Source: an uncultured Roseivirga sp.
Lineage (GTDB): Bacteria; Bacteroidota; Bacteroidia; Cytophagales; Cyclobacteriaceae
Assembly (NCBI GenBank): GCA_947493005.1
Contig: CANLOY010000003.1
Coordinates: 682,001 to 746,000, forward strand
Length of the DNA stretch: 64,000 nucleotides
Direction of reading: 5' to 3'
Shown: positions 1 to 64,000 of the stretch, in pieces
Layout: the number at the start of each line of letters is the position of its first letter
Numbering within the stretch: position 1 is the stretch's first letter
The notes under the pieces: model-generated
What the model saw: the letters and a program-made list of their open reading frames with translations, nothing else
Database searches by the model: none
Told to the model about the DNA's origin: nothing
Translations under genes and position numbers: made by a program

Positions 1-504
1 CAATTCGCTAGTCAGATTCTGATTTTCGAGTTCTCTTCTTATTCTTTGGTTCTCAAACCAATCAAAGGTGAACTTTCCAATACCTGCCATTGCAATAACG
101 AACAAAGCGGACAAGGCTCTAATGCCATATACAACATTAAAACTCGTTACAGCGATATTGGATAGTGGAATCAAGTCATCGGGATAGTAGATTGAAAACC
201 ATAAATCAACTCCGTATCTCGCAATTGGATAACAGAGGGTAATAACCACTGTAATTAACAATAGTATCCAAACCTTTTTACCTACCAATAGCCTCGGAAC
301 CGCCCTCAGGTAGTAATAATAAAAAATAGGCACATCTGTAATCACTATTGATAATAAAAAAAGTGATCTATATTCTGTACTTCCCGATTGTTGCACATAG
401 GCCACCCTATAGAAGAACAAATATAGAAACCAGGCCAGCAGGTGAAGGATAATTACCACCAGCTTACCATAATGATTCTCAAGCCAAAAACGCAGCTTCT
501 CCAT
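1..504 (-). CDS. Membrane sensor histidine kinase, LytS/YehU-like, N-terminal part (truncated by window edge)
   Basis: Minus-strand reading from ATG at 504: MEKLRFWLENHYGKLVVIILHLLAWFLYLFFYRVAYVQQSG... with several TM segments ending ...FDWFENQRIRRELENQNLTSEL, typical of the linker before a His_kinase domain; open to the window edge, absent from the ORF track. Confidence 0.7.
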   Translation of the reverse strand, partial: MEKLRFWLENHYGKLVVIILHLLAWFLYLFFYRVAYVQQSGSTEYRSLFLLSIVITDVPIFYYYYLRAVPRLLVGKKVWILLLITVVITLCYPIARYGVDLWFSIYYPDDLIPLSNIAVTSFNVVYGIRALSALFVIAMAGIGKFTFDWFENQRIRRELENQNLTSEL

Positions 505-686
505 AGTTTAAATGTAGTACATCAACCGAAGAAATCTCAATCAGAAAAGATGCTCTAAAAGAAACCTCTGATTTGGTAGATTTCTATTTCAGCTTTATCG
601 ATATGATAGCCCTGTTGGTATAGAAAAAAAATTATGTGTTATCAAAAACCAGCAAGCTTACGTCATCTGTTCAAATATCACAGAAT

Positions 687-1604
687 ATGTCAGAACCAAT
701 TATTCAGACCCATGGCCTGGGCTTTTACTTTAAAGACTTTAAGGCACTGGATCAAATCAACCTAAACGTACCCAAAGGCAGTATCTTTGGTTTTCTAGGG
801 CCGAATGGCGCTGGAAAAACCACCACAATCAGGTTATTATTAGACCTCTTTCACTCCAAACCAGGACAGGTAAAGGTTTTTGGTAAGGAACTGAGAGAAA
901 ACAGGGTTGAAATCCTGGGTAAGGTAGGCGCACTTATCGAGAACCCTTCTATCTACAAGCACCTAACAGGTAGACAAAACCTGGAGGTAATTCGAAAAAT
1001 GGTGAACGCACCTAAGAATAGAATTCAGGAAGTACTGAAAATTGTCAGGCTGGTTGATAATGCTGATAAAAAGGCCAAAAATTATTCTTTAGGGATGTGT
1101 CAGAGGCTTGGCTTAGCCTCTGCTCTATTAACAGATCCTGAACTCTTGATTTTAGATGAACCTACAAATGGTTTAGACCCAAGTGGTATCATCGAAATGA
1201 GGGAATTGATTATAGAGCTGAACAGAGAACACGGTAAAACCATATTCCTTTCGAGCCATATTCTTTCAGAGATTGAAAAACTCGCTACAGATGTAGCAAT
1301 TGTAGACCAAGGTAAAATTCTATACCAAGGTAAGCTTGATGGGTTACATCAAGGTAACGATAGTATCGAATTGGTCATTGAATTAGACAAAGTTCCCGAA
1401 GGGGCATCTATTCTTAAAAACATGAGTTATACCATTTCAGAAGAAAATGGCAGATCCATCCATATTCCAATTGAATCCAAAAAAGAGGTTGCCAAAATAA
1501 ACAAGGCACTAGTGGATCAGGATATAGAAATCTATCAACTCAAAACCTCAGAGCAGAACCTCGAATCAATCTTCTTGAACATCACTAAAAAGTTAGACCA
1601 ATGA
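687..1604 (+). CDS. ABC transporter ATP-binding protein
   Basis: Walker A GPNGAGKTTT, signature YSLGMCQRLGLA, Walker B LLILDEPTNGLDP; ATG at 687 preferred over the GTG at 636. Confidence 0.95.
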   Translation: MSEPIIQTHGLGFYFKDFKALDQINLNVPKGSIFGFLGPNGAGKTTTIRLLLDLFHSKPGQVKVFGKELRENRVEILGKVGALIENPSIYKHLTGRQNLEVIRKMVNAPKNRIQEVLKIVRLVDNADKKAKNYSLGMCQRLGLASALLTDPELLILDEPTNGLDPSGIIEMRELIIELNREHGKTIFLSSHILSEIEKLATDVAIVDQGKILYQGKLDGLHQGNDSIELVIELDKVPEGASILKNMSYTISEENGRSIHIPIESKKEVAKINKALVDQDIEIYQLKTSEQNLESIFLNITKKLDQ

Positions 1605-2380
1605 ATGCAGCGATAGCACTAAAAAGAGGCATATCTGCCGAGTTATATAAGTTTAGAAGAACATTCATTCTTTGGTTTCTGATTATTGGTCCTGCTTTTA
1701 TCCCAATCATTAACTTATTGATTTTCCTATTGAAAGGAGAACAGATTGTAGCTGAAGGAGTTAATCCTTGGCAACAACTTTTACAGTTCAGTATAGACCC
1801 GGGAAATTTCCTTTTCCCATTCTTTGTAATGATAGTAGCACTGTTTGTTAATAGCATAGAGTACAACTCTAACACATGGAAGTTGATTTATACTCAACCA
1901 TTATCCAGAACAACGGTTTATGCTTCAAAAGTAAAGGTCTTTGTACTGATGATATTTTTCAGTCTGATGCTGTTTGGTACTTTTTCCATACTAGTTGGAT
2001 ACATTGTAAAAATGGCCAAGCCTGACTTAGGTTTCGATCAAGATTTTAATCATAGCTTATTCTTTAGTCTGCCTTTCAAAGTTTTCTTGATGACTCTTGG
2101 ATATGCTTCCATACAGTTTTGGTTAAGTCAGCGTTGGAAAAATCTTATTCTGTCATTAGGTGTTGGAATTGGAGGTTTCATCTCTTTCATGATCCTTTCT
2201 CAAGGGTGGAAATATGCACCCTACCACCCATATGGCTATCAGATTTTAGGACTTGGTAATTTAAGAGGTCCAAACTTTGAAGTATGGACAAACATGGAGT
2301 ACATCTATAGAAGTTTAGGTCTGGCCATAGTTGTCTTTGTGCTTGCTGGTATTGACAAGGTAAGAAAGAGAATAATCTAA
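1601..2380 (+). CDS. ABC transporter permease (ABC-2 type)
   Basis: Multi-TM protein overlapping the ATPase stop codon by 4 nt; typical ABC-2 partner. Confidence 0.88.
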   Translation: MNAAIALKRGISAELYKFRRTFILWFLIIGPAFIPIINLLIFLLKGEQIVAEGVNPWQQLLQFSIDPGNFLFPFFVMIVALFVNSIEYNSNTWKLIYTQPLSRTTVYASKVKVFVLMIFFSLMLFGTFSILVGYIVKMAKPDLGFDQDFNHSLFFSLPFKVFLMTLGYASIQFWLSQRWKNLILSLGVGIGGFISFMILSQGWKYAPYHPYGYQILGLGNLRGPNFEVWTNMEYIYRSLGLAIVVFVLAGIDKVRKRII

Positions 2381-3000
2381 TGAACTTACTTAAAAGGCAT
2401 CATCCAAAAGTAATTTTTATGATCAGGCTGGGACTCGGCCTGATCTTTTTTACCGCTGGAATGTCAAAGCTCTACTTTGAACATCAGTTCCCAGGTTTGA
2501 TTGGACCGGTTTGGTTAGAAGAAAGGCTAGCAGAACATGGGCTAGGGTTATACGGGCGTTTTATTGGAATCAGTCAGATAATCGTAGGGATTTTACTCTT
2601 TACGCAACGGTTTGCCACAATTGGTGCTATTCTCTGCTTCCCTATAATTCTCAATATTTTTATGGTAACTATCAGCTTGCAATGGCAGGGCACCCCCTAC
2701 GTCAATGCATTTCTAGTACTTTTGAACCTTTGGTTACTGGCTTACGACTATCATAAACTGAAATACATTTTTACTGATCAGGTATCTCCTTTAAAGAAGG
2801 TGCCTTTGGTAAGGAGTCACCCTAAATCAGACTTGATGTGGGCCCTAGGAGTAATCAGTATTCTGGTTTCCGTTCCACTATCATATGTGAGCCTTCAGTT
2901 TGCATGGGGACTATGCTTTTCAGCTGTTATATTGATTATCCTAAATGAAATGATTTCAAAAAAGTTAAAAAATAATAGACAGGTTGAGGAAACATCCTAA
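2380..3000 (+). CDS. DoxX/MauE-like membrane protein
   Basis: RLGLGLIFFTAGMSKL...ERLAEHGLGLYGRFIGISQIIVGILL pattern; overlaps the preceding stop. Confidence 0.65.
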   Translation: MNLLKRHHPKVIFMIRLGLGLIFFTAGMSKLYFEHQFPGLIGPVWLEERLAEHGLGLYGRFIGISQIIVGILLFTQRFATIGAILCFPIILNIFMVTISLQWQGTPYVNAFLVLLNLWLLAYDYHKLKYIFTDQVSPLKKVPLVRSHPKSDLMWALGVISILVSVPLSYVSLQFAWGLCFSAVILIILNEMISKKLKNNRQVEETS

Positions 3001-3056
3001 ACTATAGATCGTCTTTAAGGTATCCCACTTGTGGGATTTTATACATCCAAATCGTG

Positions 3057-3087
3057 CCCTGGCTGTTACGCAGCTGGGGTTTTTTTA
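3057..3087 (+). terminator. Intrinsic terminator after ABC/DoxX operon
   Basis: CCCTGGCTG-TTACG-CAGCTGGGG (two GU pairs) followed by TTTTTTTT. Confidence 0.7.
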
Positions 3088-3288
3088 TTTGGTGATTAGT
3101 GATTAGAAGTTCGTTTTTCAAACCCCATTATCAACTATTCACTATTAATTCTTAATTATTTTTCACCACTACAGAAAGACATTCTTAATTCTTAATTCCC
3201 AATTACCAATTAGCCACTACCACAACTACTTCCTGATTTCTTCAAAATTTCTAAATTCGTTTAGCTAAAAACTAAGTAAACAAAAGAA

Positions 3289-3981
3289 ATGGATACTAAA
3301 GAAATCACAACTATTGATGGCTACCCTTATATCAAGTATGCTCATGTGCATTATGAACCTGAGCAAATGATTTCGAAAAGTGCTCAATTTCATGATTGGA
3401 TGGATACCAGGCGGTCTGTAAGGGAATTTTCCGATAAATCGGTTCCTAGAGAGGTAATAGAAAATATCATCATGTCTGCCTCCACAGCTCCTTCTGGTGC
3501 ACATAAACAGCCCTGGACTTTCTGCGTGGTGAGCAATGCAGAAATGAAGACCAAGATCAGAAAAGCTGCAGAAAAAGAAGAATACGAAAGTTACAATAGT
3601 CGCATGAGTGACACTTGGCTTAAGGATTTAGAACCCCTTGGTACCGATTGGAATAAACCATTTCTTGAAACCGCTCCATACCTGATTATCATGTTTAAAA
3701 AAGCATTCGATTTCGGTGAAAAAGGGGAAAAAAGAAACAACTATTACGTCAATGAATCAATAGGAATAGCAGCAGGAATGCTAATCACTGCTATTCACGA
3801 TGCAGGACTGGTGACGCTAACTCACACCCCAAGTCCTATGAACTTTCTTGCCAAATTACTAGACCGTCCCACTAATGAAAGACCATTTCTTTTGCTTCCG
3901 GTAGGTTATGAAGCCAACGAAGTTTTTGTACCAGATTTAGAAAGAAAATCGCTTGAGGAAATCGCTGTTTTTTATGATTAA
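3289..3981 (+). CDS. Nitroreductase family protein
   Basis: RRSVREFSDKSVPREVIENIIMSASTAPSGAHKQPWTFCVV nitroreductase FMN-binding motif. Confidence 0.92.
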   Translation: MDTKEITTIDGYPYIKYAHVHYEPEQMISKSAQFHDWMDTRRSVREFSDKSVPREVIENIIMSASTAPSGAHKQPWTFCVVSNAEMKTKIRKAAEKEEYESYNSRMSDTWLKDLEPLGTDWNKPFLETAPYLIIMFKKAFDFGEKGEKRNNYYVNESIGIAAGMLITAIHDAGLVTLTHTPSPMNFLAKLLDRPTNERPFLLLPVGYEANEVFVPDLERKSLEEIAVFYD

Positions 3982-4123
3982 ACCAGCATTAATTGACTGG
4001 GTAAAAAAAAGCCAAAATTGAACCAAAAAACTAGGGGTTTGTTTAAGTGAAAAATTCTTACATTCACTCGGTTTTTAGAACAAAACAAGAAGTGTTTTTA
4101 GACACTTACAATAACAAACTTTA

Positions 4124-5509
4124 ATGGAAATGAACGATACATTGGTTCAAAGAGTAACGGAGGACTCTTTCATGAATCAATTGAAACAAGCTAACCCTGG
4201 GGAAACTGAGTTTCATCAGGCTGTTCACGAAGTATACGAAAGTGTACTCCCTGTACTTGAAAAGCACGAAGAATATAGGTCCTACCAGGTCTTTGAAAGA
4301 ATGGTAGAACCGGAAAGAATCGTGAGCTTCAGAGTGACATGGGTTGATGATAACGGGGTACCTCAAGTAAACCGAGGTTATCGCGTACAAATGAATAGCG
4401 CTATAGGCCCTTTTAAAGGAGGTCTAAGATTTCACCCATCAGTTAATCAGAGTATCCTTAAGTTTTTGGGGTTTGAACAGATCTTTAAAAACGCACTAAC
4501 CAGCCTTCCATTGGGCGGTGGTAAAGGAGGTTCCAACTTTGATCCTAAAGGAAAATCTGACGGTGAAGTAATGCGCTTTTGTCAAAACTTCATGCTTGAA
4601 CTTTCTAAACACATCGGGCACAGAATAGACATCCCAGCTGGTGACATTGGTGTTGGTGGCAGAGAAATTGGCTACATGTATGGGATGTATCGCAAAATAG
4701 AAAACCAATTCTCAGGTGTACTTACAGGGAAAGGAGTTAAATGGGGAGGTAGTCTGATAAGACCAGAAGCAACTGGTTATGGACTTATTTACTTCTCTCA
4801 ATATATGATGGAAAACATCGGTGATTCTCTTGCAGGGAAAAACTGTCTGGTTTCTGGCTCTGGTAACGTAGCACAGTTCGCAATGGAAAAAATCATCGAA
4901 TTAGGTGGGAAACCAATTTCTGCTTCAGACTCCTCAGGATATATTTATGACGAAGAGGGTATTGATACAGAGAAGCTTGAATACATCAAAGACCTGAAAA
5001 ACGAAAGAAGAGGAAGGTTAGCTGAATATGTGGAAAAGTACCCTTCTGCAATCTACTCCCCTACTGACAGGTCATTAGATTACAATCCTTTATGGGCTCA
5101 TAATGCAGATTGTGCATTCCCTTGTGCAACTCAAAACGAGCTTAATGAAGCAGATGCAAACAATCTGATTAAAGGCAACGCTAAACTAGTGGCTGAAGGT
5201 GCAAATATGCCTTGTACACCAGAAGCCATCAATGTGTTAAGAGATAATGGCGTGATGTATGCACCCGGTAAAGCATCTAATGCTGGTGGTGTAGCCACTT
5301 CCGGACTGGAAATGGTTCAGAACTATTCCGGATCACACTGGACCAGTGAAGAAGTAGACCGAAGATTGCAGGTTATCATGAAGAATATTCATGACAATTG
5401 CCTTTATGCAGCTGAAAAATATAGCACCCAAAACGACTATATGAGTGGTGCTAATATTGCAGGATTTATAAAAGTGGCCGATGCCATGATAGCTCAGGGA
5501 TTGCTTTAG
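4124..5509 (+). CDS. gdhA: NADP-specific glutamate dehydrogenase
   Basis: Full-length Glu DH: GPFKGGLRFHPSVNQSILKFLGFEQIFKNALTSLPLGGGKGGSNFDPKGKSD and NAGGVATSGLEM. Confidence 0.97.
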   Translation: MEMNDTLVQRVTEDSFMNQLKQANPGETEFHQAVHEVYESVLPVLEKHEEYRSYQVFERMVEPERIVSFRVTWVDDNGVPQVNRGYRVQMNSAIGPFKGGLRFHPSVNQSILKFLGFEQIFKNALTSLPLGGGKGGSNFDPKGKSDGEVMRFCQNFMLELSKHIGHRIDIPAGDIGVGGREIGYMYGMYRKIENQFSGVLTGKGVKWGGSLIRPEATGYGLIYFSQYMMENIGDSLAGKNCLVSGSGNVAQFAMEKIIELGGKPISASDSSGYIYDEEGIDTEKLEYIKDLKNERRGRLAEYVEKYPSAIYSPTDRSLDYNPLWAHNADCAFPCATQNELNEADANNLIKGNAKLVAEGANMPCTPEAINVLRDNGVMYAPGKASNAGGVATSGLEMVQNYSGSHWTSEEVDRRLQVIMKNIHDNCLYAAEKYSTQNDYMSGANIAGFIKVADAMIAQGLL

Positions 5510-5523
5510 CAATCCCTTTTTTA
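5497..5523 (+). terminator. Intrinsic terminator overlapping gdhA stop
   Basis: GGGATTGC-TTTA-GCAATCCC-TTTTTTT; the gdhA TAG lies at the loop/stem edge. Confidence 0.85.
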
Positions 5524-5524
5524 T

Positions 5525-6874
5525 TTGACGTTTCAATACGCTTATTATCTTTATGAAATGAAGAGAAGCTTATTTTGCTTACTGATACTCTCCCTCTCCA
5601 TTTCCAGCCTAAGTTACGGGCAACGTTATCCTAAAAGAAAGATTCTCAAAGACCTGAAATCGCTACCAGGCTTTGAAAACGGATTTATTGGTTTTAAGCT
5701 ATACGATCCTGTTAAGGGAAAAGTAATTGCCGAGCAGTATGCTGACAAGCATATGACCCCCGCTTCTACTACAAAGCTTTTTACATTTAATGCAGGCCGT
5801 CAATATCTACCAGATACACTTTCTGCTTTGGAATATGTGGTAAAAGGAGATTCACTGATTTTCTGGAGTACAGGATATCCTCTCACCTTGCATCCTGACC
5901 ACCCCGACTCTACGGTTGTCAAGTTTCTTACTAAAAGCGATAAACAACTTTTCTACTGGCCTAGACCAATGAAGGACGAACGTTTTGGTCCAGGTTGGGG
6001 GTGGGATGATTACCTGGCTTACTATGGTGCCGAAAAATCAGTTTTCCCAATTTATGGAAACAGTGTTCAATTTATTCTGGATAATGAAAAGAAAGAGTTT
6101 ACCACCTACCCAAGTTATAAGGGCTGGCAATATCAAATTGAAACAAATACTTCCGATCGTGGCAGCGTTAAAAGAGATGAGTTTTGGAATGAATTCAAGA
6201 TCAGTTACAAGCAAATCGATGAATTGGATTCTATTAAACAAGATACATTGATTCGTCCCTTCCGTTATTCCAATCCGCTTTTTATGGATCTTCTTAGTAA
6301 TGCAACAGGAAAGTCCATCAAACCAATACAACGAGAAAGCAGACCAGAAGCTTTTCAAATACTAAAAGGAGTTAGAGCAGATAGCCTGTTTAAATGGATG
6401 CTCCAACCCAGTGATAATTTATTTGCTGAGCAGATTATGCTAATGGTAAGTGGAATTCATAGTGATACACTAAGTACTGAATGGGCTATTGACTACTACC
6501 AGGAAGAACAGTCAAAATCTACAACTCCTCTTTTCAATAATAAGTTGACCTGGCGCGATGGTTCAGGACTCTCCAGATATAACATGTTCAAGCCATGTGA
6601 ATTAGTCGAACTACTCTCCTCTTTCGATGAAGAGCGTGTACTTCCTCTCTTTCCTCAAGGTGGCACTTCCGGTTCTTTGGAAGATTGGTATGGGCCCTAT
6701 GTATATGCTAAAACTGGAACATTGAGTAATAATCACAGCCTTGCGGGTTATATAAAAACAGATAGCGGAAAAACGATTATTTTCACCATAATGGCTAATC
6801 ACTATACCTCTTCAACATCTACTATCAGGAGCAGTTTTGGAGTTATTTTAGAAAGAATTAAAAAGGCATATTAA
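5525..6874 (+). CDS. D-alanyl-D-alanine carboxypeptidase / PBP4 (DacB) family
   Basis: Signal peptide; SxxK region TPASTTKLFT, YAKTGTLSNNHSLAGYI (KTG motif), DGSGLSRYN. Confidence 0.9.
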   Translation: MTFQYAYYLYEMKRSLFCLLILSLSISSLSYGQRYPKRKILKDLKSLPGFENGFIGFKLYDPVKGKVIAEQYADKHMTPASTTKLFTFNAGRQYLPDTLSALEYVVKGDSLIFWSTGYPLTLHPDHPDSTVVKFLTKSDKQLFYWPRPMKDERFGPGWGWDDYLAYYGAEKSVFPIYGNSVQFILDNEKKEFTTYPSYKGWQYQIETNTSDRGSVKRDEFWNEFKISYKQIDELDSIKQDTLIRPFRYSNPLFMDLLSNATGKSIKPIQRESRPEAFQILKGVRADSLFKWMLQPSDNLFAEQIMLMVSGIHSDTLSTEWAIDYYQEEQSKSTTPLFNNKLTWRDGSGLSRYNMFKPCELVELLSSFDEERVLPLFPQGGTSGSLEDWYGPYVYAKTGTLSNNHSLAGYIKTDSGKTIIFTIMANHYTSSTSTIRSSFGVILERIKKAY

Positions 6875-6875
6875 A

Positions 6876-7301
6876 GTGTATTTCAGTCTAGATTTAAAGT
6901 TTCATAGACTAAGAAACTCCGCTTGGTTTCTTCTCATAGTTCTTGCTCTCATGTGCGTAAACTCAGTCAAAGATTATATGGAATTGGGAGTTTGGAACAT
7001 ACTAATCACTTTCCCACTTCTTGTTATTCTTTTCTTGAGTAATGCGTTCAGGCGAATTAAAAATAATGGAGAAGAACAGTTTGAAGTAACCTGGGGCGCA
7101 TATTATTTCCACTTCTCTGAATTTCAATTTTCAAAAGCAAACATACTCGCCTTCAAAATTGATCAAAATCAAAAAAAACATTTCCAAATAAAGGTTCTAA
7201 TAAGTAATGGCGATGTTTACACTCTTTTCACTCACCCAAACAAGAAACCTACACTAGAAAAACTTGAGGAAATAAAAAGCTTTATTAATTATCAGAATTA
7301 A
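6876..7301 (+). CDS. Hypothetical membrane protein
   Basis: Two N-terminal TM segments; immediately downstream of the PBP4-like gene. Confidence 0.6.
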   Translation: MYFSLDLKFHRLRNSAWFLLIVLALMCVNSVKDYMELGVWNILITFPLLVILFLSNAFRRIKNNGEEQFEVTWGAYYFHFSEFQFSKANILAFKIDQNQKKHFQIKVLISNGDVYTLFTHPNKKPTLEKLEEIKSFINYQN

Positions 7302-7557
7302 ATCAGACTTCCTTTGATGAAAAATTTTATTAACGAACAGCAGTAAGCTATTTCGAGGCACGAGAAATCTTAGGCATTGTCAGATACAAATAGATTCCTC
7401 CTTTTGTCGGAATGACTTGTACTTCGTCCAAGGTTCATATTCGAAATACACATTACGCAATACTTAATACGTACTACACAATACCACTCCTAAAAAACCC
7501 AGCCATTCTCTCCTTTTCCTTGACTAAATTAAAGTCTCTTAGACCAATAAGTATTTT

Positions 7558-9057
7558 TTGAAAACCAAACTAATGAAACTTAGAACTCAGCTTATCACAC
7601 TCTTGCTTTGCTTTTGCTCATGCGTGATAGTAAATGCCCAAAGTAGAAAAATTGACATTCAATCCACTGTTGTCACCAATCATGAAGTAACTATCAAAGG
7701 TAAGAAAGTGCCTTTCTCAGCCACCGCAGGTACTCAACCTGTTTGGAATAACGATGGAGACCCTGTAGCCACGCTTTTCTATACTTACTATGAAAGAACT
7801 GATGTCAAAGACAACGACAGGCGTCCACTGGTAATCTCCTTTAATGGTGGTCCTGGTTCCGCATCGGTATGGATGCACTTAGCATATACCGGCCCCAGAA
7901 TTCTGAAAATTGATGATGAAGGGTACCCAGTACAGCCGTACGGAGTGAAAGATAACCCTCACTCAATTCTTGATGTAGCCGATATTGTTTTTGTAAACCC
8001 TGTGAATACTGGTTACTCGAGAATCGTTGACCCTGAAGCAGATCGTTCACAGTTCTTCGGTGTCAACCAGGACATCAGATATCTGGCTGAGTGGATTAAC
8101 ACTTTTGTGACTAGAATTAACAGATGGAATTCTCCTAAATACCTGATTGGGGAAAGTTATGGAACCGTAAGAGTTTCAGGACTGGCTTATGCTTTGCAAA
8201 GCAGTCATTGGATGTATTTAAATGGAGTGATCTTGGTTTCTCCTACTGGCCTGGGAATCGACAGAGATGGCCCTGTCAATGCTGCAAACAGACTACCATA
8301 CTATGCAGCAGCAGCCTGGTATCACAAGGCCTTACCTTCTGACTTGCAAAACAAGGATTTATTAGAAGTTCTTGAAGAGGCTGAAAAATATACAATGAAT
8401 GATTTGTTACCAGTAATTGCCAAAGGTACTTGGGCTACTGATGCTGAAAAAAACGAAGCAATCAGGATGTTCTCACGTTATTCTGGCTTAAATGAAAAAG
8501 TTATTCGTCAGCATAATCTTGATGTACCTACTAATTTCTTCTGGAAAGAACTTCTTCGTGAAGAAGGGCACACTATTGGTCGTTTAGACTCTCGATACAA
8601 AGGAATTGACAGAATGGATGCTGGAATGAGCCCTGATTTCAATTCAGAGTTAACTTCATGGTTACATTCATTCACCCCCGCTATAAACACTTATTTCCAG
8701 AACTACTTGAATTATAAAACAGACATTAAGTACAACATGTTCGGACCGGTTCATCCGTGGGACAGAAGTGGAAATACAACGGGAGAAGATCTTAGACAAG
8801 CCATGGCTATGAACCCTTACCTACATGTAATGACACAAAGTGGTTATTACGATGGAGCTACTACCTACTTTAATGCGAAGTATAATATGTGGCATATGGA
8901 TCCAAGCGGAAAGCTTAAAGACAGAATGAGTTTTAAAGGCTACCGTAGTGGTCATATGATGTATCTTCGAGCCGAAGACCTTAAAAACGCCAATGATGAC
9001 ATTCGGGAATTCATAAAGAAATCAATACCACCAGCTGGCACGCCTGCTAAGTATTAG
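7558..9057 (+). CDS. Serine carboxypeptidase-like S10 family peptidase
   Basis: FNGGPGSASVWMHL, IGESYGTVRVSGL (nucleophile Ser), C-terminal GHMMY. Confidence 0.93.
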   Translation: MKTKLMKLRTQLITLLLCFCSCVIVNAQSRKIDIQSTVVTNHEVTIKGKKVPFSATAGTQPVWNNDGDPVATLFYTYYERTDVKDNDRRPLVISFNGGPGSASVWMHLAYTGPRILKIDDEGYPVQPYGVKDNPHSILDVADIVFVNPVNTGYSRIVDPEADRSQFFGVNQDIRYLAEWINTFVTRINRWNSPKYLIGESYGTVRVSGLAYALQSSHWMYLNGVILVSPTGLGIDRDGPVNAANRLPYYAAAAWYHKALPSDLQNKDLLEVLEEAEKYTMNDLLPVIAKGTWATDAEKNEAIRMFSRYSGLNEKVIRQHNLDVPTNFFWKELLREEGHTIGRLDSRYKGIDRMDAGMSPDFNSELTSWLHSFTPAINTYFQNYLNYKTDIKYNMFGPVHPWDRSGNTTGEDLRQAMAMNPYLHVMTQSGYYDGATTYFNAKYNMWHMDPSGKLKDRMSFKGYRSGHMMYLRAEDLKNANDDIREFIKKSIPPAGTPAKY

Positions 9058-9113
9058 TTCGAAGACTTTGGTTATCGCTTGAGAAGAGACGATGTGAAAA
9101 TTTGAAAAAATAA

Positions 9114-9193
9114 ACGTCATTCCCGAGAAATCGGGAATCTCATTAGCATCCTAAGGTTTTCTAGTGAGATTCCCAATCAAGTTGGGAATGACG
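9114..9193. repeat. REP/MITE-like palindromic intergenic element
   Basis: CGTCATTCCC (9115-9124) and GGGAATGACG (9184-9193) perfect 10-bp terminal inverted repeats with internal dyads. Confidence 0.75.
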
Positions 9194-9285
9194 ATTGTGT
9201 TTTAATATAGCTATTCTTCCAAAGAGCAGTCTATACTACAGAAGAAATTAAAATAGAAAACCAAAGTCCATTAAGAACAACAACC

Positions 9286-10944
9286 TCACACCATAAAGCG
9301 TGGTTCTTCATTAAACTTCTCCCAGTCTGTTTCCAGTCTTTTTTGCAGGTCATCAAACTCATTGCCGACTACTCCAGCTGATTTCAGTTTTAGTAAATAA
9401 TCCAGCAAATTATAACAAGCTGTGAATTGACCACATGCTATTAAACTTTCCAACCGATCTACTTTTCGGTCTTCTTCATCCCACCAAAGCGTTGTAGGTG
9501 TTTGTGAGGCAATTAGCCCAACTGCCTGAAGTTTATTACTGGGCGCAGGGCTCACCGAGCTTTTCTCAGTGCTCTTTTTATCGGTTGTTTGCTGTCCGTT
9601 CAGCTCATAAACAGTAGCAGTGATAATACGGTTCTTATAGGCCTCTTTACTATAAATAAGATCATAATTCAACCTTCTGATCTGCTTTAGAAATACATCA
9701 TTCACTAAAGTCATACCTGAAGTGAGCCTTTCTGTAATCATTCGTTTCAATAAGCCTACATCCAGTTTTTCCAGACCAATCAAATCATCCGCCACTACCT
9801 TGGGTACCCCTTTGTTAAAAACTGATTTAGCCGTTGAAACTATCCATCCCTTGGCAGCTCCTAAACCTGCTCCTACAAGAGTCAGAATAGTGCCCGATCC
9901 TACCAGCATACCTCCAATGACATTCCAATTAACCGCAGGCATTCCTTTAAACACTTTTAACCCATTGAGTAATAGTAACAATACTCCAAGCAGTAATGGC
10001 ATCCATTGCCACCATCTTAATTTAAGTTTCCTCAACAGGTTCATAACCTTCTCCTGTAAAGATTTACCTTTAGGCATATCCGATGTGTCAGCTCTCCAAG
10101 GGTCCATCTTGTAACTTCCTACATCGCAAATCATAAACAAATCGAGAGGGTTCAGCTCGGCACTTTTCCTCCTGTTATCTATCAACACCATACTACCAAT
10201 ACCTTGATTATCTACAATACCTCCATCCAGAACACCTACTCCCTCACTGTAAAACTCTTGCGATTTAAGTGCTTGGTATATTGGTCTCTTCTGGTCTTTG
10301 AAGTAGTCATCGGGCATTATCATCGGGGCGAAACCAATAGGAAAACAAGAAGATGAAGCCACGGCATCGGCTAGTTTCACTTCTCCCCAAATATTTTTCA
10401 AAGCCTCATTGCTTAGTCTGTAGTTTCCAGGCTCGCCAGTATTCTGAAAGCGATACGCCAACCCAAATGAAAACTCGGTAGCATTAAAGCAAACATCTCT
10501 CAGGTTATCAGCATTCTCCTTGTCAATGAATTCCTCCATTGTTCCCTGATAATAAAGCTGTTCATAAGCAATGGAAAAGGAATTAATTAGTGATCTCCTT
10601 TTGTGGTTATTTACCCATAAGTCATTGTTCTTGAGATTATCGGTGGCTTGTCTCAAAAGCTTATCATCGTTCAGGAAGTCGAAAAATTCCTGATAAAATA
10701 CATCAAAGGGTTTACTGTTTTTAACAGCATGAGCAAAAGCAACAGCTGTTAATGTACCCCCACTAACACTACTCAGGGCTGCCACCCTTTTCGTCATTGG
10801 TTGGTCATCAAGCTCAATGCTATTCAGGTAAGAAAGTACGCCTAACGAAAAGCTGGTAGCGCGATACCCCCCTCCACTGAAGCAAAGACCTATATTATGA
10901 AATGGTTGAAACTGACTGGTTTGGTTTTCGGTTGATTGTTCCAT
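9286..10944 (-). CDS. Patatin-like phospholipase with TM segments
   Basis: NIGLCFSGGGYRATSFSLG (oxyanion GGGxR), SSVSGGT (GxS), LDGGIVDNQG (DG dyad); TM helices LLLGVLLLLLNGL and GGMLVGSGTILTLVGAGLG. Confidence 0.88.
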   Translation of the reverse strand: MEQSTENQTSQFQPFHNIGLCFSGGGYRATSFSLGVLSYLNSIELDDQPMTKRVAALSSVSGGTLTAVAFAHAVKNSKPFDVFYQEFFDFLNDDKLLRQATDNLKNNDLWVNNHKRRSLINSFSIAYEQLYYQGTMEEFIDKENADNLRDVCFNATEFSFGLAYRFQNTGEPGNYRLSNEALKNIWGEVKLADAVASSSCFPIGFAPMIMPDDYFKDQKRPIYQALKSQEFYSEGVGVLDGGIVDNQGIGSMVLIDNRRKSAELNPLDLFMICDVGSYKMDPWRADTSDMPKGKSLQEKVMNLLRKLKLRWWQWMPLLLGVLLLLLNGLKVFKGMPAVNWNVIGGMLVGSGTILTLVGAGLGAAKGWIVSTAKSVFNKGVPKVVADDLIGLEKLDVGLLKRMITERLTSGMTLVNDVFLKQIRRLNYDLIYSKEAYKNRIITATVYELNGQQTTDKKSTEKSSVSPAPSNKLQAVGLIASQTPTTLWWDEEDRKVDRLESLIACGQFTACYNLLDYLLKLKSAGVVGNEFDDLQKRLETDWEKFNEEPRFMV

Positions 10945-11136
10945 ACTGAATGTAAAGTGTGTTTACAGAAATATACCAAATTCTATTTTGACTTATAAGT
11001 CAATGCCCTTAAAGTAGTGCTCGACAAAACAGTTTTTAAATTACATAACAGGTAAATGCAGAGGATAAAATCACATTATGTGAGGTTTCTTTTTTCATAT
11101 CTTGCTGCCGCAAGCTAAAAGGCTACGGACTATTAC

Positions 11137-12594
11137 ATGGGAGAATTACTTGGTAAAATTGAGCAGCTTAACCAGATCACTTCAATATTAGAACCGTCAG
11201 AAGAGGAAAGACACCAACTCTTTCAAAAGGTTGATGCGCTGGCTAATAGTTTTTTAAACAAACTACCTGAAACCCCAACTTACTCTGGTGCTTCGGTAGA
11301 TAGAGATTTATCTATTAAAGAAACCCCGCAAGAACTGAGTGATTTGCTTGACCTTTATAAGACCGAAGTTTCTGAAAAAGGAATAAATGCAGCTTCTGCT
11401 GGGCATTTGGGCTATATACCTGGTGGTGGACTCTACCTGTCTGCATTGGCGGATTACCTTGTAGATATTACCAATGAATATGCCGGTGTTCACTTTGCTT
11501 CTCCAGGTGCTGTAGCAATAGAAAATGAAGTGATCAACTGGCTCAAATCTACTTTTGGGTTTCCAGAGACTGCAATCGGTAACCTCACTTCTGGTGGATC
11601 AATTGCCAACTTGATCGCACTTACTGCCGCCAGAGACAAGTATGGTGTTAAAAATGAGAAGATTACTAAGAGTGTCATTTACCTAAGTGCCCAAGTACAT
11701 CATTGCATTCAAAAAGCACTTAGAATCATCGGACTTGAAGATGTTATTGTTAGGGAAATTGAATTAGATGAAGAATTCAGGTTACAACCCTCGCTTATAA
11801 CTTCAGCAATTCAGCAAGACCGTTCCGATGGACTCACTCCTTTCATGGTTATTGCATCGGCCGGTACTACAGATACCGGAGTAGTTGATCCTTTGAAAAC
11901 CATTGGTGAACTTTGTCAAAGAGAAAAACTCTGGTATCACATTGATGCCGCTTATGGCGGTTTCTTTATCATGGTACCACAAACTCAATCATTATTTGAA
12001 GGAATTGAACTGGCCGACTCTCTGGTAATAGATCCACATAAGGGCTTGTTTCTACCCTATGGCGTTGGTGCGGTTTTGGTCAAAGACAAAAAGGCTGTCA
12101 TGCATTCACACTATTATACGGCCAATTATATGCAGGATACTATTAGTGATAGTAACCCTACTAACCCAGCGGATGTTTCTCCAGAGCTAACGAAACATTT
12201 CCGAGGGTTTAGGGCCTGGTTACCATTACAGATTTATGGAAAAGAAGTTTTTCGGGCCTGTTTAGAAGAGAAACTGCTTCTCACAGAATACTTCAGACAA
12301 AAACTGGTAGAAATGGGCTTTAAAGTAGGACCTAAACCTGACTTATCAGTAAGCTATTTCTGGTACCCAGCTAAGAATCAAGATTCAAATGCTTACAACC
12401 AGCAATTGATCAATCTTTTAATGAAAGATGGTGAAGTGTTTTTCAGCTCAACATTAATCAATGGTCTTTTTGTAATCAGAATTGCTATTCTTTCCTTTCG
12501 TACGAAGATTGAGACTATAGATAAAGCACTAAGTATGATTGAACGAGCACAAAGGATGCTGAATGGTAAGTTTAAAAATTACCGTATGCAATAG
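11137..12594 (+). CDS. Pyridoxal-dependent (group II) decarboxylase / aromatic-L-amino-acid decarboxylase family
   Basis: HIDAAYGGF and SLVIDPHKGLFLPYGVGAVLV PLP-lysine region. Confidence 0.9.
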   Translation: MGELLGKIEQLNQITSILEPSEEERHQLFQKVDALANSFLNKLPETPTYSGASVDRDLSIKETPQELSDLLDLYKTEVSEKGINAASAGHLGYIPGGGLYLSALADYLVDITNEYAGVHFASPGAVAIENEVINWLKSTFGFPETAIGNLTSGGSIANLIALTAARDKYGVKNEKITKSVIYLSAQVHHCIQKALRIIGLEDVIVREIELDEEFRLQPSLITSAIQQDRSDGLTPFMVIASAGTTDTGVVDPLKTIGELCQREKLWYHIDAAYGGFFIMVPQTQSLFEGIELADSLVIDPHKGLFLPYGVGAVLVKDKKAVMHSHYYTANYMQDTISDSNPTNPADVSPELTKHFRGFRAWLPLQIYGKEVFRACLEEKLLLTEYFRQKLVEMGFKVGPKPDLSVSYFWYPAKNQDSNAYNQQLINLLMKDGEVFFSSTLINGLFVIRIAILSFRTKIETIDKALSMIERAQRMLNGKFKNYRMQ

Positions 12595-13364
12595 CGTATA
12601 GCCAAACCAATTAGAATTGAGAAGCTAAAACTCAATAGTGTCCCAATCAAAATATACTCAGTTCTCTTACGATCGTGACCATTTTTAAGGTCTCCAAAAC
12701 GAAATACAGATTTTGCTGCAAGTAAAAAACCAATTGCCCTGAGTTCATTTGTCAAGATAAACGTTAGTACCAAAAACCTTTCTAGTATACCAATCCACTT
12801 TCCAGCATTACTTAACCCTTTGAGTTCTCTCTCACTTATCGCATTGCTTTCTTCCTTATTGTTTAAAAGTTCATATTTCTCTATTTCATTTTGCCATTTT
12901 CTGGTCATGTAACCTATTAGTATTCCAGATGGCATGGCAGAAAGCAAGTAACCTGTTAAAACTAAAAGGTGTGAGGTTTGAATACTGGTAAAAATACTCT
13001 CCACAATCTTTTGAGCATTTAAATTATCTGTAATAACTAGCCAATAAATAAGTATCGTGAGTATATGCATGAGTTGATCTAGTATAAAACTCCAGATATC
13101 ATCTCGACTTGTCTTAGCTTTAACTAGATCAATTGCAGCATGAATGATCATAATTATTGCTGCATCGCTCCATACACTCCATCCTTTATAAAGAACAAGG
13201 GATAAGTATGTTAATATGCCAACTATTGAAATATGTATATAAAAGTATTTAGACTTAACTCCTCGTTTCTTTTCCCTAGCCATCTTGTTGCTTTGAAAAA
13301 GAAAATCTGCCAACAGATGACTGATTAGGAGGCTCAATAAGATATTTACTTGTTCAAGTACCAT
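12579..13364 (-). CDS. DUF3307-like membrane protein
   Basis: N-terminal LLSLLISHLLADFLFQSNKMAREKKRG typical of DUF3307; paired with a SatD-like gene. Confidence 0.75.
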   Translation of the reverse strand: MVLEQVNILLSLLISHLLADFLFQSNKMAREKKRGVKSKYFYIHISIVGILTYLSLVLYKGWSVWSDAAIIMIIHAAIDLVKAKTSRDDIWSFILDQLMHILTILIYWLVITDNLNAQKIVESIFTSIQTSHLLVLTGYLLSAMPSGILIGYMTRKWQNEIEKYELLNNKEESNAISERELKGLSNAGKWIGILERFLVLTFILTNELRAIGFLLAAKSVFRFGDLKNGHDRKRTEYILIGTLLSFSFSILIGLAIRYCIR

Positions 13365-14008
13365 TTTAAAAGTTGTTTATAGTGTTCAATAAATGGCTTG
13401 ATTAACTCAATTTTGCTAGCATCTAGAACCTTACTAACCGATCTCTGAGAAGTTTCAATCTTTTTACCGATTTCTGCTTGTGTAAGTTTGGGGTTTAAAA
13501 GATGTGTATAAACAGCAGCTGATTGAACGTGGCTCCAGTCGCTTATAATATTATCTATCAATGGAAAAACAGCCGCAAATAGAGTGTCTAGATGTTTATC
13601 CTCTACTGAAACTTTCAAACGTTCTTTCCTATCTTTCATACTATCAAGAGCTCTTCCTGAAAGCTGAAAAGCTTCCCCATCCATTAAGCCAATTGATATC
13701 TCTTCAATGTCATTTTCATTTATATGTCCCAATCCAATTGATAGCCTGATATCCCAGGAGTTATTAAATTTATTTGTAGGAGCAAAGCTTTTAAACCCAG
13801 CTCTAAATAAGACTCCAATAATCAGTGATTTTTGAATATTCTTGGTTAATATCTGAAAGCTATCTCCCCTATAAATCTCAAACCTCAAAGTTGGATCTAT
13901 ATGCTTTCTTACATCAAATGCTATATTATGTAGCATATCATGATAGTCATTTTGGATCAATGTAGAACCGACTACATCTCCGGTAATAACTGAGTACAAG
14001 TCTTTCAT
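13346..14008 (-). CDS. SatD family protein with C-terminal HTH
   Basis: MKDLYSVITGDVVGSTLI (SatD N-terminus); C-terminal LTQAEIGKKIETSQRSVSKVLDASKI helix-turn-helix; overlaps the DUF3307 gene. Confidence 0.75.
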   Translation of the reverse strand: MKDLYSVITGDVVGSTLIQNDYHDMLHNIAFDVRKHIDPTLRFEIYRGDSFQILTKNIQKSLIIGVLFRAGFKSFAPTNKFNNSWDIRLSIGLGHINENDIEEISIGLMDGEAFQLSGRALDSMKDRKERLKVSVEDKHLDTLFAAVFPLIDNIISDWSHVQSAAVYTHLLNPKLTQAEIGKKIETSQRSVSKVLDASKIELIKPFIEHYKQLLKWYLNK

Positions 14009-14016
14009 ATCTTCAA

Positions 14017-14098
14017 TTTAGTACCTTTTTCAGTACTAAACAATATTTAGACCCTTTTTAGGTACTAAACAATGTTCAGACCCTTTTTAGGTACTAAA
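14017..14098. promoter_or_regulatory. Three tandem 24-bp dyad operator-like sites
   Basis: TTTAGTAC-CTTTTTCA-GTACTAAA (14017-14040), TTTAGACC-CTTTTTAG-GTACTAAA (14046-14069), TTCAGACC-CTTTTTAG-GTACTAAA (14075-14098); 29-bp period in the divergent intergenic region. Confidence 0.8.
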
Positions 14099-14130
14099 AG
14101 AATCAATAGGTATTTTACTAATTTGCTTAA

Positions 14131-14673
14131 ATGTTGATCGAAGACTTTCAATCCAAATTCAATCAAGCATGGGCGCTTCGTAATCAGGGTAATTACAAAC
14201 AAGCAGTTGCTATTGCTAATGAATACCTCCCTATAGCTCGAAAAGAAGGCGATAAGGCTTCTGAAGCACTTTTTCTTAGACTATTGGCACAAACCCATTC
14301 TGATAAAGGAGAGCTTAGAGAAGCACTGAAATATTATAAACAGATTGAACACTTGTATATAGGTTTAAAGGATTTGGCTAAGCAAATGCATACACTCAGG
14401 CATATCGGAAGTATATACTATGAATTAAAAGAGTTTGAGTGCAGTGAGAAATGCCTGGTTCAAGTGGTAGAAGCTTATGACACTAAACCTCCCAGCCTTC
14501 TGGAATCTGCAAATACTAACAGAGCTTATGCATTAGCAATGGAGGCAAGAAACAAAGTTTTACAAGCAATAGATCATTGGGAAAGAACCTATTCTCTTTA
14601 TTCAGAACTGAATATAGAAGAAGGAATTAAAGAATCAGAAATGCATTTAAAAGCGCTAAGTGATAATCATTGA
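14131..14673 (+). CDS. Tetratricopeptide repeat protein
   Basis: TPR-like helical repeats (AWALRNQGNYKQAVAIANEYLPIARKEGDK, ALKYYKQIEHLYIGLKDL). Confidence 0.75.
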   Translation: MLIEDFQSKFNQAWALRNQGNYKQAVAIANEYLPIARKEGDKASEALFLRLLAQTHSDKGELREALKYYKQIEHLYIGLKDLAKQMHTLRHIGSIYYELKEFECSEKCLVQVVEAYDTKPPSLLESANTNRAYALAMEARNKVLQAIDHWERTYSLYSELNIEEGIKESEMHLKALSDNH

Positions 14674-14695
14674 TTCACGGCTCTGCTAAAACCAA

Positions 14696-14725
14696 AAAGC
14701 CTCTGCAATGCAGAGGCTTTGTTTT
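14696..14725. terminator. Terminator between convergent genes
   Basis: AAAGCCTCTGC-AAT-GCAGAGGCTTT followed by GTTTT. Confidence 0.8.
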
Positions 14726-15092
14726 AACACTCAGATAACCACTCTTTTGCTAAATCACAGTCTACAAACAGTTTCAGGTTTTTATGCCCAACTGTTAAAC
14801 AGTGATTCTCCCACGATTTGTATCCACTCACATCTTCCGACAACACTATGGCTCTTCTGTACGAAGAACTCAATCCAATCTGAGCAAGCTCTTTTGAAAG
14901 GCATTGCATGTCCTCTTCTGTTGCAGTAAGACTTGCATTCCTAACATCTGTTAAAACTCTTTCGCAGCGCCTTTGTGCTGCAAGTTCGCCTACCTTAGCT
15001 AAATAATTCTTAGCCACTTCTCTGGTCAAGTCTCCAGAAATCCTTCCAGAAACAATATTTAAACCTTCTTCAAACTCAACTAAAACACTCAT
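14724..15092 (-). CDS. Hypothetical protein, STAS/SpoIIAA-like
   Basis: MSVLVEFEEGLNIVSGRISGDLTREVAKNYLAKVGEL...; start at 15092 preferred over the ORF-track start. Confidence 0.5.
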   Translation of the reverse strand: MSVLVEFEEGLNIVSGRISGDLTREVAKNYLAKVGELAAQRRCERVLTDVRNASLTATEEDMQCLSKELAQIGLSSSYRRAIVLSEDVSGYKSWENHCLTVGHKNLKLFVDCDLAKEWLSEC

Positions 15093-15377
15093 CACCACCT
15101 TCTTATAAAGCGGCTGCAAAGGTAAGCAGTTACAAATCAAATACAAACGTTACTCACTAAATATCAAGCAGTTACACATTGTTCTGGAAGACATACAGTT
15201 CCTCGAAACTTAGTTATCGATTATAAGTCATAGCAAAAAATATAATTTTGGAATTCTAGAAAATCTCCAATTTTAATAGAAGTAAACTCGTAGTTATGAG
15301 TAAATATTTTTCACCCTTTCAAGTCATAAACCAAGTTGAAAAAGGGATTTAATAAAACTTCAATAGCCTTAATGAGT

Positions 15378-16289
15378 TTATCTAAGTCGGCACATCATAC
15401 AACGCACACTCCCTCCTCCATACTTTTCAATTGTTGGAATATTTAAAGCCAATAGTTTGGCATGATTAGATAATTGTTCTTTCTGATCCAGATTCAAACT
15501 TTTCATGGCTGTACCAGACATTACTAAAATGGAGTTCCCACTTTCATCGGCTACTTCAAGCATATTGCCTGCAAAGGAATACATTTGCTCCATTGTGAGT
15601 GTAACTACTTCGTGACCTGTTTTCCTCAATGTTTCCAGCACCTCATTTCTTTGCACTTCAGGAATAGCATCTGCACAAATAACAGCATAACCGGTCCCAA
15701 TACACATCAATACGTTGGTATGGTATACGGCTACCCCATCTCGATCGAATGCTTCAAAAAGTACTGGTTCAAAACCGGTAATCTCACAAAACTTATCTAA
15801 TACCTCACGATTAGTTCGAGAAGAAATACAAGCATAGGCTAACTTATGTTTATAATCCAAAACAAGGCTTCCCGTACTCTCAAGATATTTTTCTTCTTCT
15901 TCAAAGCCAGAAATATCCAGGACTTCATCAATAGCTATTCCAGACTCTTGCAACTCATCAAGAATGTCTTCTCTTCGCTCCCACCTACGATTAACAGCCT
16001 CCATTGGGTACAACAAAACCTGCCCATCGTGAAAAGACACCCAATTGTTAGGGAAAACGGCATTCGGCTTAACAGGCTGTTCTGTGTCCTCTATTACATG
16101 GACTTTTACACCATGAGTTCTCAATCTCTGAACGGCAGCATCAAACTCTTGAATTGCAGTTTTACTAATTGCTTCCTTTGCATCAGCTCCATCACTATTT
16201 TGAAATGAGTTAGAAGAAGCGGTAGCCAGGTCAAAGCCAAAATGCTTTGGCCTTACCATCATAATTTCAGTGGAAATTTGTTCTGCCAT
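15378..16289 (-). CDS. ctlX: Arginine deiminase-superfamily protein, citrulline utilization hydrolase CtlX-like
   Basis: MVRPKHFGFDLATASSNSFQ, HVIEDTEQPVKPNAVFPNNWVSFH, GGGSVRCMMCRLR catalytic Cys tail. Confidence 0.85.
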   Translation of the reverse strand: MAEQISTEIMMVRPKHFGFDLATASSNSFQNSDGADAKEAISKTAIQEFDAAVQRLRTHGVKVHVIEDTEQPVKPNAVFPNNWVSFHDGQVLLYPMEAVNRRWERREDILDELQESGIAIDEVLDISGFEEEEKYLESTGSLVLDYKHKLAYACISSRTNREVLDKFCEITGFEPVLFEAFDRDGVAVYHTNVLMCIGTGYAVICADAIPEVQRNEVLETLRKTGHEVVTLTMEQMYSFAGNMLEVADESGNSILVMSGTAMKSLNLDQKEQLSNHAKLLALNIPTIEKYGGGSVRCMMCRLR

Positions 16290-16303
16290 CCCCAAAGATA
16301 ATA

Positions 16304-17110
16304 TCACTTTTTAGGAATGCGAAGGCTAAAACCGAAACCTAGAATAGTGTCTGGTGTAGCAATATTTTCACGAGTGACTCCAGTACCTGTATATATATCC
16401 AATTGGAAGTTTGGACTAACCAGATATGCCAATCCAAAGTCAACTTGATGATCTGCTCTTTCATTCTCTGGAAAAAAGCCATACAACTCAGCAAAGGCAT
16501 ACAGCTTGGGGGTTACATTGTAGCCAAAAACCAACGTATAAAGCGCGGTGAAGCTCTTCAGGTCATTTTCAAGCTTACCACCAATATTGTAACCCAAAAC
16601 AAGGTTATTACTCAAACTACTTTCAAAATTAAATCTAAAGTCAGCCTGTGTTCCACTTTGCACATCCGATAGTATTGGCCCTCCTATGTGCCCCAGGAAA
16701 GCTATTTGCGGTTTGAGCCCTTCACCATGAGCAATATGTATTTTTGTTCCAATTAAAGTAGGTAATGCTTCAATATCACTTTTGAAATCACCTAATCGTC
16801 CTCTACCTATTTCTTGAATCAGTCTAAGTTCTATCTTGTCAGTTAAACCAAAACGAAAAAGAGAGGTATTGTACGTAAATCCTTCAAGGTCAGCACGCAT
16901 AGCATTGGGACCAGTAAGTGATGGAACGAAAATGGAATTCTTAGTATACAAAAACCCCGTTTCCCACTGAATATATCCCGCTTTTAAAGTAAATGGTGAC
17001 TCTGTCTGATCAGGACGATCGGTTATTAAGTTGTCAGGTCCTTCAGTTTGCGCATGAACCGAAGTAAAACAAAGAAAGAGACCGAATAAATAAACTATAC
17101 CGCTTTTCAT
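16304..17110 (-). CDS. Putative outer-membrane transporter (phenol MetA-pathway-like family)
   Basis: Signal peptide; LITDRPDQTESPFTLKAGYIQWETGF motif. Confidence 0.7.
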   Translation of the reverse strand: MKSGIVYLFGLFLCFTSVHAQTEGPDNLITDRPDQTESPFTLKAGYIQWETGFLYTKNSIFVPSLTGPNAMRADLEGFTYNTSLFRFGLTDKIELRLIQEIGRGRLGDFKSDIEALPTLIGTKIHIAHGEGLKPQIAFLGHIGGPILSDVQSGTQADFRFNFESSLSNNLVLGYNIGGKLENDLKSFTALYTLVFGYNVTPKLYAFAELYGFFPENERADHQVDFGLAYLVSPNFQLDIYTGTGVTRENIATPDTILGFGFSLRIPKK

Positions 17111-17156
17111 TCGCTCAAATTATTGATAATAAGATAAGTATCAAACAGAATTAATA

Positions 17157-17624
17157 TTACAGCTTATCCGTTATCTTCAGTAACTCCTTCTTTCTCAGAA
17201 AAGCATTATGCTGAAATATTATCTCATAATCACTGTTTAGCACCACAAGCGTAGGATATTCCAATTTGCCATCAATTGTACCGAGCTGCTGAGCAAGCTC
17301 ATGCACTCCTGTTTTTTTTCCAGTAGGGAGAAAATTGAACTGATATCCTCTAAACTCAATTGGTTCTTTACTTTCTCCATCAAAAGAAACGAAATAGTAA
17401 TCCTTGGTAATTCGTGAAGCAACCTGTTTATCAGTGAAAACCTTAGTTTTCATCACCTTACAAAATCGGCACCAATCGGCATGAATAAAGACCATTACCT
17501 TTCTTTTTTCAACTTGCTGTAAGCTGTCAAGCATTTGAAAAGTCACATGCTCCTCTTGCGCCACAATGTTTTGTAGCGACAGCATAGAGAAAAAGAACAA
17601 AAACAACAGCCTGCCCATTATCAA
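17157..17624 (-). CDS. Thioredoxin-fold secreted protein
   Basis: Signal peptide, VMVFIHADWCRFCKVMKTKVF (WCxxC). Confidence 0.85.
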   Translation of the reverse strand: MIMGRLLFLFFFSMLSLQNIVAQEEHVTFQMLDSLQQVEKRKVMVFIHADWCRFCKVMKTKVFTDKQVASRITKDYYFVSFDGESKEPIEFRGYQFNFLPTGKKTGVHELAQQLGTIDGKLEYPTLVVLNSDYEIIFQHNAFLRKKELLKITDKL

Positions 17625-19915
17625 TTAATTGCAATTCTGATTCCTAAAAACCCCCTTATACCTTGGTTAGATGCGTAAACATAAGTTGGGTCAAAACTAA
17701 GTGCGTAAGGATTGTCAGCCGTAGCGACAACCTGACCATTAGTATCAAATACTACATTTTTGTCAAAAGGGTCGTGAGGACGAGCGAGTAAAAAAGGATC
17801 ATTCTTACCCGGTGTCCAGTTTAACAGATTCTTAGCTCCTCCATAAAGCTCAATTTTATCAAACCTATAGGTGAATTGAATATTCTGAATACTCCACCAA
17901 GGAGATTCAGGACTCCTGGGATCCAGGTCGCCCAATAGCGGTAAGCGCATAGGACTATACAGATTACCTGTATAATCAATACTGAAAGGTATTCTTGAAA
18001 AGTCATAGGTTATGGCCCATGTTCCCGAAAATCTTTCGGTTAGGAGCTGACGCTCTTTTATTCCATTTTCTTTGCTAAAAACATCCTGATATGTTACGCC
18101 TGCCAGTATTTTCAAACCATTAGCAAAGTCTATATCAATATTAGCACTTACCCCTCTCGTGACTGCAGAACCATCAATATTATCATATATGATTTTGTTC
18201 GGGTCACTTTCGTAGTCTGGAATGATACGATTGTCAAAGTAGGTATAAAAGGCAGAAGCATCCACCCCGATAAAGATTCCTGAATTAGTATAGATGTTTC
18301 CTAAGTAGTTTAAATTAAAGTTGTAACTGGTTTCTGGATTCAACTCATTGATTACCACCACATCTCTGGCTCCTGTTAAGGCGGCATGATCTTCAGTAAA
18401 CAGGTTTACTACCCTAAAACCAGTACCTGCATTTAATCTTAATGAGCTATTCTCATTAATTGACCATTTATATGCTATTCTTGGTGTAAAGATTCCTCCA
18501 TGCCTGTTGTCGTGATCAAACCTTGCACCCAGTAGTAGTTTATTTTTATCTGCTACAGTAATTTCGTCTTGGATAAAAAAACCAGGTAACCAGACATTAT
18601 CAGGAGAATTAATTGAACTAGTCCCTTCATTATTTTCTGTTGCAGTGGTATTGTCATCGTAGTAAGTGTACCGGAACGCAGCCCCCATTAATATGTCATG
18701 ATTGCCATACTTTTTATCCCATGTTAGCTGGGAAAAGGCTATTTTCTGTCTTGCATCGAACTTTAAATCACCATATCGGCTGTCCTGATCATGATCGTTA
18801 AATGAAAAGGACAGTAAGACATTTTCCCTTACTGGTAATTGATATTGTCCGATCAATTCAAAACGGTTGGTGAAGATACTTTCTCCATAAATCTCGTCTC
18901 CTCCTCGAAATGATTCATCCCAGCGAATATCTCCTCCCCATCTATTTTCATAATAATAACGTCCAGCCAGTGTGAACACTTTATTGTCTTTCCTAGTAAA
19001 GCTCCACTTCTGAAATACTGAAATACGATCTTGCAGTGTAAGATCTGTAAAATTATCATTGTTGTTATCCACCACATTATCATAGAGATAATAATTAACA
19101 CCTGTCAAAACAGTACCCAGATTGCCCGCATTCAACTTGATTCCCAGATCAGCATTATATTCCTGCCAACTTGTTCCAAAAACATCGGCAGAGATAATTG
19201 GGGCATTTTGAGGTTTCTTAGTAATTATATTCACCAAACCTCCCACTGCTTCGCTACCATAAAGAGAGGATGCTGGCCCTTTCACTATCTCAATTCGTTC
19301 TACTAATGAGTTAGGAATTCCTGATAAACCATATACAGTAGACAACCCGCTAACTATAGGCATTCCGTCAATAAGCACAAAGGTGTATGGTCCCTCAAGT
19401 CCATTAATATGAATGTCTCCAGTGTTGCAAATATTACAGTTCAATTGAGGACGAACACCATTCACATTTTGCAGAGCATCGTAAATATTTGGTGTAGGGT
19501 TTTTCTTAAAAAAAGCAGGGCTGTAAACTTCAACCGGAACGGGGCTTTCCATTCTCGAAATCTCCTTCATTGTTCCTGTAACAACCACCTCGTCCAACTG
19601 CCTTGGGTCTTCCTCAAGTACAAAATTTAACTCAAGGCTCTGACCTTCAGAAATGGTGACAGATTGCCTAACTGGAATGAAGCCAATAAAGGAAACCCGA
19701 ACCTCGTATTTACCTGGAGAAATCCCTTCAATAATATAGACTCCGGCATCATTGGTAGTTGCTCCTTTTGTAGTTCCCAACAAACCAACATTTACTAGAG
19801 GAACTGGTTTTCCCTCAGACAAAACCTTTCCAGAAATGACAGCCGTTTGTGCACTTACTTTACAAGTAATTACAACTAGAAACACTAAAATATTTAAAGC
19901 AATATTGGTCTTCAT
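17621..19915 (-). CDS. TonB-dependent receptor with carboxypeptidase-regulatory-like N-terminal domain
   Basis: VISGKVLSEGKPVPLVNVGLLGTTKGATTNDAGVYIIEGI; plug VLIDGMPIVSGLSTVYGLSGIPNSLVERIEIVKGPASSLYGSEAVGGLVNIITK; start at 19915. Confidence 0.93.
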   Translation of the reverse strand: MKTNIALNILVFLVVITCKVSAQTAVISGKVLSEGKPVPLVNVGLLGTTKGATTNDAGVYIIEGISPGKYEVRVSFIGFIPVRQSVTISEGQSLELNFVLEEDPRQLDEVVVTGTMKEISRMESPVPVEVYSPAFFKKNPTPNIYDALQNVNGVRPQLNCNICNTGDIHINGLEGPYTFVLIDGMPIVSGLSTVYGLSGIPNSLVERIEIVKGPASSLYGSEAVGGLVNIITKKPQNAPIISADVFGTSWQEYNADLGIKLNAGNLGTVLTGVNYYLYDNVVDNNNDNFTDLTLQDRISVFQKWSFTRKDNKVFTLAGRYYYENRWGGDIRWDESFRGGDEIYGESIFTNRFELIGQYQLPVRENVLLSFSFNDHDQDSRYGDLKFDARQKIAFSQLTWDKKYGNHDILMGAAFRYTYYDDNTTATENNEGTSSINSPDNVWLPGFFIQDEITVADKNKLLLGARFDHDNRHGGIFTPRIAYKWSINENSSLRLNAGTGFRVVNLFTEDHAALTGARDVVVINELNPETSYNFNLNYLGNIYTNSGIFIGVDASAFYTYFDNRIIPDYESDPNKIIYDNIDGSAVTRGVSANIDIDFANGLKILAGVTYQDVFSKENGIKERQLLTERFSGTWAITYDFSRIPFSIDYTGNLYSPMRLPLLGDLDPRSPESPWWSIQNIQFTYRFDKIELYGGAKNLLNWTPGKNDPFLLARPHDPFDKNVVFDTNGQVVATADNPYALSFDPTYVYASNQGIRGFLGIRIAIN

Positions 19916-20009
19916 TGAGTCATGTTCTGAATTACGTTCCAAACATGGTTTTTCAACTTCTGATGTTCAAAAACCATATTACAAACATAGAATCAGCGTA
20001 CAGTAACTC

Positions 20010-20044
20010 AAAAAATATATTTAATTATTTCTAATATATTTTTT
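20010..20044. promoter_or_regulatory. AT-rich 11-bp inverted repeat upstream of the TonB receptor
   Basis: AAAAAATATAT-N13-ATATATTTTTT, perfect arms. Confidence 0.5.
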
Positions 20045-20057
20045 AGACTAATCTAAA
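20042..20057. promoter_or_regulatory. DtxR/MntR-like palindrome upstream of the TonB receptor
   Basis: TTTAGA-CTAA-TCTAAA, resembles the TTAGG-N-CCTAA half-site logic of DtxR-family boxes. Confidence 0.4.
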
Positions 20058-20097
20058 TCAAAGTACTTATATAATTTTCAATCAGAAACTTATGACG

Positions 20098-20715
20098 TCA
20101 TTCAGAATGTCTTTCTTTAAGTATTGAAACAACATCTTTTAGAGACATATCTTTAGCCTCCAACAGCATTAGATAATGAAAAAGTAAGTCAGCCGCCTCG
20201 TTTTTAAACAGCATATCGTTGTTATCCTTGGCTTCAATAACTAATTCTACTGCCTCTTCCCCTACCTTTTGAGCCACCTTATTAATGCCTTTTGCAAAGA
20301 GGCTTGCTGTATAGGATTCGTCTGGTGACATGGCTCTTCTTTGCTTGATTACCTCACCCAAATAATTAAGGAATGAAGCATCATTTATATTATCCTCAGA
20401 CCAACAAGTATCATCCCCCGTATGACAGGTAGCTCCTACTGGATTCACCTTTATCAACAAGGCATCACTATCACAATCCACATAACAATTCACTAGCCTC
20501 AGGAAGTTACCTGAAGTCTCTCCTTTAACCCAGATTCGTTGTTTGGAACGACTAAAAAAAGTTATATTTTTAGTTTCTAAGGTTTGCTCTAATGCTACCT
20601 CGTTCATATAGCCCAGCATTAGTACTTTGCTGGTTTGCACATCTTGAATTACAGCCGGCACAAGACCACCTTCTTTTTCAAAATTTACCTGCTCTTTTCT
20701 TTCTAGAATTCTCAT
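20098..20715 (-). CDS. hisIE: Bifunctional phosphoribosyl-AMP cyclohydrolase / phosphoribosyl-ATP diphosphatase
   Basis: [53 protein letters not shown]-terminal His[17 protein letters not shown]. Confidence 0.97.
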
Positions 20716-21473
20716 TGTGTTATCCTTACCGGAATGTCTTTTGTTGCTAAATATGTTTTGAGTTCAGCGAGTTGAATTTCTTTAAAATGAAAGATACTTG
20801 CTGCCAGAGCTGCATCTGCTTTTCCCTTTATAAAAGTATCTACGAAATGATCCATGTTACCAGCTCCTCCTGAGGCAATTACCGGAACCGTAAGCATTTG
20901 TGAAACTTCAGCTATGAGCTCATCTGCAAAACCACTCTTTGTTCCATCGTGATCCATAGAGGTCAATAGTATTTCTCCTGCATCACGTTCCGCGATCTCT
21001 TTAGCCCATTCCAGAGTTTTGAGAGCCGTAGGAGTTCTTCCTCCCCTTACATGCACAATATGCTCTCCACCCACATTACGAGTATCAATGGCCACAACTA
21101 CACATTGACTTCCAAACTCAAGCGCCAGTTCGTTGATTAAATCAGGATTTTTCACAGCAGAGGAGTTAATGGAGATTTTGTCTGCTCCTGCATTTAGCAG
21201 CGCAGAAACGTCCTCTTTAGAACTTATCCCACCCCCAACTGTAAATGGAATATTGATTTTCTGTGCAATCTTTCGCACCAACTCCACTAATGTCTTTCTC
21301 TTCTCCACAGTGGCAGTTATATCCAGAAAAACTAACTCATCAGCCCCTTCTTCGGTATACCTTGCAGCCAACTCTACCGGATCACCAGCATCTCTCAGCC
21401 CCACAAAGTTGACCCCCTTGACTGTTCTACCATCTTTTACATCCAGACAGGGGATTATTCTTTTCGTTAACAT
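20712..21473 (-). CDS. hisF: Imidazole glycerol phosphate synthase subunit HisF
   Basis: [36 protein letters not shown]. Confidence 0.98.
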
Positions 21474-21491
21474 TGTTCTCTAGATTTCTTT

Positions 21492-22223
21492 TTAAAAAGC
21501 TGCCAGTTCTTCAAGGCTAATTCTTCCTTCGTAATAGGCTTTACCCACAATAGCACCATATACCCCTATTCTCTTTAACTCTTCTAGGTCTTCCAGAGAA
21601 GAAACACCTCCACTGGCAATGAGATTGAGTTGAGGAAACTTAATGATTAATTCTTCATACAAGGCAATAGAAGGTCCTTGTAGTAAACCATCCTTACTTA
21701 CATCTGTACATATGCAATGGCTAATACCCAGGTCTATATATGAACCAACAAATTCGAACAAGTCGATCCCCGAATCTTCCTGCCAGCCATTTATAGCTAT
21801 CTTTCTATTGTGTACATCGGCACCAAGAACAATTTTATCGGCACCGTATTTTTCAATCCATTCAACAACCAATGGCCTATTCTTAACAGCAATACTTCCT
21901 GCTGTTATCTGATGTGCACCGGATGAAAAAGCCAGTTCAATTGACTCATTAGATTTAATACCTCCACCAAAATCAACCAGTAATTCAGTCTCAGTCGTTA
22001 TTTCTTCTAGCCTATTAAGATTTACAGGTTTTGAAGCTTTTGCACCTTCCAAGTCAACCACATGCAGCCTTTTAATACCAGCCTTTTCAAACATTTTTGC
22101 AACAGCCACCGGGCTTTCAGCATACTCTGTTTTTTGTGAATAGTCACCTTGGGTCAGTCTCACGGCCTTCCCTTCTATTATATCTATTGCAGGAATTATT
22201 ACCATTTCTTTCTTTGACGTCAT
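21492..22223 (-). CDS. hisA: ProFAR isomerase HisA
   Basis: IIPAIDIIEGKAVRLTQGDYSQKTEY. Confidence 0.97.
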   Translation of the reverse strand: MTSKKEMVIIPAIDIIEGKAVRLTQGDYSQKTEYAESPVAVAKMFEKAGIKRLHVVDLEGAKASKPVNLNRLEEITTETELLVDFGGGIKSNESIELAFSSGAHQITAGSIAVKNRPLVVEWIEKYGADKIVLGADVHNRKIAINGWQEDSGIDLFEFVGSYIDLGISHCICTDVSKDGLLQGPSIALYEELIIKFPQLNLIASGGVSSLEDLEELKRIGVYGAIVGKAYYEGRISLEELAAF

Positions 22224-22315
22224 TCCGAGGGTTTACCCGAAGGAATCCCCAGATTTTATTGAGATTGCCACGTCAGTAACCACAATATCTTGTGGCCACT
22301 TCCTCACAATGACGT
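22216..22315. repeat. REP/MITE-like element in the hisH-hisA spacer
   Basis: ACGTCATT (22217-22224) and AATGACGT (22308-22315) terminal inverted repeats; internal ATTCC..GGG-TTTA-CCC..GGAAT hairpin; shares CCTCACAATGACGT with 39013-39026. Confidence 0.7.
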
Positions 22316-22320
22316 TTTTT

Positions 22321-22902
22321 TTAAAGTTTTAAAAAGTTCTCTAGTATCTTTTCGCCCACCTTACCACTTTTCTCAGGGTGCGCTTGCAATGCATAGAAAT
22401 TATCCTTCTGGAGCGCTGCCGAAAACGGATTCACATAGTCAGTTGTAGCCACTGTCTTATTGCTCAACTCTGCATAATAGCTATGCACGAAATACACATA
22501 AGGATTTTCAGGCAAGCCCTCAAACAAAGGTGAATTCATATTTGTCAATGTATTCCATCCCATCTGAGGAACTTTGAGTTTTGGCTCGAATTTTCTCACC
22601 TGAATATCAAAAACCCCTAAACACTCCGTATTGTTTTCTTCCGAATGCCTGCACATTAACTGAAGCCCCAGACAAACCCCGAAAACCGGTTGTTTCAAGC
22701 CTTGGATCACCTTATCTAACTTTCTTTCTTTCAGAAAGCTCATAGCGGTACTTGCTTCACCTACCCCTGGGAAAATCACTTTATCAGAGGAAGCAATTAC
22801 TTCCGGGTCACTTGAAATAACAGGCTGGACCCCCAACCTGTTCAAAGCATCAGTTACAGATTGTACGTTACCTGCATTGTAGTTAACAATGACTACACTC
22901 AT
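22321..22902 (-). CDS. hisH: Imidazole glycerol phosphate synthase subunit HisH
   Basis: IVNYNAGNVQSVTDALNRLG; GVCLGLQLM nucleophile elbow. Confidence 0.97.
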   Translation of the reverse strand: MSVVIVNYNAGNVQSVTDALNRLGVQPVISSDPEVIASSDKVIFPGVGEASTAMSFLKERKLDKVIQGLKQPVFGVCLGLQLMCRHSEENNTECLGVFDIQVRKFEPKLKVPQMGWNTLTNMNSPLFEGLPENPYVYFVHSYYAELSNKTVATTDYVNPFSAALQKDNFYALQAHPEKSGKVGEKILENFLKL

Positions 22903-22930
22903 ATCTGGATATTTGAAGTTTGAAGAGGGC

Positions 22931-23665
22931 TTAAACCGTAGCTTCTTTGGCCTTAAGTTTTGCTTCTATTTTCGATTTAATCTCAGGCAAAGAATCGTAC
23001 AATTGCTCATAAGAATCAATTATGAAGTAGTTTTCTTGCATAGCATCCTTTCTGTAAGGAGTATCCAAGATTTTATCTACGTCATATTCAAAGTGATTTG
23101 GTTCATCAGACAATGAAAACCTCGTTTCTCCTGATGAAGAGAGTATGCCAGCGCCATAGATTTTCAATTCCCCATTTTCTCTGATAAGACCAAATTCGAT
23201 GGTGAACCAGTAGATTCTGGATAGCAAATGAATTGCCCATTCATCCTCAATCCACTCTTGTCCAAATTTGCTAATAGCCTGCAAGAAATCAACAAAAGCC
23301 TGATTGGCCAGCAATGGAATATGAGCGAAAACATCATGGAACATGTCCGGCTCTTCCAGGTAATCCAACTCACTCATTTTCCTAACCCAGGTAGTGGCGG
23401 GAAACTTCTTATTAGCCATTAGGTCAAAAAACAAGCTATCCTCAACTATCCCTGGAACTGCATAGATTTCCCAACCCGTAATTTCTCTCAGAATCTTGTT
23501 AGTCTCTTCGAAATTGGGAATTCCTTCACCGGAAAACTTTACTTTCTCTAAGCCAATCAAAAATTCTCGGGTTGCCGCTTTCGGTAACTCTGGAAACTGT
23601 CTGTCAAAAAGAATCTTCCAAACCTTTTGATCTTCTGCTGTGTAATTTTCGTAAACCTGTTTCAT
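22931..23665 (-). CDS. phhA: Phenylalanine 4-monooxygenase
   Basis: PDMFHDVFAHIPLL Fe-ligand HxxxxH, WFTIEFGLI; ATG at 23665 preferred over the TTG at 23704, which sits on the terminator U-tract. Confidence 0.95.
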   Translation of the reverse strand: MKQVYENYTAEDQKVWKILFDRQFPELPKAATREFLIGLEKVKFSGEGIPNFEETNKILREITGWEIYAVPGIVEDSLFFDLMANKKFPATTWVRKMSELDYLEEPDMFHDVFAHIPLLANQAFVDFLQAISKFGQEWIEDEWAIHLLSRIYWFTIEFGLIRENGELKIYGAGILSSSGETRFSLSDEPNHFEYDVDKILDTPYRKDAMQENYFIIDSYEQLYDSLPEIKSKIEAKLKAKEATV

Positions 23666-23704
23666 TTTATGGTAGTTTATCCGGTGCACATCAAAAGCCG
23701 GCAA

Positions 23705-23738
23705 TAAAAAAGCCCGGCTCTTTCGGAACCGGGCTTTA
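23705..23738 (-). terminator. Intrinsic terminator/attenuator in the phhA-his leader
   Basis: Minus strand: AAAGCCCGG..TTCCGAAAGAG..CCGGGCTTT then TTTTATT, about 40 nt upstream of the phhA ATG. Confidence 0.85.
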
Positions 23739-23765
23739 TATGTTTGTTTTATATATTCTATTCAA

Positions 23766-23834
23766 TTACATACAACTACCGTTCCGCAAGTCTGCGTAAT
23801 AATAATGGTAGTGATATACTTTGTTTCTAATCAT
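23766..23834 (-). CDS. Putative attenuator leader peptide, MIRNKVYHYHYYYADLRNGSCM
   Basis: ATG ATT AGA AAC AAA GTA TAT CAC TAC CAT TAT TAT TAC GCA GAC TTG CGG AAC GGT AGT TGT ATG TAA; 5 Tyr and 2 His codons in 7; terminator downstream. Confidence 0.8.
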   Translation of the reverse strand: MIRNKVYHYHYYYADLRNGSCM

Positions 23835-23839
23835 TGGGT

Positions 23840-23869
23840 CAAAGGTAATATGCATTTCAGTATATACAA
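23840..23869 (-). promoter_or_regulatory. Bacteroidota sigma-ABfr-type promoter TTG-N19-TACCTTTG
   Basis: -33 TTG at 23867-23869, 19-nt spacer, -7 TACCTTTG at 23840-23847; leader ATG 5 nt downstream. Confidence 0.7.
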
Positions 23870-23914
23870 GCACCACCTATCCTTTTTTGAAAAGTTTTTG
23901 TAAGCTCGCTTACC

Positions 23915-26521
23915 TTACTCATTTCGTAAAACTCTTGAAGGGTTAACAGTAGCCGTCCTGATTGCCTGATATGCGATTGTAATGGCCGTAATCAACACAG
24001 CAAAGAGTATTGCTATAATGGCCACATCCGCTCCTAAATCGATTTGATAAGCATAGTTGGTCAACCAATCATTCATAAAATGATATGCCAATGGCAATGC
24101 TAAAACCAGAGCAATAAAAATGAGTTTCATAAAATCGGCAGACAATAGCACTACTATACGGATTACTGAAGCACCTAACACCTTTCTAATCCCCATTTCC
24201 TTAGCTCTGTTTACAGCCATAAAGGAAATAAGACCAAATATTCCCAGACATGCTATAGCAATTGCTATAGAAGTAAATGTGAAAAACACCATACCTAACC
24301 TGTTTTCAAAAGTATACATTTGATCATAGTGATCATCTAAAAACGTATACTCAAAGGGAAGTTCTGGGGCTAACTCTCCAATTTGCGTCTCTATAAAACT
24401 TAAGGTTTCTGCCACATTCTCTTCCTTGACCTTTGCAAAAACCAGGTTATTTCTTCGAGGATTGGCCATTAAAACAAAAGGCTCAATTGGCTGATGAAGG
24501 GATTTAAAATGAAAATCCTTTACAACCCCTTGAACAGGCCCTTCATAACCACTGATAATTACGCTCTTACCTATTGCCTCATCAGGCGTCCATCCCATCA
24601 ATCTGGCTGTAGTTTCATTAATGATGTAAGTAGGGTTTTTTCCTGCAGAATCCAGTTCAGCATAAGGAACAGCTCTTTCTTTTAAACTCAGCCCTTCAAC
24701 CATTTCCATCCCTACCAAATCCATAAACTCTTTTTCAGCAGACATAAAGTAGATCAACTCCCAATCGTTTTCCGTTTCTCCCGTCTGAATTCCATGCGCT
24801 GAACCAATGTTTGTCGGAATATGAGAAGCCTTACTCACGGACTCTATGTTAGGATTAGCAAGCAGTTTATTCTGAAAGACGCTATAGTTTTTGTTCAAAT
24901 CGGAGTCCGAATAGAAATAAACCACCTGCTCTCTATTCATCCCCGTATCCTTTGAATTTATATAGTTCAACTGTTTTTTCACCACTAACGTTGCCACTAC
25001 CATGAACACGGAAATAACAAACTGGACCACCACGAGTAACTTCCTTAGTTTACTCCCGGTTCCTGATCTTGAAAACTTACCCTTGAGTACCACTACTGGC
25101 TTGAACATAGACAACATAATTGCCGGGTAAAACCCTGCCAAAAGAGATATAAACACAACCAATCCAAATAGAGAACCTATAAAAGAAGGCATTAGCATTT
25201 GACTTTGTGAAATCGACTCTCCAGTTAGCTCATTAAAATTTGGCAACAAGGCATAGGCTAAAGCAAATGAACCAGCCGCAGCAGCAAAGGCAAACAAAAA
25301 GGACTCACTGAGAAACTGCCATATTAACTGGGTACGTAAGGCACCAACTACCTTTCTTATTCCCACTTCCTTAGCCCTATCCAGTGATTTAGATGTTGCC
25401 AGATTAACATAATTAATACAAGCAATTAACAATATGAGTAGAGCAACTCCGGAAAAGGTATAGACATACTTTATGTTTCCCACCTTCTCCATTTCATATT
25501 CGAGATTAAATCTTTTCTGGAGGTAAATATCATTGAGCGACTCCATCATGTAGTCCAATGGCTCATCATCTCCCCATTCAACCTGAGAAGCCTTAAGTTT
25601 CTCGGCCATTTTACCTTCAAATGAAACCGGATCAACATTCTTCTTTAACCCTATGAAAGTGTGATAATTCCAGTTACTCCATGTCTCTCTTTTTGTCCAG
25701 CCTAAGTCAGAAAAAATAGCAACAAAATCGAACTGAAAGTAAGAGTTTGCTGGTACATTGGACATCACCCCCGTAACTTTATGTAGCTTCCCCTCCAAAT
25801 CGAAAGTCTTACCTAAAACATCGGTTGAACCAAAATACCTCAATGCTGCCTTTTGACTAAGCACGATACTCTTCGTTTCAGTTAGTGCACTACTTGCATC
25901 TCCTTGTATTAATGGGAAGGTGAAAAGACTAAAGAACCCTGGATCCACATAATAAACCCTCTCGGTATAAGACTCTCCATCAATTGTAATTACCTGACCA
26001 GATTGATCGTAGACCCTTATACTGTGTTCTACCTCATCTACAAAACTCCGTTCTATTTCTGGAGCAATAATATTCGGAGTAATAGCATCCCCCCCTTCAG
26101 TAATTCTGAAAATCCTGTCTTTCTTAACATGAAACTGATCGAAGCTCAACTGATGTTGCACATAGAGCATAATCAGAATAAAACTTGTTATCCCAACTGT
26201 TAACCCGGAGATATTGATAAATGAGTAAACCTTGTGCCTTTGAATATTTCTAAAAGCAACTTTAAAATTGTTTTTGACCATTGTTAAATTGTTTTGAGTA
26301 TATCTGTTTGAATTTCTTCTTTTAAGTGTGTGCCACTTGATGAATTTTAAGACATTGAGCCAATACTTTCTTTTTGCCTTACTGGCACCTAATTCCTCAT
26401 AGTGATCCCAGAACCTCTCTTCCATATCTCCCGCTATCTCTTCTTTCAAAGGATCATCGCAATACCAATAGAAAAAGCGCTCGGCCAACCTGGGAGGATA
26501 TCGTTTTTCGGTCTGGTTCAA
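23915..26521 (-). CDS. ABC transporter permease (FtsX/MacB-like) with N-terminal permease-prefix domain
   Basis: N-terminal PPRLAERFFYWYCDDPLKEEIAGDMEERF; MacB periplasmic core and two FtsX regions (RAKEVGIRKVVGAL, RAKEMGIRKVLGAS). Confidence 0.92.
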   Translation of the reverse strand: MNQTEKRYPPRLAERFFYWYCDDPLKEEIAGDMEERFWDHYEELGASKAKRKYWLNVLKFIKWHTLKRRNSNRYTQNNLTMVKNNFKVAFRNIQRHKVYSFINISGLTVGITSFILIMLYVQHQLSFDQFHVKKDRIFRITEGGDAITPNIIAPEIERSFVDEVEHSIRVYDQSGQVITIDGESYTERVYYVDPGFFSLFTFPLIQGDASSALTETKSIVLSQKAALRYFGSTDVLGKTFDLEGKLHKVTGVMSNVPANSYFQFDFVAIFSDLGWTKRETWSNWNYHTFIGLKKNVDPVSFEGKMAEKLKASQVEWGDDEPLDYMMESLNDIYLQKRFNLEYEMEKVGNIKYVYTFSGVALLILLIACINYVNLATSKSLDRAKEVGIRKVVGALRTQLIWQFLSESFLFAFAAAAGSFALAYALLPNFNELTGESISQSQMLMPSFIGSLFGLVVFISLLAGFYPAIMLSMFKPVVVLKGKFSRSGTGSKLRKLLVVVQFVISVFMVVATLVVKKQLNYINSKDTGMNREQVVYFYSDSDLNKNYSVFQNKLLANPNIESVSKASHIPTNIGSAHGIQTGETENDWELIYFMSAEKEFMDLVGMEMVEGLSLKERAVPYAELDSAGKNPTYIINETTARLMGWTPDEAIGKSVIISGYEGPVQGVVKDFHFKSLHQPIEPFVLMANPRRNNLVFAKVKEENVAETLSFIETQIGELAPELPFEYTFLDDHYDQMYTFENRLGMVFFTFTSIAIAIACLGIFGLISFMAVNRAKEMGIRKVLGASVIRIVVLLSADFMKLIFIALVLALPLAYHFMNDWLTNYAYQIDLGADVAIIAILFAVLITAITIAYQAIRTATVNPSRVLRNE

Positions 26522-26859
26522 GAACCACCTCCTTCAAAAATGTACTCGGGAATTTTAGACCATAAATATTCCCGGTGACTTTTAGCCTCTAATAGAGCCG
26601 ACTTACCAACAGCGGTTATCTGGAAAATTCGTTTTCTTCTGCCACCACGCTTTTCAGATGCTCCACTCAAATCTGATTTCACATAGCCTTTTTCTTCTAA
26701 GCGATAAAGAGCAGTATGTACAGAACTCATATTGACCGAACGTCCAAGCTCCTCTTCTATAACTTTAGTGATTGAAAGCCCATAAGCCTCCCCTAACTGG
26801 GTCGCAACAACCAGCAAAACAGTTTCTTCAAATTCTCCGAGATGATATCTTCTTTCCAT
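26518..26859 (-). CDS. PadR family transcriptional regulator
   Basis: LGEFEETVLLVVATQLGEAYGLSITKVIEEELGRSVNMSSVHTALYRLEEKGYVKSDLSG; overlaps the permease start. Confidence 0.93.
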   Translation of the reverse strand: MERRYHLGEFEETVLLVVATQLGEAYGLSITKVIEEELGRSVNMSSVHTALYRLEEKGYVKSDLSGASEKRGGRRKRIFQITAVGKSALLEAKSHREYLWSKIPEYIFEGGGS

Positions 26860-26866
26860 AAGATTC

Positions 26867-26920
26867 TATTTCTTACCCATTTGTAAAACTACAATTTTTA
26901 TTTCTTACCCATTTGTAAAA
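26867..26920. promoter_or_regulatory. Tandem 22-bp operator-like direct repeats upstream of padR
   Basis: TATTTCTTACCCATTTGTAAAA at 26867-26888 and 26899-26920, identical, 32-bp period; internal TTAC-N6-GTAA dyad. Confidence 0.8.
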
Positions 26921-27094
26921 ATTGATAATAAGTGATTTGAATGTATCGAAACGGCAGTTAAATAAACTGAACCGGGACTACTCACGAATGAGTTAGAAGA
27001 CATTATATAAAGGTTAAACCGGTAGTTTGTCTACAAAATGTCCCGTTTTGGTGATCAGTCGTTAGTTTTAAAAATAACTACCTTTAAATCAGAC

Positions 27095-27679
27095 ATGACC
27101 AAAACAGCAAAACTTTCACTTTGCGCACTTCTCATATTTATGTGTGCCTGCAATCAGTCTATAGATGTTGATCCAGATACTGGTTTTGAGGTTTTTACTA
27201 TTCCAGTCGGTGGACATAGCTCTATTATCAGAAACGAAGCTTTTAACGCTACTGGAGCAAATTTCAGAGTGATCTTTGATGAAAGCGCAAGGTATACACT
27301 GGATGTAGTAGCTGACCAGGAGGACATCAACAAGTTGATCGGCTTTTCTGATTGCGGCCAACACCACCAAAGTGAAAGTGCAAGAATTGGCTGGAGATGG
27401 TTTAACGATGAACTACAAATATTGGCTTACACTTATCGAGAAGGTAATTTATCTTTTGAACTTATGGGAGCCATCCCGTTAAATACTGAAATAAGCCTTT
27501 CTATTCAAATTACCAATAGCAGCTATAAATATACAGGAACAGGGCTAACTCCCGTGACCATACCGAGAACTGCAGACTGCGAAGTCGGTGATAATTACTG
27601 GCTATGGCCATATTTTGGAGGAGATCAGCCTGCCCCTCATGAAATAACCATTAAACTTAAGCGAGAGCTTGTAGAATAG
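27095..27679 (+). CDS. Hypothetical lipoprotein
   Basis: Lipobox-like LLIFMCACNQ; start at 27095. Confidence 0.6.
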   Translation: MTKTAKLSLCALLIFMCACNQSIDVDPDTGFEVFTIPVGGHSSIIRNEAFNATGANFRVIFDESARYTLDVVADQEDINKLIGFSDCGQHHQSESARIGWRWFNDELQILAYTYREGNLSFELMGAIPLNTEISLSIQITNSSYKYTGTGLTPVTIPRTADCEVGDNYWLWPYFGGDQPAPHEITIKLKRELVE

Positions 27680-27735
27680 TATGTTAAAAAATTAAGGTGA
27701 CTTTTGTAAAAGCCACCTTAATATCTCCTAATTAA

Positions 27736-29646
27736 CTACTCAGACTTAGCCAGCAACTCTGCTGTTTCCATCAATCTGATAAACTCTGACCTATACCCCT
27801 CTTTATCTTCTCCCTTCGCTTCTTTTGCCAACTTAATCACCTGCTGGAAATCCATTCGATTTTTATAGTCAGAATCTCTAAGCAACATTCCGAAACCAGC
27901 CACAGCAGCAGACCACCTGAAATTCTGAGATGCTTTATTCAGAGTAACACTTCTTTTCTTAATCACAGTATCCAAATAGATTGATCTCTCTTCATCAGGT
28001 TTTTTATATCGTAGCTTCACAGTCATTAAATCAGTTTGGTTTCCGTTCAGCTTCTCTGGTTTCTTTTCCTGATACTTTAGGTCATCCAACGGCTTAAAAC
28101 CACTCTTCACCCCTACAGGAATAACCTCATACAAAGCTGTTACACTATGTCCGGCACCTAACTCCCCGGCATCCTTTTTATCATTGTTAAAATCCTCATC
28201 ATTCAGTCTTCGATTTTCATAACCAATCAATCGATATGCCTGTACAGTGGCAGGATTAAATTCGACTTGAATTTTCACATCCTTAGCTATAGTGAACAAC
28301 GTTCCTCCAAATTCATTCACCAAGACCTTTTTTGCCTCCAGTATATTATCTATATAAGCATGGTTTCCATTCCCTTTATCTGCCAGAATCTCCATCTTAG
28401 AGTCCTTGTAATTCCCCATTCCATATCCTAACACCGTAAGAAACACCCCACTCTTCCGCTTTTCCTCTATCAGGTCTTCCATTTGCTTGTCGCTAGAAGC
28501 TCCAACATTGAAATCTCCATCAGTAGCAAGAATTATTCTGTTATTTCCTCCTTCTATGAAATTCTCTTGTGCGATTTTATAAGCTAACTGAATTCCAGCA
28601 CCTCCGGCAGTAGAACCTCCTGCATTCAGCTTATTCAAAGACTTCAGAATTTTTGATTTTTCGTTCCCCGGAGTCGACTCCAACACTTCACCTGCAGCAC
28701 CTGCATACACTACAATGGCCACCCTGTCTTCCGGCCTTAGCTCATTAACAAGAAGCTTAAATGACTTCTTGAGGAGTGGCAATTTATTTGGCGCACTCAT
28801 GGAACCAGAGACATCCAATAAAAACACAATGTTTGACGGAGGTAGATTATCCATTTCTATACGCTCTCCCTGAACCCCAATATGCACCAACTGATGACTC
28901 CAATTCCAAGGTGCAATAGAAACCTCGTGCTCCACCCCAAATGGATGACTCCCTTTGGGTGAGCCATAATCATAATTGAAATAATTAATCATCTCTTCAA
29001 TCTTTACAGCATCTACCGGAGGCAACTGACCGCTATTGATAAATCTGCGCACATTACTATAAGAAGCAGCATCAACATCAATAGAAAACGTACTGTAAGG
29101 ATTCTTCCATGGTGACTTAAAACCATTTTCATTGATCTCGGCATAGGATTCATTGCTGACCTGCCCATAACCCTGAAAGTACGTAGACCTAAGGTCTGCA
29201 CTTGGTAGCAACATATGTTTTCCTTCAATACTGAAGGCTTTATCATCACTATTCATGGGCATATACATCTTTGCTAGTTTACGACTAGCATTGCTATCAG
29301 TAGTGACATTACCTACAATAACCTCCTCCAACTCTTCTAAAACCAAACTCAGAATCAGGGAAACGTTGTATACATTGGACTCCGTTAACACCACTTCTTT
29401 CCTTTTGTAACCCATAATGCTAAACACCAGCTTCCCTTTATTTTTCAGCACCTTCAAGCTGTACTCTCCTTTTGAACTCGTTATTACACTGCTCTTTGAG
29501 CCTTTTAAAAAAACATTCACACCTGAGATAGGCTGACCATTATCAGCACGAACTACCCTCCCTGTTATTATTCTTTCAAAATTTTCTTCAACCGGATTAT
29601 GGAATCCAATCAAAAGTGTCATCATAATGATTATTATCTGCTTCAT
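27736..29646 (-). CDS. VWA domain protein (YfbK-like) with carboxypeptidase-regulatory-like domain
   Basis: ITGRVVRADNGQPISGVNVFLKGS; VWA MIDAS NIVFLLDVSGSMSAPNKL; start at 29646. Confidence 0.92.
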   Translation of the reverse strand: MKQIIIIMMTLLIGFHNPVEENFERIITGRVVRADNGQPISGVNVFLKGSKSSVITSSKGEYSLKVLKNKGKLVFSIMGYKRKEVVLTESNVYNVSLILSLVLEELEEVIVGNVTTDSNASRKLAKMYMPMNSDDKAFSIEGKHMLLPSADLRSTYFQGYGQVSNESYAEINENGFKSPWKNPYSTFSIDVDAASYSNVRRFINSGQLPPVDAVKIEEMINYFNYDYGSPKGSHPFGVEHEVSIAPWNWSHQLVHIGVQGERIEMDNLPPSNIVFLLDVSGSMSAPNKLPLLKKSFKLLVNELRPEDRVAIVVYAGAAGEVLESTPGNEKSKILKSLNKLNAGGSTAGGAGIQLAYKIAQENFIEGGNNRIILATDGDFNVGASSDKQMEDLIEEKRKSGVFLTVLGYGMGNYKDSKMEILADKGNGNHAYIDNILEAKKVLVNEFGGTLFTIAKDVKIQVEFNPATVQAYRLIGYENRRLNDEDFNNDKKDAGELGAGHSVTALYEVIPVGVKSGFKPLDDLKYQEKKPEKLNGNQTDLMTVKLRYKKPDEERSIYLDTVIKKRSVTLNKASQNFRWSAAVAGFGMLLRDSDYKNRMDFQQVIKLAKEAKGEDKEGYRSEFIRLMETAELLAKSE

Positions 29647-29747
29647 GACTATCGATTTAGATTTAAAATTCTTTATCAACAGGATGCGGCACAGAACTTG
29701 ATTCCATAAATGAGGAGTAAAAAAGTTTTAAATTCCGTTTATACTAT

Positions 29748-30341
29748 TTGAAAAAGACATCGACAGATATCGCCCAACTCACCGATCTTGAGATAGTGAC
29801 TTTGTACAAGCAAAGCGAAGATAAGGACACTGTTGGAACTCTATTCAAGCGCTATATGTCGCTTGTATATGGTGTTTGCCTCAAGTATTTAAAAGAAAGA
29901 GAACCTGCAAAAGATATGACCATGCAGGTTTTTGAAAAACTCCTGACCAACCTTAAATCTCAACAAATTCAGAATTTCAAGAGCTGGTTGTATGTTTTAA
30001 CCAAAAATGAATGTCTGATGTTTTTGAGAAGAAACGCAAGATTGAATGGTAAGACGGATACTATAAATGGAACTCAACTTATGGAATTATCCGTTGCAAC
30101 GCATCATGAAGATGAGCAACTCAATGAAGACATAGATAAATTGGAGTCCTGCATTGGAAATTTAGGTATTGAACAACAGCAATGTATTAAGTTATTCTAC
30201 CTTGAAAAAAAGTGCTATCAGGAAGTATGTGAAATTACAGGTTATGAAATGAAGAAGGTAAAGAGCTACCTCCAAAATGGACGAAGAAACCTGAAATTAT
30301 GTATTGAAAAATTACGTGAACAAGAAGAGCAGACATATTGA
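29748..30341 (+). CDS. ECF-like RNA polymerase sigma-70 factor
   Basis: LFKRYMSLVYGVCLKYLKEREPAKDMTMQVFEKLL (region 2), LGIEQQQCIKLFYLEKKCYQEVCEITGYEMKKVKSYLQNGRRNL (region 4). Confidence 0.93.
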   Translation: MKKTSTDIAQLTDLEIVTLYKQSEDKDTVGTLFKRYMSLVYGVCLKYLKEREPAKDMTMQVFEKLLTNLKSQQIQNFKSWLYVLTKNECLMFLRRNARLNGKTDTINGTQLMELSVATHHEDEQLNEDIDKLESCIGNLGIEQQQCIKLFYLEKKCYQEVCEITGYEMKKVKSYLQNGRRNLKLCIEKLREQEEQTY

Positions 30342-31575
30342 AGAATTGACCCCTGAAGTTATTCAGGCATACCACTCTGGCAAGCTGACATCTAAAGAGA
30401 TGCATCAGGTAGAATTACTTATGCTTGAAAATCCATTTTATGAAGATGGACTGGAAGGTTTGCAAATTTTGGAATCAACAATATTGGAAGCTGACCTTCG
30501 GGAATTATCCGAAAAAATAGACAAGTCGACAAAAAAAGAGAGAACAGGATTCTGGACATTTTATACAAGGACAGCTGCGGCTATCCTGCTATTGATGAGT
30601 TTTGCAACTCTTTTCTATTTCTCTAAACAACAATCTCAACTACCTACAAAAAATTTAAGCGAACTGGACGAGGAAAAAGATAAGCTCTATAGCAATTCAA
30701 CCTCTAAAACTTTGAGTACCGATTCTATTGAAGCTGAAGTTTCAAATTCACAAATCAAGGAGTATAATATCATAGAAGAGCAAAATCCAGAACTGGAAGA
30801 GATTGAAACAAGGATTGAACCTAAGCCAGTCACACCTCCTAACGCTAACAACATTACCAAACTCCAACCTATACCTCAAAGAGTTAACCCATTGGTGAAG
30901 GATTCCAATGAGAATAATAACTACACCATTGATCAATCTATTAAGCAGGAAACAAGAAAAATTGAATTGCCCAAAGCAATGAGTCTTCAATTGAAACTGA
31001 AGCAAGAAGGTTTGGTTAGCAAGGATCAACAAGATGATAAATCTGTAGGCATTAAAACTGACACAATTCTGACCACTCTCAACAGAATGTCTGCCTCTAC
31101 GATAGATTCGTCTAAAGGCAAAAAGATTTGGTTAAGAGGGCATTTTAAACCTATTATAGACAGTGCTACATTATTGAAAGAGGGGGGATTTTCCGAATCA
31201 AACAATGCTGGAGAGGCTTTAGTAGGTAAGGTTCGAGGAGTCAGAGTAAGTCCTGAAAAAAATGAAATATCTACCTACACTTCTACTAAGCCAGAAATCG
31301 GTTACCCGAAGTTCAATCGCTACCTAAGAAAAAACCTCAAATATCCGGAAGCCGCTCGAGAGAAAAAGATCAGAGGTCGGGTGACAGTTCAATTCCGCGT
31401 AAGTGAAACCGGGACTTTGTCAAATTTCCAGATCATCAATGGCTTAGGCTACGGTTGTGACGAGGAAGCTATTCGACTCATAAAAGAAGGACCTAAATGG
31501 CTTCCCAAAACAGAGGGGCCTTTAAAAAGATCCGTAAGCTCTACTGTAAGAATTAAAGTCAGATTCAAGCCTTAA
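30304..31575 (+). CDS. Membrane anti-sigma-like protein fused to a TonB C-terminal domain
   Basis: Overlaps the sigma gene; one TM (TAAAILLLMSFATLFYF); C-terminal KNLKYPEAAREKKIRGRVTVQFRVSETGTLSNFQIINGLGYGCDEEAIRLI TonB domain. Confidence 0.85.
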   Translation: MKNYVNKKSRHIEELTPEVIQAYHSGKLTSKEMHQVELLMLENPFYEDGLEGLQILESTILEADLRELSEKIDKSTKKERTGFWTFYTRTAAAILLLMSFATLFYFSKQQSQLPTKNLSELDEEKDKLYSNSTSKTLSTDSIEAEVSNSQIKEYNIIEEQNPELEEIETRIEPKPVTPPNANNITKLQPIPQRVNPLVKDSNENNNYTIDQSIKQETRKIELPKAMSLQLKLKQEGLVSKDQQDDKSVGIKTDTILTTLNRMSASTIDSSKGKKIWLRGHFKPIIDSATLLKEGGFSESNNAGEALVGKVRGVRVSPEKNEISTYTSTKPEIGYPKFNRYLRKNLKYPEAAREKKIRGRVTVQFRVSETGTLSNFQIINGLGYGCDEEAIRLIKEGPKWLPKTEGPLKRSVSSTVRIKVRFKP

Positions 31576-31696
31576 TACCTAAATAGCTTACGTCAAAGCC
31601 CACACTTTACAATTCTAATACGCATCATAGTATCCGTTCGATAAAACGTAAGTCCTTTCATTATTTAGAAAGTATTCTACAACAACAAATTTATAT

Positions 31697-31720
31697 ATGT
31701 GTATAACACATATTTTTTAA
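31697..31720. promoter_or_regulatory. 8-bp perfect inverted repeat followed by T-run in the long AT-rich spacer
   Basis: ATATGTGT-ATA-ACACATAT-TTTTT. Confidence 0.4.
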
Positions 31721-31941
31721 TTGGAAAATTAGATAAGATTTTATTTTTGATCTTTATATTTTTTCTTTTACATTCATAAGTAACAATTAATTCATTAATA
31801 ATTACATTAATAGAACACACTAATTCTCAATAAACCAGACTACTCTACCTCCCAATAAGATCAGGGAGCTTAAAAGATTTATTTCAATGCATTAAATAAA
31901 TACAAGCAAATTTTAATCATTTATTACTTAACCAAATTATC

Positions 31942-32148
31942 ATGAAAAAAAGAAGATTATATTCATCAATCGCGGCCTTGAGCCTTTTTGTAGCAGCAAT
32001 GACTTTCGGTCCACTTGTTAACGGAGCGGCTGTTATAGGCGAAGGTGATGAAGAAACACCTTGTAAATACGATCCAGGAGACAAATGTAGCACTGAAATA
32101 GCTCCTGGAATTACTGTCGAATTAACAAATTATGACGAAAGGGACTAA
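31942..32148 (+). CDS. Small secreted peptide, CX7C
   Basis: MKKRRLYSSIAALSLFVAAMTFGPLVNGAAVIGEGDEETPCKYDPGDKCSTEIAPGITVELTNYDERD; clear signal peptide, short acidic mature part; position resembles NVEALA-type peptide genes. Confidence 0.75.
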   Translation: MKKRRLYSSIAALSLFVAAMTFGPLVNGAAVIGEGDEETPCKYDPGDKCSTEIAPGITVELTNYDERD

Positions 32149-32155
32149 TATGACC

Positions 32156-32179
32156 TTAGGGGAGAGAAATCTCCCCTAA
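32156..32179. promoter_or_regulatory. Strong RNA hairpin with GAAA tetraloop between peptide and lipoprotein genes
   Basis: TTAGGGGAGA-GAAA-TCTCCCCTAA, 10-bp perfect stem, no downstream T-tract. Confidence 0.8.
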
Positions 32180-32241
32180 AAATTCTATTACCACAAAAGA
32201 GACTCCTTTTTCCAAATCAACATACATAATTCATTACTTCG

Positions 32242-33303
32242 ATGAAGTACCTCAGAAAGTACTTGAAATTCACTCTTTTATTTTTCGCATTAGGCTGTTC
32301 TAGTAACAATCATGGAATATCGTTTGACGAAAACGCTGAACATTTCTCCGAATTTGAAGAAAACATCAGCCTATCACTTCAAACACTTGGTGTATTCAAC
32401 CGCTATACTCCGAGCATAATATTACCTCATGATTCTATTATTTTCTTAATACCAATACAAACTCAAAAACAATGGATAGAACTCTATTCTATCCATCAGA
32501 AAAAGGTCATTAAAAGACACCTGAAATATGGCAGAGGCCCAAATGAAGCCCTAAGTGCATTTTCTTCTGGTATTTCAAATGATTCACTCTGGATACATGA
32601 CCTCACCCTTTCCAGAATTGTAAAATATAAACTCGAAGACCTGTTAACTAATGATTCACCACCTGCTAGCCTTTATAAACTATCAGAATCTTTCTATTCC
32701 TCTAAAATGTTAAATGACTCTATTCTTGTAGGCAGCGGAATGGCAAAAACTGCTCACAAGCTTCAGTTTTACAATATATACACTGGAGAGCTTACAAATG
32801 TCGGAGGGACGTATAACATCCCCAAAAGTGTCCCTGTTCCTGCAGCCAAAGATGCGCTCACCGCGTATGTCAATGTCCGAAATTCAGATGAAGGAGCCGA
32901 CTTGGCTCTTATTGGTCGCTATACAGATGCGGTAGAGTTTTTTGACTCAAAGAACAACTTATCAGGATTCACTATTCAAGGACCTTATAGTTTCAATCCA
33001 ACTTTTGATATAGGAACAAGAAATAAGACCTTCTTCATGAAGAAAAGGGCAGATACAAAAAAGGCTTATGTCAATTCGATTGCTACACAAGACAATATTT
33101 ATGCATTGTATTCTGGCGGACTCAGAAACGAGGGCAGGAAATGGGCTGAAGGACAGTTTTTACATGTCTTCGACTGGCAAGGCACTCCAAAAGCCTCATA
33201 CAACCTAGGAAAGCATGTTTATGGTTATGGTATTGATGGCCACAACAATAGAATATATGTTTATTCAGAAGAAAATGGTGAAATACTTTATGCGAACCTT
33301 TAA
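32242..33303 (+). CDS. BF3164-like (TolB-like 6-bladed propeller) lipoprotein
   Basis: Lipobox FFALGCSS; KRHLKYGRGPNEALSAFSSGISNDSLWIHDLTLSRIVKY; repeated propeller-like strands. Confidence 0.75.
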   Translation: MKYLRKYLKFTLLFFALGCSSNNHGISFDENAEHFSEFEENISLSLQTLGVFNRYTPSIILPHDSIIFLIPIQTQKQWIELYSIHQKKVIKRHLKYGRGPNEALSAFSSGISNDSLWIHDLTLSRIVKYKLEDLLTNDSPPASLYKLSESFYSSKMLNDSILVGSGMAKTAHKLQFYNIYTGELTNVGGTYNIPKSVPVPAAKDALTAYVNVRNSDEGADLALIGRYTDAVEFFDSKNNLSGFTIQGPYSFNPTFDIGTRNKTFFMKKRADTKKAYVNSIATQDNIYALYSGGLRNEGRKWAEGQFLHVFDWQGTPKASYNLGKHVYGYGIDGHNNRIYVYSEENGEILYANL

Positions 33304-33862
33304 GATTTCCAACCCTTTCAAACTTCTCTTGCTCACTTTTGCAATGTCAGTGTTCTTCAGTTCATGTAGTCAAAGTAGATTTACTTCTGAACAGCAGGCA
33401 AAGATCAAAGAGTTAATGGGTAAAAAACTGGCATTCCCTGATGATCTAACGCTCTATTCAATTAAGGATCAAAAAGAGTTCCCTGGCCTAAAACTAAGTG
33501 ATGAAAAAGCCTTTCGCTTTGTCTCCTATATAGATGCTTCTTGCGGTACCTGCATCACTGAATTAACTAAGTGGGATAGTCTGATTAACAACCAGAACAA
33601 TGAAAACCTTGAATATCTCTTTATTCTTAAGTCTTATGATGATTTTGAAATATTCAAGTTTATGACACAGGATGTTAATTATCAAAATGTTCAAACAGTG
33701 ATACTAGATAAGAGAGAGACATTCTACCAAGAAAATGACATACCATATGATAAGGCGCTTCAGAGCTATCTGATTAACAGCGACAATGAAATTATCGGGG
33801 TTGGAAACCCCGTATTCTCGGAATCAATTATGGACTCTTATCTAAAACTGATGAGCGATTAA
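33290..33862 (+). CDS. Lipoprotein with CxxC thioredoxin-like region
   Basis: Lipobox FFSSCSQ; FVSYIDASCGTCITELTKWDSL; ATG at 33290 overlaps the stop of the propeller gene. Confidence 0.7.
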   Translation: MRTFKISNPFKLLLLTFAMSVFFSSCSQSRFTSEQQAKIKELMGKKLAFPDDLTLYSIKDQKEFPGLKLSDEKAFRFVSYIDASCGTCITELTKWDSLINNQNNENLEYLFILKSYDDFEIFKFMTQDVNYQNVQTVILDKRETFYQENDIPYDKALQSYLINSDNEIIGVGNPVFSESIMDSYLKLMSD

Positions 33863-33901
33863 AAATACTTAGGGGACATCTTAACTATCATAGTAGTCGA
33901 A

Positions 33902-33948
33902 AAGCCTATAGACCCTCCTGAAATATGGAGCCTATAGGCTTCCTTTTT
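33902..33948. terminator. Terminator between convergent lipoprotein operon and aroF
   Basis: AAGCCTATAG...CTATAGGCTT followed by CCTTTTTT. Confidence 0.75.
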
Positions 33949-34961
33949 TAAAAGCTCTTTCTGAGTTCAAAAGTCTTTCGCATTCTATCAATTAACCGAT
34001 TTGACTCTGCAAAGTTCAAAGTTTGCTGACCATCGGAATATGCTTCTTCTGGTTTTTCATGAGACTCAAAAATCACACCATCTGCGCCAGCCATAATACT
34101 AGCTAGGGCAATGGCTTCTACGTGATTTCTAATGCCTATTCCATGAGAAGGATCTGCGATAACAGGAAGGTGCGTCTTTTCCTTTAAAACAGCTACCGCA
34201 TTCAAATCCATTGTATTTCGTGTTGCCTTCTCATAAGTCCTAATCCCCCTTTCACAAAGCAAAAGCCTTTCATTTCCTCCGCTAAACACATATTCTGCTG
34301 ATGATAAAAGCTCATCTATCGTACCTGATATCCCTCTTTTTATCATGACAGGCTTATCAGTATTCTTTCCTAATTCATCAAGCAGATTGAAGTTTTGGGT
34401 ATTTCTGGCTCCTACCTGATAAATATCTACATACGGATCCATTTCCGCTATCTGAGAAACCTGCATGACTTCTGTAATGATTTTCATCCCAGCCTCTTTG
34501 GCTAATTCATACCATAAACGAAGCCCTTCAATTCCCAAGCCCCTGAAAGAATAGGGAGAACTTCTAGGTTTATAAACCCCTCCCCTCATAATCGTAATCC
34601 CTTGTTCTTTTAAGTGCGCAATGGTTTTACGAATCTGGTCTTCACCTTCAATAGAACATGGGCCTGCCATTATCTGGAAACCACCCTCCTCTATTACTAT
34701 ACCATCTCCGAGGTCAATGATTGTAGGGTTTACCTTCCATTTTCTGGAAACCAACTTAAAGTCATCAGAGACAATATGGATATCCTTAATACCATCCATA
34801 GAGCCTATGGAGCGAATATCAAAGTCCTTTTTGCCAGTTCCCACCAGGTAATCCCCTTTTTGAGTTTTAACTTCTGTCGGCTTGTACTTAAGCCCTTTTA
34901 CCCTATTGATAATCGCTTCTTTCTGAGCGTCTTTTATATCTTGTTCAAATTGTATAATCAT
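33948..34961 (-). CDS. aroF: 3-deoxy-7-phosphoheptulonate synthase (AroF type, ferredoxin-like N-terminus)
   Basis: FQIMAGPCSIEGEDQIRKT, GGVYKPRSSPYSFRGLG, DPSHGIGIRNHV. Confidence 0.95.
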   Translation of the reverse strand: MIIQFEQDIKDAQKEAIINRVKGLKYKPTEVKTQKGDYLVGTGKKDFDIRSIGSMDGIKDIHIVSDDFKLVSRKWKVNPTIIDLGDGIVIEEGGFQIMAGPCSIEGEDQIRKTIAHLKEQGITIMRGGVYKPRSSPYSFRGLGIEGLRLWYELAKEAGMKIITEVMQVSQIAEMDPYVDIYQVGARNTQNFNLLDELGKNTDKPVMIKRGISGTIDELLSSAEYVFSGGNERLLLCERGIRTYEKATRNTMDLNAVAVLKEKTHLPVIADPSHGIGIRNHVEAIALASIMAGADGVIFESHEKPEEAYSDGQQTLNFAESNRLIDRMRKTFELRKSF

Positions 34962-35030
34962 AACTATAGTCTACAGTCGATAGTTAATTGTCAATAGCCT
35001 GATTCAGAACCATTAATAACTAACCTAAAA

Positions 35031-35810
35031 CTAGCTTAATACCTGTTTAATAAAATCATCAATGCCTCTTGTTAAACCTTTATCTCCTGCTTGCGCCATT
35101 GCTTTGATAAAGGCACTACCTATAATAGCTCCATTGGCATGATTGCATGCTTTGTCAAAAGTTTCTTTATTGGAGATTCCGAAACCAATGAGCCTTGGAT
35201 TATTAAGGTTCATAGCATTTACTCTTTCAAAATAAGCTTCCTGCTCTCCACTAATACCTGTTTTAGCACCCGTTGTACTAGCCGATGACACCATGTAGAT
35301 GAATCCATTTGAATTCTTGTCTATTTCATAAATCCTATCTTCTGATGTCTGAGGTGTAATCAGAAAAATATTGAAGAGACCATGTTTGTCAAAAACAGGT
35401 TTGTACAGTTCCATATACTCATACATTGGCAAGTCAGGAAGTATCAAACCATCAATTCCCATCTCTTCACATTTCTGACAGAAAGGCTCTATACCATATT
35501 GAATGATTGGGTTTATATACCCCATCAAAACAATTGGAATGCTCACCTTTTCGCGAATACCCTCAAGCTGTTTGAGTAAAAGCTCGAGTGTCATTCCATT
35601 GCTCAAAGCAACTCCATTGCTTTCTTGTATTGTAGGACCGTCCGCTACAGGGTCCGAAAAAGGAATACCTACTTCAATCAAATCAGCACCCGACTTTTCC
35701 AAACCTTTCATAATAGTAACAGTACTATCAACTTCAGGATATCCAGCAGTGAAGTATACATTCAAAACCCGTTCGGATTTTCTTTTAAAAAGCTCTTCTA
35801 TTCTATTCAT
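35031..35810 (-). CDS. trpA: Tryptophan synthase alpha subunit
   Basis: LIEVGIPFSDPVADGPTIQ. Confidence 0.97.
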   Translation of the reverse strand: MNRIEELFKRKSERVLNVYFTAGYPEVDSTVTIMKGLEKSGADLIEVGIPFSDPVADGPTIQESNGVALSNGMTLELLLKQLEGIREKVSIPIVLMGYINPIIQYGIEPFCQKCEEMGIDGLILPDLPMYEYMELYKPVFDKHGLFNIFLITPQTSEDRIYEIDKNSNGFIYMVSSASTTGAKTGISGEQEAYFERVNAMNLNNPRLIGFGISNKETFDKACNHANGAIIGSAFIKAMAQAGDKGLTRGIDDFIKQVLS

Positions 35811-35852
35811 TCTAGCAATGTGTGATGAGAATTATGTATTTCTTTATTCCTC

Positions 35853-37034
35853 TCAATATTTCCCCCATTTGATATATGTCTCCAAATCCTTGTCTCCTCT
35901 ACCAGAAAGGTTCAACACAACCACATCTTCAGGATTAAAATTCATTTGATTCAAAGCTGCAAAAGCATGAGCAGTCTCTATGGCAGGTATTATCCCTTCA
36001 AGCCTACTGACCTCTACTCCTGCCTTCATTGCTTCTTCATCTGTTACACTAAGAAATTGCGCTCTACCAGTTTCAAAAAGGTGAGCATGGACAGGACCTA
36101 TACCTGGGTAATCTAAACCTGCTGATATAGAGTATGGCTCTATCACCTGCCCATCTTCTGTTTGCATTAGTAAAGTCTTACTACCATGTAACACTCCTGG
36201 TTTTCCAAGAACTGTGGTAGCAGCCGATTCACCAGTATCATTTCCCAGCCCTGCTGCCTCAACAGCTATTAACTGTACATTTTCATTATCATAGAAGTGA
36301 TAAAAAGCACCAGCTGCATTACTACCTCCACCAACGCAAGCCATTATATAATCCGGAGCCTCACGACCTTCGTGCTCAAGCAATTGTTTTTTGATCTCTT
36401 CACTAATGACAGACTGAAAACGAGCCACCATCTCCGGATAAGGATGAGGGCCTACCACTGACCCTATGATATAATGTGTATCCTTAGGGTTGTTAATCCA
36501 GTGCCTCATGGCCTCATTAGTAGCATCCTTGAGGGTTTTACTACCGCTTTCAGCAGGGCGAACTTCAGCACCAAGAATTCTCATGCGTTCAACATTGGGT
36601 TTCTGGCGCTGCATATCTATTGCCCCCATATATACTATGCATTCAATACCCATTAAAGCACAAACCGTGGCTGTCGCAACACCGTGTTGTCCAGCACCAG
36701 TTTCAGCTATGATTTTCTTCTTCCCCAATCTTTGGGCTAACAGTATTTGACCTATTGTATTGTTAACCTTATGCGCTCCTGTATGGCAAAGGTCCTCTCT
36801 CTTGAGGTATATCTTAGCACCATATTGATGAGACAATCGTTCTGCGAAATAGAGAGGGGTTGGTCTACCTACAAAGTCTTTGAGCAAGCTCTCAAACTGC
36901 TTTCGAAAATCAAGATCAGTCGTAATCTGTTCATAGTTCTTTCTAAGCTCCTCTACGTTCGGGTATAACATCTCAGGGATATAAGCTCCCCCGAAACTTC
37001 CATAGTACCCTCTTTCATCAACTTTTACTTTCAT
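35853..37034 (-). CDS. trpB: Tryptophan synthase beta subunit
   Basis: [20 protein letters not shown] lysine. Confidence 0.98.
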
Positions 37035-37038
37035 ATTG

Positions 37039-37098
37039 CTTCGTTTTCTACGATTCTGGCAGGCACAAATCCGATCACCTCATTCCTCGTAGTGACGT
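37039..37098. repeat. Degenerate REP/MITE-like element in the trpF-trpB spacer
   Basis: CCTCGTAGTGACGT matches CCTCACAATGACGT (11/14) of elements at 22302 and 39013. Confidence 0.4.
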
Positions 37099-37716
37099 TT
37101 ATATATTCTCTTTCAAGTCTTTTAATCTTCCTATATCCTTTAGCCCTGGTGCCAATTCAAATTTTGAATTCACATCAATGGCATGGATATTCATTCCTTT
37201 CAACTCTTTCAGTTCGGATACATTTTCCAAATCGATACCTCCGCTTAAAAAGAATGGCACCTCCTGATCATATTCTTTAAGTATTTCCCAGTTAAAAACT
37301 TCTCCGTTTCCACCTCTGGCTTTGCCTTTGGTATCAAACAAAAAGTAGTCAACAAATGGATTATATTTCTTCAGCTGTTTAAAATCGAAGGACTCACCAA
37401 TTGAAAACACTTTTACCACCTTGATTCCTACAGCAAACAAGTTTGCTACATACTCTACGGATTCATCTCCGTGCAATTGCACCAAATCGAGCTTGTACTT
37501 TCCTACCTTTTCAACAACATCATTAAAATCTGCATTCACAAAAACTCCCATCTTCTTTGTAGACTCTGGAAACGAATGAAGTAATTCCTCGTCCAACCTC
37601 CCCCCGGCATTTCTGGGAGATTTATCATAAAAAATAAAACCCATATAATCAGGCTCAAGAGCAAGCAATTGCTCTATATTCTGACTTTCTCTCATGCCAC
37701 ATACTTTGAGTTTCAT
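37099..37716 (-). CDS. trpF: Phosphoribosylanthranilate isomerase
   Basis: LKVCGMRESQNIEQL; DLVQLHGDES. Confidence 0.95.
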   Translation of the reverse strand: MKLKVCGMRESQNIEQLLALEPDYMGFIFYDKSPRNAGGRLDEELLHSFPESTKKMGVFVNADFNDVVEKVGKYKLDLVQLHGDESVEYVANLFAVGIKVVKVFSIGESFDFKQLKKYNPFVDYFLFDTKGKARGGNGEVFNWEILKEYDQEVPFFLSGGIDLENVSELKELKGMNIHAIDVNSKFELAPGLKDIGRLKDLKENI

Positions 37717-37738
37717 AGGGTTGTTATTGGTAATAAGG

Positions 37739-38113
37739 TTATTTGTCTTGCTTAGCTCTTTTCAAATAGTTGATATATCCATTTAGAAGTTTTAGGCACT
37801 TTTCCAGCCTTACCTGAAATTCTTTTAGCATTTCTTCACTTATATAACCCTCATCAAACGCTACTATCAAATGATCTAAAGTTTCAGTTAGTGACCCGCG
37901 AGATATTCTACAGAATTGGATATTTTCCTGATAATGGAACCTTCCATAGCCTTCCGCAATATTGGCTGTAACAGAACGAGAAGACCTCTTGATCTGGCTC
38001 ACAAGATCATATTTCTCTTCTTTCGGAAATCCTTTAACCAAAATCGAAATGTCATTTCTCAAGCTCCTAGCTTCTTTCCAACAATCTAATTCTGAAAAAC
38101 TGGTCAACTTCAC
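37739..38113 (-). CDS. Four-helix-bundle protein (S23/IVP-like)
   Basis: CWKEARSLRNDISILVKGFPKEEKYDLVSQIKRSSRSVTANIAEGYGR...FCRISRGSLTETLDHLIVA, family hallmark. Confidence 0.92.
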   Translation of the reverse strand: MKLTSFSELDCWKEARSLRNDISILVKGFPKEEKYDLVSQIKRSSRSVTANIAEGYGRFHYQENIQFCRISRGSLTETLDHLIVAFDEGYISEEMLKEFQVRLEKCLKLLNGYINYLKRAKQDK

Positions 38114-38143
38114 AATTACAGATTTACCATTAACAAATTACTA

Positions 38144-38938
38144 TTAACCCAATACTCGAAGCTTACTAATAAATTCTTTAGCTGTTCGCTCCGGGCAAGC
38201 TGTTTTCATAAATGTTTCTCCAATCAAGAACCCATGAAAGCCACATTGCTTCAAGTCAACTATAGTTTCTGGCTGGCTAATTCCACTCTCAGATATTTTC
38301 ACAAACTCATCAGGAATCAAACCAGCTAACTTCTTTGATGTTTCAACACTTGTTTCGAAAGTCTTTAGGTTTCGGTTATTCACTCCCACAACATCCAGAT
38401 ACTGATTAAGATTAGACTCCAGTTCCTCCTGGTTATGTACCTCCATCAGTACTTCTAAGCCCAAGTTTTTCGCAAAAGCAGCGAGTTCTTTTAATCTTTC
38501 TGGTGTCAATGCCGCTGCAATTAGGAGAATAGCATCTGCACCAATAGACTTGGCTTCAATAAGTTGGTATTCATCTATGACAAAGTCTTTTCTAAGCACA
38601 GGGCAAAAATTAAACTTTCTTGCCGTCATTAGATCTTCACTATTTCCTCCAAAAAAGTCAGTATCGGTTAACACTGACAATGCGGAAGCTCCTGCTTGCA
38701 TATAGCCTATAGTTGTCTTTTCTACCCTGGCGTGAGCGTTAATAACTCCTTTGGATGGAGATTGTCTTTTGAACTCCGCAATAATCCCTGACTTATCTTC
38801 TCTCAACAGATATTTTTTCAATGACACTGTCTGACCATCGAAATACAAACCTTGTTCAAGCAGTTTTTCCGGGAAAAGAGATTTTCTTTCTGCAACCTCT
38901 TTATGCTTATGTGCAATTATCTTTTCTAGTATATCCAT
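38144..38938 (-). CDS. trpC: Indole-3-glycerol phosphate synthase
   Basis: IIAEFKRQSPSKG; VGVNNRNLKTF; KISESGI. Confidence 0.97.
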   Translation of the reverse strand: MDILEKIIAHKHKEVAERKSLFPEKLLEQGLYFDGQTVSLKKYLLREDKSGIIAEFKRQSPSKGVINAHARVEKTTIGYMQAGASALSVLTDTDFFGGNSEDLMTARKFNFCPVLRKDFVIDEYQLIEAKSIGADAILLIAAALTPERLKELAAFAKNLGLEVLMEVHNQEELESNLNQYLDVVGVNNRNLKTFETSVETSKKLAGLIPDEFVKISESGISQPETIVDLKQCGFHGFLIGETFMKTACPERTAKEFISKLRVLG

Positions 38939-38948
38939 TTTCTTGTTT

Positions 38949-39026
38949 CGTTATTATGAGTGCAACGTGGCAATCTCTTTATTCATTGAGGAGATTGTTT
39001 CGGTCATGCTTCCCTCACAATGACGT
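38949..39026. repeat. REP/MITE-like element in the trpD-trpC spacer
   Basis: CAATCTC..GAGATTG internal dyad; CCTCACAATGACGT identical to the element at 22302-22315. Confidence 0.6.
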
Positions 39027-39031
39027 CATGT

Positions 39032-40018
39032 TTATAATTCTAATATCTTTTTAAACGTACTCAGTGCTTTTCCACTTTCGAGAGACTCTCTTGCCATTCC
39101 CAAGGCATCATCAATAGAAACTTCTCTTCCACATTCAATAGCCATAGCGGCATTAGATACCACCACGCTATTCTGTGCTTCAGTCCCTTCTCCTTTAAGA
39201 ATCTTCTCAAAAATCTTAGCCGATTCATCAACACTTTCTCCTCCATATATTTGTTCAGGCATAATCTGTTTAAGCCCTAAATCTGATGGAGCAACAATTG
39301 ATTCATTTCCATTAGCTATCTTCTTAAACCCTCCAGTTAGAGAAATTTCGTCATATCCATCAAGGGCATGCAGAATCACAAACTTCTTATCTGTTTTTTG
39401 ATACAGATAACCATAAAGCCTAGCCAATTCAAGGTTAAAGACTCCCACAAGTTGTTTTTTAGGAAACGAAGGGTTCACCATAGGACCAAGCATATTAAAA
39501 AAGGTTTTCACACCTAATTCACGTCTGATTGGAGCTACATTCTTCATAGCAGGATGGAATAGTGGAGCATGTAGAAAACATAAACCGCACTCATCCATAC
39601 TTTTCCTGATTTTACCGATATCATTTGTGAACTGATAACCAAAGTGAGCCATCAAGTTAGAAGAACCAGAAACCGATGAGACACCATTATTACCATGTTT
39701 GGCCACATTTTGTCCAGCCCCCGCCACTACAAATGATGATAATGTGGAAATGTTAAAAGTGTTTTTGCCATCACCACCAGTACCACAGAGGTCAATCGCG
39801 TCATACTCTGGGATATCAACTGGCACACATAATTCTAACATAGCATCCCTAAATCCCTCTAGCTCCTCTACCGTGATGCTCCTCATTAGATAAACCGTAA
39901 GAAAAGCTGCTACCTGACTTTGGTTATATTCTCCCTGTGCCAGGTTTTTAAGAATTTCCTTGGCAGTGCCTTTATCTAAAGATTTATATTCAAAAAGTTG
40001 ATTCAGTATTTCTTTCAT
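39032..40018 (-). CDS. trpD: Anthranilate phosphoribosyltransferase
   Basis: DLCGTGGDGKNTFNISTLSSFVVAGAG; KHGNNGVSSVSGSSN. Confidence 0.97.
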   Translation of the reverse strand: MKEILNQLFEYKSLDKGTAKEILKNLAQGEYNQSQVAAFLTVYLMRSITVEELEGFRDAMLELCVPVDIPEYDAIDLCGTGGDGKNTFNISTLSSFVVAGAGQNVAKHGNNGVSSVSGSSNLMAHFGYQFTNDIGKIRKSMDECGLCFLHAPLFHPAMKNVAPIRRELGVKTFFNMLGPMVNPSFPKKQLVGVFNLELARLYGYLYQKTDKKFVILHALDGYDEISLTGGFKKIANGNESIVAPSDLGLKQIMPEQIYGGESVDESAKIFEKILKGEGTEAQNSVVVSNAAMAIECGREVSIDDALGMARESLESGKALSTFKKILEL

Positions 40019-40071
40019 TTCATGTTTTCTCTAGTAATCAAAAGATCGATCTGTTACTATCGCGATGACTA

Positions 40072-40644
40072 TCAATTGTTTATCCAGTTTTCCAAAAGCT
40101 TGTGTCCATGTTCAGTCATTATTGATTCAGGATGAAATTGAACTCCCTTCACATCATACTTCTTATGACTAATGGCCATCACCTCTCCAAACTCATCAAC
40201 TGCGGTGATTTCAATCTCACTACCCAACTTTTCTTTATTCACGTTCCAACTATGGTAATGGCAGATTTTATATTCTTCCGGTATGTCTCTAAAAAGCCTA
40301 TCTCCTTCCTTAACCACGTTGACTTTACTAGAGACACCGTGCAACACTTCTGGCATGTTAAACAGTTCTGCTCCATAAGCCTCCGCAATTGCCTGATGCC
40401 CAAGACATACTCCCAGAATACTTTTATGCGCACCATACCTTATGATAAGCTCGGGCATTATCCCAGCTTCTTCAGGGATTCCCGGGCCTGGCGAAAGTAG
40501 TATCTTGTCATACTGCTCAACTTCATCAATATGCACCTGGTCATTTCTGAAAATGTCCATATTTGCACCAAACCCAAGCTCCCTTAGATAATGAACAAGA
40601 TTGTAGGTAAACGAATCGTAGTTATCTAGTACTAGTATTTTCAT
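40072..40644 (-). CDS. trpG: Anthranilate synthase component II (glutamine amidotransferase)
   Basis: LVLDNYDSFTYNLVHYLRELG; ILGVCLGHQAIAEAYG. Confidence 0.96.
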   Translation of the reverse strand: MKILVLDNYDSFTYNLVHYLRELGFGANMDIFRNDQVHIDEVEQYDKILLSPGPGIPEEAGIMPELIIRYGAHKSILGVCLGHQAIAEAYGAELFNMPEVLHGVSSKVNVVKEGDRLFRDIPEEYKICHYHSWNVNKEKLGSEIEITAVDEFGEVMAISHKKYDVKGVQFHPESIMTEHGHKLLENWINN

Positions 40645-42047
40645 CTTATTTCCTTTGCTAACTCCACTGCGCTTCTCAAAGCAGCCAGCTTATTATTCAC
40701 CTCTTGAAGTTCTGACTCCTTGTTCGACTTGGCCACAACACCGGCACCTGCCTGATAAAACAGCGTGTTGTTCTTACTCAAAAAAGATCTTATCATAATG
40801 GCATGGTTGAAATCTCCATTAAAGCCCATAAAACCTATTGCCCCTCCATAATACCCTCTCTTAGTTTTTTCGTAATCATTTATCAATTGCATGGCTCTTA
40901 CTTTGGGAGCACCACTCAATGTACCTGCTGGAAAGGTTCCTGATACCATACTTGTTTCATTCATTTCCTCACTCAACGTTCCGGTAACTTTGGAGACCAG
41001 GTGAATAACATGTGAGAAATATTGAACTTCCTTATAGGTATCTACCACTACATTAGATCCTGCCCTGCTTAAATCATTGCGCGCAAGATCTACCAACATT
41101 ACATGTTCCGAATTCTCTTTAGGATCTTCATATAACTTCTTTGCCAATTCGGCATCTGCTTCATCGTTTCCTGTTCTCTTAAAAGTTCCTGCTATTGGAT
41201 GAATAGTTGCCTTACGGTCTTTGATTACTAACTGAGCTTCTGGAGAAGAACCAAAAATTTTGTAGCTGCCATAGTCGAAATAGAAAAGATATGGTGAAGG
41301 ATTTACTGAGCGTAAAGCTCTGTATACATTGAACTCATCGCCCGAAAAACTATCCTGAAAACGTCTTGATAATACTACTTGAAACACATCACCTCTAAAG
41401 CAATGCTGAATCCCTTTTTCAATGATATCTAAAAACTCATAGTCGTTATAATTGGAGCTTTCTTGCTGTGCTGGAGAGAACTCATAAGAAGGATAATTCT
41501 TGTTATAAACAAGGTTTTCGATTGCTGAAAGCCCTTTGGGACTCTCTCCTTCAGGGGTATGTTCAAAGATGTAAAGCTCATTTTTAAAGTGGTCAATTGC
41601 TATTACATATCGATACACATGGTAAAGGATATCGGGAATCTCATATTCGTCAGGTTGACTACTTCCTACTGGTATATTTTCGAAGTACTGAACAGCATCA
41701 TACCCTATATATCCAAACAACCCATTATTGATAAACTTGAAAGGAGTTTCAGATGCTTCAAATGAATTCACAAACTGATCAAGTTTAGACATCACATCAG
41801 TTCCTGAAACCTCTCCTTCAACCATTTCACCAGGAAGTCTTTGCTTATAAACCCCATCCTTTACTTCAAATCTGGCGATTGGTTCACAACAGATATATGA
41901 AAAGCTGTTGTCTGCTCCATGATAGTCTGAACTTTCCAGTAAAATGGGGTTCTCAAACCTATCTCTGAGCTTTAAGTATATACTGACAGGGGTCACCGTG
42001 TCTGCCAGAAGTTTCTTAAATGTTGTATCTAATTTGACCTTAGTCAT
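40641..42047 (-). CDS. trpE: Anthranilate synthase component I
   Basis: SRRFQDSFSGDEFNVYRALRSVNPSPYLFYFDYGSYKIFGSSPEAQLVI; HPIAGTFKRTG. Confidence 0.96.
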   Translation of the reverse strand: MTKVKLDTTFKKLLADTVTPVSIYLKLRDRFENPILLESSDYHGADNSFSYICCEPIARFEVKDGVYKQRLPGEMVEGEVSGTDVMSKLDQFVNSFEASETPFKFINNGLFGYIGYDAVQYFENIPVGSSQPDEYEIPDILYHVYRYVIAIDHFKNELYIFEHTPEGESPKGLSAIENLVYNKNYPSYEFSPAQQESSNYNDYEFLDIIEKGIQHCFRGDVFQVVLSRRFQDSFSGDEFNVYRALRSVNPSPYLFYFDYGSYKIFGSSPEAQLVIKDRKATIHPIAGTFKRTGNDEADAELAKKLYEDPKENSEHVMLVDLARNDLSRAGSNVVVDTYKEVQYFSHVIHLVSKVTGTLSEEMNETSMVSGTFPAGTLSGAPKVRAMQLINDYEKTKRGYYGGAIGFMGFNGDFNHAIMIRSFLSKNNTLFYQAGAGVVAKSNKESELQEVNNKLAALRSAVELAKEIR

Positions 42048-42114
42048 AACTCTTTAATTTCTTTCAATTCCTTTTATCCGGAGTTCAGGATCTATTAATT
42101 CAATGCCTATAAAC

Positions 42115-42144
42115 GAAAAAAGCCTGCATGAACTGCAGGCTTTT
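42115..42144 (-). terminator. Intrinsic terminator (attenuator) in the trp leader
   Basis: Minus strand AAAAGCCTGCA-GTTCA-TGCAGGCTTTTTT, 68 nt before the trpE ATG. Confidence 0.9.
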
Positions 42145-42178
42145 GGTTTATATTTTTAGCTATAGCACTTAGTTCACG

Positions 42179-42235
42179 TTATCGGAGTTCCGTTACGTGC
42201 CACCACCAAGCGTTATATCTGTTTGTTACTGTCAT
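42179..42235 (-). CDS. trpL: trp operon leader peptide MTVTNRYNAWWWHVTELR
   Basis: ATG ACA GTA ACA AAC AGA TAT AAC GCT TGG TGG TGG CAC GTA ACG GAA CTC CGA TAA; three tandem Trp codons upstream of a terminator and trpE. Confidence 0.92.
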   Translation of the reverse strand: MTVTNRYNAWWWHVTELR

Positions 42236-42242
42236 TGTGCTT

Positions 42243-42273
42243 CAAATGTAGAAAAGGATTTTTTTAAAGCAAA
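42243..42273 (-). promoter_or_regulatory. Bacteroidota promoter TTTG-N19-TACATTTG for the trp operon
   Basis: -33 TTTG at 42270-42273, 19-nt spacer, -7 TACATTTG at 42243-42250; leader ATG 7 nt downstream. Confidence 0.75.
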
Positions 42274-42345
42274 TCATTTTTATCAAAATAGATTTTCGAG
42301 CCTTAATTAAACGTTAGCTTTGTCAGACACAAAACCTATTAGCAC

Positions 42346-43191
42346 ATGAAAACTAAGTTCTATCTGACGTTTTTTGCCTGTGTTCTTTTTGCACACTCCT
42401 CTTTTTCTTTTCAGGATTCTCAGAAGGATTTACTGAGTAAGTTGACCGGACACTCCGAAATTGTTTCAGGTACAAAGCTCACGGACAGGTACACACAGAA
42501 TAACCGGAGCATTGCTGCTGACTATCTAAAAAAACAACTCCTCCACTTTACAAAGGATGTGAATATTGAGAATTACAGAAGTTCTGGCAACAATGTAATA
42601 GCGAAAATACCCGCGACAAAGAAAACCAATCAATGGGTTCTTCTTGGAGCTCATTACGATAGTGTGAGAGACTGCCCAGGAGCCAATGACAATGGAACAG
42701 GTGTTGCGCTCGTATATGAAGTAGCCAGGTATATCAGTTCCCTAAAACAGCGAAAGTTCAATGTAATGATTGTCTTTTTCGATGAGGAAGAAAAAGGACT
42801 TATCGGTAGCAAAGCCCTTGCTAAAGAATTGAAAGAAGAGAGCGTAGACCTGATAGCTGCTCATACCATTGATCAAATGGGGTGGGATGATGATGGTGAT
42901 TTGGGTATTGAATTAGAAATGCCTACAGACGAACTTAAAGAGCTCTATATGGATGTAGCAAAAAAACATGGCTATAAAATGCCAATACACTTATCGAAGG
43001 TTACTTCAACAGATCATAGCTCATTCAGAAGACAAGGTTTTGCTGCAATAGGACTTACTGAAGAGTATGTAAATCAGGACACCACTCCCCATTATCATAA
43101 GTCTACTGATACCTTCGAGACGGTTAACCTAAAATACCTTTACAACACTACAGAGTTTGTCAAGAAGGTTTTTGAGCAATTACTGAAATAA
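42346..43191 (+). CDS. M28 family zinc peptidase
   Basis: LLGAHYDSVRDCPGANDNGTGVALVYEVAR; FFDEEEKGLIGSKAL. Confidence 0.93.
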   Translation: MKTKFYLTFFACVLFAHSSFSFQDSQKDLLSKLTGHSEIVSGTKLTDRYTQNNRSIAADYLKKQLLHFTKDVNIENYRSSGNNVIAKIPATKKTNQWVLLGAHYDSVRDCPGANDNGTGVALVYEVARYISSLKQRKFNVMIVFFDEEEKGLIGSKALAKELKEESVDLIAAHTIDQMGWDDDGDLGIELEMPTDELKELYMDVAKKHGYKMPIHLSKVTSTDHSSFRRQGFAAIGLTEEYVNQDTTPHYHKSTDTFETVNLKYLYNTTEFVKKVFEQLLK

Positions 43192-43217
43192 ATCGGAGTA
43201 AGATAATCATAAAAGAA

Positions 43218-43252
43218 AAGGTCATCGTTTCTACTATTGAAACGATGACCTT
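43218..43252. terminator. Terminator between convergent genes
   Basis: AAGGTCATCGTTTC-TACTATT-GAAACGATGACCTT, 14-bp perfect stem. Confidence 0.8.
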
Positions 43253-43278
43253 CTAGTTTAAATAGTTTTCTATACTAA

Positions 43279-44001
43279 CTACCTTTCCGCAGTTAAAGAC
43301 TGTCCTTTCAATTCATTATAGGCGTGTATATAAGCTGCAAAGTTTTTGAACTTTGGTCTTCTATCCGCATTACGTACCACTTCCGATGAATCAGAAAAGA
43401 GTTTACCAAAACTTTTCTTGAAAGATGCTTTTCTTACAATTTCTGGCTTGCTGTCACCTTTCACTACCCAAAAAGTTCTTTCTTCACCTCCTACTAACTT
43501 CACTTTCTTGATTTTGATAGGCATAGATTTAGAACCATTGATGTGATCATATACTTTGATGTGCTGATCGAAACCAGGGTTTAAAAGTTGCAATAAAGCG
43601 ACCTTGTTTTTGCTTCTTGGTTTTGGTTGTGCATCAAAGAATACCCATTCCCTGTTGATCATATCTTTCTTTCTGGTTTTCAATACATGTCTAACAGATG
43701 TGATTTTGTCCAAGGCACTCAGTCCTTTAGCAAAGCCACTTGGTTTAATGGCGAACCTCTTTACATCCTCAGCTTTAAACTTATGCACCTTATCAAATTC
43801 ATCAGTAAGGGATAGTCTGGTAATGTACCCTTTAGATTGGGTGACTCCTCTCATGATTCCAACTATAGTATCACCCTCATTGGTTACCACATAGCATTCT
43901 TTCAGGCTAACAAAGTTTGTGAATGGCTCTACAAAATCCTGGGCTTTGACCGAGCCCAGGCCTAGAAGTAAAATTGCGATTAATACGTTGAGTTTTTGCA
44001 T
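43279..44001 (-). CDS. Hypothetical secreted protein
   Basis: Signal peptide MQKLNVLIAILLLGLGSVKAQ. Confidence 0.65.
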   Translation of the reverse strand: MQKLNVLIAILLLGLGSVKAQDFVEPFTNFVSLKECYVVTNEGDTIVGIMRGVTQSKGYITRLSLTDEFDKVHKFKAEDVKRFAIKPSGFAKGLSALDKITSVRHVLKTRKKDMINREWVFFDAQPKPRSKNKVALLQLLNPGFDQHIKVYDHINGSKSMPIKIKKVKLVGGEERTFWVVKGDSKPEIVRKASFKKSFGKLFSDSSEVVRNADRRPKFKNFAAYIHAYNELKGQSLTAER

Positions 44002-44071
44002 AACAAATTAGTTTACATCCCCTTTGACAATCATTGTGCCAAAATGGTTGTAATCGTTAATACAAAAACTG

Positions 44072-44959
44072 TTAGTTGTCAGGATTAAATCTTATGAGCA
44101 CTGGCCTATGGTCTGAAACACGAGACAGATAATTTGAAAAGCAGTTATCAATCTTAATCACTTCAGTGGACAGTTCATTATCGAATAACTCATTGCTAAT
44201 CAAAACCTGATCTATATGACTAGGGAAAGATGGAAATGACCACTCTGAAGAAGGGCCCTGCGCTATAGACAAAGTACTAAACCTGAAATTTTGAGCATCA
44301 TCAATAAAGTTTTGAAACACGTTATCAGTATCCACTATCTCGTCATTAAAATCGCCTAGCACTACTACTTCATCATTAGGCAGATTAGTATCAATATAGC
44401 TCTTAATCAACTCAGAAGCGCTTCTTCTTCTATCTTCAGATCCATTACAACACTTTAAGTGAATATTGATCAGACTAACTGACAAACCGTTTGTATGCGT
44501 CAATTGCATTAAATAAGGTCTTCGGAAAGCTGTAAAAGCATCATTGTTTTCGGTGGTAGCTTCCTGATATAGGTTGATAGGTGTTCCAAACACAGTTACC
44601 TCACTTGTTTTGTAGAGGTACCCGAGCATCAGATTACTATTATTCACCTGAGTTGCAAACCCCTGCCACCCTTGTAATCTGTCAACCAGAGCATTGAATT
44701 CATTAGTAGAAGTAATCTCCTGCAGCGCTATAACGTCTACATTGTAAGTTTCTATTATTGTTTCCACCAACTCTGGAGTTAAAGTAGATTGTGGGAAGTT
44801 TTCAACGTTCCATGTTACTACATCTAGTGTCCGATCTGAGACAGTTACCGGACAGTCATCAAGCGTCTCCGGGTCTGGATCCGGAGGTGTAGGAGTATCA
44901 CTTCCTCCACATGAGTAAAGAATAACAAAAACTAAAAAGAGCCAGTACTTTTTTTGCAT
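44072..44959 (-). CDS. Endonuclease/exonuclease/phosphatase family lipoprotein
   Basis: Lipobox ILYSCGG; VVTWNVENFP, IALQEI, VVLGDFNDE, SDHRPVLI; start at 44959. Confidence 0.9.
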   Translation of the reverse strand: MQKKYWLFLVFVILYSCGGSDTPTPPDPDPETLDDCPVTVSDRTLDVVTWNVENFPQSTLTPELVETIIETYNVDVIALQEITSTNEFNALVDRLQGWQGFATQVNNSNLMLGYLYKTSEVTVFGTPINLYQEATTENNDAFTAFRRPYLMQLTHTNGLSVSLINIHLKCCNGSEDRRRSASELIKSYIDTNLPNDEVVVLGDFNDEIVDTDNVFQNFIDDAQNFRFSTLSIAQGPSSEWSFPSFPSHIDQVLISNELFDNELSTEVIKIDNCFSNYLSRVSDHRPVLIRFNPDN

Positions 44960-44981
44960 ACGCAAATTTAATCCAAGCAAT

Positions 44982-46262
44982 TCAAATGGACTTACGTTCA
45001 CCAATAATTTTAACAACTCCTCCTGCTAATGCTAAAAAAGCAAGACTGATAATTATGGCTCTGTTATTTCCTGAGAAACTAAAACTCTCTCCCGTTACCG
45101 CATATGCTGCTTTAAACACGTTAATAAAGCCTAAAATTGCTGTAACAAAGACTGTTACGCCCATCAACAAGTTCAGTAACATGCCATTCGTATAGTTTTT
45201 CATAAGCCCTTTATTATTGACCATTAGCCAAAGAATAAAAGCCAACAATGGCAAAATAAATCCATTAGCCGCCTGAGCCAGAATAATTACTGGTACGGGC
45301 TTGATATCAATCACCCCAAACACGAGACCTGTTAACAAAACAACAATCCAAACCCGTTGAAATTTCCAGGACTTCTCTTCTGACTGCTCTTTACTGGCAC
45401 TCTCAATAGTTATTGCACCCGCCAAAGCCGCTGTAATACTCGAAGTAAAGCCAGCGGCAAACAAGCCAATTGCAAACACAAATCCCATAAAAGCCCCATA
45501 ACTGTCTGTCATGGTATTAAATAAACCACTAAAGCTGAACTGACCTTCCAATGCCGTCCCCACTACCAATACTGCCATAGAAATTAAACCTCCTATAATT
45601 ATAGATGGGATCATTCCCGACCTCATTTGCTTTATGGTTTGCCCTTTGGCCAAACCAGACCCTAGAAATATATTATATGGAACGATTGTAGTGCCTACCA
45701 ACCCGAGTGTTAGTAAGGCGTTTTCTTCATTGATTTCAGGAATCAACAAACCACTGAGAAACGCTGAAGAGTCAACTTCTATGTTAAAGGCAGCATATAT
45801 AAAGGCAAATCCCATTATTGCCACAACTAGCCCCATAAGGTTTGCCACCGTGCTTATCTTTCCTATTAACAATACTGCTGCTGCAACCAAAACGATAATA
45901 ATTGTAAATACTGCCTTGGGTATACCAGTAACAATCAAAGCCAGCCCTGAAATAGCTCCTAAAATGTTACCAGCTTCGTAGGCAGCACACCCTAAAAAGA
46001 CAGCAATAGCAATAAACCAAACCAACTTTTTTGACTCAAACCTCTTCTTTATAACACCTCCCAGGCCATCACCTGTTGCAATGGATACACGTGCAGCGGC
46101 TTCTTGTAAAACAATACAAGCCAAGGTTGAAAACAACAATGCCCAGAGCAATTGATATTGATAGTTTGCTCCGGCCGAGGCAGCTGTTGTTACAGTTCCC
46201 GGTCCAATAAAAGCAGCTGCTATTACCAACCAGAAAATGAAATTCCAGAATTTAGACTTCAT
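44982..46262 (-). CDS. Nramp family divalent metal ion transporter (YcsG-like)
   Basis: FIGPGTVTTAASAGANYQYQLLWALLFS; TTIVPYNIFLGS. Confidence 0.88.
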   Translation of the reverse strand: MKSKFWNFIFWLVIAAAFIGPGTVTTAASAGANYQYQLLWALLFSTLACIVLQEAAARVSIATGDGLGGVIKKRFESKKLVWFIAIAVFLGCAAYEAGNILGAISGLALIVTGIPKAVFTIIIVLVAAAVLLIGKISTVANLMGLVVAIMGFAFIYAAFNIEVDSSAFLSGLLIPEINEENALLTLGLVGTTIVPYNIFLGSGLAKGQTIKQMRSGMIPSIIIGGLISMAVLVVGTALEGQFSFSGLFNTMTDSYGAFMGFVFAIGLFAAGFTSSITAALAGAITIESASKEQSEEKSWKFQRVWIVVLLTGLVFGVIDIKPVPVIILAQAANGFILPLLAFILWLMVNNKGLMKNYTNGMLLNLLMGVTVFVTAILGFINVFKAAYAVTGESFSFSGNNRAIIISLAFLALAGGVVKIIGERKSI

Positions 46263-46296
46263 CTCGGAAGATACAAATTCCCATTAAATCTGAATA

Positions 46297-46926
46297 TCAA
46301 ACTACAAAGCAGCCAACATTTGCTGGTTTATTAAGCAACCAACCTGTCAGACTATACCTACTCACATTTGTTTTCATTACTTCGTGAGGCACGGCATTAC
46401 TTTTAAAGAGCACTAGTCTTTTACCAATTGGCTCAATTATGTGCGTTTTATCGTTGGTATAAACTTTCAATTCACCTCCATCACCTTTATCCCAATTTTC
46501 ATTTAGGTAGACAATCACTGAAATCAACCTGTTTCCTCTATCCTTAAACTGATCAATATGTCTATGATAATAGGCTCCCTTTGGATAATGGGCCAGATGA
46601 AATTCTGAGTCTGAAATACTCAGAAAGCAGTATTCTCTCAATACCTGAATCAGTTTATCAATAAGTAAAAAAACCTCTTTGGTTACGGTGTCTTCTTCTC
46701 TATTGATCCAATAAATGAAGTCTTTTCTGATATCTGGGGCGATTTGATGATTGGATAACGTACCAACCCCGGCAATAGCAAAATCTTCCTGCACTAACTT
46801 AGACAAGAAAAAAGCACGGAGCTTTTCAAAAAGTGGTTCAGTCAAAAAATCATCAATAACCACAAAGTCGTTTTCAGACAGTCGATCAACCCAGTCAATC
46901 AAACTGTCACCTTCAAACATTTTCAA
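46297..46926 (-). CDS. 2OG-Fe(II) oxygenase (prolyl 4-hydroxylase-like)
   Basis: YYHRHIDQF (HxD), VIVYLNENWDKGDGGELKVY, VPHEV distal His. Confidence 0.88.
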   Translation of the reverse strand: MKMFEGDSLIDWVDRLSENDFVVIDDFLTEPLFEKLRAFFLSKLVQEDFAIAGVGTLSNHQIAPDIRKDFIYWINREEDTVTKEVFLLIDKLIQVLREYCFLSISDSEFHLAHYPKGAYYHRHIDQFKDRGNRLISVIVYLNENWDKGDGGELKVYTNDKTHIIEPIGKRLVLFKSNAVPHEVMKTNVSRYSLTGWLLNKPANVGCFVV

Positions 46927-47040
46927 TCAGTACGTCAAATAAGATCTGTAAATGTCATCAATAACAATTAAAATTTTACTTCAATTGATATGAATTTTTC
47001 TTTTGCTTAGCGTTCTTAAAGCAAAGATTAATTTTAGTTC

Positions 47041-48099
47041 ATGCCAAAACTCAAACTAGCCATAGTCTTCGGAGGAAAATCCACCGAACATGAAATCTCA
47101 TTACTATCCGTAAGAAGTATTCTAAAAAACATCAATAGAGACAAATATGATATTTCATTATTACACATTGACATCAATGGTAACTGGTTTTTGAAAGAGG
47201 GCTTAAGCGGAGAAAACACGTTATCAATAACCTTGTCTCCTGGGAATAAAGGTGCTAAAATAGTGGCAGCAGCATCAGGAGAACTACTTCGGGAAATTGA
47301 CGTAGTCTTCCCGGTTTTGCATGGTGTATTTGGTGAAGATGGCACCATTCAGGGCTATCTGAAAATGATGAATGTAGCTTTCGTTGGCTGCGGGGTAATG
47401 GCATCATCAGCCTGTATGGACAAAGACATGACTAAAAGGATATTAAGGGATGCTAATATTGGTATTACCCCTTATGCACTGGCAACACCGGAAGAAAAAC
47501 CTTCATTCGAAGATTTGGAAAGAGATCTGGGTGTACCTCTATTTATAAAGCCTGCCAATCTAGGCTCTTCCGTAGGTGTATTTAAGGTCAACAATGCTGA
47601 TGAATACAACGAGAAACTGGAAGAAGCGCTTACTTATGATTCTAAAATCCTGATTGAAAGAACCATTGAAGGTAAAGAAGTTGAATGTGCTGTTTTGGGT
47701 AACCAAAAGCCAAAAGCCTCCCTACCTGGTGAAATAATTATGAATACGGACTTTTATGACTTTGAGTCTAAGTACGTAGATAAAGATGCTTCATCAACCT
47801 TAGTACCTGCAGATATTTCAGAAGAGCATATCGAATTAGTTAGGCAAACTGCGGTTAAAGCATACAAAGCCATGGGATGTGAAGGTCTCTCTAGAGTTGA
47901 TTTTTTTGTAACCAATGAAGGTGACGTACTTATCAATGAAATCAACACCATTCCTGGGTTTACTAATATCAGCATGTACCCAAAAATGTGGGAAGCTACA
48001 GGAATACCCTATTCTGAGCTGATTGATATTTTAATTGAACTGGGTGTTGAACGTTACAATAAGGAACGGCAGCTCAGAATCACCGCACAACCTCTTTAA
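47041..48099 (+). CDS. ddl: D-alanine--D-alanine ligase
   Basis: VFGGKSTEHEISLLS; FPVLHGVFGEDGTIQGYL; INEINTIPGFT. Confidence 0.96.
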   Translation: MPKLKLAIVFGGKSTEHEISLLSVRSILKNINRDKYDISLLHIDINGNWFLKEGLSGENTLSITLSPGNKGAKIVAAASGELLREIDVVFPVLHGVFGEDGTIQGYLKMMNVAFVGCGVMASSACMDKDMTKRILRDANIGITPYALATPEEKPSFEDLERDLGVPLFIKPANLGSSVGVFKVNNADEYNEKLEEALTYDSKILIERTIEGKEVECAVLGNQKPKASLPGEIIMNTDFYDFESKYVDKDASSTLVPADISEEHIELVRQTAVKAYKAMGCEGLSRVDFFVTNEGDVLINEINTIPGFTNISMYPKMWEATGIPYSELIDILIELGVERYNKERQLRITAQPL

Positions 48100-48101
48100 G
48101 A

Positions 48102-48647
48102 GTGAATGTACAAATTATTAAACCTGAAGAATTATAAGAGTCTCAGGTCAAAGCAATCAGAAGTCTTATTTCATCGGCATGGTCAAAGGTCGAAAATAAA
48201 GAAAAAAGTGAAAGTGAGCTTACGGCTGTTTTTCTAAGCAGAAATGCTCCCAAAGCCTGCCATATTATTTCAAAAGACAATACTGTAATAGGCTATGCTG
48301 AATCGTTCCCGCGTACTATCAAAAGTAAATCTCTTTCAATAACCATTTTGGGAATAGCTTCGGTTTGCATAAACGCTGAACACAGAGGACTAGGGTATGG
48401 AGCGATTTTGGTTCGATCTGCATTTGACCTAATAGATTCCGGAGAGTTCCCAATCGCCCTGTTTCAAACAAGTGTTTTTAACTTTTATAAAAAGTTGGGT
48501 TGTACAGCTTCTAATCACACTTTTGTGAACTCTCTTAGTGGAGTCTCCCCTGAAAAGCCCCCCTTTCAGGACAAATACGTCATGACGTATGCAAATAACT
48601 TTTCTTTGCCCAACGAAAAAATCGACTTATTAGGTAACGGATATTGA
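48102..48647 (+). pseudogene. GNAT family N-acetyltransferase interrupted by an in-frame TAA
   Basis: Frame from GTG 48102: VNVQIIKPEEL*ESQVKAIRSLISSAWSKVENKEKSE...AEHRGLGYGAILVRSAFDLI...NFYKKLGCTAS; TAA at 48135-48137, no ATG in frame after it. Confidence 0.6.
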
Positions 48648-48730
48648 AAACTTCATTTTATCTTGATTCAGAAATACAAACTTAGAATCGTAAATAGCTT
48701 CAAATTGTGCTAAAATAAAATTTACATCTT

Positions 48731-49069
48731 ATGGCTACACCTAACACCAAACCAAGAGTCATCAAGGATTTTGACAAATTAGATCAAAGTATTCAGGAGC
48801 AAATCAAACTAGCTTACCCTTTGGGGTTTGAAGAACACCTGGTTCATTTTAATAACCGTGAAGGCAACAGAATTTCAGCCTTACCATTTGAAGCTGAGGA
48901 TAAATATTACTTAGTCAGAATGACAGTTTCAGAAGCACAACAAATCATAGAAGATGATGAGGACTATGATGAGGATGGAAACCTGAAAGATGATATTAAA
49001 GAAGAGTATCAGGAAAAGCACGAGGATGAAAGCGAAGAGCATGATCCATATGCAGAAGCGGAAAGTTAA
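48731..49069 (+). CDS. Hypothetical acidic protein
   Basis: Start ATG, strongly acidic C-terminus EDDEDYDEDGNLKDDIKEEYQEKHEDESEEHD. Confidence 0.65.
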   Translation: MATPNTKPRVIKDFDKLDQSIQEQIKLAYPLGFEEHLVHFNNREGNRISALPFEAEDKYYLVRMTVSEAQQIIEDDEDYDEDGNLKDDIKEEYQEKHEDESEEHDPYAEAES

Positions 49070-49098
49070 AACAATCTGTTAGTCATTAGATTCCAAGC

Positions 49099-50088
49099 AT
49101 GAAATTAGGCATTATTGGAGGTACTGGCATGCTTGGACATCATATTGCAATTGCTGCCATGTTTAAGCAATATGATATTGTAATCATACACCGTAAGAAC
49201 TCTGATCTAAGTAGAATAAAAGACCTCACCTTCGAATCCCGAATAGCAGACCTTAACGACAGAGGAAGCCTGATAAAAGCATTTACAGACTTGGATTATG
49301 TAGTAAATGCAGCAGCCTACTACCCAACACTCCCCAAGCCCTTGGCTTCAGAGATTAAGACAGCACGATTACAGATGCTATTCTTTATTGATGCTATTAA
49401 AGAAACAAAGATCAAAAGGGCGCTTTATGTTGGAGGCTCAATAGCTTTACCTAAGTCACCTAATGGAATAGCTGATGAGGTGATGAGCTATTCCAAAGCT
49501 CCAGAGAATTCAGCTCCATATGTTCAGGTAAAGTGGTTGATGGATGAAATGGCGAGGAATGCAGCTAAATCAGGCTTACCTATAATTATTGGCATACCTT
49601 CCATGACATTTGGTGAGTATGATTATGCCCCCACAACAGGAAGACTCATTGTTGACCTTGCCAATCAAACTATCCCTGCCTATGTTAAAGGAAAAAGAAA
49701 CGTTGTTTATGCAGGCGATGCTGGTCGAGGACTATTACTTGCACTGGAAAAGGGGCAATTCGGAGAGCGCTATCTAATAACCGGGGAGAATACAAGCACG
49801 GACCTTCTCGTCAAGATGATCTGTAAAAGAGCGGAAGTAAAACCTCTTGAAAAGATACTATCAATCAAGTTTGCAAAAGTCATTTCTAAAATCCAGGAAA
49901 CAAAGTATGCACTTTTTAGAGGTCAAGCCCCAACCCTCTCTTCAACGGCAATTGCTATTCTATCCAGTGGGCAGCATCTTGACGGTACAAAAGCCAAAGA
50001 AGAACTGGGTTATGAACCTGAATTTGGAATGAATGACGCGATCGAGAAAGCTTATGAGTGGTTCAAGAACGAAAATTATATTGAGTAA
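49099..50088 (+). CDS. NAD-dependent epimerase/dehydratase family protein
   Basis: KLGIIGGTGMLGHHIA Rossmann motif; extended-SDR layout. Confidence 0.9.
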   Translation: MKLGIIGGTGMLGHHIAIAAMFKQYDIVIIHRKNSDLSRIKDLTFESRIADLNDRGSLIKAFTDLDYVVNAAAYYPTLPKPLASEIKTARLQMLFFIDAIKETKIKRALYVGGSIALPKSPNGIADEVMSYSKAPENSAPYVQVKWLMDEMARNAAKSGLPIIIGIPSMTFGEYDYAPTTGRLIVDLANQTIPAYVKGKRNVVYAGDAGRGLLLALEKGQFGERYLITGENTSTDLLVKMICKRAEVKPLEKILSIKFAKVISKIQETKYALFRGQAPTLSSTAIAILSSGQHLDGTKAKEELGYEPEFGMNDAIEKAYEWFKNENYIE

Positions 50089-50260
50089 CATACTAACCAC
50101 CTTTTTCTAGCTACACTTTGATTTCATAATAGAGTTTGGCTAACTATCCCTCTATATGTGAGGCACTAATCGTTATACAAATGACATAAGAATAGATACC
50201 GGAAATCTATAGTCAGTCATTTTTCTTAGATTTCGAATATTAACATTGATTAAAAAAGCA

Positions 50261-50674
50261 ATGAAGATTCGAATTCTACTGACCATAGGTATGCTTACAA
50301 TTGGCTCCCTAGTCCTTGCACAAGAAGGTGAAAATGTGGCTATCCCAATTCAAAAGCAGTTAGATGCCTACAACAATAAAGATATTGAAGGCTTTCTAGC
50401 TCCCTATAGCGACTCAATTAAAATCTACAACCATCCAGGTCAATTGATTATTTCCGGCAAGGCCCAAATGAGAGCCAGCTATGAAGGTATGTTTAAGAAT
50501 AGTCCAGACCTTTATTGTACTGTAACTAATCGAATGGTTTTAGGAAATATAATTATGGATCAGGAATCTGTAGTTATTAGCAAAGACAGGCTACCCTTTG
50601 AGGTAATTGCCATGTATAAAGTTGTAAATGGCAAAATTCAAGAAGTATACTTCATTCAACCGGATAGTAAATAG
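50261..50674 (+). CDS. Secreted NTF2/SnoaL-like protein
   Basis: Signal peptide; IQKQLDAYNNKDIEGFLAPYSDSIKIYNHPGQLIISGKAQMRASYEGMF. Confidence 0.75.
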   Translation: MKIRILLTIGMLTIGSLVLAQEGENVAIPIQKQLDAYNNKDIEGFLAPYSDSIKIYNHPGQLIISGKAQMRASYEGMFKNSPDLYCTVTNRMVLGNIIMDQESVVISKDRLPFEVIAMYKVVNGKIQEVYFIQPDSK

Positions 50675-50687
50675 CAAAACGATTAAC

Positions 50688-51443
50688 ATGAACTCAATAG
50701 ATATTAATTGCGACATGGGCGAAAGCTTTGGTAATTACATAATAGGTAATGACAAGGCCATTTTCCCATTCATTACTTCTTGTAATATTGCCTGTGGTAT
50801 TCATGCAGGTGATCCTTATCATATTGAGAAAACAATTGATTTGGCTCTGGAACATAAAGTTCAGATAGGAGCTCACCCTGGCTATCCTGATTTGCAGGGG
50901 TTTGGACGTAGGGTACTTCCAATGCCACAAGAAGAACTTGCTTCATTTATCAAATATCAGGTATCTGCCCTTCAGGGTATGGTGACCAGTGCGGGTGGCT
51001 CACTCAATTACGTTAAACCACATGGAGCACTATATAATGAAATCGCAAGCAACCCAACTGTTGCCAAAACAGTCTATAAAGCAATTAAGAGCATAAACCC
51101 TGAATTAAAAGTGATGGGACTAGCTGGCAGTCATGTTGAAGAAATATTATCTGATTTAGGAATGCAATATATCCCAGAAGCATTTGCGGATAGAAGATAT
51201 GAGACAAATGGTAAACTCAGATCGAGATCATTGAATAATTCTGTTATCAAAGATGCTAACGTTGCGGCCGAGCAAGTACTGTCAATTACCACAAAAAGCG
51301 TAGCTTACAGTTTGGAAGGAAATTCAGTTTCGATAAAAGCCAATAGCTTTTGTATACATGGAGACAACCCAGAAGCGGTAGGTATTTTACAAAGAATTGA
51401 TGAATTGCTTTCAGAGAATGGAATAGAAAAAAAGGCATTCTAA
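50688..51443 (+). CDS. pxpA: 5-oxoprolinase subunit PxpA (LamB/YcsF)
   Basis: IDINCDMGESFGNYIIGND; HPGYPDLQGFGRR; start at 50688. Confidence 0.95.
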   Translation: MNSIDINCDMGESFGNYIIGNDKAIFPFITSCNIACGIHAGDPYHIEKTIDLALEHKVQIGAHPGYPDLQGFGRRVLPMPQEELASFIKYQVSALQGMVTSAGGSLNYVKPHGALYNEIASNPTVAKTVYKAIKSINPELKVMGLAGSHVEEILSDLGMQYIPEAFADRRYETNGKLRSRSLNNSVIKDANVAAEQVLSITTKSVAYSLEGNSVSIKANSFCIHGDNPEAVGILQRIDELLSENGIEKKAF

Positions 51444-51444
51444 T

Positions 51445-52155
51445 ATGCGAATTCAACCTTTTGGAGATAGTGCCCTGCTCGTCACTTTTGAGAATATTAT
51501 CTCAGAAGAGGTTAACCAAAAGGTAATTTCCTTGTTTCATGTTTTAGAGAAGTCTGACGGTTTCAACTCTCTTATACCGGCATTTAACTCTTTAACCATA
51601 GGTGTTAATAAAACGATATGGAGTCTAACCGAGGCTACTTCATTTGTGCAAGACATCATAAATAATCAGCAGCTGTTATCATATAATGGAGATCAAACAA
51701 GCTATGTAATCCCAGCTTGTTATGACAAAGAGTTTGGACCAGACCTAGATGAAGTGAGTACTCAATCTGGGCTCAGTCTGGATGAGGTCATACAGTTGCA
51801 TACCAGTCATACTTACAGGGTATACATGTTGGGTTTTGTAGCTGGCTTTGCTTACATGGGGAGTTTACCAGAAAAGCTTTGGTGCAACAGGAAACAAACA
51901 CCAAGAGTAAGAGTACCAAAAGGATCTATAGGTTTGGCTGGCAGACAAACCGGTATTTACCCTACTGATGCTCCCGGTGGATGGCAACTCATAGGACAAA
52001 CACCACTTGAAATGTTTAATCCCGACAGGTTAAAGATGAGCTTGTTAAAACCTGGTGACCTTGTACGCTTTCGAGCAGTTGAAAAGGATGAGTTTAAAAT
52101 CATCAAATTAAAAATTGAAACTGGGATTTTTGAAATGGAAACTATAGATGAGTGA
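51445..52155 (+). CDS. pxpB: 5-oxoprolinase subunit PxpB (KipI-like)
   Basis: HTSHTYRVYMLGFVAGFAYMGSLPEKL; PRVRVPKGSIGLAGRQTGIYP. Confidence 0.95.
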   Translation: MRIQPFGDSALLVTFENIISEEVNQKVISLFHVLEKSDGFNSLIPAFNSLTIGVNKTIWSLTEATSFVQDIINNQQLLSYNGDQTSYVIPACYDKEFGPDLDEVSTQSGLSLDEVIQLHTSHTYRVYMLGFVAGFAYMGSLPEKLWCNRKQTPRVRVPKGSIGLAGRQTGIYPTDAPGGWQLIGQTPLEMFNPDRLKMSLLKPGDLVRFRAVEKDEFKIIKLKIETGIFEMETIDE

Positions 52156-53026
52156 CAACTTAAAACTCATATTGAACAAAGCCGGCTTCCATACTTCTAT
52201 TCAAGACGAAGGTCGATTTGGAGTTCAAGATCTGGGAATCCCTATAGGCGGTGCCCTCGATAAAGAAGCCATGCAAACTGCCAACATGCTGGTTGGCAAT
52301 TCTCCAAACACCCCTGTCCTCGAAATCACCATGATTGGGCCCAAAATATCTTTTCAGGGCAAAGGGCAAATTGCAATCACCGGAGCCGATATGACTCCAG
52401 AACTCAATGGCCAACACACTGACTCATATAAAACTGTTAATATTAACTCAGGTGATGAGTTAGTATTTCATAATGCAAAAACAGGGTGCAGGGCATATAT
52501 AAGTATAGGTGGTGAATGGGAAACCACAAAGTGGCTGGAAAGCTACAGTTCATCCTCTATCTTGGACAATCATTCCCAACTAAAAGATGGCGATTCACTT
52601 TCTGTTAAGTCTAACCTACCAATAGATGTTAAGGAATATCCCCTATCTAAAAGGCCGATTTATTCATATTGTTACATCATAAGAGTAGTTACAGGACCTG
52701 AATTTGAGCTGTTCGACCTACCTCAAATCGAAGATTTTTTCAACAAAATATTTACAGTAGGTAATGAGTCAAACCGTATGGGATACAGATTGAATGGCGA
52801 ACTAGTTAATTACTCTCCAAAAAGAGAAGAAATTTCATCGGGTATTGTGACTGGAACCGTACAAATCACAAGTGCAGGAAATCCCATTATATTATTGGCA
52901 GATGCACAAACTACCGGAGGGTACCCAAGAATTGCAAATGTGGTTACTGAAGATTTAAGTATTGTTGCTCAAATGAAACCTGGAGATGAGCTAAAGTTTA
53001 TGCTAATTAGTCAGGAAGATCTATAA
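52148..53026 (+). CDS. pxpC: 5-oxoprolinase subunit PxpC (biotin-dependent carboxyltransferase-like)
   Basis: TSIQDEGRFGVQDLGIPIGGALD; ILLADAQTTGGYPRIA. Confidence 0.95.
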   Translation: MSDNLKLILNKAGFHTSIQDEGRFGVQDLGIPIGGALDKEAMQTANMLVGNSPNTPVLEITMIGPKISFQGKGQIAITGADMTPELNGQHTDSYKTVNINSGDELVFHNAKTGCRAYISIGGEWETTKWLESYSSSSILDNHSQLKDGDSLSVKSNLPIDVKEYPLSKRPIYSYCYIIRVVTGPEFELFDLPQIEDFFNKIFTVGNESNRMGYRLNGELVNYSPKREEISSGIVTGTVQITSAGNPIILLADAQTTGGYPRIANVVTEDLSIVAQMKPGDELKFMLISQEDL

Positions 53027-53034
53027 AATGCGAA

Positions 53035-53061
53035 AAGGCGATCTCCGTTCGAAATCGCCTT
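53035..53061. terminator. Terminator between convergent genes
   Basis: AAGGCGAT...ATCGCCTT. Confidence 0.65.
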
Positions 53062-53087
53062 AATCAACCTTAAACTAAAACTACTAA

Positions 53088-53438
53088 CTAATTATTCAAT
53101 TGATAATATTCTGTACCTGATTGTTCAATAAGCAAATCAGCTTGTCTCAGAATCTGAAGTTCCTCTTCATCTAGTTCTGATCTTATTCCTGAAACAAGCA
53201 ACTCGTTGTTATCGTCATAAACCTTAACGAGTTCCTCTCCCTCTACTAATTCTTCTCCTTCGATTTCTTCGAAATATTCGTCCACATACTCATCTACATA
53301 CTCTGTAAAATGAGCATCTGCTAACGCAGGAGACTCCGATAAATTTGCTATTGAATTTGACTTGGCAGAAGTGAAAATCGTGCCTGCCAGAAGAAGCGCT
53401 AAAAGCGCTGAAATATTTTTTTTACTTACAGTTTTCAT
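53088..53438 (-). CDS. Hypothetical secreted acidic protein
   Basis: Signal peptide; EYVDEYVDEYFEEIEGEELVEGEELV internal repeats. Confidence 0.6.
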   Translation of the reverse strand: MKTVSKKNISALLALLLAGTIFTSAKSNSIANLSESPALADAHFTEYVDEYVDEYFEEIEGEELVEGEELVKVYDDNNELLVSGIRSELDEEELQILRQADLLIEQSGTEYYQLNN

Positions 53439-53741
53439 GTTGTTGATATTTTGAGTTCCGTCTCGTTTGACGGAAATATTTGACCTATTAAAATTGACCG
53501 TTGTTTTTGACCTGCCAACTATTTGTCAATCCTTGTGCCAAAAAACATAAACAACTGATAAACAACACATTACATCCAAATTAAATTTTGTCATACTTGA
53601 ACCATGTTCGTTTTCGTGCATAAACCCGTACACATTTGTTCGATTTGCAGTCTTGAAAAAGTTGCATTTGAACCAAAAAAAATGTTTAACGGTCTTTAAA
53701 GCGGATAAATTGAGTATTTCGATTTAACTTGCCCACCGAAT

Positions 53742-54953
53742 ATGAGTGTACCTGATTCACCTGATTTAGAGGTAATAAATTATCAGCTTCCTGACGAAAA
53801 AATTGCCAAGCACCCAATGGCAAACAGGGATGCATCTAAACTGCTTGTTTACCAGAATGGACATATCTCTGATGCAGTCTTCAAAGATGTTTCGCAGTTT
53901 ATTGATAGCAATAGCACGCTGTTCTTTAACAATACCAGGGTAATTCCGGCTCGCTTATTCTTTTTTAAGGAAACTGGTGCCCAAATCGAAATCTTTCTGC
54001 TCCAACCTATTCTTCCCTCCAATATTATCAGTACTGTAATGGAAGCCACTCAAAGGGTAACATGGAAATGCATGGTAGGGAACTTGAGAAAATGGAAAGA
54101 TGAAAATGTATTAGTACATAAACTCAGCGATCAAGGCACAACCATCAACCTTAAAGCCAGTATTGTTGACCGTGATAACAAGCACATCTGTTTTGAGTGG
54201 GACGATGCGGATTATTCTTTTGCAGAGGTAATAGAACTAGTTGGAGAAGTTCCTCTTCCACCCTACTTAAACAGAGAAGCCGAACCTGAGGACAAACCGA
54301 GATACCAAACAGTATACTCCTCTGAAGAGGGTGCTGTAGCCGCACCAACCGCGGGTCTTCACTTTACCGATGACATTCTTGAAGAACTAAAACAAAAAGG
54401 AGTAAAAGAGTCATTCTTAACCTTACATGTAAGTGCTGGCACATTTCAACCCATTAAAGTTGATGATGCCCGGGATCATCCTATGCACTCAGAACAAATT
54501 GAGGTTGATATTCAAAGCATTGAAGAAATTGTAGAAGCCAAAAAAATCATTGCTGTCGGAACTACTTCAATGAGATCTTTAGAGAGTCTATATTGGTTTG
54601 GTGTAAGGCTTCAAAATGGAAATAATTCATTCTCCATTGAAAAGCTGGAGATATACAATGATTCCCAAACACTGCCTACGAGGAAAGAAGCATTTCAAAG
54701 TATTTTAAACTGGATGCAGTCCCATTCATTAGATAAACTAACTGGTAGAACCGAGATTTTCATAATGCCAGGATATCAATTCAGGGTTTGCGATGGGCTG
54801 ATCACTAACTTTCATCAACCGGGAAGTACTTTGTTATTACTAGTATCAGCATTTATTGGCAATGACTGGCAAAAAGTATATAACTATGCACTTAATAATA
54901 ATTATAGGTTTTTGAGCTACGGAGACTCTTCCATTTTGCTTCCTAAATCTTAA
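53742..54953 (+). CDS. queA: S-adenosylmethionine:tRNA ribosyltransferase-isomerase QueA
   Basis: YQTVYSSEEGAVAAPTAGLHFTDDIL; LHVSAGTFQPIKVDD; LITNFHQPGSTLLLLVSAF. Confidence 0.97.
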   Translation: MSVPDSPDLEVINYQLPDEKIAKHPMANRDASKLLVYQNGHISDAVFKDVSQFIDSNSTLFFNNTRVIPARLFFFKETGAQIEIFLLQPILPSNIISTVMEATQRVTWKCMVGNLRKWKDENVLVHKLSDQGTTINLKASIVDRDNKHICFEWDDADYSFAEVIELVGEVPLPPYLNREAEPEDKPRYQTVYSSEEGAVAAPTAGLHFTDDILEELKQKGVKESFLTLHVSAGTFQPIKVDDARDHPMHSEQIEVDIQSIEEIVEAKKIIAVGTTSMRSLESLYWFGVRLQNGNNSFSIEKLEIYNDSQTLPTRKEAFQSILNWMQSHSLDKLTGRTEIFIMPGYQFRVCDGLITNFHQPGSTLLLLVSAFIGNDWQKVYNYALNNNYRFLSYGDSSILLPKS

Positions 54954-54972
54954 AAGATAACTATATTGGCGT

Positions 54973-56118
54973 ATGGATATTTATGATCGCCTGATCAACT
55001 ATATCAACAGTCACATCCCTATTCTGGGAGAGAAAATTTACATTCTTGATGTAGAGATTCCTTTTTCAGTTAGTGAAATAGTAATCCCCATTATTGTACT
55101 GATTCTATTCAACATTATCGGGAATATAGTTCGTGCCACGCTAATCAATAGGATACTACCAAGGTATGTAGAAGATCGCAAGACCGTACTTTCAATTGGC
55201 AACACTACTAAATATGTGATTCTTGCCATTGGTTTAGTTCTGGTTCTATCAGCCATTGGTCTGGATGGAGAATCAGATCTTAATCCGACCATTATCAGCG
55301 ATCAGGAAAATCCGGTCAAGTTATTCGACTTTTTCCGATTAACACTTTTAATCGTATTGCTGGTTTTCCTTTCAGGAAAGTTGAAATCCATTTTTGTTAA
55401 ACAGATACTGTCGAAATACTCGGAAGACATTGGTGTTAGTCAATCCATCGGCACCATTATTCAGTATTTCTTTATAGTACTTGGTGCTTTTATTATAATT
55501 CAGAGTTCAGGAATCAACCTGGGTTCACTTAATGTGCTGGCCGGTGCATTGGGCGTGGGTATAGGTTTTGGTATGCAAAACATAGCCAATAACTTTATTT
55601 CAGGCCTGATTATCCTTTTTGAAAGACCCATCAAAGTGGGTGATCGTATTGAAGTAGGCAATGTATCCGGAGATGTAGTAAAAGTTTCATCCAGGGCTAC
55701 AACGGTTAACACCAATGATAACATTTCGATTATCATTCCTAATTCGGACTTAATCAATAAGCAGGTGATCAACTGGAGTCACAATGATAGAAGAATTCGT
55801 TTTCATGTTCCGGTTGGTGTTTCATATAAAGAAGACCCTTCGGTAATAAAGAAACTGCTTTTAGAAGTAGCCGAGAATCATTCTGACATTTTAAAAAGAC
55901 CAAAACCAGATGTACTATTTATAGGTTATGGAGAAAGCTCTCTGGACTTTGACCTGATGGTTTGGACCAATACCTATATCGACCGACCAATCATCTTAAA
56001 AAGTCAACTTTACTATCAAATATTTGAGACGTTCAAGGAACACAATATCGAAATTCCTTACCCTCAAAGAGATTTACATTTAAAATCCGGGTGGTCAAAT
56101 ACAGATAAACCAGTGTAA
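54973..56118 (+). CDS. Mechanosensitive ion channel family protein
   Basis: GALGVGIGFGMQNIANNFISGLIILFERPIKVGDRIEVG. Confidence 0.95.
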   Translation: MDIYDRLINYINSHIPILGEKIYILDVEIPFSVSEIVIPIIVLILFNIIGNIVRATLINRILPRYVEDRKTVLSIGNTTKYVILAIGLVLVLSAIGLDGESDLNPTIISDQENPVKLFDFFRLTLLIVLLVFLSGKLKSIFVKQILSKYSEDIGVSQSIGTIIQYFFIVLGAFIIIQSSGINLGSLNVLAGALGVGIGFGMQNIANNFISGLIILFERPIKVGDRIEVGNVSGDVVKVSSRATTVNTNDNISIIIPNSDLINKQVINWSHNDRRIRFHVPVGVSYKEDPSVIKKLLLEVAENHSDILKRPKPDVLFIGYGESSLDFDLMVWTNTYIDRPIILKSQLYYQIFETFKEHNIEIPYPQRDLHLKSGWSNTDKPV

Positions 56119-56199
56119 ACGTTTTATCAGGAATCGAGATTAATGTCACCATCAATTCATTATTATTTTTAAATTGGCGGACTTTACAAGAGGAATCAG

Positions 56200-57540
56200 A
56201 TGAGAGTAATCATTGCGGGAGTTGGAAATGTAGGGTTTCATTTGGCTAAATTATTATGTCAGGAAGGACAAGATATTGTGCTTATTGACAAGGCACCTGA
56301 TAAATTAAAACAGGCAGGAAATACTATAGATGCTGCTACTATTAAAGGCACATCTACTTCTTATGCCGTATTAGAAGAAGCAGGTGTGGCAGATGCAGAC
56401 CTTTTAATTGCCGTTACTTCTTCCGAAGAATCCAATATTGCAACTGCAATAATAGCTAAGCATTTAGGTGCCAAACGTACTATTGCCCGCATTTCTAATA
56501 CAGAGTTTATCTATCAAAAAGATAAGCTAAACCTTAAGCACCTAGGAATAGATGATGTTATTTCTCCCGAATCACTAGCAGCTAAAGAGATTAAAAGGTT
56601 ACTAAAAGAAGTAGCCGTTACCGATAGCTTTGAATTTGAAAAGGGACTTTTGCAAATGATAGGTGTTAATATCAATGCTAAAAGTCCACTGAAGGGTAAA
56701 TCAATGCTGGAGGTAGCAAAGATCAACCCTGATCAGTCATTTATGACTGTGGCCATTTTGAGAGATAATGAAACCATTATTCCTTATGGAGACACCTGTT
56801 TTCAGGAAAACGACCATGCCTATTTTATAGCTCAGCCCGAAGGGGTTGAAAAGCTGCTCTTTCTGGCAGGAAAGAAAAAAGAAGGTGTGAAGAGCATTAT
56901 GATACTGGGAGGTTCAAGAGTTGGTTTTCATGCTGCCAGAATTCTAAGCCCGCGATACAATGTAAGACTCATTGAAAGAGACCCTCAAAAGTGTTTTGAA
57001 CTAGCCGATCAATTACCAGATGCCATGGTAATTAATGGAGATGGTAGAAATGTTGATTTGCTTGAAGAAGAAAGCATTAATGACATGGATGCTTTCATAG
57101 CAGTTACCGGTGATTCCGAAACCAACATCATTTCTTGCCTTGTTGCCAAGAAAATGGGCGTAAAGAAGACCATTGCAATGGTTGAAAACATGGACTATAT
57201 ACACCTTTCTCAAAGTATTGGTGTAGACACCATGATTAACAAAAAGCTAATCGCGGCAAACTTTATATTCCGACATATTCGACAGGGTGAAATTGTATCA
57301 ATTGCCAGTATTCATGGCGTAGATGCAGAAATTCTTGAGTTTGAAGTACAGGATAACTCAAAGATCACTCATCAGGAATTAAGAAATTTACAATTCCCTA
57401 AATCAGCGATTATCGGAGGTGTAATCAGAGATGGTAAAGGTTTAACAACTCCTGGGAACTTTAGATTCCAACCAAAGGATAGAGTTGTAGTATTATCAAA
57501 AATTGAGTGCATAAAGAAAGTTGAAGACTACTTCATCTAA
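56200..57540 (+). CDS. trkA: Trk K+ transport NAD-binding protein TrkA
   Basis: Two tandem RCK units: MRVIIAGVGNVGFHLAKLL and SIMILGGSRVGFHAARIL. Confidence 0.96.
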   Translation: MRVIIAGVGNVGFHLAKLLCQEGQDIVLIDKAPDKLKQAGNTIDAATIKGTSTSYAVLEEAGVADADLLIAVTSSEESNIATAIIAKHLGAKRTIARISNTEFIYQKDKLNLKHLGIDDVISPESLAAKEIKRLLKEVAVTDSFEFEKGLLQMIGVNINAKSPLKGKSMLEVAKINPDQSFMTVAILRDNETIIPYGDTCFQENDHAYFIAQPEGVEKLLFLAGKKKEGVKSIMILGGSRVGFHAARILSPRYNVRLIERDPQKCFELADQLPDAMVINGDGRNVDLLEEESINDMDAFIAVTGDSETNIISCLVAKKMGVKKTIAMVENMDYIHLSQSIGVDTMINKKLIAANFIFRHIRQGEIVSIASIHGVDAEILEFEVQDNSKITHQELRNLQFPKSAIIGGVIRDGKGLTTPGNFRFQPKDRVVVLSKIECIKKVEDYFI

Positions 57541-57549
57541 AGCATTTAT

Positions 57550-59004
57550 ATGAGGTTTAACCTAAAAGTTATTGGCGATATTCTGGGGATACTTCTCCTG
57601 ATCAATGGTGGCTTTATGGCACTCTGCCTTCCAGTTTCGTTTTACTTTAAAGAAAGCGACTGGGTTGCCATACTAACCTCAAGCTTAATCACACTGGGAG
57701 TTGGTTTTCTTCTACGATATACCACACGAAACAAAAAGAGTAAAGAATTAAAGAAAAAGGACGGGTACCTGATTGTAACCTCTGGCTGGATTTTCATGTC
57801 CATCTTTGGAGCACTGCCCTATATCATCAGTGGTGCAATACCTAATTTCAGTAACGCATTTTTCGAAACTATTTCTGGTTACACCACCACAGGTGCTTCT
57901 ATTCTAACTGACATTGTAGCCGTTCCTAATGGCATTTTGTTCTGGCGTAGCTTAACCCAGTGGATAGGTGGAATGGGAATTATTGTACTCGCCCTTGCCA
58001 TCCTTCCCTTCTTAGGTATTGGCGGTATGCAGCTATTTGTAGCAGAAGCCCCGGGAATTACCCCGGATAAACTACAACCAAGAATTCAGGAAACAGCAAA
58101 GAGGTTGTGGTTTCTCTATGTTGGGTTAACACTTGCTGAAGCCATTGCATTATACTTCGCGGGTATGAGTCCATTCGATTCTATCAACCACTCGCTTACC
58201 ACAATGGCAACTGGTGGTTTTTCCACTAAAAATGATAGTCTCCAATTTGCCGATCCAACGATTCAGTACATCGTTATCTTTTTTATGTTTCTGGCAGGAA
58301 CCAGTTTTACCCTCACCTATTTTGCCTTAAAACGAAACTTCAAAAAGATCATAAAAAATGAGGAGTTCATTGTTTACACCTCCTTTATTATTGGTATTAC
58401 CATTATTGTGACCGTAACGCTGTTCTTTGTAAAAGATCAGGCTTTTGAAAAATCTTTCCGTGATGCTCTTTTTCAGGTAGTCTCATTAGTTACTACCACC
58501 GGTTTTGTTTCTGCTGACTATACATCTTGGGCGCCATTTCTTTCAGTACTCTTTTTTGCCTTGCTCTTTGTAGGCGGATCTGCGGGCTCCACGGCTGGGG
58601 GAGTAAAAGTGATCAGGCACATTGTACTTTTCAAAAACTCTTTTCTTGAATTGAAAAGACAGCTGCATCCATCGGCCATTATGCCTGTAAGATTAAGTGG
58701 AAAAGCAATTGAGCAAAGCATTGTATATAATGTACTTGCATTTATAATGATCTACATTCTAGTGTTTCTGGTAGGCGTTATTCTGCTTTCTTCTATGAAT
58801 GTGGACTTCGATACTGCATTCGGTGCTGTAGCCACTTCTTTGGGCAATGTAGGGCCAGGAATTGGTGATGTAGGGCCTGTAGATAACTTTTCTGGAATGC
58901 CGACCGCAGGAAAGTGGTTACTTTCGGCCTTAATGCTCCTCGGTAGGTTAGAGCTATTTACAGTATTGATGTTGCTTTCTCCACACTTCTGGAGAAAAAG
59001 ATAA
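57550..59004 (+). CDS. trkH: Trk/Ktr K+ transporter membrane subunit TrkH
   Basis: ETISGYTTTGASILTDI, WIGGMGIIVLALAILPFLGIGGMQLF, GGSAGSTAGGVKVIR. Confidence 0.96.
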   Translation: MRFNLKVIGDILGILLLINGGFMALCLPVSFYFKESDWVAILTSSLITLGVGFLLRYTTRNKKSKELKKKDGYLIVTSGWIFMSIFGALPYIISGAIPNFSNAFFETISGYTTTGASILTDIVAVPNGILFWRSLTQWIGGMGIIVLALAILPFLGIGGMQLFVAEAPGITPDKLQPRIQETAKRLWFLYVGLTLAEAIALYFAGMSPFDSINHSLTTMATGGFSTKNDSLQFADPTIQYIVIFFMFLAGTSFTLTYFALKRNFKKIIKNEEFIVYTSFIIGITIIVTVTLFFVKDQAFEKSFRDALFQVVSLVTTTGFVSADYTSWAPFLSVLFFALLFVGGSAGSTAGGVKVIRHIVLFKNSFLELKRQLHPSAIMPVRLSGKAIEQSIVYNVLAFIMIYILVFLVGVILLSSMNVDFDTAFGAVATSLGNVGPGIGDVGPVDNFSGMPTAGKWLLSALMLLGRLELFTVLMLLSPHFWRKR

Positions 59005-59232
59005 TCAGAAAGAGAACAACCCTTTCTTCTCTTTTATTTCAAACCCAGCTTCCTTAACTGCATTTATTACCTCCGTTTTGTCAATTGCTTCTCCCTGAAC
59101 GGTCAGTAATTTCTTCTTCGATTCAGTATCGACACTCCAGTCAGATACAGTCTCAACCTTTTCCAAAAAGGGAGTTACCGTTGCAATACAACCTCCACAA
59201 TTAATATTTGTCTTAAAAATGGCCTTCTTCAT
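59005..59232 (-). CDS. Heavy-metal-associated domain protein (copper-chaperone-like)
   Basis: MKKAIFKTNINCGGCIATVTPFLEKV, CxxC HMA motif. Confidence 0.85.
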   Translation of the reverse strand: MKKAIFKTNINCGGCIATVTPFLEKVETVSDWSVDTESKKKLLTVQGEAIDKTEVINAVKEAGFEIKEKKGLFSF

Positions 59233-59327
59233 TTTAGATCACTTATATTGTTGAAACAATGTATCTTAGTATATTTCCAATTGCTAATTAATAGCAATAC
59301 AAATCATATCTCAATATAGTTCAGACT

Positions 59328-60545
59328 TTGACTTTTTCAGAACTCAAATTACATGAAGACGTGCTATCCGGATTGGATGCTATGGGCTTCGAGAAACCAA
59401 CACCTATTCAGGAGGCTGCTATTCCCTTAATCATTGACAACAAGGACATTATTGGTTGCGCTCAAACAGGTACAGGAAAGACTGCGGCCTTTCTATTACC
59501 ATTAATGCACAAAATTGCAGCCAACGATATTTCTGATGAACATATCAATACTATGATTATCTGTCCAACTCGTGAATTGGCAGTACAGATTGATCAGCAA
59601 CTAGAAGGTTTGGGTTACTTTAGCGGAGTCACTTCACTCCCAGTATATGGAGGTGGAGATGGTGCCGACTTCGCCAGAGAAAAGAATGCACTGGCTAAGG
59701 GAACGCATATCGTAATTGGAACTCCAGGTAAACTAATATCTCACCTCAACCTGGGATATGTAAAAGTAGACCAGCTGCAGCACCTTGTCCTGGATGAAGC
59801 CGACAGAATGCTGGACATGGGCTTTCATGATGACATTATGAAAATCATTGGTCACTTGCCAAAGGAGCGCCAGAACCTATTGTTCTCTGCTACTATGGCT
59901 CCAAAGATCAGAAAAATGGCCAAAGCCATTTTACAAGACCCCGAAGAAATCAACATCTCCATTTCTAAGCCTTCTGAAAAAATTACTCAAGTAGCATTCC
60001 TGGCTTACGATGCGCAGAAAATAGATTTGGTGAAACATCTTTTAAGGTATAATGACATTCCAAGCCTTGTCATTTTTACTTCCAGAAAAACCAAAGTAAG
60101 AGACATTACAAGAGCACTTCAGAAAGAAGGATTTGAAGCTAAAGGAATCTCCAGTGACCTGGAGCAAACTGCCAGAGAAGATATCCTTAGAGAATTTAAA
60201 AATAAGCAGCTACCAATCATTGTAGCCACTGATGTGATCTCGCGTGGAATTGATGTCGATAACATCGATATGGTGATTAATTATGATGTACCAGGTGACG
60301 CTGCAGACTATGTGCACAGAATAGGAAGAACCGCTCGTGCTTCCTCTGAAGGTGAAGCAGTAACCTTCATCAATGAAGAAGATCAGGAAAACTTCCAGAA
60401 GATTGAGCAGCTCATTGAAAAGGAAGTGAGAAAAGTGCCCATGCCTGCATCAATCGGAGATGGCCCCGAATACAACCCAAAAAAATATTCCGGTGGAGGC
60501 AAAAGGAAACCTTATAAAGGAAATAGAAAGTATAAAAAAAGGTAA
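59328..60545 (+). CDS. DEAD-box RNA helicase, RhlE-like
   Basis: GCAQTGTGKTAAFLLP, VLDEADRMLDMGF, SAT, HRIGRTARA; Lys/Gly-rich basic tail. Confidence 0.96.
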   Translation: MTFSELKLHEDVLSGLDAMGFEKPTPIQEAAIPLIIDNKDIIGCAQTGTGKTAAFLLPLMHKIAANDISDEHINTMIICPTRELAVQIDQQLEGLGYFSGVTSLPVYGGGDGADFAREKNALAKGTHIVIGTPGKLISHLNLGYVKVDQLQHLVLDEADRMLDMGFHDDIMKIIGHLPKERQNLLFSATMAPKIRKMAKAILQDPEEINISISKPSEKITQVAFLAYDAQKIDLVKHLLRYNDIPSLVIFTSRKTKVRDITRALQKEGFEAKGISSDLEQTAREDILREFKNKQLPIIVATDVISRGIDVDNIDMVINYDVPGDAADYVHRIGRTARASSEGEAVTFINEEDQENFQKIEQLIEKEVRKVPMPASIGDGPEYNPKKYSGGGKRKPYKGNRKYKKR

Positions 60546-60570
60546 GCTGTTAATTAGCTTACCTTTTTTT
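60534..60570. terminator. Intrinsic terminator overlapping the helicase stop
   Basis: AAAAAAA-GGTAAGCT-GTTAATT-AGCTTACC-TTTTTTT. Confidence 0.85.
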
Positions 60571-60654
60571 ACCACAATACAGCCTCAACTAATTAGTGGT
60601 TTATGTAAAAAAACCTGCCTTCTTGGCTTTTAATGAGAATATTAATGGAAACTC

Positions 60655-61233
60655 TTAAACCAAAGACTGATGCCACTCTATTTTAGTAATAATATTGGTA
60701 GTGGTATTGTATTCGAAAGAAAGAGAAGCATCACCATACTGGTAATGGAGTAATACCTGACTGGTATTAGGCCATCTTTGTGATTTGAGTTTATGTCTTT
60801 TGCTATAAGCATCTGGGTGCACAGGCATTAATTTCGAGACATGGTCTCCCACCTTAATTATATGCCCCTTTATCTTAAAAACAAAATCAGCATTGGTAAT
60901 GGTTAAACGTCCCAACTTAAATTCACCTAATTGATTGCTATAATATATTTCAACCCCTGACTTTCTGACAAAGCACTCAGTTCCTACAAACTCATCGGTA
61001 GTGCAGGAAGGCAGACCAGCACCTAAAACAGCCAACTGGGACCAACTACCATTAACAGGTTGGTTATAGATTTTGTCCAAACTCAGATTTTGAGAAGATT
61101 GAGAATTGATTACTTGAATGGTTTTATCATCCTCAAGACTTAAAATGCCTGAAATATTACTTTGTGCTCTACTGATGTTGACTGTGATTAATATCAGGAC
61201 TAATGGAATTAATATCTTTTTCATATTTAACAT
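60655..61233 (-). CDS. Hypothetical secreted protein
   Basis: Signal peptide MKKILIPLVLILITVNISRAQ; overlaps the M23 gene by 7 nt. Confidence 0.65.
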   Translation of the reverse strand: MLNMKKILIPLVLILITVNISRAQSNISGILSLEDDKTIQVINSQSSQNLSLDKIYNQPVNGSWSQLAVLGAGLPSCTTDEFVGTECFVRKSGVEIYYSNQLGEFKLGRLTITNADFVFKIKGHIIKVGDHVSKLMPVHPDAYSKRHKLKSQRWPNTSQVLLHYQYGDASLSFEYNTTTNIITKIEWHQSLV

Positions 61234-62531
61234 TTAGTGGATGCTATTGCATTACCGTTGTTATCAAATTTAGTTTTAATATACTCCTCAGGATTCTTTT
61301 TAGTAGCCGATCCCCAATGAGGACCTTCTCTTACTTCTATATGCAAATGCTGTACAGCACCATCACCTTTAGCCGTCTTCAAATTCCCTGAATCACCTGC
61401 TCTCCCTAGTATTTTACCAGCAGATACCCTGCCAGTTTTTGGAGGTTGGGTAGCCAAGTGTGCATAGAGCACCATTACTGTTTTACCATTGACTACGGAT
61501 TTTATTATTGTCCAGTAACCCCATCCTTCAGCCTGATACCCACTATTGAGTACAGTACCAGAATACATAGAATAGACGTTGTCCCCTAAATCATTCTTTA
61601 AATCCAGACCATCATGTTTTTTATTACTTCCATCTTTGTGTTTTCTGACATCTGGACCAAACCGTCCTCCTTTAACTCCTGAGTTTTTTTGCGGTGCAAT
61701 TTCGGGATTTTTGATTGGATTTTCTTTGCATGGCTTTTTAGGGTCTATATTGGTATTTCTGGGGCTTGAGCCACCACTACCACCGCCTCCGGAACGTCCC
61801 CAGTCCATAACAACCGGGGTTGAAGGAACATATTCCCAGTGATATGTGCTCCAGCAATTTTCAACACCTTCTTCATCTCCATCTTTGTTGGTGTAGGTGC
61901 ATATTACACCATCTTCTACTTGTACAAAGCCCATTGGCGAACTTGTATCTGTACCATCTGTCGATATCGTTGAATTAACCGCACCAGAGTAATCATTGAC
62001 AGCACCAATAATATCTGAGAAATCATTGTCTTGATCAATGCCAAAAATCCTATAGTCCAGAACAACAAAAAGTTGGGCAAGCATAGCTATACCAGGTATT
62101 TCCTGTTCTGTTGGTCTGGGAAGGTTTTGAAGGCTTCCTCTGACAATCATTCCAAACTTAAGTATATTATCGTTTTCAGTAGCTATGATTATGCCCTCAG
62201 TGTGCTCACTTTTATCGGTATAAATAGGAATAAAAGCTACATTTTCATCAAATTCTGATTTAAAGTATGCAATATCTTCAAAATGCAGATATCCGAGGGG
62301 TTCAGCAATTTGATCACCAACATCATCAGTATCAAGAAGCTCTTTAATTCTATTAAGAAAAGTTTTTTTTTCTGTTTTCTGATTTAATTCCTTAGAAAGT
62401 ATAGATGCAGGTATTTCATCTATACTTTGCTGACATCCGATCATTAACAATATTACCACCAAACAACATGACCAGAGGTATTTCTTATTTTCGATGTTCT
62501 TTTGCATTCCAAATATGAAATTTAATAACAA
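61227..62531 (-). CDS. M23 family metallopeptidase lipoprotein
   Basis: Lipobox VVILLMIGCQQ; KKHDGLDLKNDLGDNVYSMYSGTVLNSGYQAEGWGYWTIIK; HLHIEVREG; Gly/Ser linker. Confidence 0.88.
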   Translation of the reverse strand: MLLNFIFGMQKNIENKKYLWSCCLVVILLMIGCQQSIDEIPASILSKELNQKTEKKTFLNRIKELLDTDDVGDQIAEPLGYLHFEDIAYFKSEFDENVAFIPIYTDKSEHTEGIIIATENDNILKFGMIVRGSLQNLPRPTEQEIPGIAMLAQLFVVLDYRIFGIDQDNDFSDIIGAVNDYSGAVNSTISTDGTDTSSPMGFVQVEDGVICTYTNKDGDEEGVENCWSTYHWEYVPSTPVVMDWGRSGGGGSGGSSPRNTNIDPKKPCKENPIKNPEIAPQKNSGVKGGRFGPDVRKHKDGSNKKHDGLDLKNDLGDNVYSMYSGTVLNSGYQAEGWGYWTIIKSVVNGKTVMVLYAHLATQPPKTGRVSAGKILGRAGDSGNLKTAKGDGAVQHLHIEVREGPHWGSATKKNPEEYIKTKFDNNGNAIASTKC

Positions 62532-62771
62532 TTAATGCATTATACATATTTTAATACAGTCCTATGATATCATATGATCAAACTATATTTTTCACCGATA
62601 AAAGTCATGAATTAGCAAATGAAGAGGCAGGCATCTTCAAACAGAAGGTAATTCAGGTTTTCCTGAGATTTGCAAACTGGTTTAAGTACAGGGAGTAATT
62701 GTCTAGTAGAAATGTATTGTTGATATACGAGACTCTCATTATACCAATTCAAAGTAAGACTGCATTCAAAT

Positions 62772-62801
62772 AAAAAGACTGCCCTTTCAAGCAGTCTTTT
62801 T
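62772..62801. terminator. Terminator after the permease gene
   Basis: AAAAAGACTGC-CCTTTCAA-GCAGTCTTTTT. Confidence 0.8.
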
Positions 62802-62832
62802 TAGTAACAACACCGTAAAGTGCAAATATTGT

Positions 62833-64000
62833 CTACTCATACCTTAAGGCCTCAACCGGGTTCTGCTTTGCAGATTTGATGGTTTGAAAACTTATGGTAA
62901 TTAAGGCAACCATTAAGACAATCACCAAGGCAATACCGAATACTAGTGGATCTAAAGAAGTTCTATACTCAAAACCTTGCAACCAACTATTCATAACAAA
63001 GTAAATGATTGGCCAGGCTATAATGTTTGCTACAAGAATCAATATCATAAACTCTCTGGAAAGCATATAGAAAACTCCTTTGACCGAAGCACCCAGTACT
63101 TTCCTCACTCCTATCTCTTTGGTTTTCTGCATTGCTGTAAAAGCAGATAAACCAAACAAACCTAAACAACCAATAATGATCGCCAACACAGAAAATATAG
63201 AGAACATTGATTCAAACTGCTGCTCAGACCTGTATTGATAATTGTAGAATTCATCGAGGAAGAAGTAGTCAAAAGGATTACCAGGGAACACAGCATTCCA
63301 TTCCATTTCAATTGCCTCCAGAGCCTGAGGGATAGACTTTTCTTCCACTCGTATCAGAAAATATTCGGCCCAGAATGGGTTTAGAGAAAATGCTGAAGGA
63401 GCAGCTTTTACCCTGAGAGATTCATGGTTATAGTCTTCTACAACACCAACTACGATTCCTGCATCTCCAAAGCTTTCCAACACTACTGTTTTATTAATGA
63501 TATCTTCCGGGTTCTCAAATCCAAGTAGCGATACTGCCGAGCGAGTAACCAAAACTGAAGTATCAGGGTCGCTGGGAAAATCACGTGAAAAGTTTCTTCC
63601 GGCAATAATTTTCATTCCCAGCGTTTCAATCAAGTCGTAATCACCACCAGTAATATCCATCGGGTGAACCTCTCCTTGAGGTTGGTGATATCCTCTCACA
63701 TCCCCCTGGAACCTCAACTTCTTCCCAGGCACCATCCCACTACTGGCAACGGCTACTACACCAGCCTGCTTTCTAAGTTGTTCCTGAAAAGTTGTAATCT
63801 GTCTGTTTCTTCCCCCTCTGGTCGTATCAGCAATGGCAGCCCTTTCTACTACTATTGTTTGTTCCAGGTCAAAACCAAGGTCAGCAGATTGCATGTAGTT
63901 CATTTGCTTGGAAACTGTTAGCGTTCCTACGATGAGTGCTGCAGAGGTTGCAAACTGAAAGATTACCAGTCCCTTTCTTAGGAATACACCTGATCCGGAA
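62833..64000 (-). CDS. ABC transporter permease (FtsX/MacB-like), C-terminal part truncated by window edge
   Basis: Open frame to the window end (SGSGVFLRKGLVIFQFATSAALIVGTLTVSKQMNYMQ...); FtsX motif KTKEIGVRKVLGASVKGV. Confidence 0.92.
   Translation of the reverse strand, partial: SGSGVFLRKGLVIFQFATSAALIVGTLTVSKQMNYMQSADLGFDLEQTIVVERAAIADTTRGGRNRQITTFQEQLRKQAGVVAVASSGMVPGKKLRFQGDVRGYHQPQGEVHPMDITGGDYDLIETLGMKIIAGRNFSRDFPSDPDTSVLVTRSAVSLLGFENPEDIINKTVVLESFGDAGIVVGVVEDYNHESLRVKAAPSAFSLNPFWAEYFLIRVEEKSIPQALEAIEMEWNAVFPGNPFDYFFLDEFYNYQYRSEQQFESMFSIFSVLAIIIGCLGLFGLSAFTAMQKTKEIGVRKVLGASVKGVFYMLSREFMILILVANIIAWPIIYFVMNSWLQGFEYRTSLDPLVFGIALVIVLMVALITISFQTIKSAKQNPVEALRYE

Follow-up and report, generated by a model that had tools for sequence, protein, structure and literature searches.

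How a single upstream region could serve two unrelated amino acid pathways is the question raised by an operon of an uncultured Roseivirga sp. (Cytophagales), in which phhA, encoding an enzyme that makes Tyr from Phe, precedes hisH, hisA, hisF and hisIE. The DNA analysed is a stretch of 64,000 nt; by "window" we mean this whole stretch and not the element under study. The element lies at 23869-23706 on the minus strand of the window and comprises a promoter, a leader of 22 codons rich in Tyr and His, an antiterminator and an intrinsic terminator ahead of the five genes (Table 1).

Table 1. Coordinates of the regulatory element and of the operon that it precedes (positions in the window).
Feature	Positions	Strand	Remarks
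Bacteroidota-type promoter	23840..23869	-	TTG 23869-23867, 19 nt, -7 element TACCTTTG 23847-23840
Leader peptide ORF, 22 codons, MIRNKVYHYHYYYADLRNGSCM	23766..23834	-	ATG 23834, stop TAA 23768-23766; kept in relatives
Regulatory run TAT CAC TAC CAT TAT TAT TAC (5 Tyr, 2 His; codons 7-13)	23796..23816	-	once in the window
Segment 1, ACTACC	23807..23812	-	pairs with GGTAGT 23780-23775
Segment 2, CGGAACGGTAGT	23775..23786	-	CGGAAC 23786-23781 is the antiterminator 5' arm
Intrinsic terminator AAAGCCCGGTTCCGAAAGAGCCGGGCTTT (segments 3 and 4), 12 bp stem	23709..23737	-	U-tract to 23706
GTTCCG, antiterminator 3' arm within the terminator	23729-23724	-	pairs with CGGAAC
phhA, phenylalanine 4-monooxygenase (Phe to Tyr)	22931..23665	-	NCBIfam NF008877 280 bits, TIGR01267 269 bits; relatives support ATG 23665
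hisH	22321..22902	-	TIGR01855; gap to phhA 28 nt
hisA	21492..22223	-	TIGR00007
hisF	20712..21473	-	TIGR00735
hisIE	20098..20715	-	NF002747

Every piece that the initial annotation had described at this site was present, namely the TTG-N19-TACCTTTG promoter, the leader ORF, the seven-codon run, CGGAAC and the terminator with its U-tract. The same annotation had placed the terminator just before the phhA start; it does exist, but ends about 40 nt ahead of that ATG. A second alternative helix, between ACTACC and GGTAGT, was absent from the earlier description, as was the position of the leader ATG at the expected site of transcription initiation. The leader ATG lies 5 nt past the -7 element, and AAAGCCCGGTTCCGAAAGAGCCGGGCTTT was the sole intrinsic terminator detected across 19900-23960. 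The Tyr/His run occurred only once when all six frames of the 64 kb were searched and in none of 30 first-order Markov resamples, and is therefore not a product of chance.

The identities proposed for the five genes were borne out, all of them scoring above the curated NCBIfam equivalog cut-offs. The closest relatives of the PhhA protein belong to Roseivirga species (84-91% identity), and hisGDCB, the remainder of the his pathway, is located on another contig of the same genome. Prephenate dehydrogenase (TyrA; PF02153) was not found in this genome, which is 98.7% complete, and was detected in 14 of 14 control genomes. PhhA is thus probably the only route to Tyr that the genome encodes, which would make a Tyr sensor ahead of phhA sensible. 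The gene on the 5' side of the leader (23915-26521, minus strand) encodes an ADOP/FtsX-like permease that carries a permease-prefix domain. It seems unrelated to the operon, and a small ORF for a PadR-like regulator lies ahead of it.

A scan with the sigma-70 consensus gave no promoter at the element, as expected, since this consensus differs from the Bacteroidota -7 element. Among 39 related leaders, 35 were preceded by TA..TTTG (at least 5 of the 6 fixed letters), and in 31 of these 35 the distance to the leader ATG was 4-8 nt, with a mode of 5. In Flavobacterium psychrophilum, the -7 box spans positions -12 to -5 (PMC9723704). Based on this position and on the spacing between box and ATG, the leader mRNA is predicted to start at or within a few nucleotides of the ATG, with a 5' UTR of about 0-2 nt, and hence to be leaderless. 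Such a start would favour transcription that is coupled to translation of the leader. Few mRNAs of the phylum are leaderless; their share is 5.5% in F. psychrophilum (PMC9723704), and about 3.7% of the 5' UTRs of Bacteroides thetaiotaomicron are shorter than 10 nt (PMC7366714).

To follow the element across relatives, 80 related phhA loci were compared, together with additional loci from whole genomes. In Roseivirga the same layout was found at every locus with upstream sequence, with runs such as YHYHYYY, YHYHYYH, YYYHYYH and HHYYYYY. The same anatomy with different runs precedes phhA in Marivirga, Fulvivirga, Cesiribacter, Nafulsella, Echinicola and Algoriphagus, and Tyr-rich phhA leaders were also found in other orders of the class. 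The composition of the run in Tyr and His is kept among relatives while their order varies. Depending on the species, the CGGAAC-type segment 2 is translated in any of the three frames, so that it is conserved as RNA and not as peptide. The conservation check suggested in the initial annotation thus came out in its favour: across genera, relatives keep the Tyr/His run and the terminator as well as pairing of the CGGAAC/GTTCCG type, with compensating changes. No leader was obtained at 22 of 81 distinct hisH-linked phhA loci (for example L077, L121 and L128), and the terminator is absent from all 22. Upstream sequence is available for 21 of them, and there leader and terminator are jointly missing.

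Since segment 2 shifts from genus to genus (CGGAAC, GGAATCGG, GGCTTCG) and alignment columns do not correspond, counting of aligned pairs was replaced by an alignment-free swap test. For 42 leaders from many genera, the duplex formed by a leader's own segments was compared with duplexes after segments had been exchanged between leaders; the presence of relatives among the swapped leaders makes this test more stringent. The 2:3 duplex, which corresponds to the antiterminator, was more stable with its own segments (-14.1 versus -10.7 kcal/mol when swapped), a difference reached in 0 of 20000 permutations. This bears out the proposed CGGAAC/GTTCCG antiterminator. The 1:2 duplex behaved similarly (-18.5 versus -14.9 kcal/mol; 0 of 20000 permutations), and the control pairing 1:3 gave no signal over the same 42 leaders (p=0.95). 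In the terminator stem, four pairs showed double changes; RNAalifold detected only the terminator.

We also modelled ribosome stalling before segment 4 is made, with an assumed footprint of 10 nt 3' of the A-site codon and leaving out RNA that emerges behind the ribosome. For the window leader, the modelled probability of the antiterminator was 0.82-0.99 with the A-site at codons 7-13, which form the run, fell to 0.16 at codon 14 and was 0 at the stop codon. Both His codons sit where modelled stalling frees segment 2. Averaged over the 42 leaders, this probability stayed at about 0.9-0.95 as long as the ribosome was in the run and dropped to about 0.3-0.4 within the five codons past it, and the drop held for footprints of 8, 10 and 12 nt. 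The 1:2 helix of the window leader is weak at equilibrium (P 0.03), though this pairing co-varies across genera, and if the leader were not translated, the antiterminator would be favoured in the model. Shut-off is therefore predicted to need ribosomes to translate the leader to its end and mask segment 2. Taken with the conservation described above, these data make it almost certain that the element is a real, conserved ribosome-mediated attenuator.

We then asked whether the codons of the leader follow the content of the operon. Excluded were low-scoring Y/H windows regarded as background (L073, L118, L149, L150, L152, L157, L162, L163 and L169), one locus at which the scan chose the wrong ORF (L079) and one whose contig ends after phhA (L053). 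Among the 81 distinct loci with a leader, at least two His codons within a 13-residue window were found in 56 of the 58 leaders in which phhA is linked to hisH, compared to 1 of the 23 unlinked leaders, and the mean His count was 2.8 and 0.3, respectively. Fisher's test gave p=1.7e-16, a value that is overstated as the independent origins are few. On the PhhA tree, linkage changed at least six times, and three independent pairs lie on well supported branches (mean 2.1 agreeing, 0.1 disagreeing); with only three independent contrasts, a phylogenetic sign test cannot reach significance by itself. The sharpest case is Marivirga, in which linked leaders read HYYYYYH or HYYYYH and unlinked ones TYYYYYQ or TYYYYYL; a leader 5' of hisH was sought in Marivirga with unlinked phhA and was not found. 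In Algoriphagus the run TYVHHSYHLL even holds more His than Tyr. A Fulvivirga-like genome carries phhA with an aminotransferase and a prephenate dehydrogenase gene behind it (both named from sequence), and its leader has seven Tyr codons and no His. Overall, phhA alone or with Tyr genes goes with Tyr-only leaders and phhA with his genes goes with Tyr and His. Exceptions are L159, a phhA-hisH locus with Tyr only, L144, which has His and no hisH nearby, and the unlinked L027 and L098 with one His each.

In the Roseivirga genome itself, the hisGDCB leader MSMNLHIAIRAAHAHHFHHLV has six His codons and no Tyr. We built a covariance model on 26 phhA leaders and ran it over 195 genomes; the downstream genes of its matches were named from sequence and not by family search. 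In the Roseivirga genome, the matches include a Phe/Tyr leader MKRIAAVFFYFFYFIGLIRVSRCL with a terminator directly 5' of the DAHP synthase gene (L288; G000:C7:185475-185597, minus strand). Genomes of the same family have an FTFFYFYF leader 5' of DAHP synthase, and a YFYFYY leader precedes a chorismate mutase gene. Leaders with HKHHH, HIHHHH and HHQSHHSH precede hisH, and those of hisH operons without phhA (L268, L273 and L278) are rich in His with no Tyr. In these sister leaders, too, the codon list follows the products of the operon behind it.

Other leaders are of interest in themselves. His-rich leaders precede hisG at L112 (about 6594-6442, minus strand) and at L175-L194. In much of the family the hisG leaders end in HHSS-stop-GGAGGA, and behind this end a stretch ATATCGCCC...GGCTGTT is conserved; no intrinsic terminator was seen in this stretch past the hisG leaders, and it may be a different switch. 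The His-rich leaders L268, L273, L278 and L245 are situated directly or a few hundred nucleotides 5' of hisH, which at L245 is not behind phhA, and likewise at the other three as judged by their matches. Upstream of pheA, where a YFWFYYYYF run occurs, the leaders MKRFNAYFWFYYYYFKALPGFERVAVCC and a close variant (L279, L294) have Tyr, Phe and Trp codons, possibly a three-input aromatic leader, in genomes in which PhhA was not found. A Tyr-only leader, MNWNHQAYYYYYYSRGPVSER (YYYYYY), with a terminator precedes an aminotransferase gene away from phhA (L283). Finally, an Ile-rich leader MQPITYTILISVIIITALF with a terminator lies 5' of an ilvD-like (dihydroxy-acid dehydratase) gene (L275) and probably belongs to this class as a branched-chain attenuator.

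The best explanation of these observations, to which we give a probability of roughly 0.78, is a classical ribosome-mediated transcription attenuator that acts as an OR gate for shortage of Tyr or His. Transcription would begin at or next to the leader ATG, and the leader would be read from the predicted leaderless mRNA. With ample charged Tyr- and His-tRNA, the ribosome would pass the run, reach the stop codon and cover segment 2, upon which the terminator (3:4) would form ahead of phhA. When either charged Tyr-tRNA or charged His-tRNA is scarce, the ribosome would stall in the run and leave segment 2 free to pair with segment 3; this would block the terminator, and phhA-hisHAF-hisIE would be transcribed. 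The gate would thereby read both end products of the operon. Within this mechanism, we infer the coupling of translation to transcription and the induction by each of the two amino acids.

It is quite likely that the element answers to both amino acids. The attenuator might instead answer to Tyr only, with the His codons being incidental or too few for effective stalling. In the window the run has five Tyr to two His, nearly all phhA leaders in Cytophagales have Tyr alone when no his genes are linked, and Tyr-rich phhA leaders occur in other orders of the class. There is also a precedent for a silent regulatory codon, as the AroR leader of Corynebacterium glutamicum, which contains Phe-Tyr-Phe, answers to Phe only and Tyr availability has no effect (PMC11802643); a codon in a leader need therefore not mean a response. 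However, two to four His codons recur where his genes are linked and are usually missing otherwise, the Algoriphagus run has His in excess of Tyr, and stalling at either His codon of the window leader frees segment 2 in the model. We consider a Tyr-only attenuator unlikely on these grounds.

It is far less probable that the leader is no regulatory sensor of tRNA charging at all. A constitutive terminator next to a short ORF without regulatory function, or a small functional peptide, would have as its parallel the peTrpL leader peptide, which is reported to act in trans (PMC7298713). Compensating changes in mutually exclusive helices, a stall geometry that fits the point where the run ends and the joint absence of leader and terminator at the 22 hisH-linked loci (one without upstream sequence) speak against it and leave it very improbable. 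Arrest by the nascent peptide or sensing of a small molecule is known from the Erm leader peptides. TnaC is described as working in this way in PMC8429421. Here, however, Tyr and His change places between leaders (YHYHYYY, YYYHYYH, HHYYYYY, HYYYYYH) whereas the composition is conserved, the residues downstream are read in different frames, and the sister leaders match the amino acids of their own operons. Given the variable order and the three frames of segment 2, the arrest-peptide reading was rejected, and sensing of this kind is likewise very improbable.

The two-input attenuator was also compared to known systems. No Rfam family matched the element at its gathering score, and readings as an Rfam riboswitch were rejected for this reason; a T-box was likewise rejected, as none was among the matches, either at the gathering score or at E values of up to 5. 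Below threshold, Thr_leader (E=9e-5), His_leader (E=8e-4) and Trp_leader (0.03) matched, His_leader (RF00514) with a full-length alignment of 33.5 bits, under its gathering score of 49 bits. Like the classical his operon attenuator (HisL; RF00514), the element has a short leader rich in product codons, mutually exclusive antiterminator and terminator and a U-tract before the first gene. It differs from HisL in its mixed Tyr and His codons, in phhA combined with half of the his pathway and in its predicted leaderless start. With E. coli pheA/pheST and C. glutamicum AroR (aroF) it shares aromatic amino acid codons in the leader peptide, but there Phe is the signal and there is no His input. The multivalent ilv and thr leaders of E. 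coli read more than one amino acid in one leader, though of connected pathways; the Tyr and His pathways, on the other hand, are unrelated and joined only by the operon.

Within the phylum, leader-peptide attenuation has been inferred in F. psychrophilum (PMC9723704) and a putative attenuator precedes the pheA operon of B. thetaiotaomicron (PMC1173090), both at amino acid biosynthesis operons; searches of the main texts of these two papers gave no Tyr/His leader or input from two pathways. A comparative study of 2005 placed Tyr under T-box control and listed His, Thr and Phe with the peptide attenuators (PMC1262725). Among open PMC papers we found no leader peptide that is Tyr-responsive, combines Tyr and His or serves two unrelated pathways, although priority is not certain. 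The element is probably a true two-input OR gate for unrelated pathways, within a Cytophagales-wide set of attenuators whose codon lists are rewritten as operons join and split, and would be the first leader-peptide attenuator shown to be Tyr-responsive, as far as open PMC papers show. Judged from sequence, the lists in this set would be Tyr for phhA, His for hisG and hisH, Phe and Tyr for DAHP synthase, and Tyr, Phe and Trp for pheA.

The fusion of operons appears to evolve together with the codon list of a single sensor, and natural controls exist both within Marivirga and within the Roseivirga genome itself, where the hisGDCB leader has His only and the DAHP synthase leader Phe/Tyr. This provides a testable case of gain and loss of a regulatory input, in a phylum in which RNA regulation is little studied. 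It would also represent an unusual two-input form of a classic bacterial control, and the leader codons suggest that operon products could be predicted from sequence alone in Cytophagales.
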